Notes under the pieces: generated by a model
What the model saw: only the letters and a program-made list of their open reading frames with translations
Told to the model about the DNA's origin: nothing
Databases searched by the model: none
NCBI GenBank assembly: GCA_903830655.1
Contig: CAIKUQ010000068.1
Coordinates: 1-64,000, forward strand
Source of the DNA: an uncultured Actinomycetes bacterium
GTDB lineage: Bacteria > Actinomycetota > Acidimicrobiia > Acidimicrobiales > RAAP-2
Direction: 5' to 3'
DNA: 64,000 bases
In this document: positions 1-64,000 of the stretch, in pieces
Layout of the letters: each line of letters opens with the position of its first letter
Numbering within the stretch: the first letter of the stretch is position 1
Translations under genes and position numbers: made by a program

Positions 1-405
1 GGTTTGACCGCGGGAACCGCGTACTACGTGACCGTGATCGCCGTGGGTAATGGCACCACGACTTCCAACTCGGCGTCCTCACCGACCACAACGGTGACTA
101 CGCGATCGGCTGGAACCCCCGTGGTGACACCTGGAGCACCACGAGTGGTAGCGGTAGGTACGACGGGCATCACGGTGACCCCAGTAGCCACCACGGGCGC
201 TACGGGCTACATCATCAACGTGTATACCTCGAGTACGGCGACGGGCACTCCAGCCTTCACCTTCACGGAAACGGGTGCGCCCGTAGCTCACAGCTTCACC
301 GGAATGGCTGCGAGCACTAGTTACTACGTGACCGTGACTGCGGTGGGCAACGGAACCACGACCACTAACTCGGCGGCGTCACCGATTGTCGCTATTGTTT
401 CGTAG
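1..405 (+). CDS. C-terminal part of a repeat protein with fibronectin-III-like domains (5' end outside window)
   Basis: The reading frame is open from the first base, so the gene begins upstream; the stop is TAG at 403-405. The visible ~134 residues are Thr/Ser/Ala/Val/Gly-rich beta-strand-like sequence. A ~100-residue unit ends in YYVTV.AVGNGTTT.NSA.SP and occurs one and a half times. The alternating Y-x-V-x-V strand is typical of fibronectin type III or related Ig-like extracellular modules, so the protein is probably secreted or surface-displayed (inference). The C terminus simply ends after the last module (..SPIVAIVS), with no membrane helix, LPXTG motif or basic tail. Partner and function cannot be told. 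Confidence 0.7.
   Translation, partial: GLTAGTAYYVTVIAVGNGTTTSNSASSPTTTVTTRSAGTPVVTPGAPRVVAVGTTGITVTPVATTGATGYIINVYTSSTATGTPAFTFTETGAPVAHSFTGMAASTSYYVTVTAVGNGTTTTNSAASPIVAIVS
22..384 (+). repeat. Tandem 300-bp coding repeat (two copies of the conserved block)
   Basis: The block at 22-84 recurs at 322-384 with high nucleotide identity, and both begin TACTACGTGACCGTGA. The period is exactly 300 bp (100 codons). This indicates duplication of the beta-domain unit in the surface protein gene, with more copies probably upstream of the window. Confidence 0.75.
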
Positions 406-431
406 CAAGCGGTCAAAAGAGTCAATGACCT

Positions 432-474
432 CTGGGAGGGCTGTGATCGCCTTGGCGTATCGCAGCCCTCCCAG
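432..474 (+). terminator. Strong hairpin after the repeat-protein gene
   Basis: A 16-bp stem (CTGGGAGGGCTGTGAT with ATCGCAGCCCTCCCAG, one G-U pair) closes an 11-base loop, starting 27 bases after the stop at 405. No T run follows on either strand, so it would be an actinobacterial-type terminator without a U tail. It could also be an mRNA-protecting structure. Confidence 0.55.
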
Positions 475-489
475 GAAAGAGGTGAGCCT

Positions 490-549
490 ATGTGCCTACT
501 AGCTGTACTACACGTCTCACCAACCTCCGCAGTTGGGGGGGTAGGGTGA
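490..549 (+). other. Possible 19-codon upstream ORF (leader peptide candidate)
   Basis: After AAAGAGGTG, a plausible ribosome-binding site, an ATG at 490 opens a 19-codon frame (MCLLAVLHV...). Its TGA stop (547-549) overlaps a GTG (546-548) in the frame of the TetR-like gene. The GTGA overlap suggests translational coupling. No peptide function is recognisable and chance cannot be excluded. Confidence 0.25.
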
Positions 550-1061
550 GCGGAAAGCTAAATCCCTCCGCTTTCTCAGAGGTTGTCGCCAATGAGATCT
601 TGAACGAGGGAATTTTCTCGTTGGATATACGCAAGACCGCGCACAGCCAGTCAGTGACTCTGCAATCTTTGTATTACTACTGGGACTCGCAAGATTTTGT
701 GAAAAGGGATGCGCTGTGCACGTACGTTCGTAAACAGTGCACACACGTCAAGAAGTTAATTGCCGATTGGCTCCATGGTTCGGGCAACGCGGAGCAAGGT
801 ACTAATCCTCCGCCAGACCTCCCGCCGCTGCCCAGTGAACTTGTAGTGAATTTTGGGAAGATAGTAGAAGCTCATCTGCTTCTACGCGGTACCAATGAAT
901 TTGAACTAACTAAGGATGAAATCTCTTCGTTGGCTGAGAACATCTTTGAAATGGGCGAATCGACAGTTCTCGGGCCAAATTTATTTACTCGGTTGCTCGA
1001 AGCGGTCTTCCAGCGCTGGTGCTTGGAGGCCTCAGCCTTTCCCGAATCCGAAAGCGGCTAA
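546..1061 (+). CDS. Divergent TetR/AcrR-like transcriptional regulator
   Basis: The product is ~172 residues from GTG 546, or 189 from the upstream GTG at 492. The N-terminal third has the layout of a TetR DNA-binding domain: a helix ending in ILNEGI, then a helix-turn-helix-like stretch, then SLYYYWDSQDFVKRDAL. The last matches the usual LYYHFGSKEELL segment that closes the domain. The rest (from about residue 60) is unlike known ligand domains and contains a Pro-rich linker. GTG 546 is preferred because it overlaps the stop of a small upstream ORF (GTGA) that has a good ribosome-binding site. Assignment by fold pattern only; the target is unknown. Confidence 0.45.
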   Translation: MSGKLNPSAFSEVVANEILNEGIFSLDIRKTAHSQSVTLQSLYYYWDSQDFVKRDALCTYVRKQCTHVKKLIADWLHGSGNAEQGTNPPPDLPPLPSELVVNFGKIVEAHLLLRGTNEFELTKDEISSLAENIFEMGESTVLGPNLFTRLLEAVFQRWCLEASAFPESESG

Positions 1062-1326
1062 TCGACAGGATGAACTAGTTGGCACGAGCAGAGTGACCTA
1101 ATCCTGGTCGTGGGCAACGCCAATCAGAGGGTTGTGGTACTGCCGTAGAGGCTCACGCCCCGTGAAGGACGGTTGAGGCTAGGGCGAGTATGCCCCATCA
1201 GCCCGCAGTCAACTTGGTAGCGCCTATCCAAGAAGCATTCAATTTCTTGGTGATGAGCCCTTGTAGGGTAGATATTCATGACTGAAATGGCACGATGCGT
1301 AGTTCGAAGTTGACGGATTATCTCCA
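1062..1326. other. Intergenic stretch with a short hairpin
   Basis: These 265 bases between the TetR-like gene and rsgA hold no convincing gene. A 7-bp inverted repeat (CCAAGAA 1228-1234, TTCTTGG 1244-1250) could form a small hairpin. A minus-strand open frame here (about 1124-1387) has no ribosome-binding site and resembles nothing I know. Confidence 0.4.
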
Positions 1327-2273
1327 GTGACGAATCAGACTCTAGCCAGCTTGGGCCTGCACCCTGATGAGGAATTGATACCGCCATCAGGGAGTTTGAC
1401 GGGTCGACTGGTCATCATGCATTCTGATGAGGCTGATGCGATCTGGGTTGGCGAGCAGGGCGAGGAGTGTTCGGGGCGTTTACGCCTGGCTCGGACGTTG
1501 GCTCTAAAACCAGTGGCCGGTGATTGGATTGCCCTCAAGGGTGAACGCGTCACCAAGGTCTTCCCTCGACGCAATGAACTGCGTCGCACTCAGACCCACG
1601 GTCGACCGGCGCAAGTCCTGGCCGCCAACGTCGATGTCGTCTTCGTGGTGGTGCCCCTGCACTCAGAACTGCATCAACGCATGGTCGAGGGGCTACTCGC
1701 AATGGCCGTCGAGGCGGGTGTCGAACCCGTTTTGGTGATTACCAAGATTGACGAGGGCGATGATGAGAATGCTCTCGCCTCGCTACAGGCCCGCATGGTG
1801 GATCTCATTGGCAACGTGAGGCAAGTGACCACCTCCGCCCACACGGGTGCGGGGATTGAGGATCTCCGTGAACTCCTCGGCGCGGGCGTCACGGGAGTCT
1901 TGCTCGGCGCCTCGGGGGCTGGCAAGACCTCGCTGCTGAACGCCCTGGAAGGCTCTAAAGAGCTCACCAAGGCGCTCTCACGCACCGGTGAGGGCCGCCA
2001 CGCCACCAGTACGCGAAAGCTCTACCGACTCTCTAGTGGGGGGTAATCCTCGATATCCCCGGGATCCGATTCTCCAAGGCGGTCGCCGACGGCGCGGGCG
2101 TCGCCCCAGACTTCAGCGATATTGAAGAGCTGGCCCTCTCGTGCGAGTTCACTAACTGTGGCCACGGTACCGATCGTGGCTGTGCGGTGACGGCCGCGGT
2201 CGCGGGCGGTACGGTAAGTCCAGAACGTCTCGCCCTGTGGCGACAACTGGGCTCAAGTGGTCCGTCCTATTAA
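1327..2273 (+). pseudogene. rsgA: Ribosome small-subunit GTPase RsgA, interrupted by a frameshift
   Basis: RsgA is a circularly permuted GTPase that acts in 30S maturation and releases RbfA. From GTG 1327 one sees an OB-fold N-terminal part, then the G motifs in permuted order: TKID (G4), TSAHTGAG (G5) and the P-loop GASGAGKTSLL (G1). At 2038-2043 the frame runs through six G and stops at TAA 2044-2046, giving 239 residues. One extra base in the G run restores a frame of 76 more codons to TAA 2271-2273. That frame carries the G3-like LDIPG and the family's zinc-binding CEFTNCGHGTDRGC. The gene is therefore full length apart from a one-base deletion in a homopolymer. The cause may be a true null allele, slippage or a sequencing error. 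RsgA is usually dispensable. Confidence 0.85.
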
Positions 2274-2288
2274 GGTTAAAGGGGCTGA

Positions 2289-2361
<73 letters not shown>

Positions 2362-2397
2362 CGAAGTTCCAGCACTACCAATAATTAAAGGAGCACT

Positions 2398-4368
2398 ATG
2401 AGCACTTCGCACCTTCCATCTGGAATTAGTAAAGACTATTTCAGCCAATCGCTATCGCCGGCCCAAGACCTTTTTGGATTCGCCAACGAAGGTTGGATTA
2501 TTGCTAAGCCAATCCCCGAGGACAAGGCTCGTTTCAGCGCTTTCGACGAGCTCAACGACGCAGCCGAAGTTGCGGTGCGACAGATCATTGAAGAGTTTCA
2601 GTCCGCTCCCGGTGGTTCGAGTGAACGCAAGGTGGGTGACCTCTATGCCTCTTTTATGGACACTGAACGAGTGAGCGCACTGGGCGCCTCGCCGCTCGCA
2701 CCATGGCTAGCTAAAGTCCGCGCCATTAAATCAAAATCAGAGCTCATCACGTTGATTGGAGAATTCGAGAGTCAAGGCCTCGGAGGCTTCGTAGGACTGT
2801 ACGTCGACAATGACCGTGAGAATACAGAAATCTATCGACTCTTCGTTGAACAAGGCGGGCTTTCTCTGCCTGATGAGAGTTACTACCGCGAAGCTCAGTT
2901 CGCTCCCATTCTTGAAGCGTTTACCAAGCACGTCGCCACCATGCTTAACCTCGGAAAGATTGACGATGCCCAGAGCAAGGCCAAGTCCATCTTGGAACTG
3001 GAAACTCAAATTGCCTCGGGCCACTGGGACAATGTCGCTTCACGCGAGGCGACCAAGACGTACAACCAAAAAAGTTGGTCAGAATTCACCGAGATGTGGG
3101 GCTCCAATGGCGCGCTACTAGACCTCTGGCGCGAGGCCAGTCAAGTACCAGCGGCACTCGTCAAACAACTCGTCGTTCGCCAGCCAAGCTTTATCGAACA
3201 CTTCGGAAAGCTCGTTGAGAGCGTTGATTTGGCTCTCTGGCAGAGCTGGCTCGAGTGGAAGGTTGTCACTTCGTTCGCGCCCTACCTGAGTGACGAATTT
3301 GTCGATGCGAATTTCGACTTCTACGGGCGCACGTTGAGTGGCGTTCCCTCAATTCGTGATCGCTGGAAGCGGGCTATCTCATTTACCGAAGGGGTCATGG
3401 GCGAGCAGATTGGCAAGGCCTACGTCGAGCGGTTCTACCCGGCTGAAACCAAGGCCAAGATGGACGAACTAGTGAAGATGCTGGTAGCGGCCTATCGAGT
3501 GAGTATTAATAATCTCGACTGGATGTCCGCTGAAACTCGTGAGCGGGCTTTAGAGAAACTTGAAGCGTTTACCCCGAAGATTGGCCACCCGGACAAGTGG
3601 CGCAACTATGAAGCGCTTCACGTGTCAGCCGAAGACTTGATTGGCAATGTGCTCGCAAGTAACAAGTTCGAATTGGCTTATCAATTAAACAAACTCGCCG
3701 GTCCCGTTGACCGTGGTGAGTGGCACATGACTCCACAGACAATCAATGCCTATTACAACCCGGGCATGAATGAAATAGTCTTCCCGGCGGCAATCCTGCA
3801 GGCTCCTTACTTTGATCCCAACCGTGAAGCGGCAGCAAACTACGGGGCAATCGGGGGAGTCATCGGCCACGAGATTGGCCATGGTTTTGACGACCAGGGC
3901 TCTCGCTACGACGGACAGGGTCGACTGAAGGACTGGTGGACCGAATCGGACCGGGTGGCCTTCGAAGAGCGAACCTCAGTGCTTATTGAACAGTTCGATT
4001 CCTTAAGCCCCCGCGAATGCCCAGGCCTATTCGTCAACGGTGCACTCACCATTGGCGAGAACATTGGTGACCTCGGCGGATTGAGCATTGCGTGGAAGGC
4101 GTATCTTTTATCTCTCGATGGCCAAGAACCACCAGTTATTGATGGGCTAACGGGCGCCGAGCGCTTCGTGTTGTCGTGGGCTCAGATTTGGAAGCACCAG
4201 TCCCGACCAGCTGAAGCTGAGCGCCTCTTAGCGATTGACCCCCACTCACCGCCAGAATTCCGGGTGAATCAGATCGTGAAGAACATTGAAGTCTTCTACG
4301 AAGCCTTTGAAGTAAACGAAGGGGATCCCATGTGGATGTCCCCGAAGGACCGCGTCAGTATCTGGTAG
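2398..4368 (+). CDS. M13 family zinc metallopeptidase (PepO/neprilysin-like)
   Basis: This is a 656-residue M13 endopeptidase that cleaves oligopeptides. The M13 signature is complete: NAYY at residues 450-453, the zinc site HEIGH at 491-495 followed by GFDDQG, and GENIGDLGG at 553 with the third zinc ligand Glu554. The length matches bacterial PepO proteins. There is no signal peptide or N-terminal anchor (MSTSHLPSGISKDYF...), unlike animal neprilysins, so it is probably cytoplasmic. AAGGAG lies just before ATG 2398. It follows tRNA-Met and converges with the wall-protein gene with no spacer: its TAG ends at 4368 and the opposing stop begins at 4369. Confidence 0.93.
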   Translation: MSTSHLPSGISKDYFSQSLSPAQDLFGFANEGWIIAKPIPEDKARFSAFDELNDAAEVAVRQIIEEFQSAPGGSSERKVGDLYASFMDTERVSALGASPLAPWLAKVRAIKSKSELITLIGEFESQGLGGFVGLYVDNDRENTEIYRLFVEQGGLSLPDESYYREAQFAPILEAFTKHVATMLNLGKIDDAQSKAKSILELETQIASGHWDNVASREATKTYNQKSWSEFTEMWGSNGALLDLWREASQVPAALVKQLVVRQPSFIEHFGKLVESVDLALWQSWLEWKVVTSFAPYLSDEFVDANFDFYGRTLSGVPSIRDRWKRAISFTEGVMGEQIGKAYVERFYPAETKAKMDELVKMLVAAYRVSINNLDWMSAETRERALEKLEAFTPKIGHPDKWRNYEALHVSAEDLIGNVLASNKFELAYQLNKLAGPVDRGEWHMTPQTINAYYNPGMNEIVFPAAILQAPYFDPNREAAANYGAIGGVIGHEIGHGFDDQGSRYDGQGRLKDWWTESDRVAFEERTSVLIEQFDSLSPRECPGLFVNGALTIGENIGDLGGLSIAWKAYLLSLDGQEPPVIDGLTGAERFVLSWAQIWKHQSRPAEAERLLAIDPHSPPEFRVNQIVKNIEVFYEAFEVNEGDPMWMSPKDRVSIW

Positions 4369-5124
4369 TTAGTTGGTGCGACGGCGACGCATGTGCGTCG
4401 CCAGCATCAACGACATACCAAAAGCGACCAGCCACATAGCAGTACCGAGGGCAATGTCGGTTTTAAGCCCCGTGTGCGCTAACTGCGAAGTCGTTGTGGT
4501 GACCGGTGCACTGGTCGTAGTGGTGGCCGTGGCCCCAGTAGTGGTTGAGTGATTCGTCGTGGTGGTGGTACCACGCGCATTAGCCAACGTTTCGCCAGCG
4601 GACAAAGTCGTTGAAGAGCAATTGTTCATGCCGTTGAGAATGGTGGCGGTGGGGTGGAAGTACGCTACCGGCCAACTCTTAGCATCGCCGATCAGATAAC
4701 CCTGCCGCGTCGAAATCACGGTGCGAAAGTTACCGTCGCCGTTATAGAAGTAGAAGCCGAGGCCAACCGCGAGAAAAACACCGGTGGAGTCAATGACGCG
4801 TTTGATAGTGCCATTTTGCTTGTAAAGATTTAGTCCCCAGTTATTACCCGATAGGGGAACAAAGGCAAAATAATCGCTGCCGCTTACCTCACTTGAGGTA
4901 AGGGTTCGGTGCAGATGATCAGCGAAGGGGTGCTGAAAGTCACTGGCGAAAAGTTGGGTCGAGGTGAGGTGGGATATGCCCCCAAATACTTGGTTGGCGC
5001 TAAAACGGCAGTTGGTCAGGTTCGTGGTCGAAGCAGCGCGGGGCTGGGTGGCGAGGACGGGAGCAGAGGTGGCCAACACGGTCACTACTGTGGCGACGAC
5101 TGAAGCGATGATTCTGCGGCGCAC
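4369..5124 (-). CDS. Sortase-anchored-type secreted protein with LAHTG wall signal
   Basis: The 251-residue product has an N-terminal signal peptide (MRRR, hydrophobic core, cut after about residue 25) and a ~140-residue globular region with two Cys. A Thr/Ser-rich spacer (TTTTT, TTTGATATTTT) follows, then LAHTG, a hydrophobic helix and the basic tail RRRR. This is the standard layout of a sortase substrate, with Pro of LPXTG replaced by Ala. The globular part has repeated aromatic/Gly strands (GLGFYFYNGDGNF) that hint at a beta domain; I do not recognise its family. It starts at GTG 5122-5124 after AAAGGAG. It lies 55 bases downstream of the NYN pair on the same strand, so possibly co-transcribed. 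No sortase is in the window. Confidence 0.75.
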   Translation of the reverse strand: MRRRIIASVVATVVTVLATSAPVLATQPRAASTTNLTNCRFSANQVFGGISHLTSTQLFASDFQHPFADHLHRTLTSSEVSGSDYFAFVPLSGNNWGLNLYKQNGTIKRVIDSTGVFLAVGLGFYFYNGDGNFRTVISTRQGYLIGDAKSWPVAYFHPTATILNGMNNCSSTTLSAGETLANARGTTTTTNHSTTTGATATTTTSAPVTTTTSQLAHTGLKTDIALGTAMWLVAFGMSLMLATHMRRRRTN

Positions 5125-5179
5125 GGGCGCTCCTTTACTTCACCCAAGGCTACTCAAGGAGTATTGCCAAACAGTGGAT

Positions 5180-5524
5180 TTACGGGGCTTCGACCACTTC
5201 GGGAACATTGAGAACTGAACAGTACTTAACCAGTGTTTTCAGGCTTTTGGCTTTGATTGAGAGAATGGCGGAATCGTCGTTGAACTCATCGAATAAGACG
5301 TAGACCTCAGTCTTGGGGTAATAGCGAAGCGTTGTGGTGCGACTACGGGTGTCAACCGAGGTAGCCACGACTTTAAACTTCCCGGTAAGGCGCAGGAGAT
5401 CACCACGGGCATCATCACCGCGGCTGTAGCGGTGCGACCAGTTATGGGTACCGGCGCCTCGGTTAAAGGCACGGATGATCTTGGCGTAGCTCGCGACCAC
5501 TGGATTTTGCAACTCCTTGGCCAT
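5180..5524 (-). CDS. Unknown small protein, translationally coupled to NYN RNase gene
   Basis: A 114-residue basic protein without signal peptide or membrane helix. The N-terminal half is helical (KELQNPVVASYAKIIRAF) and the C-terminal half looks like beta strands rich in R/T/Y/V (RTTTLRYYPKTEVYVLFDEF). Its ATG (5522-5524) overlaps the TGA stop of the upstream NYN gene in an ATGA arrangement, so the two are almost certainly made together. I do not recognise the family. A role as partner or inhibitor of the nuclease is inference from coupling only. Confidence 0.65.
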   Translation of the reverse strand: MAKELQNPVVASYAKIIRAFNRGAGTHNWSHRYSRGDDARGDLLRLTGKFKVVATSVDTRSRTTTLRYYPKTEVYVLFDEFNDDSAILSIKAKSLKTLVKYCSVLNVPEVVEAP

Positions 5525-6021
5525 CAGGCGGCGCTCCCTCGGCTCCAGGCTTGGCGGTAGTTGTCAAGGGTCGCGTCATCAAATTCGGGAACAATCTTTA
5601 GGTGGCGCGCACAGTGCTGGAGGTCTCTCGAGAGAGCACTTTCACGAGACATCACCGTTACGTCGATACCTTCAAACTGCAGCTGGTCAACTATGTCGCA
5701 GAAGTAGTGGTCACCACTGCAAAGTAGGAGATGAGAAGAGTTGCGCACAATTGGGTCATTTAAGATTCGCTCACAAAGGGCGATCTCCGCACCATCGATA
5801 CCATGGCCTTCAATCCACCGGGCGTCAGCCCAGTCCCACAGCATGGGGTTGTTTCGAATCGCGGTTGGTCCAGAGGCCACGTAGAGCATGTGGGGTGCCG
5901 GCGAATTGAAATTCCATATCTGGTCTTTAATTGCGGCGTAGCGTTCGGATACGAATTGCGAACCACCGACCATATTTTCGATGTCGATGCACTTTACGGT
6001 TCGGTTGTATTTCGGTGCCAT
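5524..6021 (-). CDS. NYN-domain (PIN-like) ribonuclease
   Basis: The product is 165 residues from ATG 6019-6021, preceded by AAGGTAG; an in-frame codon 36 bases upstream is less likely. NYN hallmarks are present: CIDIENMVGG (first acidic residues) at the N terminus, then DGAEIALCERIL (second acidic site), then LLLCSGDHYFCDIVDQL (SGDxxF with the third and fourth acidic positions), then GIDVTVMS. NYN proteins are metal-dependent RNases related to PIN toxins and YacP. The fold spans the whole protein, with no accessory domain. It is coupled by ATGA to the next gene. RNA target and physiological role are unknown. Confidence 0.8.
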   Translation of the reverse strand: MAPKYNRTVKCIDIENMVGGSQFVSERYAAIKDQIWNFNSPAPHMLYVASGPTAIRNNPMLWDWADARWIEGHGIDGAEIALCERILNDPIVRNSSHLLLCSGDHYFCDIVDQLQFEGIDVTVMSRESALSRDLQHCARHLKIVPEFDDATLDNYRQAWSRGSAA

Positions 6022-6143
6022 AACTACCTTTCGAAGGACGAGCCAAAAGCATGGCAAAGGGGTGTTACATCCCCTAATTCACCGGTTTTCGGGCGGGGCG
6101 GAGGAGGGCCATTGCAGCGACTCCCATGGGAACTACTGAAGTT

Positions 6144-6157
6144 CGGTAAAATTACCG
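6144..6157 (+). promoter_or_regulatory. TetR operator palindrome overlapping a leaderless -10 box
   Basis: CGGTAA-AA-TTACCG is a perfect 6+6 inverted repeat. Inside it, TAAAAT (6147-6152) is followed by exactly six bases and the GTG start at 6159, the leaderless promoter layout seen repeatedly in this window. Repressor binding would block its own transcription. Autoregulation is inferred, not shown. Confidence 0.6.
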
Positions 6158-6158
6158 T

Positions 6159-6770
6159 GTGGCAAAACAAGGACGTTCAACCCCCGTGATGCAAGCAGTG
6201 CTCGAAGCTGTGGCGCTGCATCTGATGACCGCCGACGAGAATTTGATTCGAATCCCCGAAATCTGTGAAGAATCCGGAGTTAACTACGGCTCGGTCTACC
6301 ACCATTTCGGATCGCGTGAAGGCGTGATTGACGCGGCCTACATAAAGATGTTCAATGAGTTCATGGATGAAGATATTGCGTTTATTCGCGAAGCCGTGGA
6401 CTCAATTCAAAGTGGGGCTGACGTTATGGCCGCCTTTGCTCGGTTTGGAGAAACGGCCATCATGGGTCAAGAGCGTGCCGAGCGGCGCATGATTCGAGCC
6501 CGTATCGTGGCCGCCGCCGCGACCCGGCCGCAGTTAAAGGTTTCCATTGGTCTTTCCCAAAATCGCATCACTAATGAGCTCAGTGATTTGTTCGCCATTT
6601 TGCAAGAACGTGGGGTCATCAAAGATCACCTCCCGGCACGCACAATTGCGACTGTTGTTCAGGTGGTGCTGATTGGTCGAGTGCTCGACGATATTTCAAT
6701 CAACCCGTTGACCAATGACGAGTTCCGTGATGGCGCGACGTTCCTCTTTCTGTCGCTAGTAAACCTCTAG
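6159..6770 (+). CDS. TetR/AcrR family transcriptional regulator
   Basis: The 203-residue repressor has a TetR helix-turn-helix at about residues 28-62. The stretch IPEICEESGVNYGSVYHHF followed by GSREGVIDAAY closely fits the family pattern. The remainder is all-helical, as expected for the ligand-binding and dimerisation domain. The GTG start sits directly behind a palindromic operator. Downstream, with short gaps, lie genes for a small secreted protein and an MFS transporter, so it may control export of a ligand (inference). It is divergent from the NYN gene. Confidence 0.85.
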   Translation: MAKQGRSTPVMQAVLEAVALHLMTADENLIRIPEICEESGVNYGSVYHHFGSREGVIDAAYIKMFNEFMDEDIAFIREAVDSIQSGADVMAAFARFGETAIMGQERAERRMIRARIVAAAATRPQLKVSIGLSQNRITNELSDLFAILQERGVIKDHLPARTIATVVQVVLIGRVLDDISINPLTNDEFRDGATFLFLSLVNL

Positions 6771-6776
6771 GAACCC

Positions 6777-7139
6777 ATGCGAATATCTGGCAAAGTCGCC
6801 GTAGGCATCCTGGCCCTGGCCCTCGTGTTAACCCTGGTCGGTATTGGCGCAATCCTCGCGAACCCCAATACCCAAACGGACGCTCAAGCGGCCTGCACCC
6901 CGACGGGGCTCACGAAGAGTTGGTCTGGGGCCTTTCACGTCCTATCGGTTCAAAACTTCGGCTGCGAGGGCAACTGGGCCTATGTCTGGGCCACAATCGG
7001 AGATAGCCAGCACTCGGTTTCGGTCACCGAACTGGAAGAATGGCAGCCCCTGGGCTGGCTGATGGTAAATCGTCTGACTTACTGTTCGACCACGAATGTG
7101 CCAAAGAAGATTCGAACTTTGGCTTGCCATTCCAACTAA
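6777..7139 (+). CDS. Small secreted or membrane-anchored protein, unknown
   Basis: The 120-residue product has an N-terminal hydrophobic segment (about residues 7-28) that is a signal peptide or anchor. A ~90-residue exported part follows with four Cys (AACTPTG, FGCEGN, YCSTT, LACHS), which could form two disulphides. It is rich in Trp and aromatics (SWSGAFHVL, WAYVWATIG). I do not recognise the family. It starts six bases after the TetR stop and ends just before the MFS gene, suggesting one operon. Confidence 0.65.
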   Translation: MRISGKVAVGILALALVLTLVGIGAILANPNTQTDAQAACTPTGLTKSWSGAFHVLSVQNFGCEGNWAYVWATIGDSQHSVSVTELEEWQPLGWLMVNRLTYCSTTNVPKKIRTLACHSN

Positions 7140-7149
7140 AAAGAGTTCT

Positions 7150-8451
7150 ATGAAACGCACTCGAGGATTCTTCGCGCTCGTTGGAGCATCCCTGCTCGAC
7201 CTCTTTGATCAGGGCACCGCCTTTGGACGTTTTGCTCTGGTGCACGTTTTGATGATGGCGGGAGATACGCTCGTCACGATTTCGTTGGCGGGCTCGCTAT
7301 TCTTTTCAGTTTCGCCCGATACGGCGAAGATCAAGGTCCTGGCCTACTTAGCTCTCACCATTGCGCCATTCGCCGTCGTGTCACCACTGCTCGGACCATT
7401 GATCGACCGAGCTCGACACGGACGACGCTTTCTGGTCGCTATCTCCGGTGGTGCGAGAGCGCTGCTGTGCTTTTCCATGGCCACACACCTCACCAGTCTG
7501 TGGCTCTTTCCCGAGGCCTTCGTTGTCTTGATTTCGTCCAAGCTCTACGTCGTTACTCGTGGGGCCCTGGTTCCCCAAATGGCACGAACGGAACAATTCG
7601 CTCATCACCGCGCCTCACTGTCACGCGCGGGTTGGCCCTCGTCCGATCCAGATGGCCCCTCGGGTTTCGCAGGTTTCAACGCTCAGCTGACGCTGCTCGG
7701 AACCTTGGCGGGATTTGTGGTGGGTTTCATTGGAGCCGCAATTTTAAAGACGGCCGGCGCCTCATGGGTGCTCTATCTGGCGACAGTGGTCTTTGTGGTG
7801 AGTGTGGGCGCTAGCACGAGATTGGTGGCTCCAAAGAAGGCGAGTAGTGACGGTGCGCAACTCAGTCAACTTGAACGAGATCACATTCGCCTAAATCCAC
7901 TCGGGAACTCCGAGGTGGCCTGGGGACTCTTTGCCGCGACCGCCATGCGCGCGGGCGTGGGCTTTGCCACCTTCCTCTTGGCCTTTGGGCTGAGGCGCGA
8001 ACACGCCAATCTGGGTCTCTACGCCCTGGCGCTATCGGCGAGCGGGGTTGGCTCGATGCTCGGCCTCGCGTTCGTAACTCGGATGCGCACCATACGAAGC
8101 GAGCCCACGCTCTTGTTCGCCGCATTATTTTTTGCCGGTATGGGGGCCTTCTTCGTTTCCTTGCAGCCACTGTTGGGCTGGCAAGTTCTCCTGGCGGGTT
8201 GGCTCGGTTTGGCCGCTTCGGTCCTGCAGCCATCATTTGACTCGTTGACCCAACGCAACATCTCCGAAGGGTCACAAGGTCGTACCTTCGCTCGATTCGC
8301 CGTGCGTCAACAATTGGCGTGGGTCATCGGGGCGTTGGTACCAGTGGCGGTACCGCTGGCCTTTGGCTTTGGTGATCGGATATTGTCGGTGGCGCTCCTT
8401 ATCTCGTCGTTCTGGTACGTGGTCGGACGCAAGCAACGAGCGCCACGGTGA
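7150..8451 (+). CDS. Major facilitator superfamily transporter
   Basis: The product is 434 residues from ATG 7150; in-frame codons before it lie inside the previous gene. About 12 hydrophobic helices are visible. A basic loop after helix 2-3 (PLLGPLIDRARHGRR) matches the MFS motif-A region (G-x-x-x-D-R-x-G-R-R). It resembles drug or metabolite exporters of the MFS_1/MFS_3 type. The operon with the TetR gene suggests inducible export; the substrate cannot be read from sequence. Confidence 0.8.
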   Translation: MKRTRGFFALVGASLLDLFDQGTAFGRFALVHVLMMAGDTLVTISLAGSLFFSVSPDTAKIKVLAYLALTIAPFAVVSPLLGPLIDRARHGRRFLVAISGGARALLCFSMATHLTSLWLFPEAFVVLISSKLYVVTRGALVPQMARTEQFAHHRASLSRAGWPSSDPDGPSGFAGFNAQLTLLGTLAGFVVGFIGAAILKTAGASWVLYLATVVFVVSVGASTRLVAPKKASSDGAQLSQLERDHIRLNPLGNSEVAWGLFAATAMRAGVGFATFLLAFGLRREHANLGLYALALSASGVGSMLGLAFVTRMRTIRSEPTLLFAALFFAGMGAFFVSLQPLLGWQVLLAGWLGLAASVLQPSFDSLTQRNISEGSQGRTFARFAVRQQLAWVIGALVPVAVPLAFGFGDRILSVALLISSFWYVVGRKQRAPR

Positions 8452-8488
8452 CCGGCGCACAGGAAATTACTCCTATGCTGGAACGCCA

Positions 8489-9784
8489 ATGACCCCACGA
8501 AACAAGAAAAAGTCGTTACGCGACATGAGCTTTTTACCGCACATCATTGTGGTGGGCGGTGGCTTCGCGGGTATTGCTACGGCGCGCGGTCTCGCCGACC
8601 GCGGAGTACGGGTCACCATTATTGACAAGCACAATTTTCACACTTTCTTACCCCTGCTGTATCAAGTAGCCACCGCCGGTCTCGAACCCGCCGACGTCGC
8701 GTACCCCATTCGCACCATTTTCGGCAAGAGCCCGAACATCGATTTTCGACACGGCAAGGTAAAAGAGGTTCGCCACGCCGACAATGAAATTGTCCTCGAA
8801 GACGGCGCCGTTCTTGGCTACGACCACTTGGTAGTTGCCACCGGGGCCACGGCCGCCTACTTTGGCATCCCGGGTGCATCGCAGTATTCGCTGCCGCTCT
8901 ATAGCTTGGCGGACGCTCGACGGCTGCGTAATCGACTGTTGCTCTCGCTCGAAGATGCCGAAGTGCGCGCCATTAATGGTCCGGTCACTCTCAATTACGT
9001 CGTGGTGGGGGGTGGCCCCACGGGAGTAGAAATCGCGGGAGCGTTAAGCGAACTGATCCGTTTGGTAATTAAACGAGATGGTCTGCGTATTGACCCCTCT
9101 AGTGTGCACGTCATTCTGGTTGACCGCGAAAAGCGTTTGCTGTTGAATTTTCCCGAGCGGGCCGCGGCGTATGCGCGCATGGAGCTCGACGCCATTGGCG
9201 TGGAAATGGAATTTGACCGTGTGGTGACGGAGGTCACTGATCATTCGATCCGCTTTGCGGACGGACACGAATTAGAGGCCGCGGCCGTCATTTGGGCGGC
9301 CGGAGTTACCTCGGCCGGAACCCTGGCGTATACCTTGAGCGCTCAGTCCGGTCCTGGTGGGCGGGCCCCCGTCGAGGCTGATCTTCGACTCGTGAACTCG
9401 AGCAACGTGTGGGCGGTGGGCGACTCCGCCGCCATTCCGTCGCCCGATGGCTTCTTGCCCCAATTAGCACCAGTCGCGATTCAGTCTGGCGCGAAATGTG
9501 CAGCCAACATCTTGGCGGTCATCAATGGTCAGCCCACGCAACCCATGAAGTACCGGAACAAAGGAATCATGGCGACCATTGGACGCCACGCGGCCGTGGC
9601 GAAGGTCCCGGGAATAGGAATCATCCGAGGGACCGCGGGCTGGTTGGCCTGGCTGGGACTGCACCTTTTCTATCTCGTTGGATTCCGCACCAAGATTCGC
9701 GTGCTCATTAACTGGACCTGGCGCTACTTCGACTGGCCGTCGGGTCCGCGTCTAATTGTCGCCGACGCCGAAACCGCCGAATAG
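8489..9784 (+). CDS. ndh: Type II NADH dehydrogenase (NDH-2)
   Basis: NDH-2 is a single-subunit, non-proton-pumping NADH:quinone oxidoreductase on the inner face of the membrane. About 431 residues run from ATG 8489; another ATG lies at 8525. The FAD-binding Rossmann motif VVGGGFAGIATARGL is at the N terminus and the NADH-binding VVGGGPTGVEIAGAL in the middle. The second FAD motif NVWAVGDSAAI is near residue 310. A hydrophobic C-terminal segment (GWLAWLGLHLFYLVGF) serves as membrane contact, as in the family. A TATGCT box ends nine bases before the start. A terminator hairpin follows. Confidence 0.92.
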   Translation: MTPRNKKKSLRDMSFLPHIIVVGGGFAGIATARGLADRGVRVTIIDKHNFHTFLPLLYQVATAGLEPADVAYPIRTIFGKSPNIDFRHGKVKEVRHADNEIVLEDGAVLGYDHLVVATGATAAYFGIPGASQYSLPLYSLADARRLRNRLLLSLEDAEVRAINGPVTLNYVVVGGGPTGVEIAGALSELIRLVIKRDGLRIDPSSVHVILVDREKRLLLNFPERAAAYARMELDAIGVEMEFDRVVTEVTDHSIRFADGHELEAAAVIWAAGVTSAGTLAYTLSAQSGPGGRAPVEADLRLVNSSNVWAVGDSAAIPSPDGFLPQLAPVAIQSGAKCAANILAVINGQPTQPMKYRNKGIMATIGRHAAVAKVPGIGIIRGTAGWLAWLGLHLFYLVGFRTKIRVLINWTWRYFDWPSGPRLIVADAETAE

Positions 9785-9785
9785 C

Positions 9786-9827
9786 AAAACCCCACCACCC
9801 AACTCCGAAGAGTCCAGTGGCGGGGTT
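9786..9827. terminator. Bidirectional terminator hairpin between ndh and pckG
   Basis: AACCCCACCAC (9788-9798) pairs with GTGGCGGGGTT (9817-9827) with one A-C mismatch. The hairpin sits between two convergent stops in a 48-base gap, with an A run on the left that gives T on the minus strand. It could end both transcripts. Confidence 0.65.
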
Positions 9828-9832
9828 GGGCT

Positions 9833-11620
9833 TTACTTCAGCGCTGATTCGAGTTCGTTTACTAACTGATTCAAACGTTCAGGGGTGCGGCTTTTGAACT
9901 GGGCGAGGTGTTCGCGGATGAGGGGTACTTCGGCGCGCCAGTCATCGTGGTTCACCGCCAACAATTCAGCCATGTCATCGGCACTGACACTCAGGCCTTC
10001 AATATCAATGGCCCCTTGAGTCGGCACGTAGCCAATGGCGGTATCGATGGCCTCTCCACGTCCGGCGCTGCGGTCAAAGACCCACTCGAGAACACGGCTG
10101 TTCTCGCCGTATCCGGGCCAGAGCCAACGGCCATCTTCACCTTTGCGAAACCAGTTGACGTAAAAGATTTTGGGTAGCGCCGACTCGCCGTACTTCTGGG
10201 CGAAGCTGAGCCAGTGGGCAAAATAGTCGCCGAAGTTGTATCCGCAAAAGGGGAGCATCGCAAAGGGGTCACGACGCAGGTTGCCAACGGCGCCGGTGGC
10301 CGCGGCGGTGGTCTCCGAGGCCATGATCGATCCCAAGAAAACCCCGTGGTCCCAAGACTTGGACTGGAAGACGAGAGGAATGGTGTTCGCTCGACGGCCG
10401 CCAAAGAGAATTGCGTCAATGGGAACGCCCGTGGGATCTTGCCACTCGGGTGCGATGGCGGGGTCCTGACTGGCCGGTGCGGTGAAACGAGAGTTGGGGT
10501 GAGCGGCGGGCGTTCCCAGAGCGGGGCTCCAGGCTTGACCCTTCCAGTCGGTGAGGCCGGCGGGTGCTTCACCCAAACCTTCCCACCAGACGTCACCGTC
10601 GGCGGTGAGGGCAACATTGGTGAAGATGGTGTTCGCCTCAATCGAATACATCGCGTTGGGGTTGGTTTGCATGTTCGTGCCAGGCGCGACACCGAAGAAT
10701 CCGGCCTCGGGGTTGATGGCGTAGAGGCGCCCATCGGCACCGGGCTTCATCCAACAGATGTCGTCGCCAACGGTTTCGACCTTCCAGCCCGGTAGAGATG
10801 GCACGAGCATGGCGAGGTTGGTTTTGCCACAGGCCGAGGGAAAGGCTCCCGCCACGTAGCGTGATTCACCCTGGGGCGAAGTCAGTTTCAAAATAAGCAT
10901 GTGCTCAGCGAGCCAGCCATCGGTGTGGGCCATGTTCGAGGCAATCCGCAGCGCGAAACATTTCTTGCCCAGCAGGGCGTTGCCGCCGTAACCCGAACCG
11001 TAGGAGATGATTTCCTTGGTCTCGGGGAAGTGCACGATGTACTTGGTGTCGTTGCAGGGCCACTTCACGTCAGCTTGACCGGGCGCGAGGGGTGCGCCCA
11101 CCGAGTGCAAGCAAGGCACAAATTCGCCCTGCTCGCCGAGTACTTCGAGAGCACCGGTGCCCATGCGAGTCATAATCTTCATCGACACCGCGACGTAGGC
11201 GGAGTCGGTGATCTCGACTCCGATGTGGGCGATTGGCGATCCGAGCGGTCCCATCGAGAAGGGGACCACGTACATGGTGCGGCCCTTCATCGAGCCGGCG
11301 AACAGACCCTTCAAGGTGGCGCGCATCTCGGCGGGGGCGACCCAGTTATTGTTCGGGCCGGCATCTTCTTGGTTCTCAGCACAGATGTAGGTGCGATCTT
11401 CGACGCGAGCGACGTCGCTCGGATCAGAGGTGGCGTAGTAGGAATTCGGGCGTTTTGCCTCGTTCAACTTTATGAAAGTGCCCGTTTCTTCCAATTCTTG
11501 GCACAAACGGTTGTATTCTTCTTCAGTGCCATTGCACCAATAGATACGATCGGGGGTAGTGAGTTTTGCAACCTCTTCCACCCAGGCAATTAACTTCTTA
11601 TTGTTCGTCGGGTATGCCAC
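9833..11620 (-). CDS. pckG: Phosphoenolpyruvate carboxykinase (GTP)
   Basis: PEPCK converts oxaloacetate and GTP to PEP, CO2 and GDP; it is the entry to gluconeogenesis or, in reverse, anaplerosis. The 595-residue length is typical of the GTP class. The P-loop/kinase-1a motif [13 protein letters not shown] lies near residue 260 and holds the reactive Cys of GTP-type enzymes. It is followed by the metal-site GDDICWM and [15 protein letters not shown]. The nucleotide-site HPNSRFTAP is also present. The start is GTG 11618-11620. It is divergent from thiL and convergent with ndh. Confidence 0.96.
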
Positions 11621-11677
11621 TGCGTGTCCCTTCGGTCTGCGCGGCGCCTCGTTGCACCGTGCTTCACTGTGACGGCC

Positions 11678-12622
11678 ATGCCCCCCACTGACAGAATCTC
11701 AGACGACTCTGGTCAACGGGAAGATGCCGTTCTAAAGGCTATCTCCCGCATCGTTTCGGCATCGCACATTCCCGCCGGTGAAGTACATATTGGTGACGAC
11801 GCCGCCGTGCTAGAACCAACGGTCGGAAGCACGGTAATTTCAACGGATGTGAGTGTTTGGGGCATTCACCTCGACCCTAAATTCTTTTCACTGCACGACT
11901 TTGGTTATAAATCTGTGGCCGCGGCCGTCTCGGACCTTGCGGCAATGGGTGCGCGGCCCGAAGCGTGCGTCATTGCTGTAACCGCTCCCAAAGGAACTGA
12001 CCTCATTGCAATTCACCAGGGGATCGCCGAGGCGGCACTCATGACTTCATGCCCGGTGGTCGGTGGAGACTTGAGTACGGGCAACGACATCACCCTCGCG
12101 GTGACCGTCGTGGGAGAGTGCCCCGATTCAAAACCAATCTTGCGTTCGGGCGCGAAGGTGGGAGAATTTATCTTCGTCACCGGACCACTAGGACGAGCAT
12201 CGGCGGGCCTGCGCCTGCGCCGCGCCGGAGCTGACCTTGATAACGAATTGGTCTTAGCTCAGCGACGCCCCTATCCGAGACTTCGTGAAGGGCTTACCGC
12301 GCGGGACGCAAACGTGAGCGCGATGATGGACCTCTCCGACGGCTTGGCCCTGGACCTGAATCGAATGGCCGACGCCTCGGGCGTGGGATTCGAGTTGGAC
12401 CAAGTTCCAGTGGCCGATGGCGCCACGCTCGAAGAGGCCCTGAGCGGAGGAGAGGATTACGAGTTGATTATCGTGACACCCGACCCTGAAACATTGCTCC
12501 ATCTTTCAAAGGAGCGTTCACAGATTCAGCCAATTTTGATTGGGCGCACGGTTTCTGACACCTCGGTGCGGAACTTCGAGGGACAGCCACTCACACCCAG
12601 AGGGTGGCAGCATTCGCTGTAA
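11678..12622 (+). CDS. thiL: Thiamine-monophosphate kinase
   Basis: ThiL phosphorylates thiamine monophosphate to the cofactor thiamine diphosphate. The ~314-residue product shows the family motifs: [10 protein letters not shown] (ATP/Mg site), [35 protein letters not shown] and GGEDYELI. Start ATG 11678 is chosen because the family begins shortly before the first helix; an in-frame codon at 11624 would add an unrelated Arg-rich stretch. It is the only thiamine gene in the window and lies before convergent rpmB. Confidence 0.93.
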
Positions 12623-12647
12623 CTAAGAACGATTTCCCAGCGGGAAA

Positions 12648-12863
12648 TTATGCGTTGAGGCTGGCCTTGCCACGTGAAGGCTTGGTGACCTTGCCCGATC
12701 GCAAGCAACCAGTGCATACATTGAGGCGGACGGGAGTGCCCTTAACCAAGGCACGCACACGCTGAATATTCGGGTTCCAACGACGCTTGGTGCGACGGTG
12801 GGAGTGCGAAACGTTCATGCCGAATGAGGGCTTCTTGCCGCAGATTTCGCAGACTGACGCCAT
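12648..12863 (-). CDS. rpmB: 50S ribosomal protein L28
   Basis: A 71-residue L28. The start is ATG 12861-12863, seven bases after AAGGAG; the ATG six bases upstream lies too close to that site. [12 protein letters not shown] and CTGCLRSGK provide two CxxC pairs, so this is a zinc-binding (C+) L28. The basic middle ([14 protein letters not shown]) contacts rRNA. It is divergent from the fakA-like gene. Confidence 0.96.
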
Positions 12864-12911
12864 GTGCATTCTCCTTAAAAGTCCGACATACGCCGGAAAG
12901 ACTGGATGACC

Positions 12912-12921
12912 ATTGTAGCAT
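12912..12921. promoter_or_regulatory. Overlapping divergent -10 boxes for rpmB and fakA-like gene
   Basis: On the minus strand TACAAT (complement of 12912-12917) lies about 50 bases before the rpmB start. On the plus strand TAGCAT (12916-12921) lies eight bases before ATG 12930. The two boxes share bases, so the genes may compete for polymerase. Confidence 0.35.
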
Positions 12922-12929
12922 CGTCAGCA

Positions 12930-14537
12930 ATGTCCACGTCCAATCAATTCGGCGCCGGTGACCTTCGGGCGCTGATGGAGACCTTTGCGGGACTACTCGA
13001 TAGCCATAAAGAGGTCATAAATTACCTGAACGTCTACCCGGTCCCCGACGGGGACACCGGAACCAATATGGCCCTGACCCTGGCTTCGGTGGTCTCGGCC
13101 CTGGGCGAGCTCCCCGCGGACGCCCCTATGGCCAGCGTGAAAAAAGCAATCGCTCACGGATCTCTCATGGGGGCACGAGGCAATTCGGGGGTCATCTTGA
13201 GCCAGCTCCTGCGCGGACTGGTGGCGGAGTTCGAAGAAGAGGTGACCGCCGGGCACTTGCTCGAGGCGCTCGCCAACGCCAACCGCCTCGCTCGCGAAGC
13301 GGTGGTGCGCCCAATCGAAGGAACCATTCTCTCCGTCGCCCTGGGGGCAGTGGAGGGCGCGCGAGAGCATTCCTCCACCCTCGAAGCGGTAGTGCGCGGA
13401 GCGCTCGACGGGGCCCAGGCTGCGCTGGCCCACACCCCCGAACAACTCGATGTTCTCAAAAAGGCTGGCGTGGTCGACTCGGGAGGAACGGGACTGGTCT
13501 TGTTCTTTGACGCTCTCGCCACCGTGCTCTACGGTGACCCCCTTCCGGAACCACCGGCGGTCTCGTCGATCACTCGCACTATCGAAAACATCGCCACCGG
13601 TTACAGCGTGGCTGAACTTTCACACGAGGTGATGTTCTTGCTCAGCGCCGATGATGCGCCAATGCTCGACTTTCGAGCCAGCTGGGCCGAGATTGGTGAC
13701 TCCATAGTCATCGTGGGGGGCGATGGCCTCTTCAACTGTCATATCCACACCGATGATGTTGACGCGGCGGTCGCGGCGGGCGAATCGGCGGGAACACTGA
13801 GCGAAATTCGCATAACCAAACTGAGCGATGTTGACGAAGAGGTCAGCTGGGTTGCCGAGGGCAATCTGCGCACCCCCGCGCCGCATACCGCTGTCGTTGC
13901 GGTAGCCCTGGGAGCGGGAACGAGTGCGCTCATGAGCTCCCTGGGTGCGCGAGAGGTGGTGAGCGGGGGACAGACCATGAACCCGTCGACCGCGGACCTG
14001 GTGGCGGCGGTTCTGGCTACGGGGTCTGCGTTCGTAGCGATTTTGCCCAATAACAAAAACATCATCCCGGTCGCCGAGCAGGTCAATGGTCTCGTCGAAG
14101 TCGAGGTGTCGGTGGTCGCGACGACCTCGGTGGTTGAAGGACTCGCCGCGCTCATTGCCTACCGCCCCGACGCGAGCCTCGCCCAGAACATCAACTCGAT
14201 GAACGCCGCCAAAGGCGACGTCACGAGCGCGGAGGTAACGCAATCGGTGCGAGGCACCGTTTCTGACGTTGGTGAGGTCAAGGTTGGAGATTGGATTGGC
14301 CTCGGGCCCGAGGGAATCTCCTCAATTGGGGAGTCGGTGCTAGCCGCGTCTTCGGGATTATTGAACTCGGTACTGACACCCACGAGCGAAATCCTCACCA
14401 TCATTGAAGGATCTGACGCTCACGGAGACGACACCGCGGCGATCTTGCGCTTCGTGGCCGAAACATTCCCCGAGGTGGAGGTAGAGGTTCACCGCGGTGG
14501 CCAACCCCTCTACCCCTACTACTTCGGCATTGAATAA
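12930..14537 (+). CDS. DAK2-domain fatty acid kinase-like protein (FakA/YloV family)
   Basis: FakA phosphorylates exogenous fatty acids held by FakB (DegV) proteins. From ATG 12930 the product is ~535 residues; ATG 12906 (eight codons earlier, after GGAAAG) is also possible. The N-terminal Dak2 nucleotide domain shows YPVPDGDTGTNMALT with the metal-binding Asp cluster, then GARGNSGVILSQLLRG. A middle linker and a C-terminal DegV-like half (NMNAAKGD, HRGGQPLYPYYFGIE) complete the family layout. It precedes recG, as in many Gram-positives. No fakB lies in the window, so lipid supply to plsX is inference. Confidence 0.85.
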   Translation: MSTSNQFGAGDLRALMETFAGLLDSHKEVINYLNVYPVPDGDTGTNMALTLASVVSALGELPADAPMASVKKAIAHGSLMGARGNSGVILSQLLRGLVAEFEEEVTAGHLLEALANANRLAREAVVRPIEGTILSVALGAVEGAREHSSTLEAVVRGALDGAQAALAHTPEQLDVLKKAGVVDSGGTGLVLFFDALATVLYGDPLPEPPAVSSITRTIENIATGYSVAELSHEVMFLLSADDAPMLDFRASWAEIGDSIVIVGGDGLFNCHIHTDDVDAAVAAGESAGTLSEIRITKLSDVDEEVSWVAEGNLRTPAPHTAVVAVALGAGTSALMSSLGAREVVSGGQTMNPSTADLVAAVLATGSAFVAILPNNKNIIPVAEQVNGLVEVEVSVVATTSVVEGLAALIAYRPDASLAQNINSMNAAKGDVTSAEVTQSVRGTVSDVGEVKVGDWIGLGPEGISSIGESVLAASSGLLNSVLTPTSEILTIIEGSDAHGDDTAAILRFVAETFPEVEVEVHRGGQPLYPYYFGIE

Positions 14538-14568
14538 GTTCTGGTCTCGAAGTCGGGTCCAGATTCTT

Positions 14569-14574
14569 TAGGCT
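14569..14574 (+). promoter_or_regulatory. Leaderless -10 box before recG
   Basis: TAGGCT is followed by six bases and ATG 14581, matching the TANNNT-N6-start pattern found at many genes here. It favours ATG 14581 over GTG 14575. Confidence 0.5.
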
Positions 14575-14580
14575 GTGGCA

Positions 14581-16779
14581 ATGGAAGAGTCGACGCGCCC
14601 CCTGGCTGCACTGGCGGAGGTCTCAGTTGAGCGGCTGCGCACCATTGGCGCCAAACGTACTGCCGCTCTGGCGGAGTTGGGCATATCCAATGTCTTTGAC
14701 CTTTTAACCTGGTACCCGCGTCGGTACATTGATCGCACCAAACAGGTCGACCTCAGCGACTTAACGGTCGGCGACGAGGCGGCGGTCTTTGGCGAGGTGA
14801 CGAAGTGCCGTTCGGCTCGCATGAAGAATGGCAAGCCCATGGTGACGCTCGAGGTAAAAGATGGCTCGCACACCCTGGGCGTAGTCTTTTTTAACCAGGC
14901 CTGGAGAGAGCGCCAACTTCCCGTCGGTACCCAAGCGATGTTCTTTGGCAAGGTGGGCGAGTTTCGCGACCAGCGCCAGATGAGTAACCCGGTGGTCGAC
15001 GTCATTGTGGGCCTGCTCAACGAGGACCGCGACCCGGGCCGGGTGGGGCGCATTGTGCCGATTTATCCCGCATCGGGTAAGGCGGGGTTGACCAGCTGGG
15101 AGCTGGGTGGATTCATCGAAGAATCGCTGCGCCGAGCCGGTGAAATTAGTGACCCGCTGGCGAATGCGCGCCGTGCATCGATTGGGGTTGTCGAACGTTC
15201 GAGAGCCATGCATGACATTCACCTGCCCGCAGATCTGAGTGACGTCGCACCGGCGAGAAGGCGACTGGCCTTCGATGAGTTTTGGCGCCTCCAGTTACTA
15301 CTCGCCCTGCGCAGGAAGAGGCTGGAAGAGAGCGCCACGGGCATCAGTCACCTGGTCCTCGACGCCGACCTCGAGGTAGCACCCGGTTCGCCTCTCGTGG
15401 CTGGCGACTCCCTCGTTCGCCAATTCATCGCCCAACATCGATTCGCGCTCACCGGGGCCCAGCGTCGGGTGCTGCTCGAGATTGCCCAGGACCTTCGTTC
15501 CGGGTTGCCGATGCACCGACTTTTGCAAGGTGACGTTGGTTCGGGTAAGACCCTGGTCGCATTGACCGCCATGTTGGCCGTGCGCGGTGGGGGTCACCAG
15601 AGTGCGTTGATGGCCCCGACCGAGGTTTTAGCTGAGCAGCACGCGACTTCGCTTCGTCGAGACTTGCTCGGACTGCGCATCCCCGATGAAGCTGTTCTGA
15701 GTGGTTCGCGAGAAATTGTGGTGGCTCTGCTAACGGGAAGCACTCGAGCGAGGGAGCGTCAAACAGTTCTTGATGGAGTGGCGACCGGGGCGATTGACAT
15801 CGTGGTGGGGACGCACGCGCTGTTAAACGATGAGTTGCAGTTTGGTTCTCTGGGCCTGATTGTGATTGATGAGCAACACCGCTTTGGTGTTGAACAGCGC
15901 GCCCGGCTCCGAGAGAACGCGAAAGCGCACTCGAAGTCCAGCAGTGATCCGGACCTCTTGGTGATGACCGCGACGCCCATTCCGCGAACGGCGGCGATGG
16001 TGGTTTTTGGCGACCTTGATATTTCCACCATTGATGAGATGCCCGTTGGTCGCTTGCCCATTGAAACCCTCTGGGCTGACAACGAGAAAAAGATTGCGAG
16101 TTGTTGGCAGCGGGTGCGCGATGAGGTACAGAGCGGACATCGCGTCTACGTGGTCTGTCCCTTGGTGGACGGATCGAGCAAGGTTGAAGCCACCAGTGCT
16201 ACCGATGAGCGTTCACGACTGGCCATGGGCGAACTACGAGGACTCAGTGTTGGGTTACTCCACGGACAGATGAAGCCCGAAGAAAAAGAAATCGTGATGC
16301 AACAGTTCCGCACCGGCGAGATCCAGGTCTTAGTTGCCACCACAGTGATTGAAGTTGGGGTCGATGTTTCACAGGCGACCGTGATCGTTATTGAAGACGC
16401 CTGGCGCTTTGGCCTGGCTCAGTTACACCAATTACGTGGGCGAGTCGGGCGCGGCCCCGATCAGAGCTATTGCTATCTCTTGGGACCAGCCCCCAGTGAC
16501 GAGTCGGCAATTCGACTGGACGCACTCGTGGCCACCAACGACGGATTCTCTCTCGCCGAGACGGACTTGGCGCTGCGTGGAGAGGGCACCCTCTTGGGTG
16601 CGCGCCAGCGTGGGCGAAGTGACCTCATCTTGGCCTCACTACAAGACGACCTCGACCTCTTAGAGGCGGCCCGCGAGGTGGCCTATGAAATGGTCGCCGC
16701 TGGTGACATCTCGGGTATGGAAGAGGAACTTCGCCTGTTTGTCGATGAGGCCGAAGCGACCTACTTGTTCCGCTCCTAG
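14581..16779 (+). CDS. recG: ATP-dependent DNA helicase RecG
   Basis: RecG remodels stalled forks, branch-migrates Holliday junctions and unwinds R-loops. The ~732-residue product has the N-terminal wedge/OB domain (FDLLTWYPRRYID, FFNQAWRERQL). The helicase motifs follow: GDVGSGKTLVAL (motif I, near residue 317), MAPTEVLAEQH (Ia), VIDEQHRFGVEQR (II, DEQH-type), MTATPIPRTAAM (III), EVGVDVSQATVIVIEDAWRF (V) and QLHQLRGRVGRG (VI). The last two are diagnostic of RecG/Mfd. Start ATG 14581 fits the leaderless box; GTG 14575 is two codons upstream. Confidence 0.96.
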   Translation: MEESTRPLAALAEVSVERLRTIGAKRTAALAELGISNVFDLLTWYPRRYIDRTKQVDLSDLTVGDEAAVFGEVTKCRSARMKNGKPMVTLEVKDGSHTLGVVFFNQAWRERQLPVGTQAMFFGKVGEFRDQRQMSNPVVDVIVGLLNEDRDPGRVGRIVPIYPASGKAGLTSWELGGFIEESLRRAGEISDPLANARRASIGVVERSRAMHDIHLPADLSDVAPARRRLAFDEFWRLQLLLALRRKRLEESATGISHLVLDADLEVAPGSPLVAGDSLVRQFIAQHRFALTGAQRRVLLEIAQDLRSGLPMHRLLQGDVGSGKTLVALTAMLAVRGGGHQSALMAPTEVLAEQHATSLRRDLLGLRIPDEAVLSGSREIVVALLTGSTRARERQTVLDGVATGAIDIVVGTHALLNDELQFGSLGLIVIDEQHRFGVEQRARLRENAKAHSKSSSDPDLLVMTATPIPRTAAMVVFGDLDISTIDEMPVGRLPIETLWADNEKKIASCWQRVRDEVQSGHRVYVVCPLVDGSSKVEATSATDERSRLAMGELRGLSVGLLHGQMKPEEKEIVMQQFRTGEIQVLVATTVIEVGVDVSQATVIVIEDAWRFGLAQLHQLRGRVGRGPDQSYCYLLGPAPSDESAIRLDALVATNDGFSLAETDLALRGEGTLLGARQRGRSDLILASLQDDLDLLEAAREVAYEMVAAGDISGMEEELRLFVDEAEATYLFRS

Positions 16780-16783
16780 GCAA

Positions 16784-16789
16784 TACCCT
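16784..16789 (+). promoter_or_regulatory. Leaderless -10 box before rsmD
   Basis: TACCCT is followed by six bases and GTG 16796. There is no good ribosome-binding site for rsmD, so internal leaderless transcription is plausible. Confidence 0.4.
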
Positions 16790-16795
16790 TGAGGG

Positions 16796-17323
16796 GTGAG
16801 AGTAATTGCCGGTAGTGCAAGAGGGCAGCAGCTCAAGGCGAAATTGCCCGAGAAGGTTCGCCCAACGACTGACTTTGCGCGTGAGGCGATTTTCTCGATG
16901 CTCGAAGCGCGAGGTGGTCTGGTGGGCCTGACCGTATGCGATCTGTACTGCGGGTCGGGTGCCCTCGGCATTGAAGCGTTGAGTCGTGGGGCCGAGCACG
17001 TCTACTTCTATGACTCGGACCCCAAGTGCCTGGCGGCCGCTAAGGAAAACTACGAGGGCGTCAACGTCGAGGGGCAAGCGCACTTCGTGCGCGCCAGCTT
17101 GCCCATCTGGACCCCACCCAGTGAGGTCGACCTCATCTTGGCCGACCCGCCCTATGGTCCTATGGACCTCGCGGGGTTACTTCACGGGATTAAATCCGAA
17201 CGGGTCGTGGTGGAAAATGATCGCTTCATGGAAGCGCCGGTGGGCTGGACTGTAACGAAAGAGAAGAGATACGGCACTACGCTGGTTACGATTCTCGAAC
17301 CCTCGGAGGAAGTATCCGCATGA
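16796..17323 (+). CDS. rsmD: 16S rRNA (guanine-966-N2) methyltransferase RsmD
   Basis: A 175-residue SAM-dependent methyltransferase acting on 16S rRNA during 30S assembly. It has the RsmD N terminus (MRVIAGSARGQQLKA), the SAM motif CDLYCGSGALGIEALSRGA, and the catalytic LADPPYG (N/D-PP-Y) of N2-guanine methylases. It overlaps coaD by ATGA at 17320, the usual rsmD-coaD pair. Confidence 0.94.
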   Translation: MRVIAGSARGQQLKAKLPEKVRPTTDFAREAIFSMLEARGGLVGLTVCDLYCGSGALGIEALSRGAEHVYFYDSDPKCLAAAKENYEGVNVEGQAHFVRASLPIWTPPSEVDLILADPPYGPMDLAGLLHGIKSERVVVENDRFMEAPVGWTVTKEKRYGTTLVTILEPSEEVSA

Positions 17324-17805
17324 CCGTTGGCCTCATTCCCGGTTCTTTTGATCCTTTTCACAATGGACACCTCGAAGTAGTCGAGCGCGCCGCATTGATA
17401 TTCGATGACATTGTGGTTGCCGCGATTCGCAACCCGCAAAAGTCCGCCTCGCTCTTTGACTTGGAAGAACGCCAAGAGATGATCGCTGAATCAACGAAGC
17501 ACATTCCGAATGTGAGCATCGTGGCAATCGCTACCTTGCTGGTGAATGTCGCTCGCGATGTTGAAGCTACCGCCATCGTCAAGGGGCTGCGAGCAGTATC
17601 TGACTTCGAGTCGGAGCTGCAGATGGCCCAGATGAATCGCTCCCTTTCGGGGGTCGAAACCCTATTTATTCCAACCAGTTCTAACCATTCCTTCATCGCA
17701 AGTCGCCTTTTGCGAGAGGTGGCTCAGTATGGTGGAGATGTCTCGCATTTCGTGCCCGCGCCAGTGGCGGTGCGGTTACGTGAGAAGTTTCGAGGAGCAC
17801 AATGA
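17320..17805 (+). CDS. coaD: Pantetheine-phosphate adenylyltransferase
   Basis: CoaD makes dephospho-CoA from 4'-phosphopantetheine and ATP. The 161 residues match the family length. The nucleotidyltransferase signature GSFDPFHNGHLEVVERA (HxGH) is at the start, KGLRAVSDFESELQMAQMN in the middle and the second ATP motif near SSNHSFIASRLLREVA. It is coupled on both sides by ATGA overlaps (rsmD, DivIVA-like gene). Confidence 0.96.
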   Translation: MTVGLIPGSFDPFHNGHLEVVERAALIFDDIVVAAIRNPQKSASLFDLEERQEMIAESTKHIPNVSIVAIATLLVNVARDVEATAIVKGLRAVSDFESELQMAQMNRSLSGVETLFIPTSSNHSFIASRLLREVAQYGGDVSHFVPAPVAVRLREKFRGAQ

Positions 17806-18542
17806 CCGGTTTCCAACCCTACGACGAAGAGCAGTACCTGAGCTCGCAACCCCAGCCCCAGTATGTGGCCCGCAGCATCGAAACTGATCTGCAAGACCTC
17901 TTGGACCTGTTCGAGAACTCCAAGACCCGACCGCGCTCATCCACCATCAGTGTCTCCAAAGACGAGGTCATCGCGATAGTTCTCTCGGCGATTCGCAACC
18001 TACCCGATGAGATTCGCCAAGCGCGTTGGGACCTTAAAGACCGAGCCCAGCTCATGGAACAAGAGCGCCAGCGCGCCCAAGCGGTGATGGATCAGGTTCG
18101 CGCCGAAGCTAGTCGCATGATTGAGAAGAATGAGATTGTTCGTCAATCAAAACTCCGCGCGGAGGACATCATTACCGACGCACAGACCCGGGCTCGGACG
18201 ATGATCAACGAGACCGAGGACTTCATCGACGCCAAGTTGGCGACCTTTGAAATAGTTCTAAGTAAGTTGCTCGACCAGACTCAAGCGGGTCGTGAAAACT
18301 TGCGCTCGATGATTGCACCTCGAGTCGACACCGTGACGGCCGATGAACCCTACGTCGAGGCACCACTAGACAGTGACGACTTCATGTCCCAACTACGTCA
18401 GGACCGACCACTCACACCACAACCCGCTCCCGAACCCGTTAACTGGGGCCAACCAGCCCAGCCCTTTGTAACGCCGCAGCCGCGTACCTCAGCACAAGAC
18501 GACTGGAGCGGTGACTTCTTCTTCGATCAGGATCCGAATTAG
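17802..18542 (+). CDS. DivIVA/F0-subunit-b-like coiled-coil protein
   Basis: A 246-residue soluble protein. The N terminus is Gln/Pro-rich; residues ~45-170 form a long charged coiled coil (LPDEIRQARWDLKDRAQLMEQ onward, then AEDIITDAQTRARTMINE). The tail is Pro/Gln-rich and acidic (SGDFFFDQDPN). Proteins annotated as DivIVA-domain or ATP-synthase-b-like occupy this position between coaD and yceD in many actinobacteria. A role in cell-pole or envelope organisation is inference from that context. There is no membrane helix. It starts at an ATGA overlap with coaD. Confidence 0.6.
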   Translation: MTGFQPYDEEQYLSSQPQPQYVARSIETDLQDLLDLFENSKTRPRSSTISVSKDEVIAIVLSAIRNLPDEIRQARWDLKDRAQLMEQERQRAQAVMDQVRAEASRMIEKNEIVRQSKLRAEDIITDAQTRARTMINETEDFIDAKLATFEIVLSKLLDQTQAGRENLRSMIAPRVDTVTADEPYVEAPLDSDDFMSQLRQDRPLTPQPAPEPVNWGQPAQPFVTPQPRTSAQDDWSGDFFFDQDPN

Positions 18543-18544
18543 AG

Positions 18545-19093
18545 GTGAGCTCGCCGTACCGAATTGCAATTGCCAAGCTGCGCCGGGATCTGCCCGCCTC
18601 AAGCGAATTGGCCCTCACCGCCCCTTTTGATCAGGAGCGCCAGTTCGACCCAAAGGGTGAAGCGGAAACTGATGTTGCCTGGGACGCACCCATTGACTTA
18701 GCGATCAAAATCGAAAGCTACTCCGGGGGGCTTCGCGTAAAGGGCGAGCTCAGGGCCCCATGGCGAGGAACCTGTCGTCGCTGTTCCAAAACCATTGACG
18801 GAATAAGTGAGATTGCTCTAAATGAGCGTTTTGTCGACCCCGAAGAGCTCAGTGAAGATTTCTACCCAATCGACCAGGATTTCATCGATCTGGCGCCGAT
18901 GGTCCATGACGCCGTTTTCCTTGATTTACCACTGGCTCCGCTGTGCTCGTCCGACTGCAAGGGGCTGTGCCCCTACTGCGGAATTGACCGCAATGAGGCC
19001 ACCTGCGAGTGCCAGGGAGACACCGATCCGCGATGGGCTACACTAGATACTCTGCGATTTGATACCGAAGAGCCCGCCCCCGGCGCCGAATAG
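18545..19093 (+). CDS. yceD: YceD/DUF177 family protein
   Basis: YceD proteins are encoded next to rpmF in most bacteria and are linked to 23S rRNA accumulation and ribosome assembly. The 182-residue product starts at GTG 18545. It has a CRRC pair near residue 77 within the beta domain and a C-terminal cysteine cluster (CSSDCKGLCPYCGI, then CEC). That cluster is a zinc-binding form typical of DUF177 in Gram-positives. It lies directly upstream of rpmF. Confidence 0.9.
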   Translation: MSSPYRIAIAKLRRDLPASSELALTAPFDQERQFDPKGEAETDVAWDAPIDLAIKIESYSGGLRVKGELRAPWRGTCRRCSKTIDGISEIALNERFVDPEELSEDFYPIDQDFIDLAPMVHDAVFLDLPLAPLCSSDCKGLCPYCGIDRNEATCECQGDTDPRWATLDTLRFDTEEPAPGAE

Positions 19094-19119
19094 GCCCGAG
19101 ACGCCGAAAGAGAAGAACG

Positions 19120-19299
19120 ATGCCAGTACCAAAGAGGAAGCAATCCAAAGCCCGCGGCCGCTCGCGCCGTTCTGCGAACTGGAAGCTCGGCTTGCCCTCA
19201 CGCAGCCTCTGCCCACAGTGCTCGACCTCGAAGACCCCTCACGTGGTCTGCCCCAACTGCGGTTGGTACAAGGGTCGCGTAGCCGTAGAGGTTAATTAA
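19120..19299 (+). CDS. rpmF: 50S ribosomal protein L32
   Basis: A 59-residue L32 with the canonical N terminus MPVPKRKQSKARGRSRRS, followed by CPQC and CPNCGWYKG zinc-ribbon halves (two CxxC pairs, C+ type). The start ATG 19120 follows AGAAG. It sits between yceD and plsX, the conserved order. Confidence 0.96.
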   Translation: MPVPKRKQSKARGRSRRSANWKLGLPSRSLCPQCSTSKTPHVVCPNCGWYKGRVAVEVN

Positions 19300-19301
19300 T
19301 C

Positions 19302-20288
19302 TTGGGCTTGCCCATCGCCCTTGACGTCATGGGCGGCGACTTTGCTCCCAATGAAATAGTCGCTGGCGCCCGACGTGCCCGAGAAGAACTCGGCCTCGAA
19401 GCAATTCTCGTGGGCGTACCTGAACGCATGGGGGACACCTCCGGTTTTGAAGTGTTCGCCTGCACCGAAGTCATCGAGATGGATGACGATCCCGGTACCT
19501 CGGTACGGAAGAAAAAAGACTCCTCACTGGTACGGGCCGCCGAACTAGTTCGTGACGGCAAGGCCAGCGCGATGGTTTCGGCGGGTAACACCGGGGCGAC
19601 CATGGCTTCGGCCCTACTGCGCATGGGACGGCTACCCGGAGTAATCCGACCCTGTATCGTCACTCCAATTCCTAATCCGGGCACCAACCCAACTGCGCTG
19701 GTCGACGCTGGTGCTAACTCTGAGTGCACCCCAGAGATGCTCGTCCAATTTGCCAAATTGGCGAGCGCCTACATGAACGCCAGGCATAATCTCAGCTCAC
19801 CCAAGGTAGGCCTGCTCTCGATCGGCGAGGAGTCCTCTAAAGGAACGCCGCTGGTAAAAGAGACGCATGAACTCTTGGCGAACGACTCGACGCTCAATTT
19901 CTTTGGCAACGTGGAGGGGCGAGATTTAATCCCTTCACCCGTGGACGTAATTGTCACCGACGGTTTCACCGGCAACGTAGCGCTTAAGACGCTGGAGGGA
20001 TCGATGAAATTCATTTTCACCGAGATTCTTAGAGCCGTAGGAACCGACGCCGATACGAAGAAGGCCGGCGAGACTTTGGCTCCGCACTTAGTGCCCATCA
20101 TGGACATGCTCACCCCGGAAAATCAAGGTGGAGCGATGCTGCTCGGTCTCGAGGGAATTTGCATTATTTCTCACGGTTCCTCCAACGCCACGGCGATCAT
20201 GAACGCCATGCGCGTGGCGAACGAGATGGACAAATCGGGAGTGGTCAATAAAATGCGATTGGCCATTCGTCCTGATCAACAGGGCTAA
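19302..20288 (+). CDS. plsX: Phosphate acyltransferase PlsX
   Basis: PlsX makes acyl-phosphate from acyl-ACP for phospholipid synthesis. The 328-residue product has the signature IALDVMGGDFAPNEIV at the N terminus, SAGNTGATMASAL in the middle and VTDGFTGNVALKTLEG near residue 220. The N terminus requires a TTG start at 19302 (or TTG 19308), as no ATG/GTG fits before the conserved region. The start is three bases after the rpmF stop and ten bases from AGAGG. Confidence 0.95.
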   Translation: MGLPIALDVMGGDFAPNEIVAGARRAREELGLEAILVGVPERMGDTSGFEVFACTEVIEMDDDPGTSVRKKKDSSLVRAAELVRDGKASAMVSAGNTGATMASALLRMGRLPGVIRPCIVTPIPNPGTNPTALVDAGANSECTPEMLVQFAKLASAYMNARHNLSSPKVGLLSIGEESSKGTPLVKETHELLANDSTLNFFGNVEGRDLIPSPVDVIVTDGFTGNVALKTLEGSMKFIFTEILRAVGTDADTKKAGETLAPHLVPIMDMLTPENQGGAMLLGLEGICIISHGSSNATAIMNAMRVANEMDKSGVVNKMRLAIRPDQQG

Positions 20289-20314
20289 ACCTGCAGCCTC
20301 CACCAGTTTCAAAC

Positions 20315-20320
20315 TAGACT
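20315..20320 (+). promoter_or_regulatory. -10 box before acpP
   Basis: TAGACT lies 25 bases before ATG 20346, leaving room for the GAGGAG ribosome-binding site at 20334-20339. So this would give a conventional leadered mRNA for acyl carrier protein. No clear -35 is seen. Confidence 0.4.
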
Positions 20321-20345
20321 GGACCCTACAACCGAGGAGAGAAGT

Positions 20346-20618
20346 ATGACTGATTCACCGCTATCTCGTGACGCCGTAACCGAACTCGTCAAGACCCAAC
20401 TAGCCGAAATTCTCGAAAAGTCTCCCAGCGATATCGCCACTTCAGCGTCATTTGCCGAACTGGGCGCCGACTCGCTGTCTCTCATAGAGCTCATCGAAGC
20501 CATCGAAGAGAAGATCACCCCACTGGTGGGGGAATTTCACATCAATGACGAAGACCTCGCAGGCCTGACCACCGTTCAAGAGGCCGTTGACTACGTAACG
20601 GCCAAGCTGGCCGCGTAG
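20346..20618 (+). CDS. acpP: Acyl carrier protein
   Basis: A 90-residue acidic ACP carrying growing acyl chains in fatty acid synthesis. The 4'-phosphopantetheine attachment site is the Ser in ELGADSLSLIELIEAIEE (near residue 45). Acidic helix II and the VGEFHINDEDLAGLTTVQ third-helix region fit the family. GAGGAG precedes ATG 20346. plsX upstream and rnc downstream form the classic lipid/RNase III cluster. Confidence 0.95.
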   Translation: MTDSPLSRDAVTELVKTQLAEILEKSPSDIATSASFAELGADSLSLIELIEAIEEKITPLVGEFHINDEDLAGLTTVQEAVDYVTAKLAA

Positions 20619-20624
20619 GAGTCT

Positions 20625-21314
20625 GTGGTCCTTCTGACCGTGTCAAACACCGAGTTGAGCGCTCGACTGGGAGTTAGCACCGAGAGTGAGATGCTCTTGG
20701 TCGCTTTGACCCACTCGAGTTACGCCAAAGAGCACCACGCGACTTCCAACGAGCGGTTGGAATTCTTGGGAGACGCCATTGTCGATCTCATCGTGGCCCA
20801 ACACCTCTACAGCGCTTTTCCCACCATTGACGAGGGTGAGGCCACCATCGCGCGCTCGCAGGTAGTTAATGAAGCCGCACTCGCGCGCTTCGCCCGAGTG
20901 CTGGACCTGGGCAGCCTGCTGCGAGTGAACAAGGGAGTCGAGCGAGAGGGCGGCCGTGAGCGTGATTCAATCTTGGCCGATGCCTTTGAAGCGGTTATCG
21001 CGGCGGTGTATCTCGAGCGCGGACTCGAGCACACCACCGAGGTTCTCTTATCCCTCCTCGGTCAGGCCATCGCGGAGGCGGTGGCTCACCCCATGCACGC
21101 CGACCCCAAGGCGCAGTTGCGCAAATGGTCTGAGTCAAATGGAAAAGGCCAGCCCACCTACGAGGTAACCGCCGACGGACCAAGTCACGCGGTGCAATTC
21201 GTCGCCCAAGTCTTAATTGGTGGCGAAGTAATCGCTACCGGTCAAGGAACATCGAGAAAGAGTGCCGAGGCGCAAGCCGCGTTAACGGCATGGAATGAGA
21301 AAAGCAATGAATGA
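20625..21314 (+). CDS. rnc: Ribonuclease III
   Basis: RNase III cleaves double-stranded RNA and processes rRNA precursors. The 229-residue product starts at GTG 20625. It has the catalytic signature NERLEFLGDAIVDLIVA, the second acidic site DSILADAFEAVIAAVYLE, and a C-terminal dsRNA-binding domain (KAQLRKWSESNGKGQPTYEV, then TGQGTSRKSAEAQAA). It overlaps the following mutM-like gene by a few codons. Confidence 0.96.
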   Translation: MVLLTVSNTELSARLGVSTESEMLLVALTHSSYAKEHHATSNERLEFLGDAIVDLIVAQHLYSAFPTIDEGEATIARSQVVNEAALARFARVLDLGSLLRVNKGVEREGGRERDSILADAFEAVIAAVYLERGLEHTTEVLLSLLGQAIAEAVAHPMHADPKAQLRKWSESNGKGQPTYEVTADGPSHAVQFVAQVLIGGEVIATGQGTSRKSAEAQAALTAWNEKSNE

Positions 21315-22206
21315 AATTCCTGAAGTAGAAACAATGCGCAGCGCGCTGTCGCGAGACCTCGTTGGGCGACGCGTCAAGCTCGCCACCGTCACCGTGGGCC
21401 GGCTGGTTAAGCCTCACAAGAGCGCCAAGGAGTTTCGCACCGCGATTGAAGGACACGCCATCAAGGAGGCTCAGCGTTTAGGGCGCAACCTCGTTTTTGT
21501 CTTGGACAACGGACACCGCCTCGTTTTGAACGCTGGTTCGGGCCAAATCCTCATGGCCGCGACCGCCAAGGTGACTAAACCCAAGTTCACCCAACTGGTT
21601 ATTAGTTTCGACAAGACGGGGGAGTTGCGAGTGGTCGACCCCAAGGGTGATGCTCGCGCCTACGTCGCTAAGGCTCCGGCCGAAGGCGAGGGAGCGGAAA
21701 TCTCGAAATTCGCGCGGCTCAGTGTTGGTGGTGATGGACTCGCTCTGCGCAAAACCATCAGTGAATTGGCCGACACTGGCATTGACGCCATCGAAGACCA
21801 AATTGGCTGGGACCGCTTTGCGGCCGTCATGCGCTCGCGCACCACAGCCCTGGTAGAGGTGTTAACCGACGAGCGAATCTTTACTGGACTGGGTGATCTC
21901 TACGCCGACGAAATCTTGTTCTCCGCTGGGCTACACCCCAACCGCTCGGCGGAAAGTCTCACCACCATCGAAATTCGCCGCCTGCACCGCAGCTTCTTAG
22001 AGGTGGTCGCTGATGCGATCAAGCACGAGGGCACCACCCTGGAGGACACCCCCTGGACCGACCCCTACGGTAAGGCCGGCAGTTACCAGAAATTTCTCCA
22101 GGTCTTCAAGCGTGAGGGTTTGCCCTGCTTCCAGTGCCGCGCCCCAATTAAGCGCCTGACCAGCAAGACCCACGACACCTTCTTCTGCGAGAAGTGCCAG
22201 GCGTAA
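21307..22206 (+). CDS. MutM/Fpg-family protein lacking key catalytic residues
   Basis: The 299-residue product has the Fpg/Nei fold: N-terminal EIPEVETMR, a helix-two-turn-helix region (LGDLYADEILFSAGLHP), and a C-terminal zinc finger (CFQC...FFCEKCQA). It sits in the usual rnc-mutM-smc slot. Active Fpg begins MPELPEVE, and Pro after Met is the nucleophile; here the second residue is Asn. By eye alignment, the catalytic Lys (RRxKYL) is Arg in RLGRNL, and HLGMSG is NAGSGQ. The DPRRFG lesion-reading segment is DPKGDA, GxGN is GLGD, and the zinc-finger Arg is Asp. Starting at ATG 21295 would not supply the Pro. So it is probably not an 8-oxoG glycosylase; DNA binding may remain. Confidence 0.85.
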   Translation: MNEIPEVETMRSALSRDLVGRRVKLATVTVGRLVKPHKSAKEFRTAIEGHAIKEAQRLGRNLVFVLDNGHRLVLNAGSGQILMAATAKVTKPKFTQLVISFDKTGELRVVDPKGDARAYVAKAPAEGEGAEISKFARLSVGGDGLALRKTISELADTGIDAIEDQIGWDRFAAVMRSRTTALVEVLTDERIFTGLGDLYADEILFSAGLHPNRSAESLTTIEIRRLHRSFLEVVADAIKHEGTTLEDTPWTDPYGKAGSYQKFLQVFKREGLPCFQCRAPIKRLTSKTHDTFFCEKCQA

Positions 22207-22225
22207 GCCCGGCCCTTCTACTTGG

Positions 22226-22231
22226 TAGCGT
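22226..22231 (+). promoter_or_regulatory. Leaderless -10 box before smc
   Basis: TAGCGT, six bases, then GTG 22238. No ribosome-binding site is present, which supports leaderless initiation. Confidence 0.55.
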
Positions 22232-22237
22232 CTTTCC

Positions 22238-25200
22238 GTGTTTCTGAAGCGATTATCCATGAAGGGCTTCAAGTCCTTTGCCGACACCACCGTGCTCGAA
22301 TTCGAGCGTGGGGTCACGGCTGTCGTGGGGCCCAACGGCTCGGGTAAATCGAATGTCGTTGACGCCGTTACTTGGGTGCTTGGTGCCCAGAGTGCGAAAT
22401 CGTTGCGTTCGGGAAAAATGGATGACGTCATCTTCAGCGGAACCTCTTCTCGCCCTGCGCTCGGTCGCGCCGAGGTGGCTCTCACCCTCGACAACGCCGA
22501 TGGCCGCCTGGGTCTAGACCACGCCGAAGTAACGATCTCTCGAACTCTGTTTCGTACCGGCGAATCCGAATACGCAATTAACGGCACGAACTGTCGACTG
22601 CTGGACATCCAAGAACTTTTAAGTGACTCGGGTGTTGGCCGTAACCAACACATGATCATTGGCCAGGGTCAACTGGATTCCATCTTGAACTCGAATCCCG
22701 AGAACCGTCGCGCAGTTATTGAAGAGGCGGCCGGCGTGCTCAAGCACCGTCGACGCAAGGAACGTGCTGAACGGCGTCTCGATCAAACCAAGGAAAACCT
22801 TGATCGATTGGGTGATCTGATTCGCGAAGTACGGCGTCAAATGCGCCCGCTCGAACGTCAAGCGGCTTCCGCCCAGAGTTTTAGCGAAGTTGACTCGCAA
22901 CTACGCGCCTCTCGTCACACGCTGTACTCGCAGAGACTAGAGGTCTTCACAACTCGCCAGAGAGAGATTGAGCACCAACTCGGTAGCTCTGCGGATACCG
23001 AAGGGAAACTGCGTGAAGAGGTCGTCACCCTCGACGCTCAGGCCCAGGCCGCCGCAGCGGAGATGGCCTCGCGTCGCGAAGAGACCCTCGCCTCGGCCCT
23101 GGGAACACTCCAAGGACTCTCAGAACGTTCTCGTGGTCTAGCGCAAGTTATTAACGAACGCGAAAAGGCCCTTCGCCAAGCACTCATTGCTTCGGCGGAC
23201 GAAAACGTCATTGCCACCTTGGAAGCGGACGCCGCGAAATTGAAGGCCGACCTGGAAGAATTAGCTATCGAAGAGCGCGATCTCGCCTCGATGCGCCAAG
23301 GAGTAACGAACGCCGTGGCGCAATTCGAAGCGGCTCTAGCCAGTTACGAAGCCACCTACGCCAACCAGTCGCTGGAGAGTGACGAAGTGGTCCTTTCCAG
23401 CATGCAGTCCCGGCTCCAACTGTTAGAGCGCTCGCTCAATTCGCTCCACGAACAACAAGAGCGGGCTAACGCACGCCTTCACGAAACTCGTGAACGCCAC
23501 GGTATTTCGGTTGATGGATTCTCGGCCGCGCAAGCCGCGCACGATCAAATTGGCACTCGACTCGAAGAGGCTGAACGCGAGGTGCGAACAGCTGAAGTCC
23601 ACTCGAGCGAAGAAGAGCACAAGCGCGAGGTGAGTGACCTCGCCCTTCGTGGGGCCACCGAAGTCGCCGCTCGCACGCAAGCTCGAGCCGAAGCGCTCGC
23701 GCGGGCCCTCGATGAATTCTCCGGCGCGGGTGGCCGCGCGATCATTGGCAACCTCGAAGGTGTGCTCGGCGCCTTCTTAGATCTCATTGACATTGACAAT
23801 GGCTGGGAGCGCGCCGTTGAATCGGCCGCGGGCGCCAGTGTTGGCGCAATGGTCGTTGACGGAAAGCAATCCGCACGCAAGGCGCTTGAAGCCCTTCGGC
23901 GTGAGGGTGGGGCTGGACTAATTCTGCCGATTAGTGAAAACGAAATTCGTGTTAGCGCCGCACCGACTGGCACCACCGCCCTGCGTGACAAAGTACGTGC
24001 TCGAACGGGCGCCCCCGCTCACGTCACCCGAGTGCTCGACGCACTCTTCGCCCGGGCTTTCGTCGCGGATAATTGGGAGGCTGGAATTGAAGTGGCCCTC
24101 GCTAACCCCGAGATGGTCGTAGTCACCACTGACGGGGACCGTTTCTCGTCGGCGGGCTGGCGGGTCGCCTCGGGTCGAGCGGTCGTAACGCGCGGAACGG
24201 TCGAAGAGGCCGAGCGGGCCGCTCGTGAGGGTGCCTCAGAATTGACTCAAGTCTCCGAGCAACGTGAACGCGATGACGTGTCAGCGGGTCAAGCTCGCTT
24301 GCGTCTAACCAACTCCCAGAATGCCCTCAACGCGGCTCGAAGTGACTTTGAGCGTAATCAATCGGCTCTCGAGCGGTATCGCTTGACGAGTCATGAATTA
24401 GGAGAGGCGATTACTCAACTCGAGTCCGAACTCGACGAAGTCGCTACTCAAATGGCCCCCATGCAGCAAGAGTTCAACTCTCTGCGCACACAACTTCCCG
24501 CCTTGGAATCGGCTGTTGCTGACGCCAGTACGCGCGCTCACGTCGCGGAGTCAGCTAAGGGGCAAGTCGAACACTTGCGCGAAAGTGCGGTCACCCAAGC
24601 GACCGGGCTCTCTCGTCGTGAAGCAGAGTTTGGCGAGCGCCGTCGCCTTATCGAAACCCGTCGCGGGGAGATTGAGTCGCGCCTCGAAGGTCGCTCCACT
24701 GAGCGTGCGGAAGCGGCCAAGCGTCGTGAAGCAATTGAGTTCGACCTATCGGCCCTCTCTCGTCTGGCTCGGATGGTCGTTACCGCCACCGAGGAGATCA
24801 AGGTCGCTCAAGGGGCCATGGACTCCACCTACCGTGAGCAGCTCGAGGCTACGCGCGCCTCAGCGGACAAACTCGAAGAGGTTCGCCGCACTCGCCACGC
24901 CACTGAGATTCGCCTCAGTGAGCTCTCCGATTCGAAGCGTAAGTTCGAAATCGAGCAAGCCGAGTTGGTCATTAAAATCGAGAACCTGCACGAAGCGATT
25001 CGCCGTGACCTCCGTGTCGAGCCCGAAGCCCTCTCACGCACTGAAGTCGAACTTCCCGAAGGCAGCACGCTGGAGCAAGTAGTCGCTGAGCTGGAAGCTC
25101 GCATCACCTCACTGGGACCAATCAACCCGTTGGCCCTCGAAGAGTTAGCCGAACTCGAAGAGCGCTATACCGAGTTGGACCGTCAGGTGAGCGATGTGCG

Positions 25201-25786
25201 GCATTCGGCGCAAGAACTGCGTGAGGTCATTCGCGCCCTGGACGACGAGATCATGCAAACCTTCACCGAGGCCTACACGGATGTGAATAATCACTTCAGC
25301 GACATCATCGGCAAGGTATTTCCTGGTGGACAGGGGCGTTTGACCTTAACTGAGCCCGAAGACCCCCTCAATACCGGAGTCGAGATTGAAGTACGCCCGA
25401 TGGGTCGAAATGTTCGCCGAATCTCGTTGCTCAGTGGTGGCGAGCGCTCAATGGCGGCCATGGCCTTTCTCTTTTCGATTTTCCGTTCGCGCCCCTCTCC
25501 CTTCTACATGATGGACGAGGTTGAAGCCGCTCTAGACGACGTGAACTTGCAACGTTTTATCGCGCTCGTCGATGAATTCCGTGAAGAGGCTCAGCTCGTT
25601 ATCGTCACTCACCAGAAGCGCACCATGGAAGCCGCCGACGCTCTCTATGGAGTCACCATGGTGCCCGGGGCCAGTTCCAAGGTAGTTACCCAGCGGGTCA
25701 AGCGCACTCCGGAAGAGAGGGAAAAGCCCGAAGAGAAGCTCATCACCGAGCGAGCCTTCACACCAAGCCCCGAGGAGGCTGAATGA
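22238..25786 (+). CDS. smc: Chromosome segregation ATPase SMC
   Basis: SMC condenses and segregates the chromosome as a ring-forming dimer with ScpA/ScpB (not in this window). The 1182-residue product has the N-terminal ATPase half with VVGPNGSGKSN at residues 30-39, and a first coiled coil. A Gly-rich hinge spans about residues 495-660 (GGRAIIGNLEGVLGAFL), followed by the returning coiled coil. The C-terminal ABC signature LLSGGERSMAAMAFL and Walker B FYMMDEVEAALDD lie near residues 1065-1095. Length and layout are standard. GTG 22238 is set by a leaderless box. Its stop overlaps ftsY by ATGA. Confidence 0.97.
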   Translation: MFLKRLSMKGFKSFADTTVLEFERGVTAVVGPNGSGKSNVVDAVTWVLGAQSAKSLRSGKMDDVIFSGTSSRPALGRAEVALTLDNADGRLGLDHAEVTISRTLFRTGESEYAINGTNCRLLDIQELLSDSGVGRNQHMIIGQGQLDSILNSNPENRRAVIEEAAGVLKHRRRKERAERRLDQTKENLDRLGDLIREVRRQMRPLERQAASAQSFSEVDSQLRASRHTLYSQRLEVFTTRQREIEHQLGSSADTEGKLREEVVTLDAQAQAAAAEMASRREETLASALGTLQGLSERSRGLAQVINEREKALRQALIASADENVIATLEADAAKLKADLEELAIEERDLASMRQGVTNAVAQFEAALASYEATYANQSLESDEVVLSSMQSRLQLLERSLNSLHEQQERANARLHETRERHGISVDGFSAAQAAHDQIGTRLEEAEREVRTAEVHSSEEEHKREVSDLALRGATEVAARTQARAEALARALDEFSGAGGRAIIGNLEGVLGAFLDLIDIDNGWERAVESAAGASVGAMVVDGKQSARKALEALRREGGAGLILPISENEIRVSAAPTGTTALRDKVRARTGAPAHVTRVLDALFARAFVADNWEAGIEVALANPEMVVVTTDGDRFSSAGWRVASGRAVVTRGTVEEAERAAREGASELTQVSEQRERDDVSAGQARLRLTNSQNALNAARSDFERNQSALERYRLTSHELGEAITQLESELDEVATQMAPMQQEFNSLRTQLPALESAVADASTRAHVAESAKGQVEHLRESAVTQATGLSRREAEFGERRRLIETRRGEIESRLEGRSTERAEAAKRREAIEFDLSALSRLARMVVTATEEIKVAQGAMDSTYREQLEATRASADKLEEVRRTRHATEIRLSELSDSKRKFEIEQAELVIKIENLHEAIRRDLRVEPEALSRTEVELPEGSTLEQVVAELEARITSLGPINPLALEELAELEERYTELDRQVSDVRHSAQELREVIRALDDEIMQTFTEAYTDVNNHFSDIIGKVFPGGQGRLTLTEPEDPLNTGVEIEVRPMGRNVRRISLLSGGERSMAAMAFLFSIFRSRPSPFYMMDEVEAALDDVNLQRFIALVDEFREEAQLVIVTHQKRTMEAADALYGVTMVPGASSKVVTQRVKRTPEEREKPEEKLITERAFTPSPEEAE

Positions 25787-26808
25787 CCGTAGCGATCATT
25801 GGCGTTCTCGTCGTTGTGATCGTGGTCATTTTGGTACGGCGCCGTTCTCGCACCGGTCGTGCGCCCCAGATCGCTGCGCCTCGCGCGGCGATGCCGAAAC
25901 TCCTCGTTACCGAGGTGGACAACCGTCCGACCTTGGCGAGCCTCAGCACCAAGCTCGGAGCGAGTCGGGGAGTCTTTGACCGCCTTCGTTCGCTATCGGG
26001 AGCACCGAACCGCGAGGTCCTCTCGGTCGTCGAAGAAATCCTGCTCCGCTCGGATGTGGGGGTAGCACTCACTTCAGAGATTCTCGAAAGCCTGAGTGAT
26101 TCACACGCCGATGAGTCGGTGCTCGAACACGTGCGCACGGCGCTGCTGCAGAACCTGAATCGTGACCGCTCCGTTAAGACGAGCTCGCGGGCCGAACACG
26201 TACCCGTCTGGCTCTTTGTGGGTGTCAACGGGGTGGGCAAAACCACCACTATTGGCAAGCTCGCGCAACAACAACGCAACGCCGGGCGCAGTGTGGTGCT
26301 GGCCGCCGGGGACACCTTCCGCGCCGCTGCGGCCGATCAACTAGCGCAATGGGCCGAACGTACCGGTTCGGATATCGTTCGCGCCAGTGAAGGGGCCGAC
26401 CCAGGTTCGGTAGTGCACGACGCGATTGGCCGAGCCTTCGCGCGAAAGTTCGACCTCGTTTTAGCCGATACCGCAGGTCGGCGCGCAAACTCGTCAAACC
26501 TGCTCGACGAATTAGCCAAGGTCCGCCGCATCGCTGACCGAAGCCCGGGAGAGGTCGTAGAAACCTTCTTGGTACTCGATGCCACCACCGGACAGAACGC
26601 CCTGACTCAGGCCAAGGAATTCTTGGCCAGTGCGGGGGTAACGGGAATTGTCTTGACCAAGCTTGACGGAACGGCTCGGGGCGGCATTGTGGTGGCGATT
26701 GAACGCGAACTGGGTATTCCCGTGAAATTTATCGGAGTGGGCGAGGGGGTCGACGACCTTCTAGTTTTTGAACCCGAGGCCTTCGTAGACTCGCTCCTCG
26801 GCGCCTAG
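25783..26808 (+). CDS. ftsY: Signal recognition particle receptor FtsY
   Basis: FtsY is the SRP receptor GTPase that docks ribosome-nascent-chain complexes at the membrane. The 341-residue product starts with a hydrophobic helix (VAIIGVLVVVIVVILV) and a basic stretch, so it is membrane-anchored as in many actinobacteria. The NG domain follows with the P-loop GVNGVGKTTTIGKLA near residue 147, AGDTFRAAAADQL, LADTAGR near 229 and TKLDGTARGG. It is coupled to smc by ATGA and followed by ffh, placing both SRP GTPases together. Confidence 0.96.
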   Translation: MTVAIIGVLVVVIVVILVRRRSRTGRAPQIAAPRAAMPKLLVTEVDNRPTLASLSTKLGASRGVFDRLRSLSGAPNREVLSVVEEILLRSDVGVALTSEILESLSDSHADESVLEHVRTALLQNLNRDRSVKTSSRAEHVPVWLFVGVNGVGKTTTIGKLAQQQRNAGRSVVLAAGDTFRAAAADQLAQWAERTGSDIVRASEGADPGSVVHDAIGRAFARKFDLVLADTAGRRANSSNLLDELAKVRRIADRSPGEVVETFLVLDATTGQNALTQAKEFLASAGVTGIVLTKLDGTARGGIVVAIERELGIPVKFIGVGEGVDDLLVFEPEAFVDSLLGA

Positions 26809-26811
26809 GGC

Positions 26812-26817
26812 TAACCT
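26812..26817 (+). promoter_or_regulatory. Leaderless -10 box before ffh
   Basis: TAACCT, six bases, then ATG 26824; no ribosome-binding site is present. It fits the recurrent TANNNT-N6-start layout. Confidence 0.5.
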
Positions 26818-26823
26818 CGTTGC

Positions 26824-28311
26824 ATGTTCGACGCACTTTCTGACCGCCTCGAAAAAATCTCTTCGGGTCTGCGTTCACGCGGCCGCCTCAGTGACGCCGA
26901 CCTAGACGCGGCCCTCGGCGAAGTCCGACAAGCACTCCTGGAAGCTGACGTTGAACTCTCGGTCACTTCCGCTTTCATCGCGGCGGTTCGTGAGCGTCTC
27001 CAGGGTGAGGCCCTCTCTCAGTCGCTTAGTCCCGGCCAGCAGGTCATCAAGGCCGTCCACGAGCAACTCGTCGAAGTGCTCGGTGGCGAAGCCCTCAAGG
27101 TCACCTACGCTTCCAAGCCGCCGACGGTCATTCTCTTGGCTGGTCTTCAGGGTGCGGGTAAGACAACTACGGCCGCCAAACTCGCTAATTGGTTTAAGCA
27201 ACAGGGTCGCCACCCCTACTTGATTGCCGCCGACCTCCAGCGCCCCGCCGCCGTGGAGCAGTTGCGAGTATTGGGCCGCTCCATCGGGGTGGATGTCTAC
27301 TCGGACTCTTCAAATCCCGTTGACGTAGCGAAGAAGGGCCTCAAAGAGGCCACCCGCATCGGTCGTGACGTGGTCATCATTGACACTGCGGGACGACTCA
27401 GTATCGACCAGGAGTTAATGAACGAGGTCAAGAAGATCTCTAAGGTGACCGAGCCCGACTACACCTTCTTGGTCATCGATTCCGTAACCGGTCAAGACGC
27501 GGTTCACACCGCCAAAGCTTTTCACGACACTCTGGCGTTATCAGGAATCATTGTCACCAAGCTTGACTATGACGCTCGTGGTGGAGCGGTGCTTTCCGCG
27601 CGAGGTGTTGTCGGTCGCCCCGTAGTCTTTGCCGCCACCGGCGAAAAGATTACTGATTTCGATCTCTTCTATCCCGACCGCATGGCGTCACGGATTCTTG
27701 GCATGGGCGATGTGTTGACCCTCATTGAACAAGCGGAACGCAACGTTGATCCCGACGTGGCGGCCGCTCAGGCGTCACGGATGATGAGTGGCGAGTTCAC
27801 CCTCGATGACTTTATGACCCAACTCAATCAGGTTCGAAAGATGGGGTCGCTGGGCGGACTCATGAAGATGATGCCGGGAATGAGCAAGGAGATGCGTACC
27901 GCGGCCAACAACGTTGACGACGGCCAGCTCAACAAGATCGAGGCGATTATTCAGTCGATGACCGTTAGGGAGCGTCAGAACCCAGTGATTATTGATGGCT
28001 CTCGCCGCACACGGATCGCTCGTGGTTCGGGCTCTTCGGTCACTGCCGTTAACCAACTCCTCAACCAGTTCACGCAGATGAAAAAGATGATGAAACAAAT
28101 GGGGGGAGGAGCGATGCCCCAGGTGCCCGGGATGGGCAAGCTCTCCGGCGCCGTGGCGCGAGCCCAGATGGCGCGTGGGGCTGAGGTGCCCGCGGGCTTG
28201 GAGGCCCTCAGTGCAGGCATGCAGGCCGGTCAGCGGGCCAATCCACCAGCCGGTGGACGAAACAACAAGAAAAAGAAGGGCGGGAGGGTGACCCCTCCCA
28301 AACAACGCTAA
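26824..28311 (+). CDS. ffh: Signal recognition particle protein Ffh (SRP54)
   Basis: Ffh binds 4.5S RNA and signal sequences and delivers inner-membrane proteins to FtsY. The 495-residue product has the N-terminal helical bundle and the GTPase motifs GLQGAGKTTTAAKLA (near residue 106), AADLQRPAAVEQL, IDTAGRLSIDQELM and TKLDYDARGGA. The Met-rich M domain (MKMMPGMSKEMR, MKKMMKQMGGGAM) follows. The Lys/Arg-rich tail is typical. A GC hairpin lies in the last codons (28282-28299). The SRP RNA gene is not in the window. Confidence 0.97.
   Translation: MFDALSDRLEKISSGLRSRGRLSDADLDAALGEVRQALLEADVELSVTSAFIAAVRERLQGEALSQSLSPGQQVIKAVHEQLVEVLGGEALKVTYASKPPTVILLAGLQGAGKTTTAAKLANWFKQQGRHPYLIAADLQRPAAVEQLRVLGRSIGVDVYSDSSNPVDVAKKGLKEATRIGRDVVIIDTAGRLSIDQELMNEVKKISKVTEPDYTFLVIDSVTGQDAVHTAKAFHDTLALSGIIVTKLDYDARGGAVLSARGVVGRPVVFAATGEKITDFDLFYPDRMASRILGMGDVLTLIEQAERNVDPDVAAAQASRMMSGEFTLDDFMTQLNQVRKMGSLGGLMKMMPGMSKEMRTAANNVDDGQLNKIEAIIQSMTVRERQNPVIIDGSRRTRIARGSGSSVTAVNQLLNQFTQMKKMMKQMGGGAMPQVPGMGKLSGAVARAQMARGAEVPAGLEALSAGMQAGQRANPPAGGRNNKKKKGGRVTPPKQR
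28282..28299 (+). terminator. GC-rich hairpin at the 3' end of ffh
   Basis: GGGAGGG-TGAC-CCCTCCC is a perfect 7-bp stem inside the last ffh codons, followed by an A/C-rich stretch without T's. It could slow or end ffh transcription before the rpsP promoter; intrinsic termination is not certain. Confidence 0.35.
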
Positions 28312-28352
28312 ACTTTCACATTCAGGTATCTGGCCCGGTTCGAGACCGAACC
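28309..28352 (+). promoter_or_regulatory. rpsP promoter box and leader hairpin
   Basis: TAAACT (28309-28314) overlaps the ffh stop and could be the -10 of the rpsP operon. The ~55-base leader contains GGTTCG-AGAC-CGAACC (28337-28352), a 6-bp stem with a 4-base loop, ahead of GAAGGG and GTG 28376. It may be an autoregulatory structure (inference). Confidence 0.4.
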
Positions 28353-28375
28353 GCCGGTTTGAAGGGAATTTCGAC

Positions 28376-28663
28376 GTGGCAGTAAAACTTCGCTTAGTGC
28401 GCATGGGCAAAAAGAAGCAACCTACCTATCGAGTAGTTGCTGCGGAAAGCCGCCGTGCACGTTCAGGCGCATTTCTCGAGATCATTGGCACCTACGAGCC
28501 TCGCGGGCTCAGTGCTGCGAATCCTGAGACGGTCATCAAGATTGATAACGACAGGGCTGTGGCTTGGATGCGTAATGGCGCCCAACCCACCGAGCGCGTT
28601 GCCAAACTCTTGAAGACTAGCGGCGCACTCGACGCGTTTGAGGCGGCGAAGGCCGCCAAGTGA
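28376..28663 (+). CDS. rpsP: 30S ribosomal protein S16
   Basis: A 95-residue S16, an early 30S assembly protein. VKLRLVRMGKKKQPTYRVV and the ESRRARSG/IGTYEPR stretches are diagnostic. The start is GTG 28376 after GAAGGG. The stop overlaps the next gene's GTG (GTGA at 28660), and it leads the rpsP-khpA-rimM-trmD-rplS block. Confidence 0.96.
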   Translation: MAVKLRLVRMGKKKQPTYRVVAAESRRARSGAFLEIIGTYEPRGLSAANPETVIKIDNDRAVAWMRNGAQPTERVAKLLKTSGALDAFEAAKAAK

Positions 28664-28968
28664 GCGAGGTAAACGACTACGTTGATGGTGACATCAACGC
28701 AGTTGATTCCTACGAAGAAGAAGCCTCCGCTGATACTGCGGTAGCGACTCTCGAATACATCGCTCAGTCACTCTGTGACGACAAGGGTGCCGTTTCTGTT
28801 TCAACCTCCAACCGTTCGGGCAAGGTAGTTCTCTCGCTCCAGGTCGGTGGCGATGACATGGGACGCATCATTGGTCGACGCGGCCGCACCGCCCAAGCTA
28901 TTCGTGCGCTGGTTGCCGCAGCGGGTGCTCGCGACGGGGTTACCACCTCAGTCGACATCGTCGACTAG
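28660..28968 (+). CDS. khpA: KH-domain RNA-binding protein KhpA
   Basis: A 102-residue protein. The C-terminal ~75 residues are a single KH domain with the GxxG-type loop MGRIIGRRGRTAQAIRAL. KhpA binds RNA, often with KhpB/Jag, and this gene lies between rpsP and rimM in most Gram-positives. The acidic N-terminal extension (NDYVDGDINAVDSYEEEA) is longer than usual. It is coupled to rpsP by GTGA. Confidence 0.9.
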   Translation: MSEVNDYVDGDINAVDSYEEEASADTAVATLEYIAQSLCDDKGAVSVSTSNRSGKVVLSLQVGGDDMGRIIGRRGRTAQAIRALVAAAGARDGVTTSVDIVD

Positions 28969-28970
28969 TC

Positions 28971-29444
28971 ATGACCGACGAGCGGCAAACGCTCGAAGTG
29001 GGTCGCATTGTTAAGGCTCACGGTTTAAAGGGTCAGGTCATCGTAGACCTGTGGACCGACCGACTCGAACGTCTAGAGGTTGGCTCACAACTACTGAGCG
29101 ACAAAGGTCCGTTGACCGTTGTTTCGAGTGGGGCGCATCAGGACAAGTTTCTGGTGACCTTTCAAGAGATTACCGACCGCAACGGTTCTGAACGGTGGCG
29201 CGGCACGGTGTTGCGCGCTACGCGCTTAGAAGATGACGACGCGATTTGGATTGACGAACTCTTTAATGCGGTGGTCGTTGATCAAAACGGAGTCGAGCGC
29301 GGCAAGGTAACTCTCGTCGAGGAGATGCCCGCCAGCGATTTATTGGTACTCGACACGGGATTTCTCGTTCCCCTGACCTTCGTGACCACCGTGGTGCCTA
29401 ATGAACGAATCGAAATTGATGTTCCCGAGGGGCTCTTCGAATGA
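28971..29444 (+). CDS. rimM: Ribosome maturation factor RimM
   Basis: RimM helps assemble the 30S head and binds S19. The 157-residue product has the N-terminal VGRIVKAHGLKGQVIV signature and the C-terminal PRC-barrel half (IWIDELFNAVVVDQNG, DLLVLD, VPLTFVTTVV). It starts two bases after khpA and overlaps trmD by ATGA. Confidence 0.93.
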   Translation: MTDERQTLEVGRIVKAHGLKGQVIVDLWTDRLERLEVGSQLLSDKGPLTVVSSGAHQDKFLVTFQEITDRNGSERWRGTVLRATRLEDDDAIWIDELFNAVVVDQNGVERGKVTLVEEMPASDLLVLDTGFLVPLTFVTTVVPNERIEIDVPEGLFE

Positions 29445-30184
29445 CGATGCGCATTGACGTCCTCACCCTATTTCCCGAAGCCATCTCCCACTACGCCGAC
29501 ACCTCGGTGCTGGGCCGAGCTCGTGAAAAGGGAGTCTGGGACCTCCACCTGCACGACTTCCGTGATTTCACCGAGGACGTGCACCGCAGTGTCGACGACA
29601 GCCCATACGGCGGCGGCGCCGGTATGGTCCTGCGCGCCGAACCAATACTGCGCGCCCTCGAGTCCGACCCGAATATTGCGCGTCCCGTCATCGCCCTGAC
29701 GCCCTCGGGCGAACCACTGAGCCACGCCATTGCCAAGGAGCTCAGTTCCACGAATGGGTTCACCCTGCTCTGTGGAAGATACGAAGGTTTCGACCAGCGC
29801 GCTCTCGACCTGGGCGTGGACCGAGAACTAAGCGTTGGGGACTTCGTTCTCGCCGGGGGAGAACTGGCCGCACTCTGCGTCATCGAGTCGGTGGTGCGCT
29901 TGTTGCCCGGCGCTCTGGGCAATGACTCGTCCAGTGAAGAAGAATCCTTCGCCGAGGGGCTCTTGGAGTATCCGCACTTCACCAAGCCCGCCGAGTTTCG
30001 GGGGCTCGAAGTGCCCGAAGTTTTGCGTTCGGGGGACCACGCCCGAATTGCCCGTTGGCGCCTAGCCCAGGCCATCCACCTCACCCAGGCCCGTCGACCC
30101 GACCTGATCGCCCAGCGTGGGGGATTAAGCGAGTCTGAGGAGAAAATCCTCAAGGAATTCCCCGCCTTGGAGCCTGAGGCCTAG
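29441..30184 (+). CDS. trmD: tRNA (guanine-37-N1) methyltransferase TrmD
   Basis: TrmD forms m1G37 in tRNAs and prevents +1 frameshifting. The 247-residue SPOUT enzyme has MRIDVLTLFPEAI at the start and DSPYGGGAGMVLRAEP. The SAM-knot region carries LCGRYEGFDQRALD and GDFVLAGGELAAL. ATG 29441 overlaps the rimM stop; a second in-frame ATG at 29447 is equally usable. Confidence 0.96.
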   Translation: MTMRIDVLTLFPEAISHYADTSVLGRAREKGVWDLHLHDFRDFTEDVHRSVDDSPYGGGAGMVLRAEPILRALESDPNIARPVIALTPSGEPLSHAIAKELSSTNGFTLLCGRYEGFDQRALDLGVDRELSVGDFVLAGGELAALCVIESVVRLLPGALGNDSSSEEESFAEGLLEYPHFTKPAEFRGLEVPEVLRSGDHARIARWRLAQAIHLTQARRPDLIAQRGGLSESEEKILKEFPALEPEA

Positions 30185-30196
30185 AGGGGCTAAACT
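30167..30196 (+). promoter_or_regulatory. Possible sigma70-type promoter for rplS
   Basis: TTGGAG (30167-30172) and TAAACT (30191-30196) are 18 bases apart, at the end of trmD. A ~30-base leader with GAAAGGGA precedes ATG 30229. It would allow separate expression of L19. Confidence 0.4.
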
Positions 30197-30228
30197 AAGT
30201 AACCCAGTGATCCGAAAGGGACCGCACC

Positions 30229-30582
30229 ATGAATCCGACTGATCTGATTGACCGCGACTCACTCCGCGACGACATTCCCGCTTTTCGCACCGGCGACACC
30301 CTGAAGGTGCACGTACGCGTTGTTGAAGGTACCCGCGAGCGCGTCCAGATGTTCCAGGGCGTCGTTATTCGTCGCCAGGGCTCGGGCTTGCAAGAGACCT
30401 TCACCGTGCGCAAGATCAGCTTCGGTGTTGGCGTAGAGCGCACTTTCCCACTGCACACCCCTACGATTCAGAAGATTGAAGTCGAGAGCCGCGGTGATGT
30501 TCGTCGCGCCAAGTTGTACTACCTACGCGACTTGCGCGGTAAGGCTGCGAAGATTAAAGAACTTCGCACCGACAACGTCTAA
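30229..30582 (+). CDS. rplS: 50S ribosomal protein L19
   Basis: A 117-residue L19 at the subunit interface. Family motifs: [32 protein letters not shown] and [15 protein letters not shown] 30229 follows GAAAGGGA. Confidence 0.97.
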
Positions 30583-30587
30583 TCGCC

Positions 30588-30887
30588 TTGGGCGAAGAAG
30601 AACTCGACGACTACGAGTCAACGCTCGAGTTAGCGCTCGTACAAGAGTACAAAGATGTTGCGTCGATGTTCGAGTATGCCGTCGAAACCGACCGGCGATT
30701 CTATTTAGCTAACGGTGTAAATGTTGAGGTGCTTTCTCAGGGAAGCCCAACGCTCGTTGAGGTCACCTTGCGTGACGCGTGGGTGTGGGATATGTATCGC
30801 ACAGTTCGCTTCGTTCCTGCAGTCCGAATTCTTACCTTCCGTGATGTGAACATTGAGCATCTCGAGAAGCCAATCCCGACGATCTAG
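30588..30887 (+). CDS. DUF2469 family protein
   Basis: A 99-residue acidic protein matching the actinobacterial DUF2469 family: DDYESTLELALVQEYKDV, then VETDRRFYLAN, DAWVWDMYR and LTFRDVNIEHLEK. These genes are found after rplS/lepB in actinobacteria; their function is unknown. The start is TTG 30588, six bases after the rplS stop, with an acidic GEEELDDYE N terminus. Confidence 0.88.
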   Translation: MGEEELDDYESTLELALVQEYKDVASMFEYAVETDRRFYLANGVNVEVLSQGSPTLVEVTLRDAWVWDMYRTVRFVPAVRILTFRDVNIEHLEKPIPTI

Positions 30888-30889
30888 CC

Positions 30890-31372
30890 ATGGCGCTAAA
30901 TATCTTCCGCGCACCGGTCGCGCACGTGAATGCCTACGCGGAGTTTGCTACCGACCACAACAGTGTCTTCGCCTGCACCGACGGTTCGGTCTTCGAAGCG
31001 CTGGCCTCACTCTCGGGTCGCACCGATGCGGCCATGGGTCTTTTTGTCGAACTGACTGATTTCTACGGGGGCAACCTCGTGGCCCGCGATGTCGCCAGTC
31101 TCGCTCAGGTGGTTCACATCGACAACGTGGTCCTTTCAGCTCCTCGATACGTGAAATCTCATGCTCAGGCGGTCCGCCGCCTGCTGAGCGGGGAGATCGT
31201 TCGAATGAGGAACCGCGCCGTCCAACTCGATGGCGCCTACTGCCGACCAGCCCCTCCTCGGGCCATCAAAGTATGGGTTCTGCAAGGTGATGAGCTGGTG
31301 AGCGGTGAATTACGTTTCCAGCGCCAAGAGGGCGCTGAAGGATTCATTGAATCGGTAGAAACCTTTAGCTGA
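30890..31372 (+). CDS. Unknown conserved-looking protein at the end of the rplS operon
   Basis: A 160-residue soluble protein starting three bases after DUF2469. It has no signal or membrane segment and no catalytic motif that I recognise. The middle repeats an A-x-VVHIDNVVLSAPRYV strand-helix pattern, followed by a Pro-rich loop (CRPAPPRAIKVWVLQGDEL). The position suggests co-expression with ribosomal genes. Confidence 0.6.
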   Translation: MALNIFRAPVAHVNAYAEFATDHNSVFACTDGSVFEALASLSGRTDAAMGLFVELTDFYGGNLVARDVASLAQVVHIDNVVLSAPRYVKSHAQAVRRLLSGEIVRMRNRAVQLDGAYCRPAPPRAIKVWVLQGDELVSGELRFQRQEGAEGFIESVETFS

Positions 31373-31396
31373 GTCCACAGAAAATAGTTGACCGAC

Positions 31397-31402
31397 TAAG
31401 TT
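31397..31402 (+). promoter_or_regulatory. Leaderless -10 box before endonuclease IV
   Basis: TAAGTT, seven bases, then ATG 31410. There is no ribosome-binding site, so leaderless initiation is likely; a GTG at 31407 is the alternative. Confidence 0.4.
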
Positions 31403-31409
31403 TTTAGTG

Positions 31410-32342
31410 ATGAATATTGGCGCTCACGTAAAAGGCGGCGGGAACATGATTCCGGCCCTAGAGGCGGGAGCCGCCATTGGAGCTACCTCCATTCAGATAT
31501 TCAACCAAATTCCTCGACAGTGGCGCTTAATGAGTTATGCCGACGACGTAATGGCGAATTTCCGTGAAGCCAACGCCAACCACCCAACGGTGAACGAGGT
31601 CTTTTGTCACGCACAGTACTTAATCAATATGGGAAGCCCCAACAAGGAGCTGCTCGCTAAGTCGATTGCGGCATTGAGTCAGAACATCACGGTGGGCCGG
31701 GCCATGGGATCTGCGGGCGTCGTGGTCCACACTGGTTCGCACATGGGCGAGGGTTTTGAAAAGCAGCTGAAGCAAGTAGCGCAGAGTTATGTCAAAGCGC
31801 TCGACAAGGCGAAGAAATCACCCAAGGGCGTGGCTGATTGCCCCCTCTTAATTGAGAACACCGCCGGAGCGGGCGGCACAATTGGTCGTAGTTTCGAAGA
31901 GATTGGCGCAATCATTGACGCGACCGGTGGTGACGAGCGTATTGGGGTCTGTATCGATACTCAACACCTGTGGGCGAGTGGATTCGACTTTTCGACGATA
32001 GACGGAGCAAATCGTTTAGTTAAAGAAATCGATAAGGCAATCGGACTTACGCGTTTGAAGTGCTTTCACTTAAACGACTCCATTCCTATCCTGGGGGCTA
32101 ACCGTGATCGCCACGCCAATATTGACGAAGGAACTATTGGCGCCAAGGGACTTTCCGCGTTGATGGGGCACCCCGCGATGCGTAATCTCCCAATGATTCT
32201 TGAGGTTCCTGGCGACGGTGATGGGCCACGCGGCAGTGATGTCCAAGATGCGTTGAAAGCCTGGAAGAAGGGTGTAACGATGTATGACAAGACACCCGCC
32301 AAGAAAAGCTCCGCTGTGAAGAAAACCCCAACTAAAAAGTAG
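31410..32342 (+). CDS. nfo: Endonuclease IV (AP endonuclease)
   Basis: Endonuclease IV cuts 5' to abasic sites in base-excision repair, using three zinc ions. The ~310-residue TIM-barrel protein shows the metal ligands in order: [52 protein letters not shown] and [11 protein letters not shown] Lys-rich tail ([17 protein letters not shown]) beyond the barrel is extra and may aid DNA binding. It is three bases upstream of fumC. Confidence 0.94.
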
Positions 32343-32344
32343 GA

Positions 32345-33736
32345 ATGATGCCAAAGGTCCGTATTGAATCAGACACGATGGGCACGATTGAAGTACCCGC
32401 TACTCACTACTGGGGCGCCCAGACGCAACGTTGCCTGCACCACTTCGCAATCAGTACCGAGACAATGCCAATCGCCCTCATCCGAGCATTTGGCGTTCTA
32501 AAACTCGCATCGGCTCAGGTCAACGCCGCATTAGGAAAATTGGCGCCCGAAAAAGCGGAACTCATTGAGCGCGCCGCTCGCGAGGTAATCGAAGACCAGC
32601 TGCACGCTGAATTTCCACTGCGCATTTGGCAGACCGGCTCTGGCACCCAGACCAACATGAATGTCAATGAGGTCATCTCTAACCGAGCTATCGAAATCGC
32701 CGGGGGAGAGATGGGTTCCAAGACGCCCGTGCACCCTAATGATGATGTAAATATGTCCCAGTCATCGAACGACACCTTCCCTACGGCCATGCATATCGCC
32801 GCGGTAATGGAAATTACTGACCGGCTAATTCCTTCGGTGAAGCGACTGCGCGATGCGCTAAACGCAAAAGCGGTGGCCTACAAGGAGGTCGTAAAGATTG
32901 GCCGCACACACCTCATGGACGCCACACCACTCACCTTGGGGCAAGAGTTCTCCGGCTACGTGGCCCAGCTCGACGCGGACCTTGAACGGTTGCGGGTTGT
33001 CTTGCCGGGACTCCACGAACTAGCCGCCGGCGGCACGGCCGTAGGTACTGGACTCAACACTCACCCGGAATTTGGTGAACGAGTGGCCGCCGCAATCGCC
33101 ACCCTCACCGGCAAACCCTTTGTGACCGCTCCCAACAAGTTCGCGGCCCTTGCCGCTCACGACGCGTTGGTCTTCGCCCACGGGGCTATCAAAACCCTGG
33201 CGACCAGTTTGTTCAAAATCGCCGACGACTTGCGCTGGCTCGGCTCAGGCCCGCGATCTGGTCTTGGCGAATTGCGATTACCGGAGAACGAGCCGGGTTC
33301 ATCAATCATGCCTGGCAAGGTAAACCCGACTCAGAGCGAAGCAGTCATTATGGTTGCCATCCAGGTCTATGGAAACGATGCCGCAGTGTCGATGGCGGGA
33401 TCACGCGGAAATCTGGAGTTGAATGTCTGCAAGCCAGTGATGATTCACAACTTCTGCAACTCCATTGATCTCTTGGCGGACGCCTGTGACCGTTTTCGTG
33501 AGTTTTGCGTAGAAGGTCTTGAACCGGACTACGAGCAGATTGAAGAGCACCTAAATAATTCACTTATGCTCGTCACCGCTCTTAACCCACTAATTGGATA
33601 TGACAAGGCAGCGCAAGTAGCCAAGAAGGCCCACAAGGAGCGCACCACCCTTAAAGAGGCCTGCTTGGCTTTAGGATTTTTAACCGCCGATGAATTCGAT
33701 GCCGCCATTGTTCCGGCGGACATGACCCACCCGTAG
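32345..33736 (+). CDS. fumC: Class II fumarate hydratase
   Basis: FumC interconverts fumarate and malate in the TCA cycle without iron-sulphur clusters. The 463-residue product has [10 protein letters not shown], the substrate site [34 protein letters not shown], and the superfamily signature [19 protein letters not shown] class C features ([10 protein letters not shown]) separate it from aspartase. There are two adjacent ATGs (32345, 32348). Confidence 0.95.
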
Positions 33737-33739
33737 AAC

Positions 33740-34315
33740 TCAATTAACTGGCAGGTCCCATAGGGCCATCCAGCGTCCTAAGTCCTTTTCCATTGGTAGT
33801 TCGGTCTCGAGGAAGGCCTTGACACGGAGTTCGAGTTCGTTGTTACGGTTTTCTTTCCCCGTGGGGGCAAAGGGGTACCAAGTGCCCTGCTTCAAGAGAT
33901 AGATCATGCGGACATCGCCTTCGCCCGGAGGAGTTTTATCGACGAAGCCAAAGACCGCACAGAGCAGTCGAGCACCGAGGCCATTTTCAACGAGTGCGGT
34001 ATTGGCCCCATGGATTCGCGTGACCAAGCTCGAGAGGTCGGGGTCTTTAACGACCAGCCACTTAAATCCCATCGCGTCCGTGGAGAGAGTGACGTCCTCG
34101 GCCTTCAAATCAAAGTTCAGCAGAGCCAAGATGTCCGCATCCGCAGTGATGGTGTCTGATCCGGAGCCGGCCTTAAAGAGCAATCCCGCTTGGCCCGAGG
34201 TAACGAGGTCGAGCGAAGTCTCGAGAGTTATCGCCGCTTGGGTCAGGGCAAAGAGATTGTCCAGCTTGGGCTGCACCTGTTTGGTGCGACCCGACAGTAT
34301 GTCGCGTAGACCCAC
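33740..34315 (-). CDS. PspA-associated protein PspAB
   Basis: A 191-residue soluble protein with LDNLFALTQAAITLE near the N terminus and RMIYLLKQGTWYPFAP near the C terminus. This resembles the PspAB family found with PspA and HtpX in actinobacteria and archaea. It starts at GTG 34313-34315, directly after the htpX stop, in the order pspA-htpX-this gene. Probable role: envelope-stress module with PspA (family knowledge); biochemistry unknown. Confidence 0.78.
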   Translation of the reverse strand: MGLRDILSGRTKQVQPKLDNLFALTQAAITLETSLDLVTSGQAGLLFKAGSGSDTITADADILALLNFDLKAEDVTLSTDAMGFKWLVVKDPDLSSLVTRIHGANTALVENGLGARLLCAVFGFVDKTPPGEGDVRMIYLLKQGTWYPFAPTGKENRNNELELRVKAFLETELPMEKDLGRWMALWDLPVN

Positions 34316-35218
34316 TTAGCCGTTGAGTTCGCGCTCGAGCTTGTTTAGAGCGGCGAGACGAACTTCTAAGGAAGGGTGCGAAGAAAACAACGTCGCGGCA
34401 GTGCCACCAGCCAAGGCGGGAACGAAGAAGAAGGCGTTGCCATTCTCGGCTCGACGTAAATCGGTGCGGGGAATACGACCCATGTCACCGGTAATGGTGA
34501 CCAGGGCTGAGGCGAGAGCCGAGGGCTTACCAATCAAAATCGCACCGGAACGGTCGGCGGACAATTCCCGGTACCGAGAGAGGGCCATTGTCAACATGAA
34601 GGCCACGAAGTAAATAACAATTGAAACCAGCCAGGCCACCATTTCGGCTGCGCCGGAGTTGTTATTGCGGTCGTTGTTGCCACCAGAGAACATTGCCCCC
34701 CACATGGCCATGCGCGAAACCAATCCAGCGAGCATGCCGACCCCTGAGGCGATAGTCATGACCGCTACATCGCGGTGAGCGACGTGGCTAAGTTCGTGGG
34801 CCAAAACAGCTTCGAGCTGCTCATCGTCTAGACGCGACATGATGCCACGAGTGGCGCAAACTACTGCGGCCTTAGGGTTGCGGCCCGTGGCAAAGGCGTT
34901 GGGGATGTCCATCTCGGCGATGCCCACCTTAGGTTTTGGCATATCAGCCAAGAGGCAGAGTCGGTCGATGATCTGGTGCAGGCGAGGCTCTTCCTCGGCG
35001 GTGACCTCGTGGGCGCGCATCGAGAACATGGCAATTGGGCCAGAGAAGTAGTACTGGGCGGCCAGCAAGACGGCGCCAAAACCAATGACCATTGGCATGC
35101 CTACGCCCATGCGCAGCGCGACGCCACCCAAGATGGCGTAGAGCAGGACGAGTCCGAGTCCCACGAGGAACATGCGGAAGGTTAAGCCGTGGTCAACTTC
35201 AACTTTGTTGCGAGCCAT
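34316..35218 (-). CDS. htpX: Membrane zinc protease HtpX
   Basis: HtpX degrades misfolded membrane proteins under envelope stress. The 300-residue product has two N-terminal membrane helices and the zinc site AVLAHELSHVAHRD. Further helices (IVIYFVAFMLTMAL) are followed by the conserved SADRSGAILIGKP, with the third ligand in the LSADR region. ATG 35218 is two bases after the pspA stop. Confidence 0.94.
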   Translation of the reverse strand: MARNKVEVDHGLTFRMFLVGLGLVLLYAILGGVALRMGVGMPMVIGFGAVLLAAQYYFSGPIAMFSMRAHEVTAEEEPRLHQIIDRLCLLADMPKPKVGIAEMDIPNAFATGRNPKAAVVCATRGIMSRLDDEQLEAVLAHELSHVAHRDVAVMTIASGVGMLAGLVSRMAMWGAMFSGGNNDRNNNSGAAEMVAWLVSIVIYFVAFMLTMALSRYRELSADRSGAILIGKPSALASALVTITGDMGRIPRTDLRRAENGNAFFFVPALAGGTAATLFSSHPSLEVRLAALNKLERELNG

Positions 35219-35220
35219 TG

Positions 35221-35955
35221 TTAGTTTCCCTCACTCTTTGGTAGTTCGGCGGTGGCACCCGAAGCAAGCTGGGCCTTCATCGAGGCGAGTTGGGCGTCGA
35301 TGGCATCCTTCGCTCCAGCCTTATCAAGCTGGGCTTGGATGTCGTCATTCGAAGTCGTGAGATCGGTGAGCGCCCCTGAAGCCAGAAGTTCATCGAGCGC
35401 ACCGGAACGCGCTTGCATGGTGGCCACTTTGTCCTGCGCGCGCTGGAGCGCGGCGCCGGCATCGGCCATGTTGGTTGAGATACCCGAAACGGCTTCGGCC
35501 ACGTGAGCACTCGCTTCAGCCGCGGTATAGCTCGCCTTCATTGTTTCCTTCTTCGTGCGGAAAGCCTCAATTTGTGTTTGCAACTTTGTCGCGGTGTCTT
35601 CGAGCTTGTCCTCTTGCTCGGCGATTGAAGCGTGCTGAGATGAAAGGTCATTCAATTGACCAATGATGGCCTCGCGGCGGGTGAGTGCTTCACGCGCTAG
35701 TTCTTCGTTGCCTTGACCGAGTGCGGCCTTGGCCTGTCCAGCCAACTTGTCACCCTGAGTGGTTAATTGCTCAGCCTGGAGCTCGACACGCTTGCGGGCG
35801 GTGGCCACGTCCGCGAGAGCGCGACGGACCTTAGTTAGGTTGTCGAGTTGCTGTTGGTAGGCCAGGTCAAGGGTCTGGCGAGGGTCTTCCATCTTGTCCA
35901 AGGCTGCGTTGGACTTAGCTTGGAAGAGGTTGGTAATGCGCTTCATGACGCCCAT
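35221..35955 (-). CDS. pspA: PspA/IM30 family phage-shock protein
   Basis: PspA/IM30 proteins coat and repair damaged membranes as ESCRT-III-like polymers. The 244-residue product is almost wholly coiled coil, with MKRITNLFQAKSNAALDKME at the membrane-binding N terminus and the Ala/Gln-rich hairpin helices. The start ATG 35953-35955 is seven bases after AAGGAG. It heads the pspA-htpX-pspAB operon. Confidence 0.93.
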   Translation of the reverse strand: MGVMKRITNLFQAKSNAALDKMEDPRQTLDLAYQQQLDNLTKVRRALADVATARKRVELQAEQLTTQGDKLAGQAKAALGQGNEELAREALTRREAIIGQLNDLSSQHASIAEQEDKLEDTATKLQTQIEAFRTKKETMKASYTAAEASAHVAEAVSGISTNMADAGAALQRAQDKVATMQARSGALDELLASGALTDLTTSNDDIQAQLDKAGAKDAIDAQLASMKAQLASGATAELPKSEGN

Positions 35956-36148
35956 TGGCTATCTCCTTGAATCGTTCGATTACTAGGTTAGAACCCAAGC
36001 GTTCTCTCTGCTACGCGAAATCCTCGCGAGTAGCCCTAGATTCAGTAATTCTTATGGCAATAATAAGGAAATTTCTGAAAAATGGCTGAGTTATGCTTAG
36101 TTGGCGTCGTTTACACGTTTTGGCGCCTTCCCCAACCCCAGGAGTTTT

Positions 36149-36514
36149 ATGTCGGCCGTTGCAGCACTACTCAGTTTGGCGCTGTTCATTGTTTTTGCTG
36201 GATCGGCGATCCAGAAGTTCGTTTTTTCCTCGATAACGGCCTCGGCGGCCGAGCACTTGGGCTTTTCAAAAACTCAATACGTTCGCATTGGGGCTATCGA
36301 ATTAGCGGGTGCGCTCGGACTAATTTCAGGTTTGAGCGCCACCACGGGCCTTTGGGCAATTCTCAATGAAGTGGCTGCGGGTGGTTTAACACTCACCATG
36401 CTTGGTGCGTTCGTCTTTTATCGTCGCGCCGGAGACAAATTTAAGGGCTACGCCGGAGCGTTGATTATTGGCCTGGCCTGCGCCACCGAACTCGTCATAC
36501 GCCTGAGTGCGTAA
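36149..36514 (+). CDS. DoxX-like small integral membrane protein
   Basis: The 121-residue product has about four hydrophobic helices with polar residues placed as in the DoxX family: AGSAIQKFVF, RIGAIELAGALGLISG, LTMLGAFVFYRRAGDK and a final helix. ATG 36149 follows AGGAGTTTT; in-frame codons upstream at 36101 are less likely. DoxX-like proteins are implicated in oxidative-stress membrane complexes in mycobacteria; here function is inferred weakly. Confidence 0.72.
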   Translation: MSAVAALLSLALFIVFAGSAIQKFVFSSITASAAEHLGFSKTQYVRIGAIELAGALGLISGLSATTGLWAILNEVAAGGLTLTMLGAFVFYRRAGDKFKGYAGALIIGLACATELVIRLSA

Positions 36515-37108
36515 TTAGCGAGGCAACCGGGTGTGCTTGAACTCATTAAGCGCACTCTGAGTACTCATCAAGGCAACGAGCGACTGTAGTAATTCGGCAG
36601 ATTTCTCGGGTGATTCTGGTTCATCCATGTAGCGGACGAAGGTCGCGTCGCCATTAACAACAAAGGTCGGCACTCCGAATGCTTCGTAGCTAGTGAACTC
36701 GGTGAAGGTCTTGCCGATTACCTCGTGAGGTCGGCGAGTAGCCACATCGGCCTTCACCATTTCACTATCTACGCCCAGGGGAGCAAGGATCGGCTCAATC
36801 TGCTCCCACGAGACCAGGCGAATACCCTGTTCGTGGCGGGCGCGAAAGAGTGCTTCGTGAACGTTGAGAAAAAGCTCGGGTTGCTGGTCTCGAATAGAGG
36901 TCGAGATGGCGAGGGAGAGAAGTTCCGCATCCTTGGATTCGTCGTTCCAAACATCAGGTGCGCCTTCGCCACGGTAGTTCTGGCTCATTGTCCAGGGTGA
37001 GAACTCAATTTCCAACTCCGCGCCACCTTTCAGAGCGCTGACGGCATGAAGATGAATGTTTTTTGCGAACGGGCATCGATAATCGTAGGAGAGCTTGAAA
37101 GAATTCAT
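36515..37108 (-). CDS. DsbA-family thioredoxin-fold protein (single-cysteine CPFA site)
   Basis: The 197-residue protein has the DsbA/FrnE-like layout: an N-terminal strand, the active-site region DYRCPFAKNIH, a helical insertion, then the cis-Pro loop FGVPTFVVNG. The normal CPxC is CPFA, so only one Cys remains and disulphide oxidation is unlikely. Glutathione- or mycothiol-dependent isomerase-type activity is possible. There is no signal peptide, so it is cytoplasmic. It has a leaderless box upstream. Confidence 0.8.
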   Translation of the reverse strand: MNSFKLSYDYRCPFAKNIHLHAVSALKGGAELEIEFSPWTMSQNYRGEGAPDVWNDESKDAELLSLAISTSIRDQQPELFLNVHEALFRARHEQGIRLVSWEQIEPILAPLGVDSEMVKADVATRRPHEVIGKTFTEFTSYEAFGVPTFVVNGDATFVRYMDEPESPEKSAELLQSLVALMSTQSALNEFKHTRLPR

Positions 37109-37114
37109 CCAACC

Positions 37115-37120
37115 AGCCTA
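37115..37120 (-). promoter_or_regulatory. Leaderless -10 box for the DsbA-like gene
   Basis: On the minus strand TAGGCT is followed by six bases and ATG at 37108. It is the same hexamer and spacing as at recG and the MpaB gene. Confidence 0.5.
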
Positions 37121-37123
37121 GGA

Positions 37124-37957
37124 CTAGATTGCGACCGCGACGCCACTGTCGATGCACTCTTGGGTGTAGGGGCACCAGCGACACGCAGACCGCGAGGGAC
37201 GTGCGGGAAATTCACCCTCGGTGTAGAAGCGATTGATGAGGCGCCAGGCAGCAGAGGCGCGACCAATTTGCTGGTCGACCTCTTTGCCCGAAACTAGCTT
37301 CTCGTCAGATTGCCCCGCTTCGACGTAGATGAGCCTTAGTTTGGTGGGGCGAACTTTATGAGTCTCTTTGAAGAGAGCTGCGTAGATCTCCATGTTTTCG
37401 AAGCGCTTTTCGAAGTAGTCACCGCGCGGGAACTTGCCCGTTTTGTAATCAACAATGGTTAAAGATCCATCCTCTTCTTCATCAAGGCGATCGAGGATGC
37501 CATACAAGGGCGTCTCGGCGATGGTGGCCTTCATCGTGAATTCGGCCTGGCGCTTATTTACCTTCGCGGGCTCTTCGAGCCTGAAGTAGCCGTGCAGTGA
37601 TTTGTCGATGTCGGTATTCAAGACTCCATCGAGGGCGTCGTCAAAACCGATATCGGCCTTGGCCTCACTGGTGAGCTCCGCCGCCTTCGCCTCATTAATG
37701 AAGGACTTGGCGGCCTCGAGGGTGCGAGCTTCACCCTCTAAGCCAAAGAGTTTGTCGAGGATGATGTGGACAATGCGTCCTTTAACCAGGGGGTAGCTTG
37801 ACTTGCTCGGAAGTCGATCAATCGCTCCATATTGGTACTTGCGGTAACAGATTGTGAAGTCGTTGAGTTTGGAGGGCGAGAGGTATGCGGGTAGTGAATT
37901 ATCGAAGGGCATCCATCCAATGTAGAGGTGGGGTGTGAGGTTTGGCGAGATGCTCAT
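37124..37957 (-). CDS. PD-(D/E)XK nuclease of the Cas4/RecB family with Fe-S cysteines
   Basis: The product is ~277 residues from ATG 37955-37957, which overlaps the MFS stop in an ATGA. Nuclease motifs are present: LSPSKLNDFTICYRKYQY at the N terminus, then KGRIVHIILDKLF. ILDRLDEEEDGSLTIVDYKTGK gives the D...D-Y-K-T core (its last ~20 residues carry the active site). A C-terminal CRWCPYTQEC plus the upstream Cys (FTIC) make a four-Cys iron-sulphur set as in Cas4/AddB. No cas genes or CRISPR are near. It is probably a DNA-repair exonuclease. Coupling to an MFS gene is odd. Confidence 0.85.
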   Translation of the reverse strand: MSISPNLTPHLYIGWMPFDNSLPAYLSPSKLNDFTICYRKYQYGAIDRLPSKSSYPLVKGRIVHIILDKLFGLEGEARTLEAAKSFINEAKAAELTSEAKADIGFDDALDGVLNTDIDKSLHGYFRLEEPAKVNKRQAEFTMKATIAETPLYGILDRLDEEEDGSLTIVDYKTGKFPRGDYFEKRFENMEIYAALFKETHKVRPTKLRLIYVEAGQSDEKLVSGKEVDQQIGRASAAWRLINRFYTEGEFPARPSRSACRWCPYTQECIDSGVAVAI

Positions 37958-39180
37958 CGAGATGCATCGACGCTGTTGACCTTGCGTGAAAAGAGGAGCA
38001 AAACAGTTGGTATCGAACAGATGACTGGGGACCATAACAAATAGTTCCGCGTTCCGAAGTGGCTCGCCAGAGTCCCGGCAATGACTAAACCCAACGGAGT
38101 GAGGCCGAGTGAGACAAACCAGTCAACGGAACTCGCTCGACCCAGCAGATCGCGTGGCACTTCGCTCTGCATTAGCGATTCCCAAATTACGTTGCCGTAC
38201 ATCAAAGTCGGGGCGGTCAAGGCGACCGAAAGCAAGAGGAGCCAGTACGAGTGGGCGTAGGCCACAATTAGGATTCCGAATGACGCAATAAGCCAGGACG
38301 AAACCATTACGCGAATTCTCTTGCGTGGCGCCTTCATGCTGGCACTCAGTAGGGCGGCTACTGCCGAAATCAAGCCATAACCGCCGAAGATAAATCCAAT
38401 CGTCGCCCTGGGCAGTCGCATGTCTTGGCGCATCAGCGATGTCATCAAGACAGTGGAGGTCGAAAAGACGAGACCATTCGACAAACTGACTGCAGACAGA
38501 GTGGCCCACATCCAAGTGGTTCGCCGAACGTAGGTCGCACCCTCTTTGAGATCGCCGAGAACGCTCTTTTTCTCGAGCCGACTTGGCGCGGGAGTTGAAC
38601 GCATGAGGGCCAAGGCACCCGCGCTTACGACAAAGGTGGCTGAGTCAATTCCAATGGCGAGTGGGATTGAGTGAGCGCTCAGTAGCCCACCCATGGCGGG
38701 GCCGACCATACCCCCAAATACCTGACTCGCCAAGGGACGAACACCATTCATTGCCTGAAGGTGCTCGGCATCGACGAGCTCGGGAATGAAGGCGGTCATA
38801 GCGGGCATAAAGAGTGCGTCAAAGAACCCAAAAATGAATGCTCCAAGTAACAAGAGTGTGAAGTTGAGGTGGTGGGTTACCAGCAAGATGGCCATTGCCG
38901 CGGTGACGATTGCTCGAATGCCATCAGAAAGGAGCAGAAGGGTGCGGCGAGAATATCTGTCGACAACAATCCCACCGAACAGGATGAAAATAACCAGTGG
39001 AATCATCCGAAATGCCGCGAAGAGTCCCAAGGCGCCCACCGAGTGCTTGAGGTCGAGCACCAAAAAGGTCAATGCAATAGTGGATACGCCATTACCGAAT
39101 GAGGAGATCGCTTGCCCGCTGAGCAAAAGCCGGGCTTCACGGTTTTTGAGGACGCGCAACAGCGGCCACGAGCGCTTCAT
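37954..39180 (-). CDS. MFS exporter (MFS_3/enterobactin-exporter-like)
   Basis: The 408-residue, 12-helix transporter has the N-terminal LLLSGQAISSFGNGVSTIAL helix and the motif-A-like FGGIVVDRYSRRTLLLLSDG. A second half starts near SALMSS-like loops (MRSTPAPSRLEKKSVLGDL). It resembles efflux proteins of the MFS_3 family; the substrate is unknown. It overlaps the downstream nuclease by ATGA, so both are made from one message. Confidence 0.85.
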   Translation of the reverse strand: MKRSWPLLRVLKNREARLLLSGQAISSFGNGVSTIALTFLVLDLKHSVGALGLFAAFRMIPLVIFILFGGIVVDRYSRRTLLLLSDGIRAIVTAAMAILLVTHHLNFTLLLLGAFIFGFFDALFMPAMTAFIPELVDAEHLQAMNGVRPLASQVFGGMVGPAMGGLLSAHSIPLAIGIDSATFVVSAGALALMRSTPAPSRLEKKSVLGDLKEGATYVRRTTWMWATLSAVSLSNGLVFSTSTVLMTSLMRQDMRLPRATIGFIFGGYGLISAVAALLSASMKAPRKRIRVMVSSWLIASFGILIVAYAHSYWLLLLSVALTAPTLMYGNVIWESLMQSEVPRDLLGRASSVDWFVSLGLTPLGLVIAGTLASHFGTRNYLLWSPVICSIPTVLLLFSRKVNSVDASR

Positions 39181-39253
39181 GAGGGAAAACGCTACTCCTT
39201 TGCGCTAACACCCATAGGCTGTTTTACAAGGGGGATTGCTACTGCGAGAACAT

Positions 39254-39952
39254 ATGACCAACCCTTCACCCGAAAACAAGCCGAACTCCCAAGAGAGTGA
39301 AATGACCGACCTGCGGGTCGATCCCATGGAATTTGAAGTTAACTATCGCACCGACCCCGTTTCGGGGAATCGAACAGCGACCAGCGCCTACGACACCATG
39401 CAACTCGCGGCATTATCAGATCCGATAACCGTAACCGTTGCTCGCACCGCTACGGTCGGTCACGAAGCCGAGTTAGCCAAGGGCTTGGAGTCACTCGCTG
39501 AGTTGGCAAAGAAGGCCCCAGGTTGCTTAGGGGCGGGAGTCTTTGCCCCCGGAACCAGTGTTGGTCCCTACCAATTAGTGGTTCGATTTGAGAACGCCGG
39601 CTACTTGCGCGAGTGGGAAGACTCGCCGCAACGCAACGAGGTCCTCGAAGCAATCGATCACGCCATTGACATCATCGCAGTGGCAGCCACCGCGTCGCCC
39701 GACGCATTCTTCGAAGCGCAAGCTTCGCATGAACCTGAGCGACCCATTCACCAAATTATTTCTGACACTATGTGGTTCTTGCCCATTTCACTAGCGATAG
39801 TTCTTATCCTGATTCCGATAGTGCACAATGTGCCTCTGGTCCCGCGGTTACTTATCACCGGTCTGAGTGCGTCAATCGCTTCGTTCATCGGGGTACGACC
39901 ACTGAGAAACGCATGGCGGCGTCACCGGGCGAAGAAAAACCCATTGGGCTAG
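39254..39952 (+). CDS. ABM-domain (antibiotic biosynthesis monooxygenase-like) membrane protein
   Basis: The ~232-residue product carries a dimeric alpha-beta barrel ABM domain at residues ~55-140 (ITVTVARTATVGHEAELAKG, CLGAGVFAP, VVRFENAGYLREWEDS). Two membrane helices follow (WFLPISLAIVLILIPIV, and a shorter one), then a basic tail RRHRAKKNP. Membrane-attached ABM proteins of this layout are common and uncharacterised. Start ATG 39254 is preferred; a TTG at 39236 is possible. Confidence 0.78.
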   Translation: MTNPSPENKPNSQESEMTDLRVDPMEFEVNYRTDPVSGNRTATSAYDTMQLAALSDPITVTVARTATVGHEAELAKGLESLAELAKKAPGCLGAGVFAPGTSVGPYQLVVRFENAGYLREWEDSPQRNEVLEAIDHAIDIIAVAATASPDAFFEAQASHEPERPIHQIISDTMWFLPISLAIVLILIPIVHNVPLVPRLLITGLSASIASFIGVRPLRNAWRRHRAKKNPLG

Positions 39953-40007
39953 GTCCGAGAAGTTCGGAGCCAACAATCCACCAGCTGGCCGGAGTGCGCG
40001 ATCGGAG

Positions 40008-40078
<71 letters not shown>

Positions 40079-40115
40079 AGTAAAACTGCAGAGTAGTCAT
40101 TCTAGAGCAGGGAAC

Positions 40116-40121
40116 TAGCGT
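40116..40121 (+). promoter_or_regulatory. Leaderless -10 box before truncated haemoglobin
   Basis: TAGCGT, six bases, then GTG 40128. It is the same hexamer and spacing as at smc. Confidence 0.5.
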
Positions 40122-40127
40122 GGGTGC

Positions 40128-40502
40128 GTGGAACAAACCATGTACGAAGCCCTTGGCGGAGAACCCTTTTTTACGGACCTCGTTGAAGGGTTTTACCTAG
40201 GCGTGGAAAAAGACGAAATTCTTCGCCCCATGTACCCCGAAGATCTGACCGACGCCAAGCGCCACCTCATTCTCTTTCTCGTCCAATATTGGGGCGGACC
40301 CCGAACCTATTTAGAGGAGCGGGGTCACCCACGATTGCGTATGCGACACGCCCCTTTCACGATCAACAAGCGAGCCCGCGAAGCATGGCTGAGCGCCATG
40401 ATGCATTCGCTCAACGAACTCAAGGCGCGAATGACGGATGAACAGTTCACCGAATTCGCAGAATACTTCGCGATGTCAGCGATGCAGCTGCGCAACGCGT
40501 AG
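40128..40502 (+). CDS. glbO: Group II truncated haemoglobin (GlbO-like)
   Basis: The 124-residue globin of the 2-on-2 type has TMYEALGGEPFFTDLVEGFY (helix B/E start), LILFLVQYWGGPRTYLEERG, and the proximal-His region HPRLRMRHAPF, the trHbO hallmark. It binds O2 and is linked to respiration or peroxide defence in mycobacteria. GTG 40128 is set by the leaderless box. A terminator hairpin follows. Confidence 0.93.
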   Translation: MEQTMYEALGGEPFFTDLVEGFYLGVEKDEILRPMYPEDLTDAKRHLILFLVQYWGGPRTYLEERGHPRLRMRHAPFTINKRAREAWLSAMMHSLNELKARMTDEQFTEFAEYFAMSAMQLRNA

Positions 40503-40508
40503 TTCCGA

Positions 40509-40528
40509 TTGCCCCACCTACGGGGCAA
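40509..40528 (+). terminator. Hairpin after glbO
   Basis: TTGCCCC-ACCTAC-GGGGCAA is a perfect 7-bp stem, followed by AAATTCTTT. It lies seven bases after the stop; a weak T run is present. Confidence 0.6.
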
Positions 40529-40536
40529 AAATTCTT

Positions 40537-40542
40537 TACGCT
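40537..40542 (+). promoter_or_regulatory. Leaderless -10 box before PH-domain membrane protein
   Basis: TACGCT, six bases, then ATG 40549, just after the glbO terminator. It decides the start over in-frame codons inside glbO. Confidence 0.5.
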
Positions 40543-40548
40543 AGATGT

Positions 40549-41118
40549 ATGCGTACCAACGACTGGCAAGAGGACGAGATGCTCATAGTCTCGGTGAGTC
40601 CAATTCCCTTCGGCCTCGTTGGCCCGGTGCTGAGTTTCGCCGCGATAGCGAGTCTGCTCGTCGCCGGCTATCAGTCGGTTGGGTTTATTCGCCAGCACGT
40701 GCTCCCAATTGGCCTCATCGTCCTCGGGCCCACGTTGCTACTGGTCGCCACACGGACATGGCGCTGGCGTTCACACAGGGTGCTTGTGACCAGTCATCGG
40801 GTGCAAATTCTGTCCGGCACCATTAAACGCCACCGAGATTCTGTTTATTTTGAATACCTGGTGGGAGTCCACACCCAAAAGCGAGTGCGTGACCGACTCG
40901 CTCGTCGAGGGGGCGTCACGCTCGAAACTCACCAAGGGCCGGTTCACTTGGGCCATTTCCGACACCCTGACTCGCTAGTCAGGGTCATTCAACATCAACG
41001 CGACGCGTACTCGAGGGATTCAATTCCACTCGATACCACCTTTGACTTTGAAATGCCGACCCCTTTCACACCTCGGGTGGTGCGCCGACGGTCGCACCGA
41101 CAAGGTGACCATGAGTAG
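40549..41118 (+). CDS. Membrane protein with a bacterial PH-like (DUF304) domain
   Basis: The ~189-residue product has two N-terminal membrane helices (PIPFGLVGPVLSFAAIASLLV, then VLPIGLIVLGPTLLLVA; each about 17-21 residues). A soluble PH-like domain follows: WRSHRVLVTSHRVQILSG, SVYFEYLVGVHTQKRVRDR, TLETHQGPVHLGHFRHP. This matches YdbS/YdbT-type bPH proteins, which are of unknown function. The last eight bases overlap the next gene. Confidence 0.75.
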   Translation: MRTNDWQEDEMLIVSVSPIPFGLVGPVLSFAAIASLLVAGYQSVGFIRQHVLPIGLIVLGPTLLLVATRTWRWRSHRVLVTSHRVQILSGTIKRHRDSVYFEYLVGVHTQKRVRDRLARRGGVTLETHQGPVHLGHFRHPDSLVRVIQHQRDAYSRDSIPLDTTFDFEMPTPFTPRVVRRRSHRQGDHE

Positions 41119-41500
41119 CGCTGGCACGCCCCGGAGTTTTGATGCGCCCCGACCGCGACGAATCCCCGCCTTCGTTGAAGGTGTAGATGATGCGGGGCTA
41201 GCGCTCACTCGCACGATTACCAGCCCAACTCTGATTGTCGTCGTGAAGGACAATTGCGGTGGGTGTAGCGAATTTGTCGCCAATCAAGCGATCATTCCCG
41301 TCACCGTGCTGCTCGTAACCGAATCCGCAGATGCCAGCCAAAAGTATGGGGCCCTCCTGGCTCCAGCGTTCATTGCCGCCATTGATGCGCGTTTCGCGCC
41401 GGTCTATGTCCTCGTGGCGGGAGAGCCCCTAGGGGTCGCCACCGAAGGCACCGTATTTAGTGCCGAGCAAGTGTTGACGGAGATTTCGCCCTTCCTGTAA
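41111..41500 (+). CDS. Thioredoxin-like protein with CGGC motif
   Basis: A ~129-residue soluble protein. LIVVVKDNCGGCSEFVANQ is a strand followed by a CxxC redox site at a helix start, as in thioredoxins. Alternating strands follow (VTVLLVTES, PVYVLVAGEP). No classical cis-Pro loop is evident, so it is a divergent member. It overlaps the PH-protein stop by eight bases and lies upstream of a four-Cys mini-protein. Confidence 0.6.
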   Translation: MSSAGTPRSFDAPRPRRIPAFVEGVDDAGLALTRTITSPTLIVVVKDNCGGCSEFVANQAIIPVTVLLVTESADASQKYGALLAPAFIAAIDARFAPVYVLVAGEPLGVATEGTVFSAEQVLTEISPFL

Positions 41501-41550
41501 TTCTGATGTAACACCCCCTTGTAAGGGTTGAAGCAGAAGAAAGGAATTAC

Positions 41551-41760
41551 ATGCGACATGAAATTGAAGTATCGATTAGCTGTTCTGAGTGCGTGCGTCG
41601 CGATACTCCTGATTGCCAGGGCTGCTTGGTGAGTTTTGTTTTGGGTGGTGCACCTGATTCATTGGAACTCACCGCCAGCGAAGCCGCGGTTGTCGAACTG
41701 TTGACTAGAGAACAGATGATTCCGCGCCTGCGCTTTGAACCCGTTATTTCCGAGGGCTAA
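41551..41760 (+). CDS. Small CxxC-CxxC protein, unknown
   Basis: The 69-residue product carries CSEC at residues 11-14 and CQGC at 22-25 (CxxC-x7-CxxC), probably a small metal-binding knuckle. An acidic helical tail follows. AAAGGA precedes ATG 41551. It lies immediately before the PimB-like gene but is separated from it by a leaderless promoter box. Family not recognised. Confidence 0.65.
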   Translation: MRHEIEVSISCSECVRRDTPDCQGCLVSFVLGGAPDSLELTASEAAVVELLTREQMIPRLRFEPVISEG

Positions 41761-41771
41761 TCGCCCTCGAT

Positions 41772-41777
41772 TAGATT
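41772..41777 (+). promoter_or_regulatory. Leaderless -10 box before pimB-like gene
   Basis: TAGATT, seven bases, then GTG 41785, favouring that start over TTG 41776. Confidence 0.4.
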
Positions 41778-41784
41778 GGTGGGC

Positions 41785-42930
41785 GTGGCTCGGCATCTTC
41801 TAATCACTAATGATTATCTGCCGAAGACCGGTGGCATTCAGGTCTACTTGCACGAATTGTGGCGTCGACTCGAACGAGGTCAGGCCGTGGTCTTAACCGC
41901 CACATCGGACTCGGGCGCTCGCGAATTCGACCGTCACTCTGATGTGGTGATCGAGAGAATCCCGCAAAAGACGCTCTTCTTGCCAACTCGTAAAGTGCGA
42001 AAATTCATCGAGACCGCGATTGCTACACACGACCCTGACTTTGTGTTGTTCGATCCCGCTTGGCCCCTCGGCCTTATTGGCCCCCGATTATCTCGACCGT
42101 ACGGTGTCATTTTGCACGGTGCCGAAGTCGCAATTCCCGGTCGCCTTCCGTTTGTTTCATCAACTCTCAAGTACGTGCTGCGAAACGCCGTAGTGGCCGT
42201 ATGCGCCGGCTCCTACCCCGAAGCAGAGGCGCGCCGGAATGCTGGCGCACTGATGCCCCCTGTTGTCCAGGTACCTCCCGGGGTGGACATTGCACGCTTC
42301 ATTCCGCTTTCTCCGAGTGAGCGACAAAGTGTTCGACAAGAAATGGGAATTTCCGATACTGCCCTGATCGTGGCCTCCTATTCACGGCTTGTTCCTCGCA
42401 AGGGCATGGATATCCTGATTAAAGCAAGCGCCACACTCAAGGAGGAATTCCCTGATTTAACCGTCATGATTGGGGGCACCGGAAGAGATGGCCAGAGGTT
42501 GCGCAAGCTAGCGCGCAGACTGCATGCACCGGTCACCTTCTTAGGACGAGTCAGCGATGAGCAACTCCCCAAATGGCTTGGTTCCAGTGATCTCTTCGTG
42601 ATGGACTGTCGTAGCCGATGGTTCAGACTTGAACAAGAAGGCTTTGGCATGGTCTTTGGCGAAGCGGGTGCTGCGGGCATTCCACAAATTGCTGGTCGTT
42701 CGGGGGGTTCGCACGAAGCAGTTCGCCACGGCGAAACAGGCTTAGTTGTTGATGAGCCAAAGTCGGTCACCGCTCTAGTTGTGGCGATGCGTGAACTGCT
42801 CGCTGACCCGAGACGGCGTGCACTGATGGCTACTCAATCCAGGCGAGTGGCCGAAGATGTGTACAACTGGGACAAGTTAGCGAGAGGCCTCGCTGCGGGG
42901 CTCAAACCATTTGCCGGTGCCGAGGAATGA
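41785..42930 (+). CDS. pimB: GT4 glycosyltransferase, PimB'-like mannosyltransferase
   Basis: The ~381-residue GT-B fold enzyme has ITNDYLPKTGGIQVYLHEL (acceptor-binding N terminus), PPGVDIARF, SRLVPRKGMDILIKA, and the donor-site DCRSRWFRLEQEGFGMVFGEA. The last resembles the CR.R...EG.GIV..EA motif of actinobacterial PimB', which adds the second mannose to phosphatidylinositol mannoside using GDP-mannose. The specific substrate is inferred. It overlaps the LLM gene by ATGA, and GT-C mannosyltransferases lie 2-6 kb downstream. Confidence 0.8.
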   Translation: MARHLLITNDYLPKTGGIQVYLHELWRRLERGQAVVLTATSDSGAREFDRHSDVVIERIPQKTLFLPTRKVRKFIETAIATHDPDFVLFDPAWPLGLIGPRLSRPYGVILHGAEVAIPGRLPFVSSTLKYVLRNAVVAVCAGSYPEAEARRNAGALMPPVVQVPPGVDIARFIPLSPSERQSVRQEMGISDTALIVASYSRLVPRKGMDILIKASATLKEEFPDLTVMIGGTGRDGQRLRKLARRLHAPVTFLGRVSDEQLPKWLGSSDLFVMDCRSRWFRLEQEGFGMVFGEAGAAGIPQIAGRSGGSHEAVRHGETGLVVDEPKSVTALVVAMRELLADPRRRALMATQSRRVAEDVYNWDKLARGLAAGLKPFAGAEE

Positions 42931-43595
42931 AACTCGGCGTAGTTCTACCAACTTTTAGTACGGACCCTACGGCGGCTTTTGGTATTGCCGCCCAGGCCGC
43001 TAAAGCGGGCATTGATGGAGTATTCGCCTACGACCACATTTGGCCCATGGGTTCACCAGGCCGACCGGCCCTTGCTCCCTTTCCCGTACTCGCGGCTGTG
43101 GCGACCAGATTCCCCAATTTGATTGTGGCCCCGCTAGTGGCGCGAGTGACGTTGGCCGAGCCCGAGCGCATCGCACAGCGTTTCGCGACTTTAGAGAAAA
43201 TTGCTCCTGGTCGAGTAATTGCGGCCCTAGGGACTGGAGATTCCCTAAGTCGTGACGAAGAGGTCGCCCTGGGATTGCCGGTTGCTGGGGCCACCGAGCG
43301 TCGCGAACGACTCCGCCGGGTGATTGAGTTACTCCCCGAACACATGGAGAAATGGTGTGGCGGTGGCGGAGCGGAGACCAATCAGATCGCGCGGGAATTT
43401 GGAATGGCTCTCAACTTATGGGACTCAACATCTACCGAACTCACGGTCGCGGCACTCGATGGACCCGTTTGTTGGGCTGGTCCGAGGCCCGGAAATATGG
43501 CCGAGGCCCTGCGTTCTTACGAAGAAGCTGGCGCCACGTGGGCCGTAGTCGCGGGGACGGTAAATCTTGAGGTACTAGCGAGCCTTAGGGGATAG
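42927..43595 (+). CDS. LLM-class (luciferase-like, probably F420-dependent) oxidoreductase
   Basis: A 222-residue TIM-barrel-like protein: KLGVVLPTFSTDPTAAFGIA, GIDGVFAYDHIWPMG, APLVARVTLAEPERIAQRFAT and ALGTGDSLSRDEE are typical of LLM enzymes. It is shorter than the ~300-residue norm, missing C-terminal strands. Cofactor F420 or FMN cannot be separated. It is coupled to the GT4 gene by ATGA; its end overlaps the convergent pentapeptide gene by 11 bases. Confidence 0.8.
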   Translation: MKLGVVLPTFSTDPTAAFGIAAQAAKAGIDGVFAYDHIWPMGSPGRPALAPFPVLAAVATRFPNLIVAPLVARVTLAEPERIAQRFATLEKIAPGRVIAALGTGDSLSRDEEVALGLPVAGATERRERLRRVIELLPEHMEKWCGGGGAETNQIAREFGMALNLWDSTSTELTVAALDGPVCWAGPRPGNMAEALRSYEEAGATWAVVAGTVNLEVLASLRG

Positions 43596-44334
43596 AGGTC
43601 GGTGTGGCCCTGACGGGGATCCGTGGGGGATTGCCGTCAATGGTGTCCCACTCGAGATAGCCGGCGTAGATCTTCATATGATCCGGTAATTGGTTGGGGA
43701 TACCAAACACGGGGCCGACATTCCCGGCAATGGTGTCACCCATCATGTCGATGCGATCAATGTTGACGTTGGCAAAAGTCGCACCGGTTAAGTCGTTGAC
43801 GATAAATATCGAGGCTGTCAAATTAGTATTTGAAAAAATAGCACCACGAAAATTACAGTGGGTAAATGAAGTACTAAAAAGATCCGCGCCAGTGAAATCG
43901 GCACCAGCAAAATTGACATTGTCAAAAGAGGTGTTGAGGAGGTTGACTCCGGCAAAATTCGCATGAGCGAAGCTATCGCTTTGGAAGGAGCTGGATTGAA
44001 TCGCACCTCCGTGGAAATCGATGTTGTCAAAACTGCTGTAGTAGGCCTTTAAGCTTGCGAGCTTAAGTCCGGCGAAGGAGCAGTTTGAAAAATCGGCGTT
44101 CTGGTAACTCCCGCCGTAGGTTAGAGATTGACCATTGCAGGTGGGCAGCGTGGTTGTGGTCGATGGTGCAGACGCCACAGGGTCCGAAGTGGTGGTCACT
44201 TCCTCCACTGTTGTACTAGTGCTGCTGGTAGTCGAGGTATCGGCATTGACCAGGGTGCTGGCTCCAAAAAGGGCGCAGACCACCCCGAAGACAATAAGTG
44301 AAGTTATTTTGACCAGGGCGTGACGTGAGGGCAT
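43585..44334 (-). CDS. Secreted pentapeptide-repeat protein
   Basis: The 249-residue product has a signal peptide (VKITSLIVFGVVCALFGAST) and a Thr/Ser-rich linker (TTSSTSTTVEEVTTTS). A pentapeptide-repeat solenoid spans about residues 75-195 (A/N-F/L-x-x units such as NADFS, ANFAG, ADFTG, ADLFS). The last ~50 residues are non-repeat. Extracellular display is likely; function unknown. The start ATG 44332-44334 has a leaderless box. Confidence 0.82.
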   Translation of the reverse strand: MPSRHALVKITSLIVFGVVCALFGASTLVNADTSTTSSTSTTVEEVTTTSDPVASAPSTTTTLPTCNGQSLTYGGSYQNADFSNCSFAGLKLASLKAYYSSFDNIDFHGGAIQSSSFQSDSFAHANFAGVNLLNTSFDNVNFAGADFTGADLFSTSFTHCNFRGAIFSNTNLTASIFIVNDLTGATFANVNIDRIDMMGDTIAGNVGPVFGIPNQLPDHMKIYAGYLEWDTIDGNPPRIPVRATPTSIP

Positions 44335-44340
44335 GTCACC

Positions 44341-44346
44341 ATGCTA
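44341..44346 (-). promoter_or_regulatory. Leaderless -10 box for pentapeptide-repeat gene
   Basis: On the minus strand TAGCAT is followed by six bases and ATG at 44334. Confidence 0.45.
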
Positions 44347-44397
44347 TGTAGTCCTAGTCACACGCCACGCGCTAAGACGAAAGGCCGGCACACTTGG

Positions 44398-46053
44398 TTA
44401 GTGGGGGGACCACTGCCAAACCTGGGTCGCGGAGGTAATCATGGCATTCGGGCTAGTAGTGGTGGCTTCGACGATCCAATTGGTACCCCGCGTGAAGATC
44501 CAGACCGGGTTTGGTGAAGTGTAAGTAAGGCTCACCGTTGAGTGGGCGGGCACAATCGGGTCTTTGGTGGTCCAGAAACCGACCGGGTGGGCGCCGGCGA
44601 CCATGACAAGCACGTGAGGCTCAATGGCCTGCGAACTGGAATTAGTGAAGGTCAACTTCAGGTTTTCGATCTGCTGGCCCTGGGACAGCACGCTGTAGCC
44701 GTTGACTTGCACTGATAGGTGAGCGGGGATAAAAGCCAAAATGAGGCCAAAGGCAATCAGCCCAGCGCCAAAGCCACGGAGGACTCGAAGGGTCAGTGTT
44801 GATTGTGTGAGTGAGCGTTCTACGTGGCGAACGCTCAAGGCGGCCACAATGCCAGCGGGTAAGAAGTCAATGTAATACGCGGTCAATGACCGAGCCGCCA
44901 CGAAAAGTACGAGGGGCAGAGCAAAAAGCCACGCCTTAGACCAGCGAAGCGGGTTGGACCACACACCGACAGCGAGAAGAATGAAAATTCCCAATCCGGC
45001 GACGCTAAGCCAATTTGGAGTGATGCTGGTGAGTAATCCATGTTGCACGACCGATACCAGCCCTTGTCCGTCTGGAATAAGTGGCTGCGTGAGTGGGATT
45101 AACGTTCCGTGCCACCACGCTTTTGCGTTCCAGAAAATGAAGGGCAAATTAAGAGTTGTGAACGGAATTAGTGCCAAGACTACGTATGAAGTACCAACCC
45201 GCCAACGTGAGCGATCTATATCACGAGCTGCCGCGAGCACGACGAGTAGGAGCAGTGGTGCGGCAAACCACGGGGTCTGTTTGATTGAGCAAGCCATACC
45301 CAGCGCAAGGGGACCAATCCACCGTTGCCAACGTGTGGCTTGGGCGTCCACGAAAATTGTCGTGCGCCACGCTGCGAGAGTGAGGAATGGAACGAAAAGT
45401 GCGTCGGTACCGCCGTGGGTGAAGATGTAGGTGAAGACTGAAGTCACCAATAACACGGGAGCAATCCAGCGGTACTTCGGGGTCACGGCGAAATAGATAA
45501 CAAGGCCCGTGGCGAGCCACGCCACGAGGTCAAGATAATCCGAGGTCAGGTGCGTCAGCCCGAGCCATTGCACGGGAGCTTGCAACAAGAATGCTCCTGC
45601 GGGGTAGGAGACTTGATCAATATGACCACCATTCAAGGTGTAGGTCCAGAAGTTAGCGGCCTTGGAGAGGTCCAAGTGCATTGGATTGAAATGAGCGGTG
45701 TAGGGGTTAATGCCCTTGAGAAAGAGACTGGTGGCACGCTGATTAAAAGCAGCGGAGTCGGTCATGAAGTAGTTGCTGCCATGGATAACTCCAAAACCCG
45801 CAACCCCAACACTAAAGAGAGCGGTTCCCAAGCCGATTGGATTCAAGTGTTCGTGCCACCATGGATTATCGAGCCAGGTCAAGGTGAGGCCCGTTAGTCC
45901 GAGCAACACGATAAGCGGAGCTACCCAGTTAAATCCGACCCATTGGCCCCACGAGGCCCACTCGTTACATCCCGTGGCAACGAGAGTGAAGTAGTAAACA
46001 CTCCAAATAATTCGGCGCTGTGTTTGACCGCCGGTGTCGAGTTGTGTGGTCAC
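44398..46053 (-). CDS. Polytopic GT-C-type glycosyltransferase (membrane mannosyltransferase candidate)
   Basis: The 551-residue protein has about 12 membrane helices, an acidic early loop (YFMTDSAAFNQRATSLFLKG, GINPYTAHF) and a ~100-residue C-terminal extracytoplasmic beta domain. The GxNPY motif after helix 2-3 is shared with actinobacterial polyprenyl-phosphate-mannose-dependent GT-C enzymes (DUF2029/GT87-like). Start GTG 46051-46053 overlaps the previous stop (GTGA). It probably extends envelope mannan/lipoglycan; acceptor unknown. Confidence 0.68.
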   Translation of the reverse strand: MTTQLDTGGQTQRRIIWSVYYFTLVATGCNEWASWGQWVGFNWVAPLIVLLGLTGLTLTWLDNPWWHEHLNPIGLGTALFSVGVAGFGVIHGSNYFMTDSAAFNQRATSLFLKGINPYTAHFNPMHLDLSKAANFWTYTLNGGHIDQVSYPAGAFLLQAPVQWLGLTHLTSDYLDLVAWLATGLVIYFAVTPKYRWIAPVLLVTSVFTYIFTHGGTDALFVPFLTLAAWRTTIFVDAQATRWQRWIGPLALGMACSIKQTPWFAAPLLLLVVLAAARDIDRSRWRVGTSYVVLALIPFTTLNLPFIFWNAKAWWHGTLIPLTQPLIPDGQGLVSVVQHGLLTSITPNWLSVAGLGIFILLAVGVWSNPLRWSKAWLFALPLVLFVAARSLTAYYIDFLPAGIVAALSVRHVERSLTQSTLTLRVLRGFGAGLIAFGLILAFIPAHLSVQVNGYSVLSQGQQIENLKLTFTNSSSQAIEPHVLVMVAGAHPVGFWTTKDPIVPAHSTVSLTYTSPNPVWIFTRGTNWIVEATTTSPNAMITSATQVWQWSPH

Positions 46054-47156
46054 GGAAATATCGCTGGTGATGAGAAGTTGTTAATGGTAAGGATAACGAG
46101 CAAAAGGGCCGAAATGATGACCAAGCGGCGATATTTCTCCCCCTCGTATCGCAATGCGAGGGCCATAACGATAGGAAAGGTGATTTCCCAAAAGCGGGGA
46201 CGAAAGCCGACCGGGTGGGAGGCCACAAACAGTGCAATACATGAAACGCCGAGCAGACGTACTTCGCTGGGTAATTTGGACTTCCAAATCAGCCACAGGG
46301 CTACACCCGCAAAGAGGGTGCACCAAAAAAGCATGTGCCATTGCAAAGTAGGACGGATGGGGTCGAACAGAAAGTTGGCGAGTATATGAAGGGGAAAACG
46401 AAGCGATGCATACGCGGTCCAGCCATCTCGCTCGGTCCGATTCCACGCCAACAGTTGACCAGTTTGATGCCAGAGAAAGGCAACAAAGCCGACAAAACCG
46501 AGCGGAACGAGGGCGGTCGCGAAAAGAGGGTGCCAATTCTTTGATCGGAGCTCTTTAAACGCCACATAGGCAAATGGAACTACCAGCGGGAGAGCTGCTG
46601 GCGAGGTCAACGTCGCGAGACCGGCCACTAGGCCAGCGCGCCACCACCGACGCTCAAGGAGGGCAAGCATCGACAGCACCATCAAAGTAATTAACAGACC
46701 TTCGCAATAAATCATCGAGAAGATGAATGCGCCCGGGGCCAGTACAAATAACATCGCGGCGCGCTCGGCAGTTTCGCGATTGCTGACACGTTCGGTCAGC
46801 TTGGCAACGGCCAGTGTGGCGAGTAAACCCGTCGCCGCACTCAAGATAAGTCCGACGATAATGGGGTTGATGAAAGTAACCCAGGACAGGTAGCGAATCA
46901 TCATCGGCCAAAGTGGGGAGAAGGCGCTCGTGTTTTGTTGAACGAGACCATTGACAGTAGGCAGCAAGTGTGGATAGCCGTGCAGGACAATCAAGTTGTA
47001 CCACTTCCCGTCCCACGAGCGAAGTACGTACAGGGGGCTGTGTCCACCAATAACGGCACCAATTGAAACGAGGGATGCGGTGACAATTCGAAAAGCGAGG
47101 TAAACCTCGATGGCCTTGGCGTAGGGTCTGGTGCGCAGTTCTTTAATCGTGATCAT
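46050..47156 (-). CDS. PIG-V-like membrane mannosyltransferase
   Basis: A ~368-residue GT-C enzyme with ~9 membrane helices. SWDGKWYNLIVLHGYP near residue 50 is the W-D-G-x-W-Y signature of the PIG-V family (GT76-like), which uses polyprenyl/dolichol-phosphate mannose. FAPGAFIFSMIYCEGLLI-type helix 5 also fits. ATG 47154-47156 is seven bases after AAGGA; a TTG two codons earlier is possible. It overlaps both neighbours. Confidence 0.72.
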   Translation of the reverse strand: MITIKELRTRPYAKAIEVYLAFRIVTASLVSIGAVIGGHSPLYVLRSWDGKWYNLIVLHGYPHLLPTVNGLVQQNTSAFSPLWPMMIRYLSWVTFINPIIVGLILSAATGLLATLAVAKLTERVSNRETAERAAMLFVLAPGAFIFSMIYCEGLLITLMVLSMLALLERRWWRAGLVAGLATLTSPAALPLVVPFAYVAFKELRSKNWHPLFATALVPLGFVGFVAFLWHQTGQLLAWNRTERDGWTAYASLRFPLHILANFLFDPIRPTLQWHMLFWCTLFAGVALWLIWKSKLPSEVRLLGVSCIALFVASHPVGFRPRFWEITFPIVMALALRYEGEKYRRLVIISALLLVILTINNFSSPAIFP

Positions 47157-48597
47157 CGGCAAATCCTTGTTCGAAGAGACTCTGGGCGTGCCCCGTGCGA
47201 ATGAAGTACCAAAGTCCGGCCAACACTATTGGAGCAGTGACATAAAAACTGTTTCCTCCGAGCATTGGCGAGCCACCCGCTCCAGCGAGGAAGGTCGCTA
47301 GCCCTGCGAGTACGGCCAACGTGGTCCATCGTTGGAGGTGAGTTGCTGAAAGGATGGCAATGGCCCACAGGTAATACCAGGGCCATAGAGAGGGGCTTAA
47401 AAGCGAAATTCCCAATAGCGCGAGTCCCGAAACGAATAAGAAGTCGTGACGCCCGAGCTTCTTGAGTAGATAGATACAGAGGGCAATCGCGAGCAGTCCG
47501 AAAACTCCTTCGAAATAACTCACCAAAACGTGTCGCGAGATTGGTACTTGGAGGGCCCGAAGAATTTGAGCAAAAAATGAGCCCACCGCAATACTCGGCG
47601 TAATTACCGTGCGGATTGAGGTTGGAATCTTAAAGGCAGCCGGAGTTGCCCAGAACCACCCAAAGCCCGCGAGCCAGGTTGCTCCGACAATTGAAATTGC
47701 TGACATCACTCCCGCTTCAACTATTAACCAGAGTCGTTGCAATCCACGAGAACGAATGAGTTCGTGGACGAGGATAAATCCAATGACGGCGAAGGCGGGC
47801 GCTTTGATGGTGGCTGCGAGAGCCAGTGCGCAGTAAGCGCTGCGACGGTGACCGTGGTCGGCGAGGAGAACGCCTCCAATAACCAGAGCCAACATGTAAA
47901 CGTCGTTATGCGCAGTTGATACGACGGAGATGATCAGCAGGGGTGAGAGAGTTACTAACCACAGTGCACGGATGGGATCTACCTTGCGCCTCTTCGCGAG
48001 AGGCACGAGGGCGAGGCCGAGTGCGACTATCCCAAGGAATGCCGCTGCGCGGTAGACGAGAACTTGGGCGATCAGCGAGTTTCCATCTATGTAGCTAAGA
48101 AGATGGCCATGCATGGTGAGCAAGGGTCCGTAGGGAGATGGAGTATCGCGCCACACCGAAGCAATGGACTGGAGGATGTTGGTGTTTCCCAAAGCACTGG
48201 GAGCAGAGAGGTACGGATTCAGTCCACGGTGAACGAGGTCGCCTTGTGCGATGTAGCTATAGATGTCACGGGAAAAAACCGGTACCCCTAGAAAGAAGGG
48301 GGTCGCCCAAGCGAGAAAGGTAATCGCAATGCGTTTGACGGTGAGCCAACCAGATTCAACCCCAGCGCCAAGTGCCCACCAGGCAAGTACGAAACCAATG
48401 ATGGAGAGGTAGAGGTAGAGATGGGCGAGCGCGCCAGTTCCGACCTGAATACTTAAGAACCACTTGTAGGAGTGGGGGCGAGGAATCGCACCTAGTTGAG
48501 AACTGCTCAGAACAATCCCAAAGCCAGAAAGTGCCCCAAGGAATACGGCGCTCCATCCAGACAACCAGGATCGGAGTCGATTGATTTGCAGTTTCAC
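47143..48597 (-). CDS. mptB: MptB-type polyprenol-phosphomannose-dependent alpha-1,6-mannosyltransferase
   Basis: The ~484-residue GT-C enzyme has ~12 helices. PVFSRDIYSYIAQGDLVHRG, then GLNPYLSAP and WRDTPSPYGPL are characteristic of MptA/MptB, which build the alpha-1,6-mannan backbone of lipomannan in mycobacteria and corynebacteria. Start GTG 48595-48597 is seven bases after GGGAG; an in-frame codon at 48639 adds 14 residues. It heads a three-gene overlapping operon of membrane mannosyltransferases. Confidence 0.8.
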   Translation of the reverse strand: MKLQINRLRSWLSGWSAVFLGALSGFGIVLSSSQLGAIPRPHSYKWFLSIQVGTGALAHLYLYLSIIGFVLAWWALGAGVESGWLTVKRIAITFLAWATPFFLGVPVFSRDIYSYIAQGDLVHRGLNPYLSAPSALGNTNILQSIASVWRDTPSPYGPLLTMHGHLLSYIDGNSLIAQVLVYRAAAFLGIVALGLALVPLAKRRKVDPIRALWLVTLSPLLIISVVSTAHNDVYMLALVIGGVLLADHGHRRSAYCALALAATIKAPAFAVIGFILVHELIRSRGLQRLWLIVEAGVMSAISIVGATWLAGFGWFWATPAAFKIPTSIRTVITPSIAVGSFFAQILRALQVPISRHVLVSYFEGVFGLLAIALCIYLLKKLGRHDFLFVSGLALLGISLLSPSLWPWYYLWAIAILSATHLQRWTTLAVLAGLATFLAGAGGSPMLGGNSFYVTAPIVLAGLWYFIRTGHAQSLFEQGFADDHD

Positions 48598-48649
48598 GAC
48601 GAGCTCCCGCAACGTGTCTCGCTGCGCGGGACCTCTCACATCATCCTAC

Positions 48650-49906
48650 TTAAGAGGCGATGCCGTCCTGGGCGGGGCTGAGATTGCGACGCAGGCGCAG
48701 AAGTAGAAATCCACCAACGAGTGCGGTGGCGCCGGTGGCGAATGGCCAGAGGTTGGAGTTCCCTGTTTCGAAGTACGCCGAAGTAATGACGGGGGCCAGA
48801 GTACCGGCGATGCCCCAAACAAAACCCTGAGCTGAGTTGTAGCGACCACGCAGATGCTCAGGCGCGAGTTCATTGACGAGGGCGCCACCGATTGGCGAGA
48901 AGAGTGTTTCACCGACGGCAAAGACCATCATTGAGATAATCAACATGACCAACGCGAGCGCGAGAGGTAAGCCCTTGACGGAACCGAGGACAACCCAGAA
49001 GAAGGCCCACAAGACGGCAACACTGGCGAGCACTTTCATTCGTGACTTGCCTTCGATCCGGTTGAGGACGACCAACTGAGCGCCAACGATAGTCATGGTG
49101 TTGAAGAACAGAATTAATCCGATGTAGTGGATGCTCATGTGAAGGTTATTGACAACGTAGAGGCTGTATCCGGACTCTTGTGATCCGTAGCCGCCGATCA
49201 TGAGTAGAACTCCGCAGAGCAAGAACCAACGGAATGTTTTATCCTGCCACACCTCACGCCACCCCTCACCAGCAGTTTCCGGGTTGTGGATTTCCTCGAC
49301 GGGCTTGGCGTACTGCCGGATTGTTAGAAAAATGCAAGTTCCGACCAGCCCCACGCCGGCGTTAGTCAGATACAAAACCGTGAAGCTGAAGGGGTGATGA
49401 ATATCGACAATGAGAGCTGCAATCAACGATCCCACCCCAATGCCGAGGTTCACGAACATGAAGTTCATGCCGAAGGCTCGTTGACGGTGCTCTTCGGAAA
49501 CTAGTCGCGACAATAAGGTTGCGCCGGGTCCCCAGCCACCACCCGCGAACATGGCGAGAAAAAGAGCCGAAAAGATCAACTGCGGAGCACTCTTGGAGAA
49601 TGCGAGGAAAGAAAGTCCAATCGAGCCCATCACCGAGGAGGTCATGATCATCACCCCGGGCCCAAACCGGTCAGTTAACGACCCAGAAATGGGATTTACC
49701 AAAATGCCAACCACTGCTCCAGCGGCCATCAGACCCGTTGCGAAGGCGACAGAGTAGTGGCGGACATTATGGACGTAGACGATCGTCATTGACAGCGTAA
49801 GTCCCATGCCAACACAACCGGTGAAGACCATTGCGTAAAAGCGTTTGAGCTGAGGAGTCATCGCCTGGCGGAATTCTGCTGGAATTAGGGCGAGACGGGT
49901 AGGCAC
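48650..49906 (-). CDS. MFS transporter (drug-efflux-like)
   Basis: The 418-residue, 12-helix protein has NPISGSLTDRFGPGVMIM (motif A: G-x-x-x-D-R-x-G) after helix 2 and a second half with GGALVNELAPEHLRGRYNS, typical of MdtH-like efflux proteins. The start is GTG 49904-49906 with TACCAT upstream; a later ATG (residue 16) is possible. The substrate is unknown. It lies ten bases upstream of the mannosyltransferase operon start, so could be its leader gene. Confidence 0.82.
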   Translation of the reverse strand: MPTRLALIPAEFRQAMTPQLKRFYAMVFTGCVGMGLTLSMTIVYVHNVRHYSVAFATGLMAAGAVVGILVNPISGSLTDRFGPGVMIMTSSVMGSIGLSFLAFSKSAPQLIFSALFLAMFAGGGWGPGATLLSRLVSEEHRQRAFGMNFMFVNLGIGVGSLIAALIVDIHHPFSFTVLYLTNAGVGLVGTCIFLTIRQYAKPVEEIHNPETAGEGWREVWQDKTFRWFLLCGVLLMIGGYGSQESGYSLYVVNNLHMSIHYIGLILFFNTMTIVGAQLVVLNRIEGKSRMKVLASVAVLWAFFWVVLGSVKGLPLALALVMLIISMMVFAVGETLFSPIGGALVNELAPEHLRGRYNSAQGFVWGIAGTLAPVITSAYFETGNSNLWPFATGATALVGGFLLLRLRRNLSPAQDGIAS

Positions 49907-50015
49907 GGTTGCTAATGGTACTAGGGCTTGTGCGCACTATTCACAAGTTTTGACCCAATTTCATCATTCCAGCGTTAGGGTTGTTTGTCTCGTTGTATTG
50001 CGCGAAAGGCGTCTG

Positions 50016-50936
50016 ATGACAGTTATCCCCGCTGGACGCGTGGACCTCCTAGTTGAGTTGGCCGATGATGCCGAGCGTCTCTACAACCGTCACCTCGAGG
50101 CTCCTCGCCTGTGGTTCCCTCACGAGCAAATCGACTGGGGCTCGGGAGAAGACTTCAAGGACAAGCCCTGGGAAGCCACCGATTATGAACTTTCCGATGG
50201 TGTGCGTTCAGCGATTTACACCAATCTCTTAACCGAAGATAACCTGCCGTATTACACCGAAACGATTATGGGTATGGCCCCGAGAGATCATCCACTCAAC
50301 GCCTGGACGCGTCAATGGACCATGGAAGAGAATCGTCACTCAATGGTGATGCGCGACTGGGTGCACATTTCGCGCTGTATTAACCCAGTTACCTTAGAAG
50401 AGGGGCGAGTGGTTCAGATGAGTTCGGGTGTCGTGCCACGCTTTGACAACATCGGCGACATGATTGCCTACGTTTCAATGCAAGAGCGTGCCACCCAAAT
50501 CGCCCACCGCAATACTGCGACCAAGTTACCCAAAGATGACAAACAGGGGCGTAATGTCCTTGCATTGATTGCTGGTGACGAGACCAAGCACTACATGTTT
50601 TACCGTGATCTCACCAAGGCCGCTTTCGAACTTGACCCCTCGACGCTGATGGAAGCGGTCAACCGTCAGGTTGAGCACTTTGCGATGCCGGGAGTAGGAA
50701 TTCCAAACTTCACTAAGCACGCAGTGCGCATCGCCCGTGAAGGCATTTATGGTGTCCAGCAATTCTTGAAAGATGTTGTAGAACCCGTGATGGAATTCTG
50801 GGATATTGAACACATCGAAGGACTAAACGCCGAAGCAGAAAAAGCTCGAGTCGCTCTCTTCGAAATGATTGAGAAGCTAAAGGTTGCCGTAGAGCGAACC
50901 GCTCAAAAAGCAGCGGCTTCAGCGGCGAGGGCTTAG
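50016..50936 (+). CDS. Acyl-ACP desaturase (diiron)
   Basis: Introduces a double bond into ACP-bound fatty acids. The ~306-residue ferritin-like four-helix protein has diiron ligands in LLTEDNLPYYTETI, WTMEENRHSMVMRDWV (EENRH) and LALIAGDETKHYMFYRDL (DETKH), plus QERATQIAHRN. Start ATG 50016 is six bases after GAAAGG; in-frame codons from 49950 lack a site. It resembles mycobacterial DesA-type enzymes. It is convergent with the Nudix gene (4-base overlap). Confidence 0.9.
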   Translation: MTVIPAGRVDLLVELADDAERLYNRHLEAPRLWFPHEQIDWGSGEDFKDKPWEATDYELSDGVRSAIYTNLLTEDNLPYYTETIMGMAPRDHPLNAWTRQWTMEENRHSMVMRDWVHISRCINPVTLEEGRVVQMSSGVVPRFDNIGDMIAYVSMQERATQIAHRNTATKLPKDDKQGRNVLALIAGDETKHYMFYRDLTKAAFELDPSTLMEAVNRQVEHFAMPGVGIPNFTKHAVRIAREGIYGVQQFLKDVVEPVMEFWDIEHIEGLNAEAEKARVALFEMIEKLKVAVERTAQKAAASAARA

Positions 50937-51355
50937 TTCATCACCATTTCGAGCACGTCTCGGGCGTACTCGGCTAGGTTCAGTTCCATTGCCTCTTGCT
51001 TGGTGAACCATTGGGCCATGGCGGTAGTTCCATCGGATTCGAAGCGAATCTCCCCATCAACGTATTCGCAGGTGTAAATGATTCGAATGGTGTGAACCTT
51101 TTCCCCGTTAGGACGAGTGCGCACATCCGCGTCGGCGTGCACGAGCACAGGCTTGTGGACGGCAATGCCGGTCTCTTCATCAAATTCGCGCACGAGCGCC
51201 TCGGTGGGAGTCTCGCCAAAGTCAATACCTCCTCCAGGCAACCACCAGATCGGCGGGTTGTAGCGGGGGTTCGAGGACTGAACTAAGAGCACCTCGTTAT
51301 TTCGCACCAGTACGCCGTAAGCGCGAGATGAACTGTACTGACGACGCTGCCTCAT
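50933..51355 (-). CDS. Nudix hydrolase
   Basis: The 140-residue product carries a complete Nudix box in GGGIDFGETPTEALVREF continuing DEETGI (G-x5-E-x7-RE-x2-EE-x-G). It hydrolyses a nucleoside diphosphate derivative; the substrate is unknown. It overlaps mmsA (ATGA at 51352-51355), so it is coupled to it. Confidence 0.9.
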   Translation of the reverse strand: MRQRRQYSSSRAYGVLVRNNEVLLVQSSNPRYNPPIWWLPGGGIDFGETPTEALVREFDEETGIAVHKPVLVHADADVRTRPNGEKVHTIRIIYTCEYVDGEIRFESDGTTAMAQWFTKQEAMELNLAEYARDVLEMVMN

Positions 51356-52830
51356 CGGGTGCGGGGGAAGCCGAGGTCAATTTGTGAATCACTGGGTTGT
51401 GGCCAGCGAGTGGTAATTACTTTGGCTCGGGTGTAGAACAAGAACCCCTCGGGTCCATAGATGTGAGAGTGCCCGAAGAGTGAGCTTTTCCAGCCCCCAA
51501 ATGAGTAGGAAGAAATTGGCACCGGGATGGGCACGTTAATGCCAATCATGCCAACGCTCACCTGGCGAGCGAAGAGGCGAGCGGCGTTGCCATCACGGGT
51601 AAAGATGGCCGTTCCATTGCCATATTTGTTGGCGTTAATGATTTGGACGGCCTCATCAAAGGTAGCGGCCCGCACGACTGAAAGTACTGGTCCGAAGATC
51701 TCGTCGTCGTAGGCCTTCGTACCGGGTTTAACGTTGTCCAGCAGACATGGCCCAACAAAGAAGCCGGGCTGGCTGGTCATAGTCGTACCGTCACGCACAA
51801 CGGTGATTCCTTCACTCGGCGCGTTGTGTACGTACTTCGCGACTCGGTCACGGTGTTCGGCGGTAATTACTGGACCAAAGTCGCTGGTGGGGTCACTGCC
51901 CGCTCCGACCTTTAATTTATCGAGGCGCTCAGTGATCCGAGCAATAAGGTCATCGGCGATCTCACCAACGGCAACAACCACGCTGATGGCCATGCACCGT
52001 TCACCCGCAGCACCGTACCCCGCATTGATGGCAGCGTCGGCAGCGATATTCAAGTCAGCGTCAGGGAGTACCACCATGTGGTTCTTTGCTCCGCCCAGAG
52101 CCTGCACGCGCTTGCCGTGTTTGGTACCGGTCTCGTGCACAATCTTGGCCACGGGGGTGGAACCCACGAAACTAATAGCGTCAACTCCCGGTGATTCAAG
52201 CAACTGATTTACAACATCAACACCACCGTGCAAGACGTTAAAGACTCCATCAGGTAGTCCCGCCTCCTTGAGTAATTTTGCGAGAAACACCGCGGCGCTC
52301 GGGTCACGCTCGGAGGGCTTAAGGATGACGCAGTTACCTGAGGCCAGGGCGTTTCCACTCATCCACAGCGGGACCATGATTGGAAAGTTGAAAGGAGTGA
52401 TTGCGGCGACCACACCCACGGGCTCTCGCACGGAGTGAACGTCAACGCCATCGGCCACTTGGTCAGAGAAGCCACCTTTGAGATGCTCGGTGAGTCCGCA
52501 GGCGTATTCGATGTTCTCTAAACCACGAGCGATTTCGCCCTTAGCATCGGCGAGAGTTTTACCGTGTTCATTTGTAATGATCTGAGCGAGCTCGTCGGTA
52601 CGCTGAACGAGTAGGGCGCGCAGCGTAAACAAGATGTTGGTGCGCTTCGAGAGTGAGGTTTGGCCCCAAGCGATTGACGCGGCCTGAGCGATGTCGATCA
52701 CGCTCTGTACGTACTCTTTGGTGGGAGTGGGGACGCTGGAGGTCTGCTCGCCGGTGGCCGGATTGAAAACCGGAGTGACACCGGTTTGCTCAACCTCTTG
52801 GCCGTTAACAAAATGGGGAATTGTGCGCAT
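51352..52830 (-). CDS. mmsA: Methylmalonate-semialdehyde dehydrogenase (acylating)
   Basis: MmsA converts methylmalonate or malonate semialdehyde and CoA to propionyl- or acetyl-CoA in valine, thymine and inositol breakdown. The 492-residue ALDH has PFNFPIMVPLWM, ISFVGSTPVAKIVHETG, the catalytic Cys in GYGAAGERCMAIS, and the MMSDH-specific NVPIPVPISSYSFGG near the C terminus. ATG 52828-52830 lies after AGAAAGAGAAAA. Confidence 0.93.
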   Translation of the reverse strand: MRTIPHFVNGQEVEQTGVTPVFNPATGEQTSSVPTPTKEYVQSVIDIAQAASIAWGQTSLSKRTNILFTLRALLVQRTDELAQIITNEHGKTLADAKGEIARGLENIEYACGLTEHLKGGFSDQVADGVDVHSVREPVGVVAAITPFNFPIMVPLWMSGNALASGNCVILKPSERDPSAAVFLAKLLKEAGLPDGVFNVLHGGVDVVNQLLESPGVDAISFVGSTPVAKIVHETGTKHGKRVQALGGAKNHMVVLPDADLNIAADAAINAGYGAAGERCMAISVVVAVGEIADDLIARITERLDKLKVGAGSDPTSDFGPVITAEHRDRVAKYVHNAPSEGITVVRDGTTMTSQPGFFVGPCLLDNVKPGTKAYDDEIFGPVLSVVRAATFDEAVQIINANKYGNGTAIFTRDGNAARLFARQVSVGMIGINVPIPVPISSYSFGGWKSSLFGHSHIYGPEGFLFYTRAKVITTRWPQPSDSQIDLGFPRTR

Positions 52831-52881
52831 AGTTTTCTCTTTCTGTCAGATAAATCTACCCTTTTGTCTCGGTGGCGACGT

Positions 52882-52887
52882 TAACGT
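52882..52887 (+). promoter_or_regulatory. Leaderless -10 box before thioesterase gene
   Basis: TAACGT, six bases, then GTG 52894 (a GTG also at 52891). No ribosome-binding site is present. Confidence 0.45.
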
Positions 52888-52893
52888 TGTGTG

Positions 52894-53706
52894 GTGAGTG
52901 AATTTCTTACCCCGCAGCTCCGCTTAGCCGGAGGAGTGGACCCGGTAGGTCCAAACCTCTACGCGGGCGAACTTTCGGCCATGTTTAATGTGGTCAACCA
53001 CCCCAATGGAGGGTATCTGCACGCGGTTCTAGCCAGCGCCGCGTTGGCGGCGGGAATCGACGCGGGCGCGACCCAACTTGACGTGACCGCTATCACCACC
53101 AATTACATGGAGGCTCCTAAGCCCGGCCCCGTTGAAATTCACACTCAGGTTCGTAAAATCGGCCGTAGTGCATCCTTCGTCCACGCCGAGATGCATCAAG
53201 ACGGGGTCGTGAACTGTGAGGCGCTCGCGACTCTCGGAGTTCTCGAAGATTCCCCCAAAATCCGTTACGAGGGCTCGCTGGCCTTTGAGGTTGCACCACG
53301 CGAAGAATGCGTACGCGCCCCCATGCCCGACGCCCCGAATCTACTGCGGGTCGTTGAGGTAGAACTCGATCCGGCCTTTTCTAAATGGTGGCATGGGGAG
53401 ACCACCGACTGGGCGGAGGTGCGCGGTTGGATTCGTTTGGCCGATGGCGACATGGATTGGAATGCGTGGAGTCTCCACTTCGCGAGTGATGTGTTGCCCC
53501 CTTCGGTAATTCCGATTGGCTCGTCGGGCTGGGTCCCCACATTGCAACTGACCAGTTACGTCCGTCGCAAGCCACAATCGGAGTGGCTGAAAGTTCGACA
53601 GTGGTCACAAGTAATAGCGGACAACGTTATTGATGAACGCTGTGACATCTTTGACGACGAAGGTTTAGTGGCTACCGCATCGCAACTCGCCATTGCCCGG
53701 TTCTAA
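52894..53706 (+). CDS. Acyl-CoA thioesterase, TesB/double-hotdog family
   Basis: A ~270-residue double-hotdog protein. NHPNGGYLHAVLASAALAAG resembles the first hotdog helix, TAITTNYMEAPKPGPVEIHT and VRKIGRSASFVHAEMHQDG the strand pattern of TesB-like thioesterases. A second hotdog half follows (SLHFASDVLPPSVIPIG, LQLTSYVRRKP). It probably cleaves acyl-CoA. It starts behind a leaderless box; arfB follows with no spacer. Confidence 0.85.
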   Translation: MSEFLTPQLRLAGGVDPVGPNLYAGELSAMFNVVNHPNGGYLHAVLASAALAAGIDAGATQLDVTAITTNYMEAPKPGPVEIHTQVRKIGRSASFVHAEMHQDGVVNCEALATLGVLEDSPKIRYEGSLAFEVAPREECVRAPMPDAPNLLRVVEVELDPAFSKWWHGETTDWAEVRGWIRLADGDMDWNAWSLHFASDVLPPSVIPIGSSGWVPTLQLTSYVRRKPQSEWLKVRQWSQVIADNVIDERCDIFDDEGLVATASQLAIARF

Positions 53707-54141
53707 ATGACAACGAAAGTGCCCTTCGTCACAGAAGAGGGGGAATTGGTCTTGAGTGCCAAGATTCGAATCCCCGCCTCGGAGATTGTGATCCGTGCCA
53801 CCACCTCCCAAGGGCCAGGCGGACAACACGTAAATCGCACCCTGTCCAAGATTGTGGTCACCTTTCACATTCGCGATTCAGCGGCACTGCAAGAGAGTGA
53901 TAAGGACTGGTTAGTCGAGAAGCTGGGGCCAGTCGTGCGAACCAGCGCGAGTCGCTTTCGCTCCCAGCGCCAGAATAAACAAGCGGCTCTCGAGCAGTTG
54001 GCCGAACGCCTAGTGGTGGGCTTGGTGCGACCAAAAACTCGACGCGCGACCAAACCCTCGAAGTCGTCAAAGACGAAACGGTTGGATTCCAAACGTTCCC
54101 GCGGCGAGGTAAAACGACTACGCCGCACTATTGAGGACTAG
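53707..54141 (+). CDS. arfB: Alternative ribosome-rescue peptidyl-tRNA hydrolase ArfB
   Basis: ArfB (YaeJ) releases stalled ribosomes. The 144-residue product has the GGQ release motif in TTSQGPGGQHVNRTLSKI and a long Lys/Arg tail (KTRRATKPSKSSKTKRLDSK) that enters the mRNA channel. It begins directly at the previous stop (TAA-ATG) and ends overlapping surE. Confidence 0.92.
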   Translation: MTTKVPFVTEEGELVLSAKIRIPASEIVIRATTSQGPGGQHVNRTLSKIVVTFHIRDSAALQESDKDWLVEKLGPVVRTSASRFRSQRQNKQAALEQLAERLVVGLVRPKTRRATKPSKSSKTKRLDSKRSRGEVKRLRRTIED

Positions 54142-54980
54142 TAGCGCTCTTTCAGGTGCTTGGAAATCACGGAGAGCGCGGCATTTACCGTGTCGTCGAG
54201 ACCCGGGTTGGAGTCTTCGTGCGGACCGCGAAGGGGAGTGACTACGGCGTAGCCGGCGTGAATCAAGGCGCCGTCGTCGTCTTCGGCTTCATCGGAGGTG
54301 TCGCCCAAACTCGGACTGGCCGAACCGAGATTCAACTTTAGGACACCGCGCTCGCCCAAGGTGCCTCCCGAAGCATCAAGAGCGTCATGCACCACTGCCG
54401 CGTGAGAGACCCGACCGCGACGCACACCTTTGAGTTCTGCCCCGGGCAAGTTGGGGACATTCAAATTCAAGAGGGTCCCTCGAGGAGCTGCGGCCAATTG
54501 CTCGAGTACCTCCACGGCCACTGCACCGGCGGTGTCGTAGTGGACATCGTCACCCCACTGCACCGAAACCGCCAGGCCCGAAAGTCCAAACTGTGCGCCA
54601 GTAAATACCGCACCAACGGTTCCGGAGTGCAGGATTGAACGACCGACGTTGGCTCCAGCGTTAATGCCCGAGAGCACAAAATCAGGAACAAAATCAAAGG
54701 TCCCCACCACCCCAAGGATGGTGCAGAGTGCGGGTGCGGCGTCGAGACCATAGGTCGGGAGAGACTCGGCCCCTTCGATGGTGAATCGCTCGTATTTCAC
54801 ACCCTCCATATCGAAGACATCACCCACCGCGGCACTCATACCTGAATAATTTCGGTCCGGTGCAACCACGATTGCTTGGCGGTTGCGGGGGTCTGCTTCG
54901 ACCCAAGTGGCAACGCAGCGAGCCAAAGTGGCGATACCGGGGGCCTGCACGCCATCATCGTTGGTAATGAGAATTTTCAT
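54138..54980 (-). CDS. surE: 5'/3'-nucleotidase SurE
   Basis: SurE dephosphorylates nucleoside monophosphates. The 280-residue product has the metal-site start MKILITNDDGVQAPGIATLA, APDRNYSGMSAAVG, and the conserved LSGINAGANVGRSILHSGTV. ATG 54978-54980. It is convergent with arfB (4-base overlap). Confidence 0.94.
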   Translation of the reverse strand: MKILITNDDGVQAPGIATLARCVATWVEADPRNRQAIVVAPDRNYSGMSAAVGDVFDMEGVKYERFTIEGAESLPTYGLDAAPALCTILGVVGTFDFVPDFVLSGINAGANVGRSILHSGTVGAVFTGAQFGLSGLAVSVQWGDDVHYDTAGAVAVEVLEQLAAAPRGTLLNLNVPNLPGAELKGVRRGRVSHAAVVHDALDASGGTLGERGVLKLNLGSASPSLGDTSDEAEDDDGALIHAGYAVVTPLRGPHEDSNPGLDDTVNAALSVISKHLKERY

Positions 54981-55059
54981 GGAAGCCCTAACAAGTAAAC
55001 AACTACGAGTACCCTAATTGTCCTAAGTTACATGTACGTGAGATTGAGGAAACAAAGCC

Positions 55060-55968
55060 ATGCTGCCTACCGGTGAACAAATTGCAATTGCCCACGGCAA
55101 CCAGCGGGCGGTTATTACCGAAGTTGGGGCGAGCCTGCGGAATTTTGTGGCCGGAGGCATCAATGTTATTGAGGGATACGCCGCCGAAGACCTCGCCGAT
55201 GGGGCCCGCGGACAGGTCATGTTCCCGTGGCCCAATCGACTTTCGAGTGAGGAGTGGACTTTCTCAAATCGTGTGGGATCTCCGCTCGTCGACAATGTCG
55301 CGACTCGTACCTTCAATCATGGATTAATTCGCTACACCCCGTTTACCATCGACGCGGTAAACCAAAACCGTTGTTCGTTGAGCTTGGTGCTCCACCCATC
55401 CCCGAGTTACCCCTTCGCCGCTCAAATCAAGATTGACTATCACCTGGGCGCCATGGGCCTGACTTGCACGATGACCGTGACCAACATTGATTCGGTGCCG
55501 ATACCCTTTGGCGCAGGTTCTCATCCCTACTTGGCCGTCACCACCCCAAGTATTGAGGGCGCGACACTCCACATTCCAGGCAAAGCGGTCGTTGACATCA
55601 ACGACCGTCTTCTGCCAACGGGAACAATCTCGCCAGTGATTGGCACCGATCGCGACTTCCTACATCCCAAGAGTGTTTCGGGGGTTGTTTTAAATACCAC
55701 CTATACCGATTTCATTCGCGATGACCTTGGAATGGCCACCTTCGCCGTGACCGACGCTGAGGGCCGGAGCGTGGAGATTGCCATGGACCGCAACTTTCCC
55801 TACGCCTGTGTCTACACCGGCGACACCCGAGACCCCGGTCGGCGCCGAACCTCGATTGCTATTGAGCCAATGACCTGCGCGGCCGATGCCTTTCACAGCG
55901 GTAAAGACATCATCGTTCTCGAGCCCGGCCAGCATTGGGCCGGCAGCTGGCGACTTCGTCGTCTCTAG
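55060..55968 (+). CDS. Aldose 1-epimerase family protein
   Basis: A 302-residue galactose-mutarotase-like beta protein. FPWPNRLSSEEWTFSNRVG, FNHGLIRYTPF and IPFGAGSHPYLAV give the conserved Arg and His of the active site, with a late Glu region near IAIEPMTCAADAFH. It interconverts sugar anomers. ATG 55060 follows GAGGAAA. It overlaps the convergent MpaB gene by four bases. Confidence 0.9.
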   Translation: MLPTGEQIAIAHGNQRAVITEVGASLRNFVAGGINVIEGYAAEDLADGARGQVMFPWPNRLSSEEWTFSNRVGSPLVDNVATRTFNHGLIRYTPFTIDAVNQNRCSLSLVLHPSPSYPFAAQIKIDYHLGAMGLTCTMTVTNIDSVPIPFGAGSHPYLAVTTPSIEGATLHIPGKAVVDINDRLLPTGTISPVIGTDRDFLHPKSVSGVVLNTTYTDFIRDDLGMATFAVTDAEGRSVEIAMDRNFPYACVYTGDTRDPGRRRTSIAIEPMTCAADAFHSGKDIIVLEPGQHWAGSWRLRRL

Positions 55969-56834
55969 AGGGTGACGCGCGGTGTCGGTGGAACGGCGAC
56001 GCGCATACCAACGCAGATCAACTTGGTAACGGGATGGATGAAGAAGCGGTCGAGCCGTGGCGTTGATTTAATTTCGAGCATGTCGCAAGCCCACATCGGA
56101 AGAATTGAATAGGAACTCCGAAGCAGGAACCAAAAGACGAAACGTCGGGTTCGCCCCTGCACCACTTCGTGCTGCAAGAAGTTCCGAGCTCGGCGCCCAT
56201 CGTTGCGTAGTTCAAGCGCAAATCGATAATTTTCGAGCTCCACTCGTAAGTCGGCCGCAGAAAGTGGAATTGGTGAGCAGCCGAGGTCGGTCGCGAGCTG
56301 CGCCATTTCGGCAACGTACTGGTCATCTTCACCCTTGCGCAAGGGCACTTTGCCGAAGAATTCGTAGGCCCGGTAGAACATGGCGATCTCAGCACAGTGC
56401 ACCCACGACAATAGATCGGGGTCGTTAGCGGCGTACGGCTCACCTTCGTCGGTCAACCCAACTACTCGTTCGTGAACCTGGAGCACCCGGTTAATTGACT
56501 TGGCCGCGAAGGACTTCGAGCCGTAGGTGGTTGCGCCAATGAAGTTGGCGGTTTGCAACATACGCCCAAAGGGATCATCTTGGTAGCGCGAGTGCTGGGC
56601 GACGCCCGCCATGGCGCGCGGATGCAGCATTTGGAGAAAGAGCGACGCGAGGCCCCCGACCACCATCGACGCCAAGTCCCCGTGTACCAATCGAGCTACC
56701 GAGTCAATGGCCGTGTAGGCCTCGAGGGGATCTTGGCAAATCGGTGGCGGGTTTTGGGTCAGTCCAATGGCGTCTCGAATTTTCACGTTGACGCGCTTTT
56801 TCAGCCCGGTTACCTCGGGGGGAGAAGTATCCAC
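55965..56834 (-). CDS. MpaB/latex-clearing-protein-like oxygenase (DUF2236)
   Basis: A 289-residue protein matching the oxygenase MpaB family: LQMLHPRAMAGVAQHSRYQDD with the conserved His, DPFGRMLQTANFIGATTYGS, and WVHCAEIAMFYRAYEFFG. These are haem b-type or related oxygenases of unclear substrate. GTG 56832-56834 is set by a leaderless box. It is divergent from clpS. Confidence 0.85.
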   Translation of the reverse strand: MDTSPPEVTGLKKRVNVKIRDAIGLTQNPPPICQDPLEAYTAIDSVARLVHGDLASMVVGGLASLFLQMLHPRAMAGVAQHSRYQDDPFGRMLQTANFIGATTYGSKSFAAKSINRVLQVHERVVGLTDEGEPYAANDPDLLSWVHCAEIAMFYRAYEFFGKVPLRKGEDDQYVAEMAQLATDLGCSPIPLSAADLRVELENYRFALELRNDGRRARNFLQHEVVQGRTRRFVFWFLLRSSYSILPMWACDMLEIKSTPRLDRFFIHPVTKLICVGMRVAVPPTPRVTL

Positions 56835-56840
56835 GGATTT

Positions 56841-56846
56841 AGCCTA
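56841..56846 (-). promoter_or_regulatory. Leaderless -10 box for MpaB gene
   Basis: On the minus strand TAGGCT is followed by six bases and GTG at 56834; same hexamer and spacing as at recG. Confidence 0.5.
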
Positions 56847-56891
56847 GAGATAACTCTTCCCTTTTCGTGCGGGACGTGGGAAACTACGAGG

Positions 56892-57194
56892 GTGAAGACT
56901 CTACAGAGATTCCAGCTCTCTAGTGAAACCGATACCGACACCATTACCCGCACGGTCACTAAGAAACCTTGGAAGGTGATTGTCTGGGATGATCCGGTCA
57001 CCCCGATGCGCGTAGTCGAGGTGATCTTTCGCAAGATTTTTGGCTACCCCGACGCCAAGTGCACCCAGTTGATGCTGACCGTTCACCACGAGGGCAAGGC
57101 CGTGGTGTGGGATGGCGCACAAGAACGGGCTATCCACTTCTGCACTCAACTCCAAGCGGCGGGCTTAGTGGCCTCTGTCGAAGAGGATAAGTAA
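56892..57194 (+). CDS. clpS: ATP-dependent Clp protease adaptor ClpS
   Basis: ClpS delivers N-end-rule substrates to ClpAP/ClpCP. The 100-residue product has KPWKVIVWDDPVTPMRVVEV and FGYPDAKCTQLMLTVHHEGKAVVWDG, covering the family's N-degron pocket and Clp-binding face. GTG 56892. The stop and the next ATG overlap by one base (TAATG); DUF2017 next to clpS is standard in actinobacteria. Confidence 0.93.
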   Translation: MKTLQRFQLSSETDTDTITRTVTKKPWKVIVWDDPVTPMRVVEVIFRKIFGYPDAKCTQLMLTVHHEGKAVVWDGAQERAIHFCTQLQAAGLVASVEEDK

Positions 57195-57619
57195 TGTCAC
57201 TTTTCAAGAAGAAGCGTGATGGGTCAATCTCGGTAAACCTAAATGACACTGCCCGATCTTTTGTCGGTGAAATTTTTAGTCAGGTGGTCGCAGCGGAAAA
57301 TGATCCGAACCACGAGTGGCATCTGTCGATGAATCCTCCAATAAATCGCGCGGCCAGCTCGGACGACCCACTAGCGACCTTTGCTCGGCAAAAGGAGATG
57401 GCCTCGAACTCTGAGCTGGCTCAGATGACCATTCATGAAGAAACGCTGAGTACCGGCGAGGCTTACGCCTGGATGACCTCGCTAGCGCTAGCCCTGAGAG
57501 CCATCAGCTCTTTGCGCAACATTGACGACGAGGTGGCATTGCACAATGCTGACCCTGAGGTTAAGCAGTACATCGTGACTATCCAGAGCCTGCTCTTTGG
57601 ATTAGCTGACTGCTTATAG
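57194..57619 (+). CDS. DUF2017 family protein
   Basis: A 141-residue helical protein directly after clpS (stop/start overlap). The pairing and the FVGEIFSQV, TGEAYAWMTSLALALRA stretches fit DUF2017, whose role is unknown. It is convergent with the SWEET-like gene with no gap. Confidence 0.85.
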   Translation: MSLFKKKRDGSISVNLNDTARSFVGEIFSQVVAAENDPNHEWHLSMNPPINRAASSDDPLATFARQKEMASNSELAQMTIHEETLSTGEAYAWMTSLALALRAISSLRNIDDEVALHNADPEVKQYIVTIQSLLFGLADCL

Positions 57620-58216
57620 CTACGCGGAGACTACCTCTGCGCCACGAGAATTCTTAACTCGAACGATGATGATGAGCGAGGCGGGCACCAGCACCAACGC
57701 GGGGAGATAGATCGCTGGCTGGTGCAACAAAATTCCGTAGGTGAACCAACAGACTGCGGTGATTACAACTAGCCAATAGCTTCCGATGGAAACGCCCGTG
57801 AGGTCTGAGCCACTAAACACTTTGCGGAGTTGGGGTATGTACATGGTGATTGGGGCAGCGTCGCCCATGAGCCCAACGATCCACCGGGTGGAGTGATGCA
57901 GGCCAAAGAGAGTCGCGATGAGGGTCACCGAGGTGACGCCAGCTAAACCCCACCAAAAATGAGAAATGTGTTTGTGCGCCTTGGCGGCCAGATACGAAAC
58001 CCAAAGTGCGAGAATGAGGAACGCCCCGTTGGACTCCCACTCAGCGGGAACTGAGTACAAGATGCCGTAGGAGATCCAAATCTCACCACAGAAGATCGAG
58101 AGAATCCATGTTCCCAGGGCGACACCATTGGCGCCCGCGATTCGGATTCGCTTGGCCTGCAGGTAACACTGGATAACGGTGAGGACCGGAGCCGTGATAG
58201 CGAGGAATCCAGTCAT
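57620..58216 (-). CDS. Seven-helix SWEET/PQ-loop transporter-like protein
   Basis: The 198-residue product has about seven membrane helices made of two similar three-helix units joined by one helix. The first runs from VLTVIQCYLQAKRI to FCGEIWISYGIL. The second runs from ITMYIPQLRKVF (with the PQ pair) through DLTGVSIGSYWLVVI to AVCWFTYGILL. This 3+1+3 layout is that of eukaryotic SWEET sugar carriers; bacteria usually have three-helix SemiSWEETs. ATG 58214-58216 follows AAAGGTGAG. A sugar substrate is inference. Confidence 0.72.
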   Translation of the reverse strand: MTGFLAITAPVLTVIQCYLQAKRIRIAGANGVALGTWILSIFCGEIWISYGILYSVPAEWESNGAFLILALWVSYLAAKAHKHISHFWWGLAGVTSVTLIATLFGLHHSTRWIVGLMGDAAPITMYIPQLRKVFSGSDLTGVSIGSYWLVVITAVCWFTYGILLHQPAIYLPALVLVPASLIIIVRVKNSRGAEVVSA

Positions 58217-58300
58217 CTCTCACCTTTCTACGAAACCAGTAGTTCGCCTGACCACCTGCGCGCTCGGTCGCAATGCGTGGGATGAACTACGAGTCTCTAT

Positions 58301-58376
58301 TGGTGCGCCGACCGGGACTTGAACCCGGAACCTGTTGATTAAGAGTCAAATGCTCTGCCAATTGAGCTATCGGCGC
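58301..58376 (-). tRNA. tRNA-Lys (CTT)
   Basis: Minus strand: acceptor GCGCCGA/TCGGCGC, D arm GCTC/GAGC, stem TTGAC-TCTTAAT-type loop with anticodon CTT (complement of 58341-58343), T arm GGTTCAAGTCC. CCA is encoded (58301-58303). Confidence 0.95.
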
Positions 58377-58427
58377 ATTTACGAGTCTAGCGGTTTGGGG
58401 TGGTCGGCACTGGTGAGACCGAACAAA

Positions 58428-58504
58428 TGGGGTGAGCGACGGGGTTCGAACCCGCGACCTCCAGGACCACAACCTGGCGCTCTAACCAACTGAGCTACGC
58501 CCAC
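58428..58504 (-). tRNA. tRNA-His (GTG)
   Basis: Minus strand: acceptor GTGGGCG/CGCTCAC with one G-U pair, D arm GCTC/GAGC, CCAGG-TTGTGGT-CCTGG with anticodon GTG (complement of 58468-58470). CCA is encoded. It lies 51 bases from tRNA-Lys, probably co-transcribed. Confidence 0.95.
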
Positions 58505-58575
58505 CAAGGAGTATTAAGTATGCCACAGGTAAAGCCGGCATTCCAGCGCCCTAGAAATAACTGAAGGGGCTGGAC

Positions 58576-58581
58576 TACAAT
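58576..58581 (+). promoter_or_regulatory. -10 box before the DivIVA-like gene
   Basis: TACAAT lies 45 bases before GTG 58627; GAGAGGAAG lies four bases before the start. It is a conventional leadered promoter; no clear -35. Confidence 0.4.
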
Positions 58582-58626
58582 TTGTTCCCAACTCGAAGCA
58601 TCCCCATCGATGAGAGAGGAAGCCCC

Positions 58627-59796
58627 GTGGCTACCGAGAAGAAATCAGATCCAATGGCTCCAGCCAAGAAGACGACCGCGAAGAGCCCTGCGCCTCGCAA
58701 GTCGATTTCCACTTCGCGGGTGCCACTCGATAAGGCGACCCCCGCTAAGAAGCCAGCAAAACGAACAAGCGCCGCGAGTGCGCCAAAGCCGAAGGTCCAC
58801 AAAGTTGCCACTTTGCCAAGCCCCCCCGCTTTTATGAGCGATTCGATGGCCAAGGAAAGCTCTGGCAGTTGGAGTTTTTTCCGCAAAGCTGAGCCCGAGT
58901 CGTCGCCAATCTCGGGATCAAAAGATCTTGAACACATTCTACGACAGCGCATTCGTGATTTAGAGAGCGAAGTCAAGTTTCTTCGTGACAATCCTCTCGA
59001 TTTGAGTCGATTTGACGACACCGAGCTAACGGTTCTGGCATCAGAATCGTCAACGCGCATTTTGCTCGTCGCGCGGGAGGATGTTCGCAAAAAAACCGGC
59101 GAAGCGCAAACCTTCCTCGACCGTGCTCGGGGCGAAGCGGACAAAATCGTCTCGGCAGCTACGAAAGAGGCCAAGGCCCTCACGGCCGATGGTAAGCGCC
59201 AATACGAAGAGGCCGTTTCGGCGGCCCGCGTTGATGCCGAAGAAATCTTGTCAACAGTCCAAGCTACTGCCACGGCTCAAATCAGCACGGCCACGGCAAC
59301 CTACGACGAATTGATGTCACGCGCAAAGAGCGAGTCCGAAGAGCTACTTCAGAGTTCGCGACTTGCAGCAGAAGAGACCGTTCGAAGCTCACACGTTGAT
59401 GCCAACGCCATGCGTCAAGCGGTGGTGGGAGAGGTCCAAGCCCTGCGTGACGAGGCAACCGAAAAGGCAGCCGAGTTGATGGAAAAGACAAAAGCTCAGG
59501 CGTCGCAAATCATGGCGGACGCGAAGGAGCGCGCTTCACACCTTGTAGAAGAGGCGACCGAAAAGAAAAAGGTTCTTCTCCAGCAGGTCCAAGAGCAAAA
59601 GCAGTACTTGCAAAAGACTCTCAAGTCGGCCGCGACGGTCCAAAAGGCATTCACCGAGGGCTTTGAGCTCATGCATCAAACAATCGCCAGTTCCATTGAA
59701 CACCTCCAAAAACCCACTACTTTGGCGCAGGATCAGGTGGCCGTCATTGATGAGCAACTCACAAGATCAAATTTCGGCATAACCTACGAAGAGTAG
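58627..59796 (+). CDS. DivIVA-like coiled-coil protein with Lys/Ala/Pro-rich N terminus
   Basis: A ~389-residue soluble protein. Residues ~1-70 are disordered and basic (KKTTAKSPAPRKSISTSR). The rest is long coiled coil: LEHILRQRIRDLESEVKFL, then Ala/Glu/Lys heptads with many A-D-x-I and A-x-x-E-A-x repeats (TEKAAELMEKTKAQASQIMA). This resembles Wag31/DivIVA-type polar scaffolds. GTG 58627 follows GAGAGGAAG. A role in polar growth is inference. Confidence 0.65.
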   Translation: MATEKKSDPMAPAKKTTAKSPAPRKSISTSRVPLDKATPAKKPAKRTSAASAPKPKVHKVATLPSPPAFMSDSMAKESSGSWSFFRKAEPESSPISGSKDLEHILRQRIRDLESEVKFLRDNPLDLSRFDDTELTVLASESSTRILLVAREDVRKKTGEAQTFLDRARGEADKIVSAATKEAKALTADGKRQYEEAVSAARVDAEEILSTVQATATAQISTATATYDELMSRAKSESEELLQSSRLAAEETVRSSHVDANAMRQAVVGEVQALRDEATEKAAELMEKTKAQASQIMADAKERASHLVEEATEKKKVLLQQVQEQKQYLQKTLKSAATVQKAFTEGFELMHQTIASSIEHLQKPTTLAQDQVAVIDEQLTRSNFGITYEE

Positions 59797-59812
59797 GTTC
59801 GCCTAGTTTCGC

Positions 59813-59886
59813 GCCCTTGTAGCTCAACTGGATAGAGCAGACGGTTTCTACCCGTCAGGTTGCGGGTTCGACTCCTGCCGGGGGCA
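59813..59886 (+). tRNA. tRNA-Arg (TCT)
   Basis: Acceptor GCCCTTG/CGGGGGC (two G-U pairs), D arm GCTC/GAGC, GACGG-TTTCTAC-CCGTC with anticodon TCT at 59847-59849, T arm GCGGG-TTCGACT-CCTGC. CCA is not encoded. It lies four bases from the convergent methyltransferase stop. Confidence 0.94.
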
Positions 59887-59889
59887 CTG

Positions 59890-61137
59890 TTAGTAGTGGA
59901 GAATTCCCGAGGCTCCTTCGCGGGCGAGAACAATTTGCTCCACCGAGATGTGACGCTCTAAGAAACCAGCTTCACAGTACTCGAGGTAAAAATCCCACAT
60001 CCGTAAGAAACGTTCGTCGTAACCAAGTTCGAGCGCCTCAGTGCGATGCTTCTGTACATTCATGCGCCACTCGCGCAAGGTGCGTGCGTAGGAGTGGCTA
60101 AACTCCTCCAGGTGGGTAAGGCGAAGTGAAGTCTTGGAACTAATTGTGGTGAGGATTGCCTGAGTTGAAGGTAAGCAACCGCCGGGGAAGATGTAGCGAC
60201 GGATGAAGTCCTGGTGGGTTTTGTAGCGCTCGAATTCACTGTCTTTAATGACAATGCATTGCAGAGCAATGAGCCCATCTTCGGTAACGAGTCGTTCGAG
60301 GGCCTGAAAGAAGGTCGTGTATTGACGCCAGTCAACTGCTTCAATCATTTCAATTGAGGCCAGGTGTGTGAATTGACCCCGTAGGTCTCGGTAGTCTTCG
60401 AGCAAGACGGTCACGAGGTGTTCGAGACCCGCGGCCCGTATACGCTCGGTGGCGAACGCGTGCTGCTCGGTGGAGATTGTCGTGGTTGTGACCGAACATC
60501 CGTACTTCTTGGCCGCGTGCAGGGCAAATCCGCCCCAGCCTGTTCCGATTTCTAGAAGTCGAGAATCTTTGGTCAGGCCGAGCTTTCGACAGAGCCGGTC
60601 GAACTTCTCGACCGAAGCCTCCTCAAGTGATACCTCTTGGCTCGAGAAATAACCGCTGGAATAGGCGAGAGTGGGATCTAAGAACAGTTGGAAGAAGTCG
60701 TTTCCCAGGTCGTAGTGAGCAGAAATATTTTTGCGGTCACGGCGGCGAGTGTCCGACGCGTCATTGTTACGTCCAACCCGCCAGAGCTTTTTAAGCCAGA
60801 GGGTTCGGTTGGCAAAGGCGTTAAGAGACTGGAGGTTCACCGCGAGTAAACGAAGTACTGCCACGGTGTCTTCGCTTGTCCAATCGCCAACGATGTATCC
60901 CTCGGCTAGGCCCACTCCGCCGCGCCATAAAAGTCTCGACCAGAAATCCTTGGAGTGAATGGTGAGCGTTGCGTCGATGCCTTCACCCGCCGAACCAAAG
61001 AGGGTGGTCTGACCATCTTCAACAAGGGTGAGTTGGCCACCTTTAATTTGGCTGGCGATACGCAACATGATGAGTCGGGCTAAGCCATTCGTGGGACGTG
61101 CGGCGGGGGGAGTGGCAGTTTTAATCGAGGGGGTCAT
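59890..61137 (-). CDS. Cyclopropane-fatty-acyl-phospholipid synthase-family methyltransferase
   Basis: CFA-type enzymes add a methyl/methylene from SAM to double bonds of membrane fatty acids. The ~415-residue product has an N-terminal domain (LTIHSKDFWSRLLWRGGVGL, EGYIVGDWTSED) and NISAHYDLGNDFFQLFLDPT. The SAM motif LLEIGTGWGGFALHAAKKYG, IEMIEAVDWRQY and IFPGGCLPS complete the signature. ATG 61135-61137 overlaps the DUF1365 stop (ATGA); a longer in-frame extension to 61266 is Arg-rich and unlikely. Cyclopropane, methyl-branched or furan product cannot be told. Confidence 0.92.
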   Translation of the reverse strand: MTPSIKTATPPAARPTNGLARLIMLRIASQIKGGQLTLVEDGQTTLFGSAGEGIDATLTIHSKDFWSRLLWRGGVGLAEGYIVGDWTSEDTVAVLRLLAVNLQSLNAFANRTLWLKKLWRVGRNNDASDTRRRDRKNISAHYDLGNDFFQLFLDPTLAYSSGYFSSQEVSLEEASVEKFDRLCRKLGLTKDSRLLEIGTGWGGFALHAAKKYGCSVTTTTISTEQHAFATERIRAAGLEHLVTVLLEDYRDLRGQFTHLASIEMIEAVDWRQYTTFFQALERLVTEDGLIALQCIVIKDSEFERYKTHQDFIRRYIFPGGCLPSTQAILTTISSKTSLRLTHLEEFSHSYARTLREWRMNVQKHRTEALELGYDERFLRMWDFYLEYCEAGFLERHISVEQIVLAREGASGILHY

Positions 61138-61877
61138 AGCTGTTTCCTCGGATGAGTGTAGAACTTGGCTTTGCGGAACGCCAAAACGACCGCTTCGCGG
61201 TAGATTCCTTCGGAGACGCGAAAGGTCTGTAGCGGGTAGAGCACGAGTGTTCGAAGCAAGTTCCACCGCGACAGCGGTACCCGGCGAAGGGTCATGCCCG
61301 CTCGAAAGACCTGACTCTCATCTTTCAACACCGACACCGTAAAAGCCAACTTCTCGGTGGGACTAGTGAGTCGAAATCTGTAGGCCAGGTCCATTGGCAA
61401 GAAGGGTGATACGTGAAGCGCCTTTGGCTGCAGTGGTAAATCCGCGAACCCATCGCGGGTATCAATGACGTAATTGTGATTCTCTCCCCACGGCGTGTTG
61501 CTGACCGAGGCGACGACCGCCTCAAGGGTGGTTTCATCTCGGGCGAAGCAGTAATACACCACAATCGGGTTAAAGAGCCAACCCCACGTGCGGTGGTGCC
61601 CCAACATCGCAACGGGACCAGCCGTCTCAAAGCCGGCTTCAGTTTTGACAAACGCACGAACCGCGTCAGCCAGGGGTACATCGGGATCGCCAAAAAAATC
61701 TTTGCGGCTCCAGCGAATAGGTGTGCGAAAGCGCGAGCTCCAGAGCGGCCACAGCTTTAGGCTTTCGAGCTCGTCCAAAAAGAGCAGTGGCATCATGATG
61801 CGATTCGTAAAGGTACGAGCGGGCGACTGGGTTCGCACGTGACTTACCCTTCCGACGTAAAGTGCCGACCTAGTCAA
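61134..61877 (-). CDS. DUF1365 family protein
   Basis: A 247-residue protein: LYVGRVSHVRTQSPARTFTN, FNPIVVYYCFARDE, WGENHNYVID and KALHVSPFLPMDLAYRF are DUF1365 hallmarks. It is always found with CFA-type methyltransferases and the FAD oxidoreductase. It overlaps both neighbours (ATGA downstream, eight bases upstream). Function unknown. Confidence 0.9.
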   Translation of the reverse strand: MTRSALYVGRVSHVRTQSPARTFTNRIMMPLLFLDELESLKLWPLWSSRFRTPIRWSRKDFFGDPDVPLADAVRAFVKTEAGFETAGPVAMLGHHRTWGWLFNPIVVYYCFARDETTLEAVVASVSNTPWGENHNYVIDTRDGFADLPLQPKALHVSPFLPMDLAYRFRLTSPTEKLAFTVSVLKDESQVFRAGMTLRRVPLSRWNLLRTLVLYPLQTFRVSEGIYREAVVLAFRKAKFYTHPRKQL

Positions 61878-63150
61878 GTGGCGTTTCTTTCGAGATCAAC
61901 TTATTGGCGACGCGATAGGCGCTCGCCGCCCCATCTTCATGAAAGCCAAATCCCCAATAGGCCCCGAGAAAGTGGGTGCGAGAGAGACCATCAATTTCGG
62001 AGTGACGTTTCTGGGCGCGAAAGGCCTTCTCGTCGTACACCGGGTGGGTGTAACGCATCTCCGCAAGTACCTTCTTGGGATCGACGTGCTCTTTCGCATT
62101 CAGGGTCACGCAAAGGTCGACGGAACTTTCAATTCGCTGCAGCTTGTTGGCGTAGTAGGTCAAGGTCGCCGCGGTGGCGTCGTCGCCATAGGACAGATAG
62201 TTCCAGCTCGCGCGGGCTAGCTCGCGGGTGGGCAGAAGTGAAGTGTCCGTGTGCAATTGCACGAGGTTGTCCTGGAAGGGGAAGCACCCCAAGATTTCTT
62301 TTTCCAACTCGCTGGCGTCTACGAGCATGGCGAGTGCGGTATCGGCGTGAGTGGCCAAGAGAACGCGGTCAAAAACCTGGGGCGCGGAAAAGGTGGGCGA
62401 CTGCAACTCGACTCCAGTCGCGGTGCGCGTGATCGTTGTGATGACAGTGTCACAGCGAACTGGGTTCTTCAAGCGAGAGGTGATGGCGCGCACGTAGGTC
62501 GCCGACCCGCCAGTGACGGTGCGCCATTGGGGCCGATTACCAAGCGAGAGAAGTCCATGGTTATGGAAAAACTGAGCTAGTGGACCAGCGGGAAAGGCAT
62601 CGAAGGTCTGCGGATTAGCTGACCAAATCGAAGAACCCATCGGGATTAGATAGTTAGTAATGAAAGGTTTGCCGAATCGCTTTTCCTTGAGGAATTCTGC
62701 GACGGACAGAGAAAGGTCCTCTTGGGCCAAGAGTTTCTTGGCCGCCCGATTGAAACGAAGAATATCGATCAGCATTCGCCAGAATTTTGGGCGCAACATA
62801 TTGCTCCGAGTGGCAAAGAGGGCATTGAGGCTAGTTCCGGCATACTCATTGCCGCTCGGGCGATCGACAACACTGAAGGTCATTTCGCTCTCTTGGGTAG
62901 TGACATTGAGTTCTTCTAGCAGAGCACTGAAATAGGGGTAGTTTCGATCGTTGTAAACGATAAAACCGGTATCCACGTGCACCGTTTGGTCATCCAGGTG
63001 CACCTCGTGGGTGTCGACATGGCCGCCAACATACGTATTCGCCTCGAACAGCGTTACGTCATGGTGAGGGTCGAGTAGATAGGCGGCGACGAGTCCCGAA
63101 ACCCCTGAACCCACCACAGCGATTCGTTCTCGTTTTGCGCTAGAGGGCAT
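61870..63150 (-). CDS. FAD-dependent amine-oxidase-like oxidoreductase (COG2907)
   Basis: The 426-residue product has the FAD Rossmann motif RIAVVGSGVSGLVAAYLL and the second ADP site FEANTYVGGHVDTHEV. VHVDTGFIVYNDRNYPYFSALL and SSIWSANPQTFDAFPAG are COG2907-like, and the C-terminal FAD-contact segment is HFLGAYWGFGFHEDGA. It heads the operon with DUF1365 and the CFA enzyme; it probably oxidises a modified fatty-acyl chain. Start ATG 63148-63150 behind a leaderless box. Confidence 0.9.
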   Translation of the reverse strand: MPSSAKRERIAVVGSGVSGLVAAYLLDPHHDVTLFEANTYVGGHVDTHEVHLDDQTVHVDTGFIVYNDRNYPYFSALLEELNVTTQESEMTFSVVDRPSGNEYAGTSLNALFATRSNMLRPKFWRMLIDILRFNRAAKKLLAQEDLSLSVAEFLKEKRFGKPFITNYLIPMGSSIWSANPQTFDAFPAGPLAQFFHNHGLLSLGNRPQWRTVTGGSATYVRAITSRLKNPVRCDTVITTITRTATGVELQSPTFSAPQVFDRVLLATHADTALAMLVDASELEKEILGCFPFQDNLVQLHTDTSLLPTRELARASWNYLSYGDDATAATLTYYANKLQRIESSVDLCVTLNAKEHVDPKKVLAEMRYTHPVYDEKAFRAQKRHSEIDGLSRTHFLGAYWGFGFHEDGAASAYRVANKLISKETPLD

Positions 63151-63156
63151 CGCTCT

Positions 63157-63162
63157 AGGCTA
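63157..63162 (-). promoter_or_regulatory. Leaderless -10 box for the FAD oxidoreductase operon
   Basis: On the minus strand TAGCCT is followed by six bases and ATG at 63150, in the 46-base divergent gap. Confidence 0.5.
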
Positions 63163-63196
63163 GTGGTACAGAGAATTTTCCCCTTTAGGAGCCCCG

Positions 63197-63637
63197 ATGC
63201 CACGCTATGTTGTCACCCTTTCTTCACGCCAACCACTCGATCAAGTCTTCGCCCGCATGGCCGATTTTACGAATGCCCAGGATTGGGACCCCGGTGTCAT
63301 TAAGTCACTGAAGGCCAGCGAGGGGGCTGTCGGTACCGGTTCGGCCTTCTTGTTAACGGTCCCGGCAGCAGGCACGTATATGGAACTCAAGTACGTCATT
63401 ACTGAGTTTGAGCCCAATAGTTTGGTGACCTTGCAAGCACTCACTCCACGCCTCGAGTCACTAGACCGATTGAGCTTTGTCTCTACGGCTACTGGTTGCG
63501 AGATGACCTACGACGCAACACTCCGATTTAGGGGAATTGCCATTTTGGCAACACCACTTCTAGCCCTAAGTTTCCGCAAGATTGGTGATCGAGCACGCGA
63601 TTCGCTGAAGCGATATCTTGACGCCGACTTGAAGTAA
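63197..63637 (+). CDS. SRPBCC (START-like) family protein
   Basis: A 146-residue helix-grip protein: FARMADFTNAQDWDPGVIKS, TYMELKYVITEFEPNSLVTL and TYDATLRFRGIAILATPLLAL fit SRPBCC. It binds a hydrophobic ligand. AGGAG precedes ATG 63197. It is divergent from the FAD operon and coupled to the SDR (TAATG). Confidence 0.85.
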   Translation: MPRYVVTLSSRQPLDQVFARMADFTNAQDWDPGVIKSLKASEGAVGTGSAFLLTVPAAGTYMELKYVITEFEPNSLVTLQALTPRLESLDRLSFVSTATGCEMTYDATLRFRGIAILATPLLALSFRKIGDRARDSLKRYLDADLK

Positions 63638-64000
63638 TGAGCCTCGCTGCTGCTGTCGATGAGGCACTCGAAAAGAGTGTCGTTGGCAGCTTTTCCAAGG
63701 TCGGCATTCTCGCGCGAGCACGCCTTTGGCGTTGGTCACCGCTAGACCTTGAGCCCTTGCGGGGTGAAATCGCTTTGGTCACGGGAGCGAGTTCAGGTAT
63801 TGGGCTCTACCTCGCCGAGCAACTTGTTGCGGCGGGCTGTGACGTGCGGCTACTCGTTCGTAGTAGAGCCAAAACTGAAAATACAGTCAAAGGGTGGCCA
63901 GCAAAGTATCCCTCGGGCACCTGGAGAATCCATGAGGTTGACACCAGTGACTTGAGTTCAATTAAACGATTTGCGAACGAGATTGCTCCGGAGAAATCAA
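63637..64000 (+). CDS. Short-chain dehydrogenase/reductase (truncated by window end)
   Basis: ATG 63637 overlaps the SRPBCC stop. The visible 121 residues have a ~40-residue N-terminal extension (KVGILARARLWRWSPLD), then LVTGASSGIGLYLAEQLVAA, the NAD(P) site, and VDTSDLSSIKRF. The active site lies beyond the window. It probably belongs to the neighbouring lipid-modification set. Confidence 0.85.
   Translation, partial: MSLAAAVDEALEKSVVGSFSKVGILARARLWRWSPLDLEPLRGEIALVTGASSGIGLYLAEQLVAAGCDVRLLVRSRAKTENTVKGWPAKYPSGTWRIHEVDTSDLSSIKRFANEIAPEKS

Follow-up and report, generated by a model that had tools for sequence, protein, structure and literature searches.

MutM/Fpg is a textbook repair enzyme which has been studied almost only for its catalysis. 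In the Fpg of E. coli, Pro1 is described as required for activity and N168D was the most detrimental of the mutations tested, whilst minor activity remains in R108K (PMC4737139). The mycobacterial Nei2 belongs to the same superfamily and is an active AP lyase/glycosylase; both of its activities are abolished by K51A, whereas P2A removes the AP lyase and leaves the glycosylase, with the opposite outcome for E3A (PMC11323726). A degenerate Fpg-family protein is also on record from an actinobacterium, namely Fpg2 (Rv0944) of Mycobacterium tuberculosis, which occurs beside an intact Fpg1 and is reported to be truncated, without its N-terminal part (PMC2734929). The protein described here is likewise degenerate and actinobacterial, but it is full length, carries point replacements, occupies the ancestral locus and represents a loss that has recurred. 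No report of this phenomenon was found in open-licence papers.

The window, i.e., the whole stretch of DNA analysed, comprises 64,000 nucleotides of an uncultured member of the Acidimicrobiales (family RAAP-2), whose assembly amounts to 1.40 Mb and is 95% complete. Its Fpg-fold gene lies in a conserved block of genes (Table 1); 31 nt separate its end from smc, and a second in-frame ATG is found upstream of the start used here, at 21295. The encoded protein has the N-domain and H2TH domain in the order characteristic of Fpg/MutM (Pfam E-values of 1.7e-18 and 1.5e-17), with a sub-threshold match to the zinc finger and a weak match to NFACT_N (E 1.8e-4). Its position and its approximately 60% identity to canonical MutM proteins of the same genus identify it as an ortholog of the rnc-smc mutM. 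It shares with the family (TIGR00577, PF01149 plus PF06831; E. coli MutM, and mycobacterial Fpg1 encoded downstream of rnc) the fold, the domain order, the H2TH motif, the zinc cysteines, Glu3 and Glu6, and the position after rnc, but it falls below the curated cut-offs of the NCBIfam Fpg equivalogs (176.5 against 212 and 174.9 against 203.3 bits).

Table 1. Features of the rnc-smc region of the window. Residue numbers of the ancestral enzyme follow E. coli MutM, with Met as 1.
Feature	Positions	Strand	Basis or remark
plsX and acpP, 5' part of the conserved plsX-acpP-rnc-mutM-smc block	19302..20618	+	
rnc (RNase III), 8-nt overlap with the Fpg-fold gene	20625..21314	+	
Gene at the mutM locus, predicted catalytically dead Fpg-fold protein, 299 aa	21307..22206	+	Start ATG; Pfam, NCBIfam, alignment
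Codon 2, Asn for the nucleophilic Pro (P2N)	21310..21312	+	Pro in 98/98 canonical relatives
Codon 60, Arg for the catalytic/phosphate-binding Lys57	21484..21486	+	Alignment
NAGSGQ for HLGMSGQ: H71 to N75, intercalating M74 deleted (1 residue)	21529..21546	+	Alignment
KGDA for R(T)FG: intercalating R109 to K113, F111 to D115	21643..21654	+	Alignment
H2TH domain, residues 158-246	21778..22044	+	Pfam PF06831; full constraint retained in the old dead clade
Codon 197, Asp for the phosphate-binding Asn169 (GxGN to GLGD)	21895..21897	+	Alignment
Codons 224-239, helix with R224, R225 and K239 (E. coli 196, 197 and 211)	21976..22023	+	Alignment; invariant in the old dead clade, kept in the family's dead clades
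Zinc-finger region, four Cys intact, Arg259 to His289 (22171-22173)	22117..22200	+	Alignment
smc, directly 3' of the Fpg-fold gene	22238..25786	+	

Residues were called by aligning the protein with E. coli MutM and with 90 canonical relatives. The original prediction, of an Fpg-fold gene between rnc and smc with most of its catalytic and lesion-binding residues replaced, was confirmed by this alignment and by Pfam, including the individual changes at the Pro, the Lys and the three motifs (NAGSGQ, DPKGDA and GLGD) and the intact zinc cysteines, all four of which are kept. It erred at the zinc-finger Arg, which had been read as Asp: Arg259 aligns with His289, and Asp290 replaces the Ser that follows. 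The DPRTFG motif has furthermore lost its Thr (T110 to Gly). The protein has kept Glu3, which is catalytic, and Glu6, whereas it differs from MutM/Fpg at the Pro nucleophile, Lys57, His71, the intercalation triad M74/R109/F111, Asn169 and Arg259. The same residue pattern is present in two independently assembled genomes (G155 and G160, at 92% and 90% identity), and is therefore neither chance nor an assembly error. The change at Asn169 is the same as that in E. coli N168D, and the published Fpg and Nei2 mutants support inactivity; judged from this combination of residues, ordinary Fpg chemistry is very unlikely. Structure prediction from three sequences was poor (mean pLDDT 43.8). Many members of the family have an insertion of about 22 amino acids between the DPRTFG motif and the H2TH domain which E. 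coli MutM does not have; in the window it reads EGAEISKFARLSVGGDGLALR (21670-21760, residues ~122-151), and its length and sequence are conserved in the window clade.

Matches to the window protein were found in 165 of the 172 genomes of its family. Genomes in which no match was found mostly lack the start of smc as well, and these cases are therefore taken to be assembly gaps and not losses. Most of the rnc-smc copies read in the family are of the fully active type, among them the copies in the window genus mentioned above. Those that have lost the active site, referred to below as dead, form six separate groups (A-F), each with different replacements. The original prediction had proposed a tree of the rnc-smc homologues; in a tree of the neighbor genes plsX, acpP, rnc and smc each of the six groups is a clade nested among active ones, giving at least five changes; this count, like those for the order below, is a parsimony minimum that depends on weak branches, the trees having been made from three or four neighbor genes by a quick method, with most of the genomes compared being metagenome assemblies. 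Among 97 columns conserved in 90 active sequences, H71, M74, R109, T110, F111, and N169 are lost in all six dead groups and K57, K155, R259, R34, and H92 in most of them, whilst 47 of the columns are retained throughout. E3 and E6 are present in all six groups. Clade B keeps P2, E3, and K57, and residual activity is therefore possible there. Genomes are rather small in every dead clade of the family, with assemblies of about 1.0-2.4 Mb.

The dead proteins remain under purifying selection. By the Nei-Gojobori method, with dS near saturation in some pairs, dN/dS is 0.041-0.054 within the window clade (three species) and 0.028, 0.098, 0.036, 0.077, and 0.04-0.19 in clades B, C, D, E, and F, respectively, while 14 active pairs with usable dS gave 0.026-0.10. 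In most of the same pairs the dN/dS of rnc exceeds that of the gene at the mutM locus, and no internal stops were seen among the matches listed in a protein search of relatives. Values this low are strong evidence against both a pseudogene and a mere spacer. The relaxed selection and broken frame of a pseudogene are not seen; the combination found, of lost catalytic residues and purifying selection, is that of a pseudoenzyme.

An order-wide sample took in most of the other families, and the state of each locus was scored at seven diagnostic sites. The distribution is near bimodal: 98 loci have all seven residues and 52 have three or fewer, with one truncated copy at five and one at six; further dead copies were read in addition to these. 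About 23 of the order's roughly 60 families contain dead copies, some of them in large genomes such as G173 (4.6 Mb) and G342 (3.6 Mb), each a single contig. Genome streamlining alone was considered as the driver and rejected, as dead copies are present in genomes of at least 3.6 Mb. The tree of neighbor genes requires at least 13 changes. A protein tree in which the active-site columns were masked requires at least seven, and contains one old dead clade of ~33 sequences in addition to separate events; it was built from shortened starts, with short N-terminal extensions omitted and the first three residues masked. The old dead clade covers about 15 families and includes genomes from 3.6 to nearly 5 Mb, some of them single contigs. 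When the N-termini were re-read from the DNA, Pro2 was present in 98 of 98 canonical and 17 of 57 dead proteins, and Glu3 in 98 of 98 and 45 of 57; the dead N-termini include MIA-, MIE- and MRE-LPEVE and the like, and Pro2 has therefore been lost, not shifted. At a few loci smc has no adjoining upstream gene of the Fpg fold (L290 in G372; perhaps L287, L296, and L300), rnc and acpP lying on the opposite strand at L290, which suggests that a few lineages have undergone rearrangement or have truly lost the gene. A dead MutM with DLGESG, DPKLSG, and GLGD motifs and without the zinc-finger Arg lies beside rnc in another class of the phylum (L323; G748, family f67), and the phenomenon is therefore not confined to the order; the other mutM copies read there are active.

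The original prediction had also raised the matter of a second, complete mutM, and here the answer differs between the window genome and most of the other dead-locus genomes. With the Fpg model, a second Fpg above the cut-off was found elsewhere in 31 of 48 genomes with a dead locus and in none of 32 with an intact one (Fisher p 4e-10). When independent contrasts on the tree are considered, about four agree with this association, none oppose it and two are undecided (sign test p 0.125); its direction is clear and its phylogenetic strength is limited. All 24 of the second copies inspected are canonical at nine of nine residues. Their sequences are of two kinds, HLGMTG/D[VI]RRFGR and HLRMTGQ/DQRKFGR, and this split suggests that no fewer than two distinct genes served as replacements. 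The same model found no second true Fpg in clades A, B, E, and F of the window genus, nor in the dead-locus genomes G224, G419, G447, G188, G341, and G176. The sole other Fpg/Nei-fold gene found in the window genome, P0002 (G000:C53:28980-29762), shares the Fpg N-domain and H2TH with the window protein, but is another gene at another locus and not a close relative. It has seven of the nine diagnostic residues, with P2, E3, the Lys, the Met, DPRRLGR, GVGN, and the zinc-finger Arg intact and the lesion-site His and Phe and some zinc ligands altered, and scores far below the Fpg cut-offs. Genes of this type are present in most genomes of the family, be the rnc-smc locus dead or active. In clades A, B, E, and F of the window genus, P0002 may cover the repair job, or the excision of 8-oxoG by the Fpg family may be reduced. 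The window genome also encodes a MutY-like HhH-GPD protein; most genomes of its genus (g1; in the window genome, G000:C5:79847-80452) have a single such match, as against two in most other genera of the family, and endonuclease III (Nth) may therefore have been lost in the window genus.

The conservation of the dead proteins is uneven along their length. At matched rnc divergence (0.45-0.55), the H2TH domain of the old dead clade is as conserved as that of active proteins (0.519 vs. 0.524), whereas the N-domain of the clade is less conserved than theirs (0.410 vs. 0.521); these values, like those for the former active site and for net charge given below, come from sequences with shortened starts, the effect of which is confined to the first three residues and the omitted extensions. 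No residue dominates the former active site of the old dead clade except K155 (94%; Val in the window protein), and at the catalytic and intercalation positions no replacement residue reaches 55%. R196, R197, and K211, on the other hand, are present in 100% of the old dead clade, compared with 76, 86, and 62% of active proteins, respectively. The first two zinc cysteines of the old dead clade are often Ser (SPRS), one later Cys and the final Gln staying in place (L125, L128, L172, L183, L223, and others); zinc binding has therefore probably been lost there too.

These observations are probably best explained by a pseudoenzyme derived from MutM and retained because its H2TH half serves some role that does not depend on catalysis. 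The nearest competitor is that of a non-catalytic protein binding DNA through the Fpg groove, as a lesion sensor, a shield or a nucleoid protein. The retained fold, H2TH motif and window zinc finger would agree with it, as would the net charge of the window protein, which is still +5, and the frequency of K155 in the old dead clade. However, the set of residues lost (K57, H71, M74, R109, F111, N169, and R259) is precisely that which contacts phosphate and intercalates; mean net charge falls from 6.7 in active to 0.5 in dead proteins outside the window family and from 6.0 to 3.8 within it, and the zinc cysteines are also gone from many dead proteins of other families. Since the lost residues contact lesion DNA and positive charge declines, the DNA-binding reading is unsupported; we regard it, and canonical DNA binding by the window protein, as unlikely. 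The original prediction of a repurposed DNA-binding protein as opposed to decay therefore survives in part: purifying selection and the repeated parallel losses speak strongly for repurposing, whilst the DNA-binding half is not supported. More doubtful still is the view that the protein remains an enzyme, either changed in specificity or left with some glycosylase/AP-lyase activity, using the retained E3 or migrated residues. The presence of E3 and E6 throughout the family's six dead clades, the glycosylase activity of Nei2 P2A and the minor activity of E. coli R108K could be read in its favor, but Nei2 K51A has neither activity, N168D occurs naturally in the window, and the former active site of the old dead clade conserves nothing but K155 and has settled on no new residue.

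Two further readings appear highly improbable. A gradual decay of the gene, dispensable in streamlined genomes, would suit the small genomes of the family's dead clades and the seeming absence of the gene at L290 and perhaps three other loci; it is contradicted by a dN/dS of about 0.04, by frames that are full length and uninterrupted among the matches listed, and by the old dead clade, which is spread over about 15 families and includes large genomes. Least credible of all is a mere translational spacer coupling rnc to smc, for although the overlap with rnc and the short distance to smc are what one might expect of it, a spacer needs no constraint on its amino acids, nor would it have to preserve 47 columns throughout the family's dead clades.

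For the pseudoenzyme kept for its H2TH half, we would envisage vertical descent from the active MutM/Fpg of the rnc-smc locus. Its glycosylase/AP-lyase activity would no longer have been needed: in most lineages of the order the change is accompanied by a second canonical Fpg, and in the window genus P0002 perhaps does the work. From then on the DNA-lesion site would have been free of selection while the folded protein was not, because MutM in these bacteria has, or acquired, a function independent of catalysis. The most likely location of this function is the H2TH half, on the helices that carry the invariant R224, R225, and K239, where it would consist of binding a partner, be it a protein or a structured nucleic acid, and not of processing lesions. 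Ribosomal protein S13 and the NFACT/RqcH proteins use folds of the H2TH type to bind RNA, and in view of the weak NFACT_N match the partner might be a structured RNA; RNase III and SMC are candidates guessed at from gene order only. Whether the MutM of the order as a whole carries this second function, of enough importance to preserve the protein while about 15 families diversified, and exposed by the repeated loss of catalysis, often with a second canonical Fpg, seems to us an evenly balanced proposition; if so, it may be present in the active MutM proteins too. The repeated losses amount to a natural experiment in which the active site is removed and the protein kept, implying that some other property of MutM is selected, and the H2TH face would be the place to look for it.

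Some of the dead rnc-smc copies score above the curated TIGR00577 cut-off, namely those of clade B (G159/G157), G176, G231, G244, G034, and G415, and would be annotated as active 8-oxoG repair.
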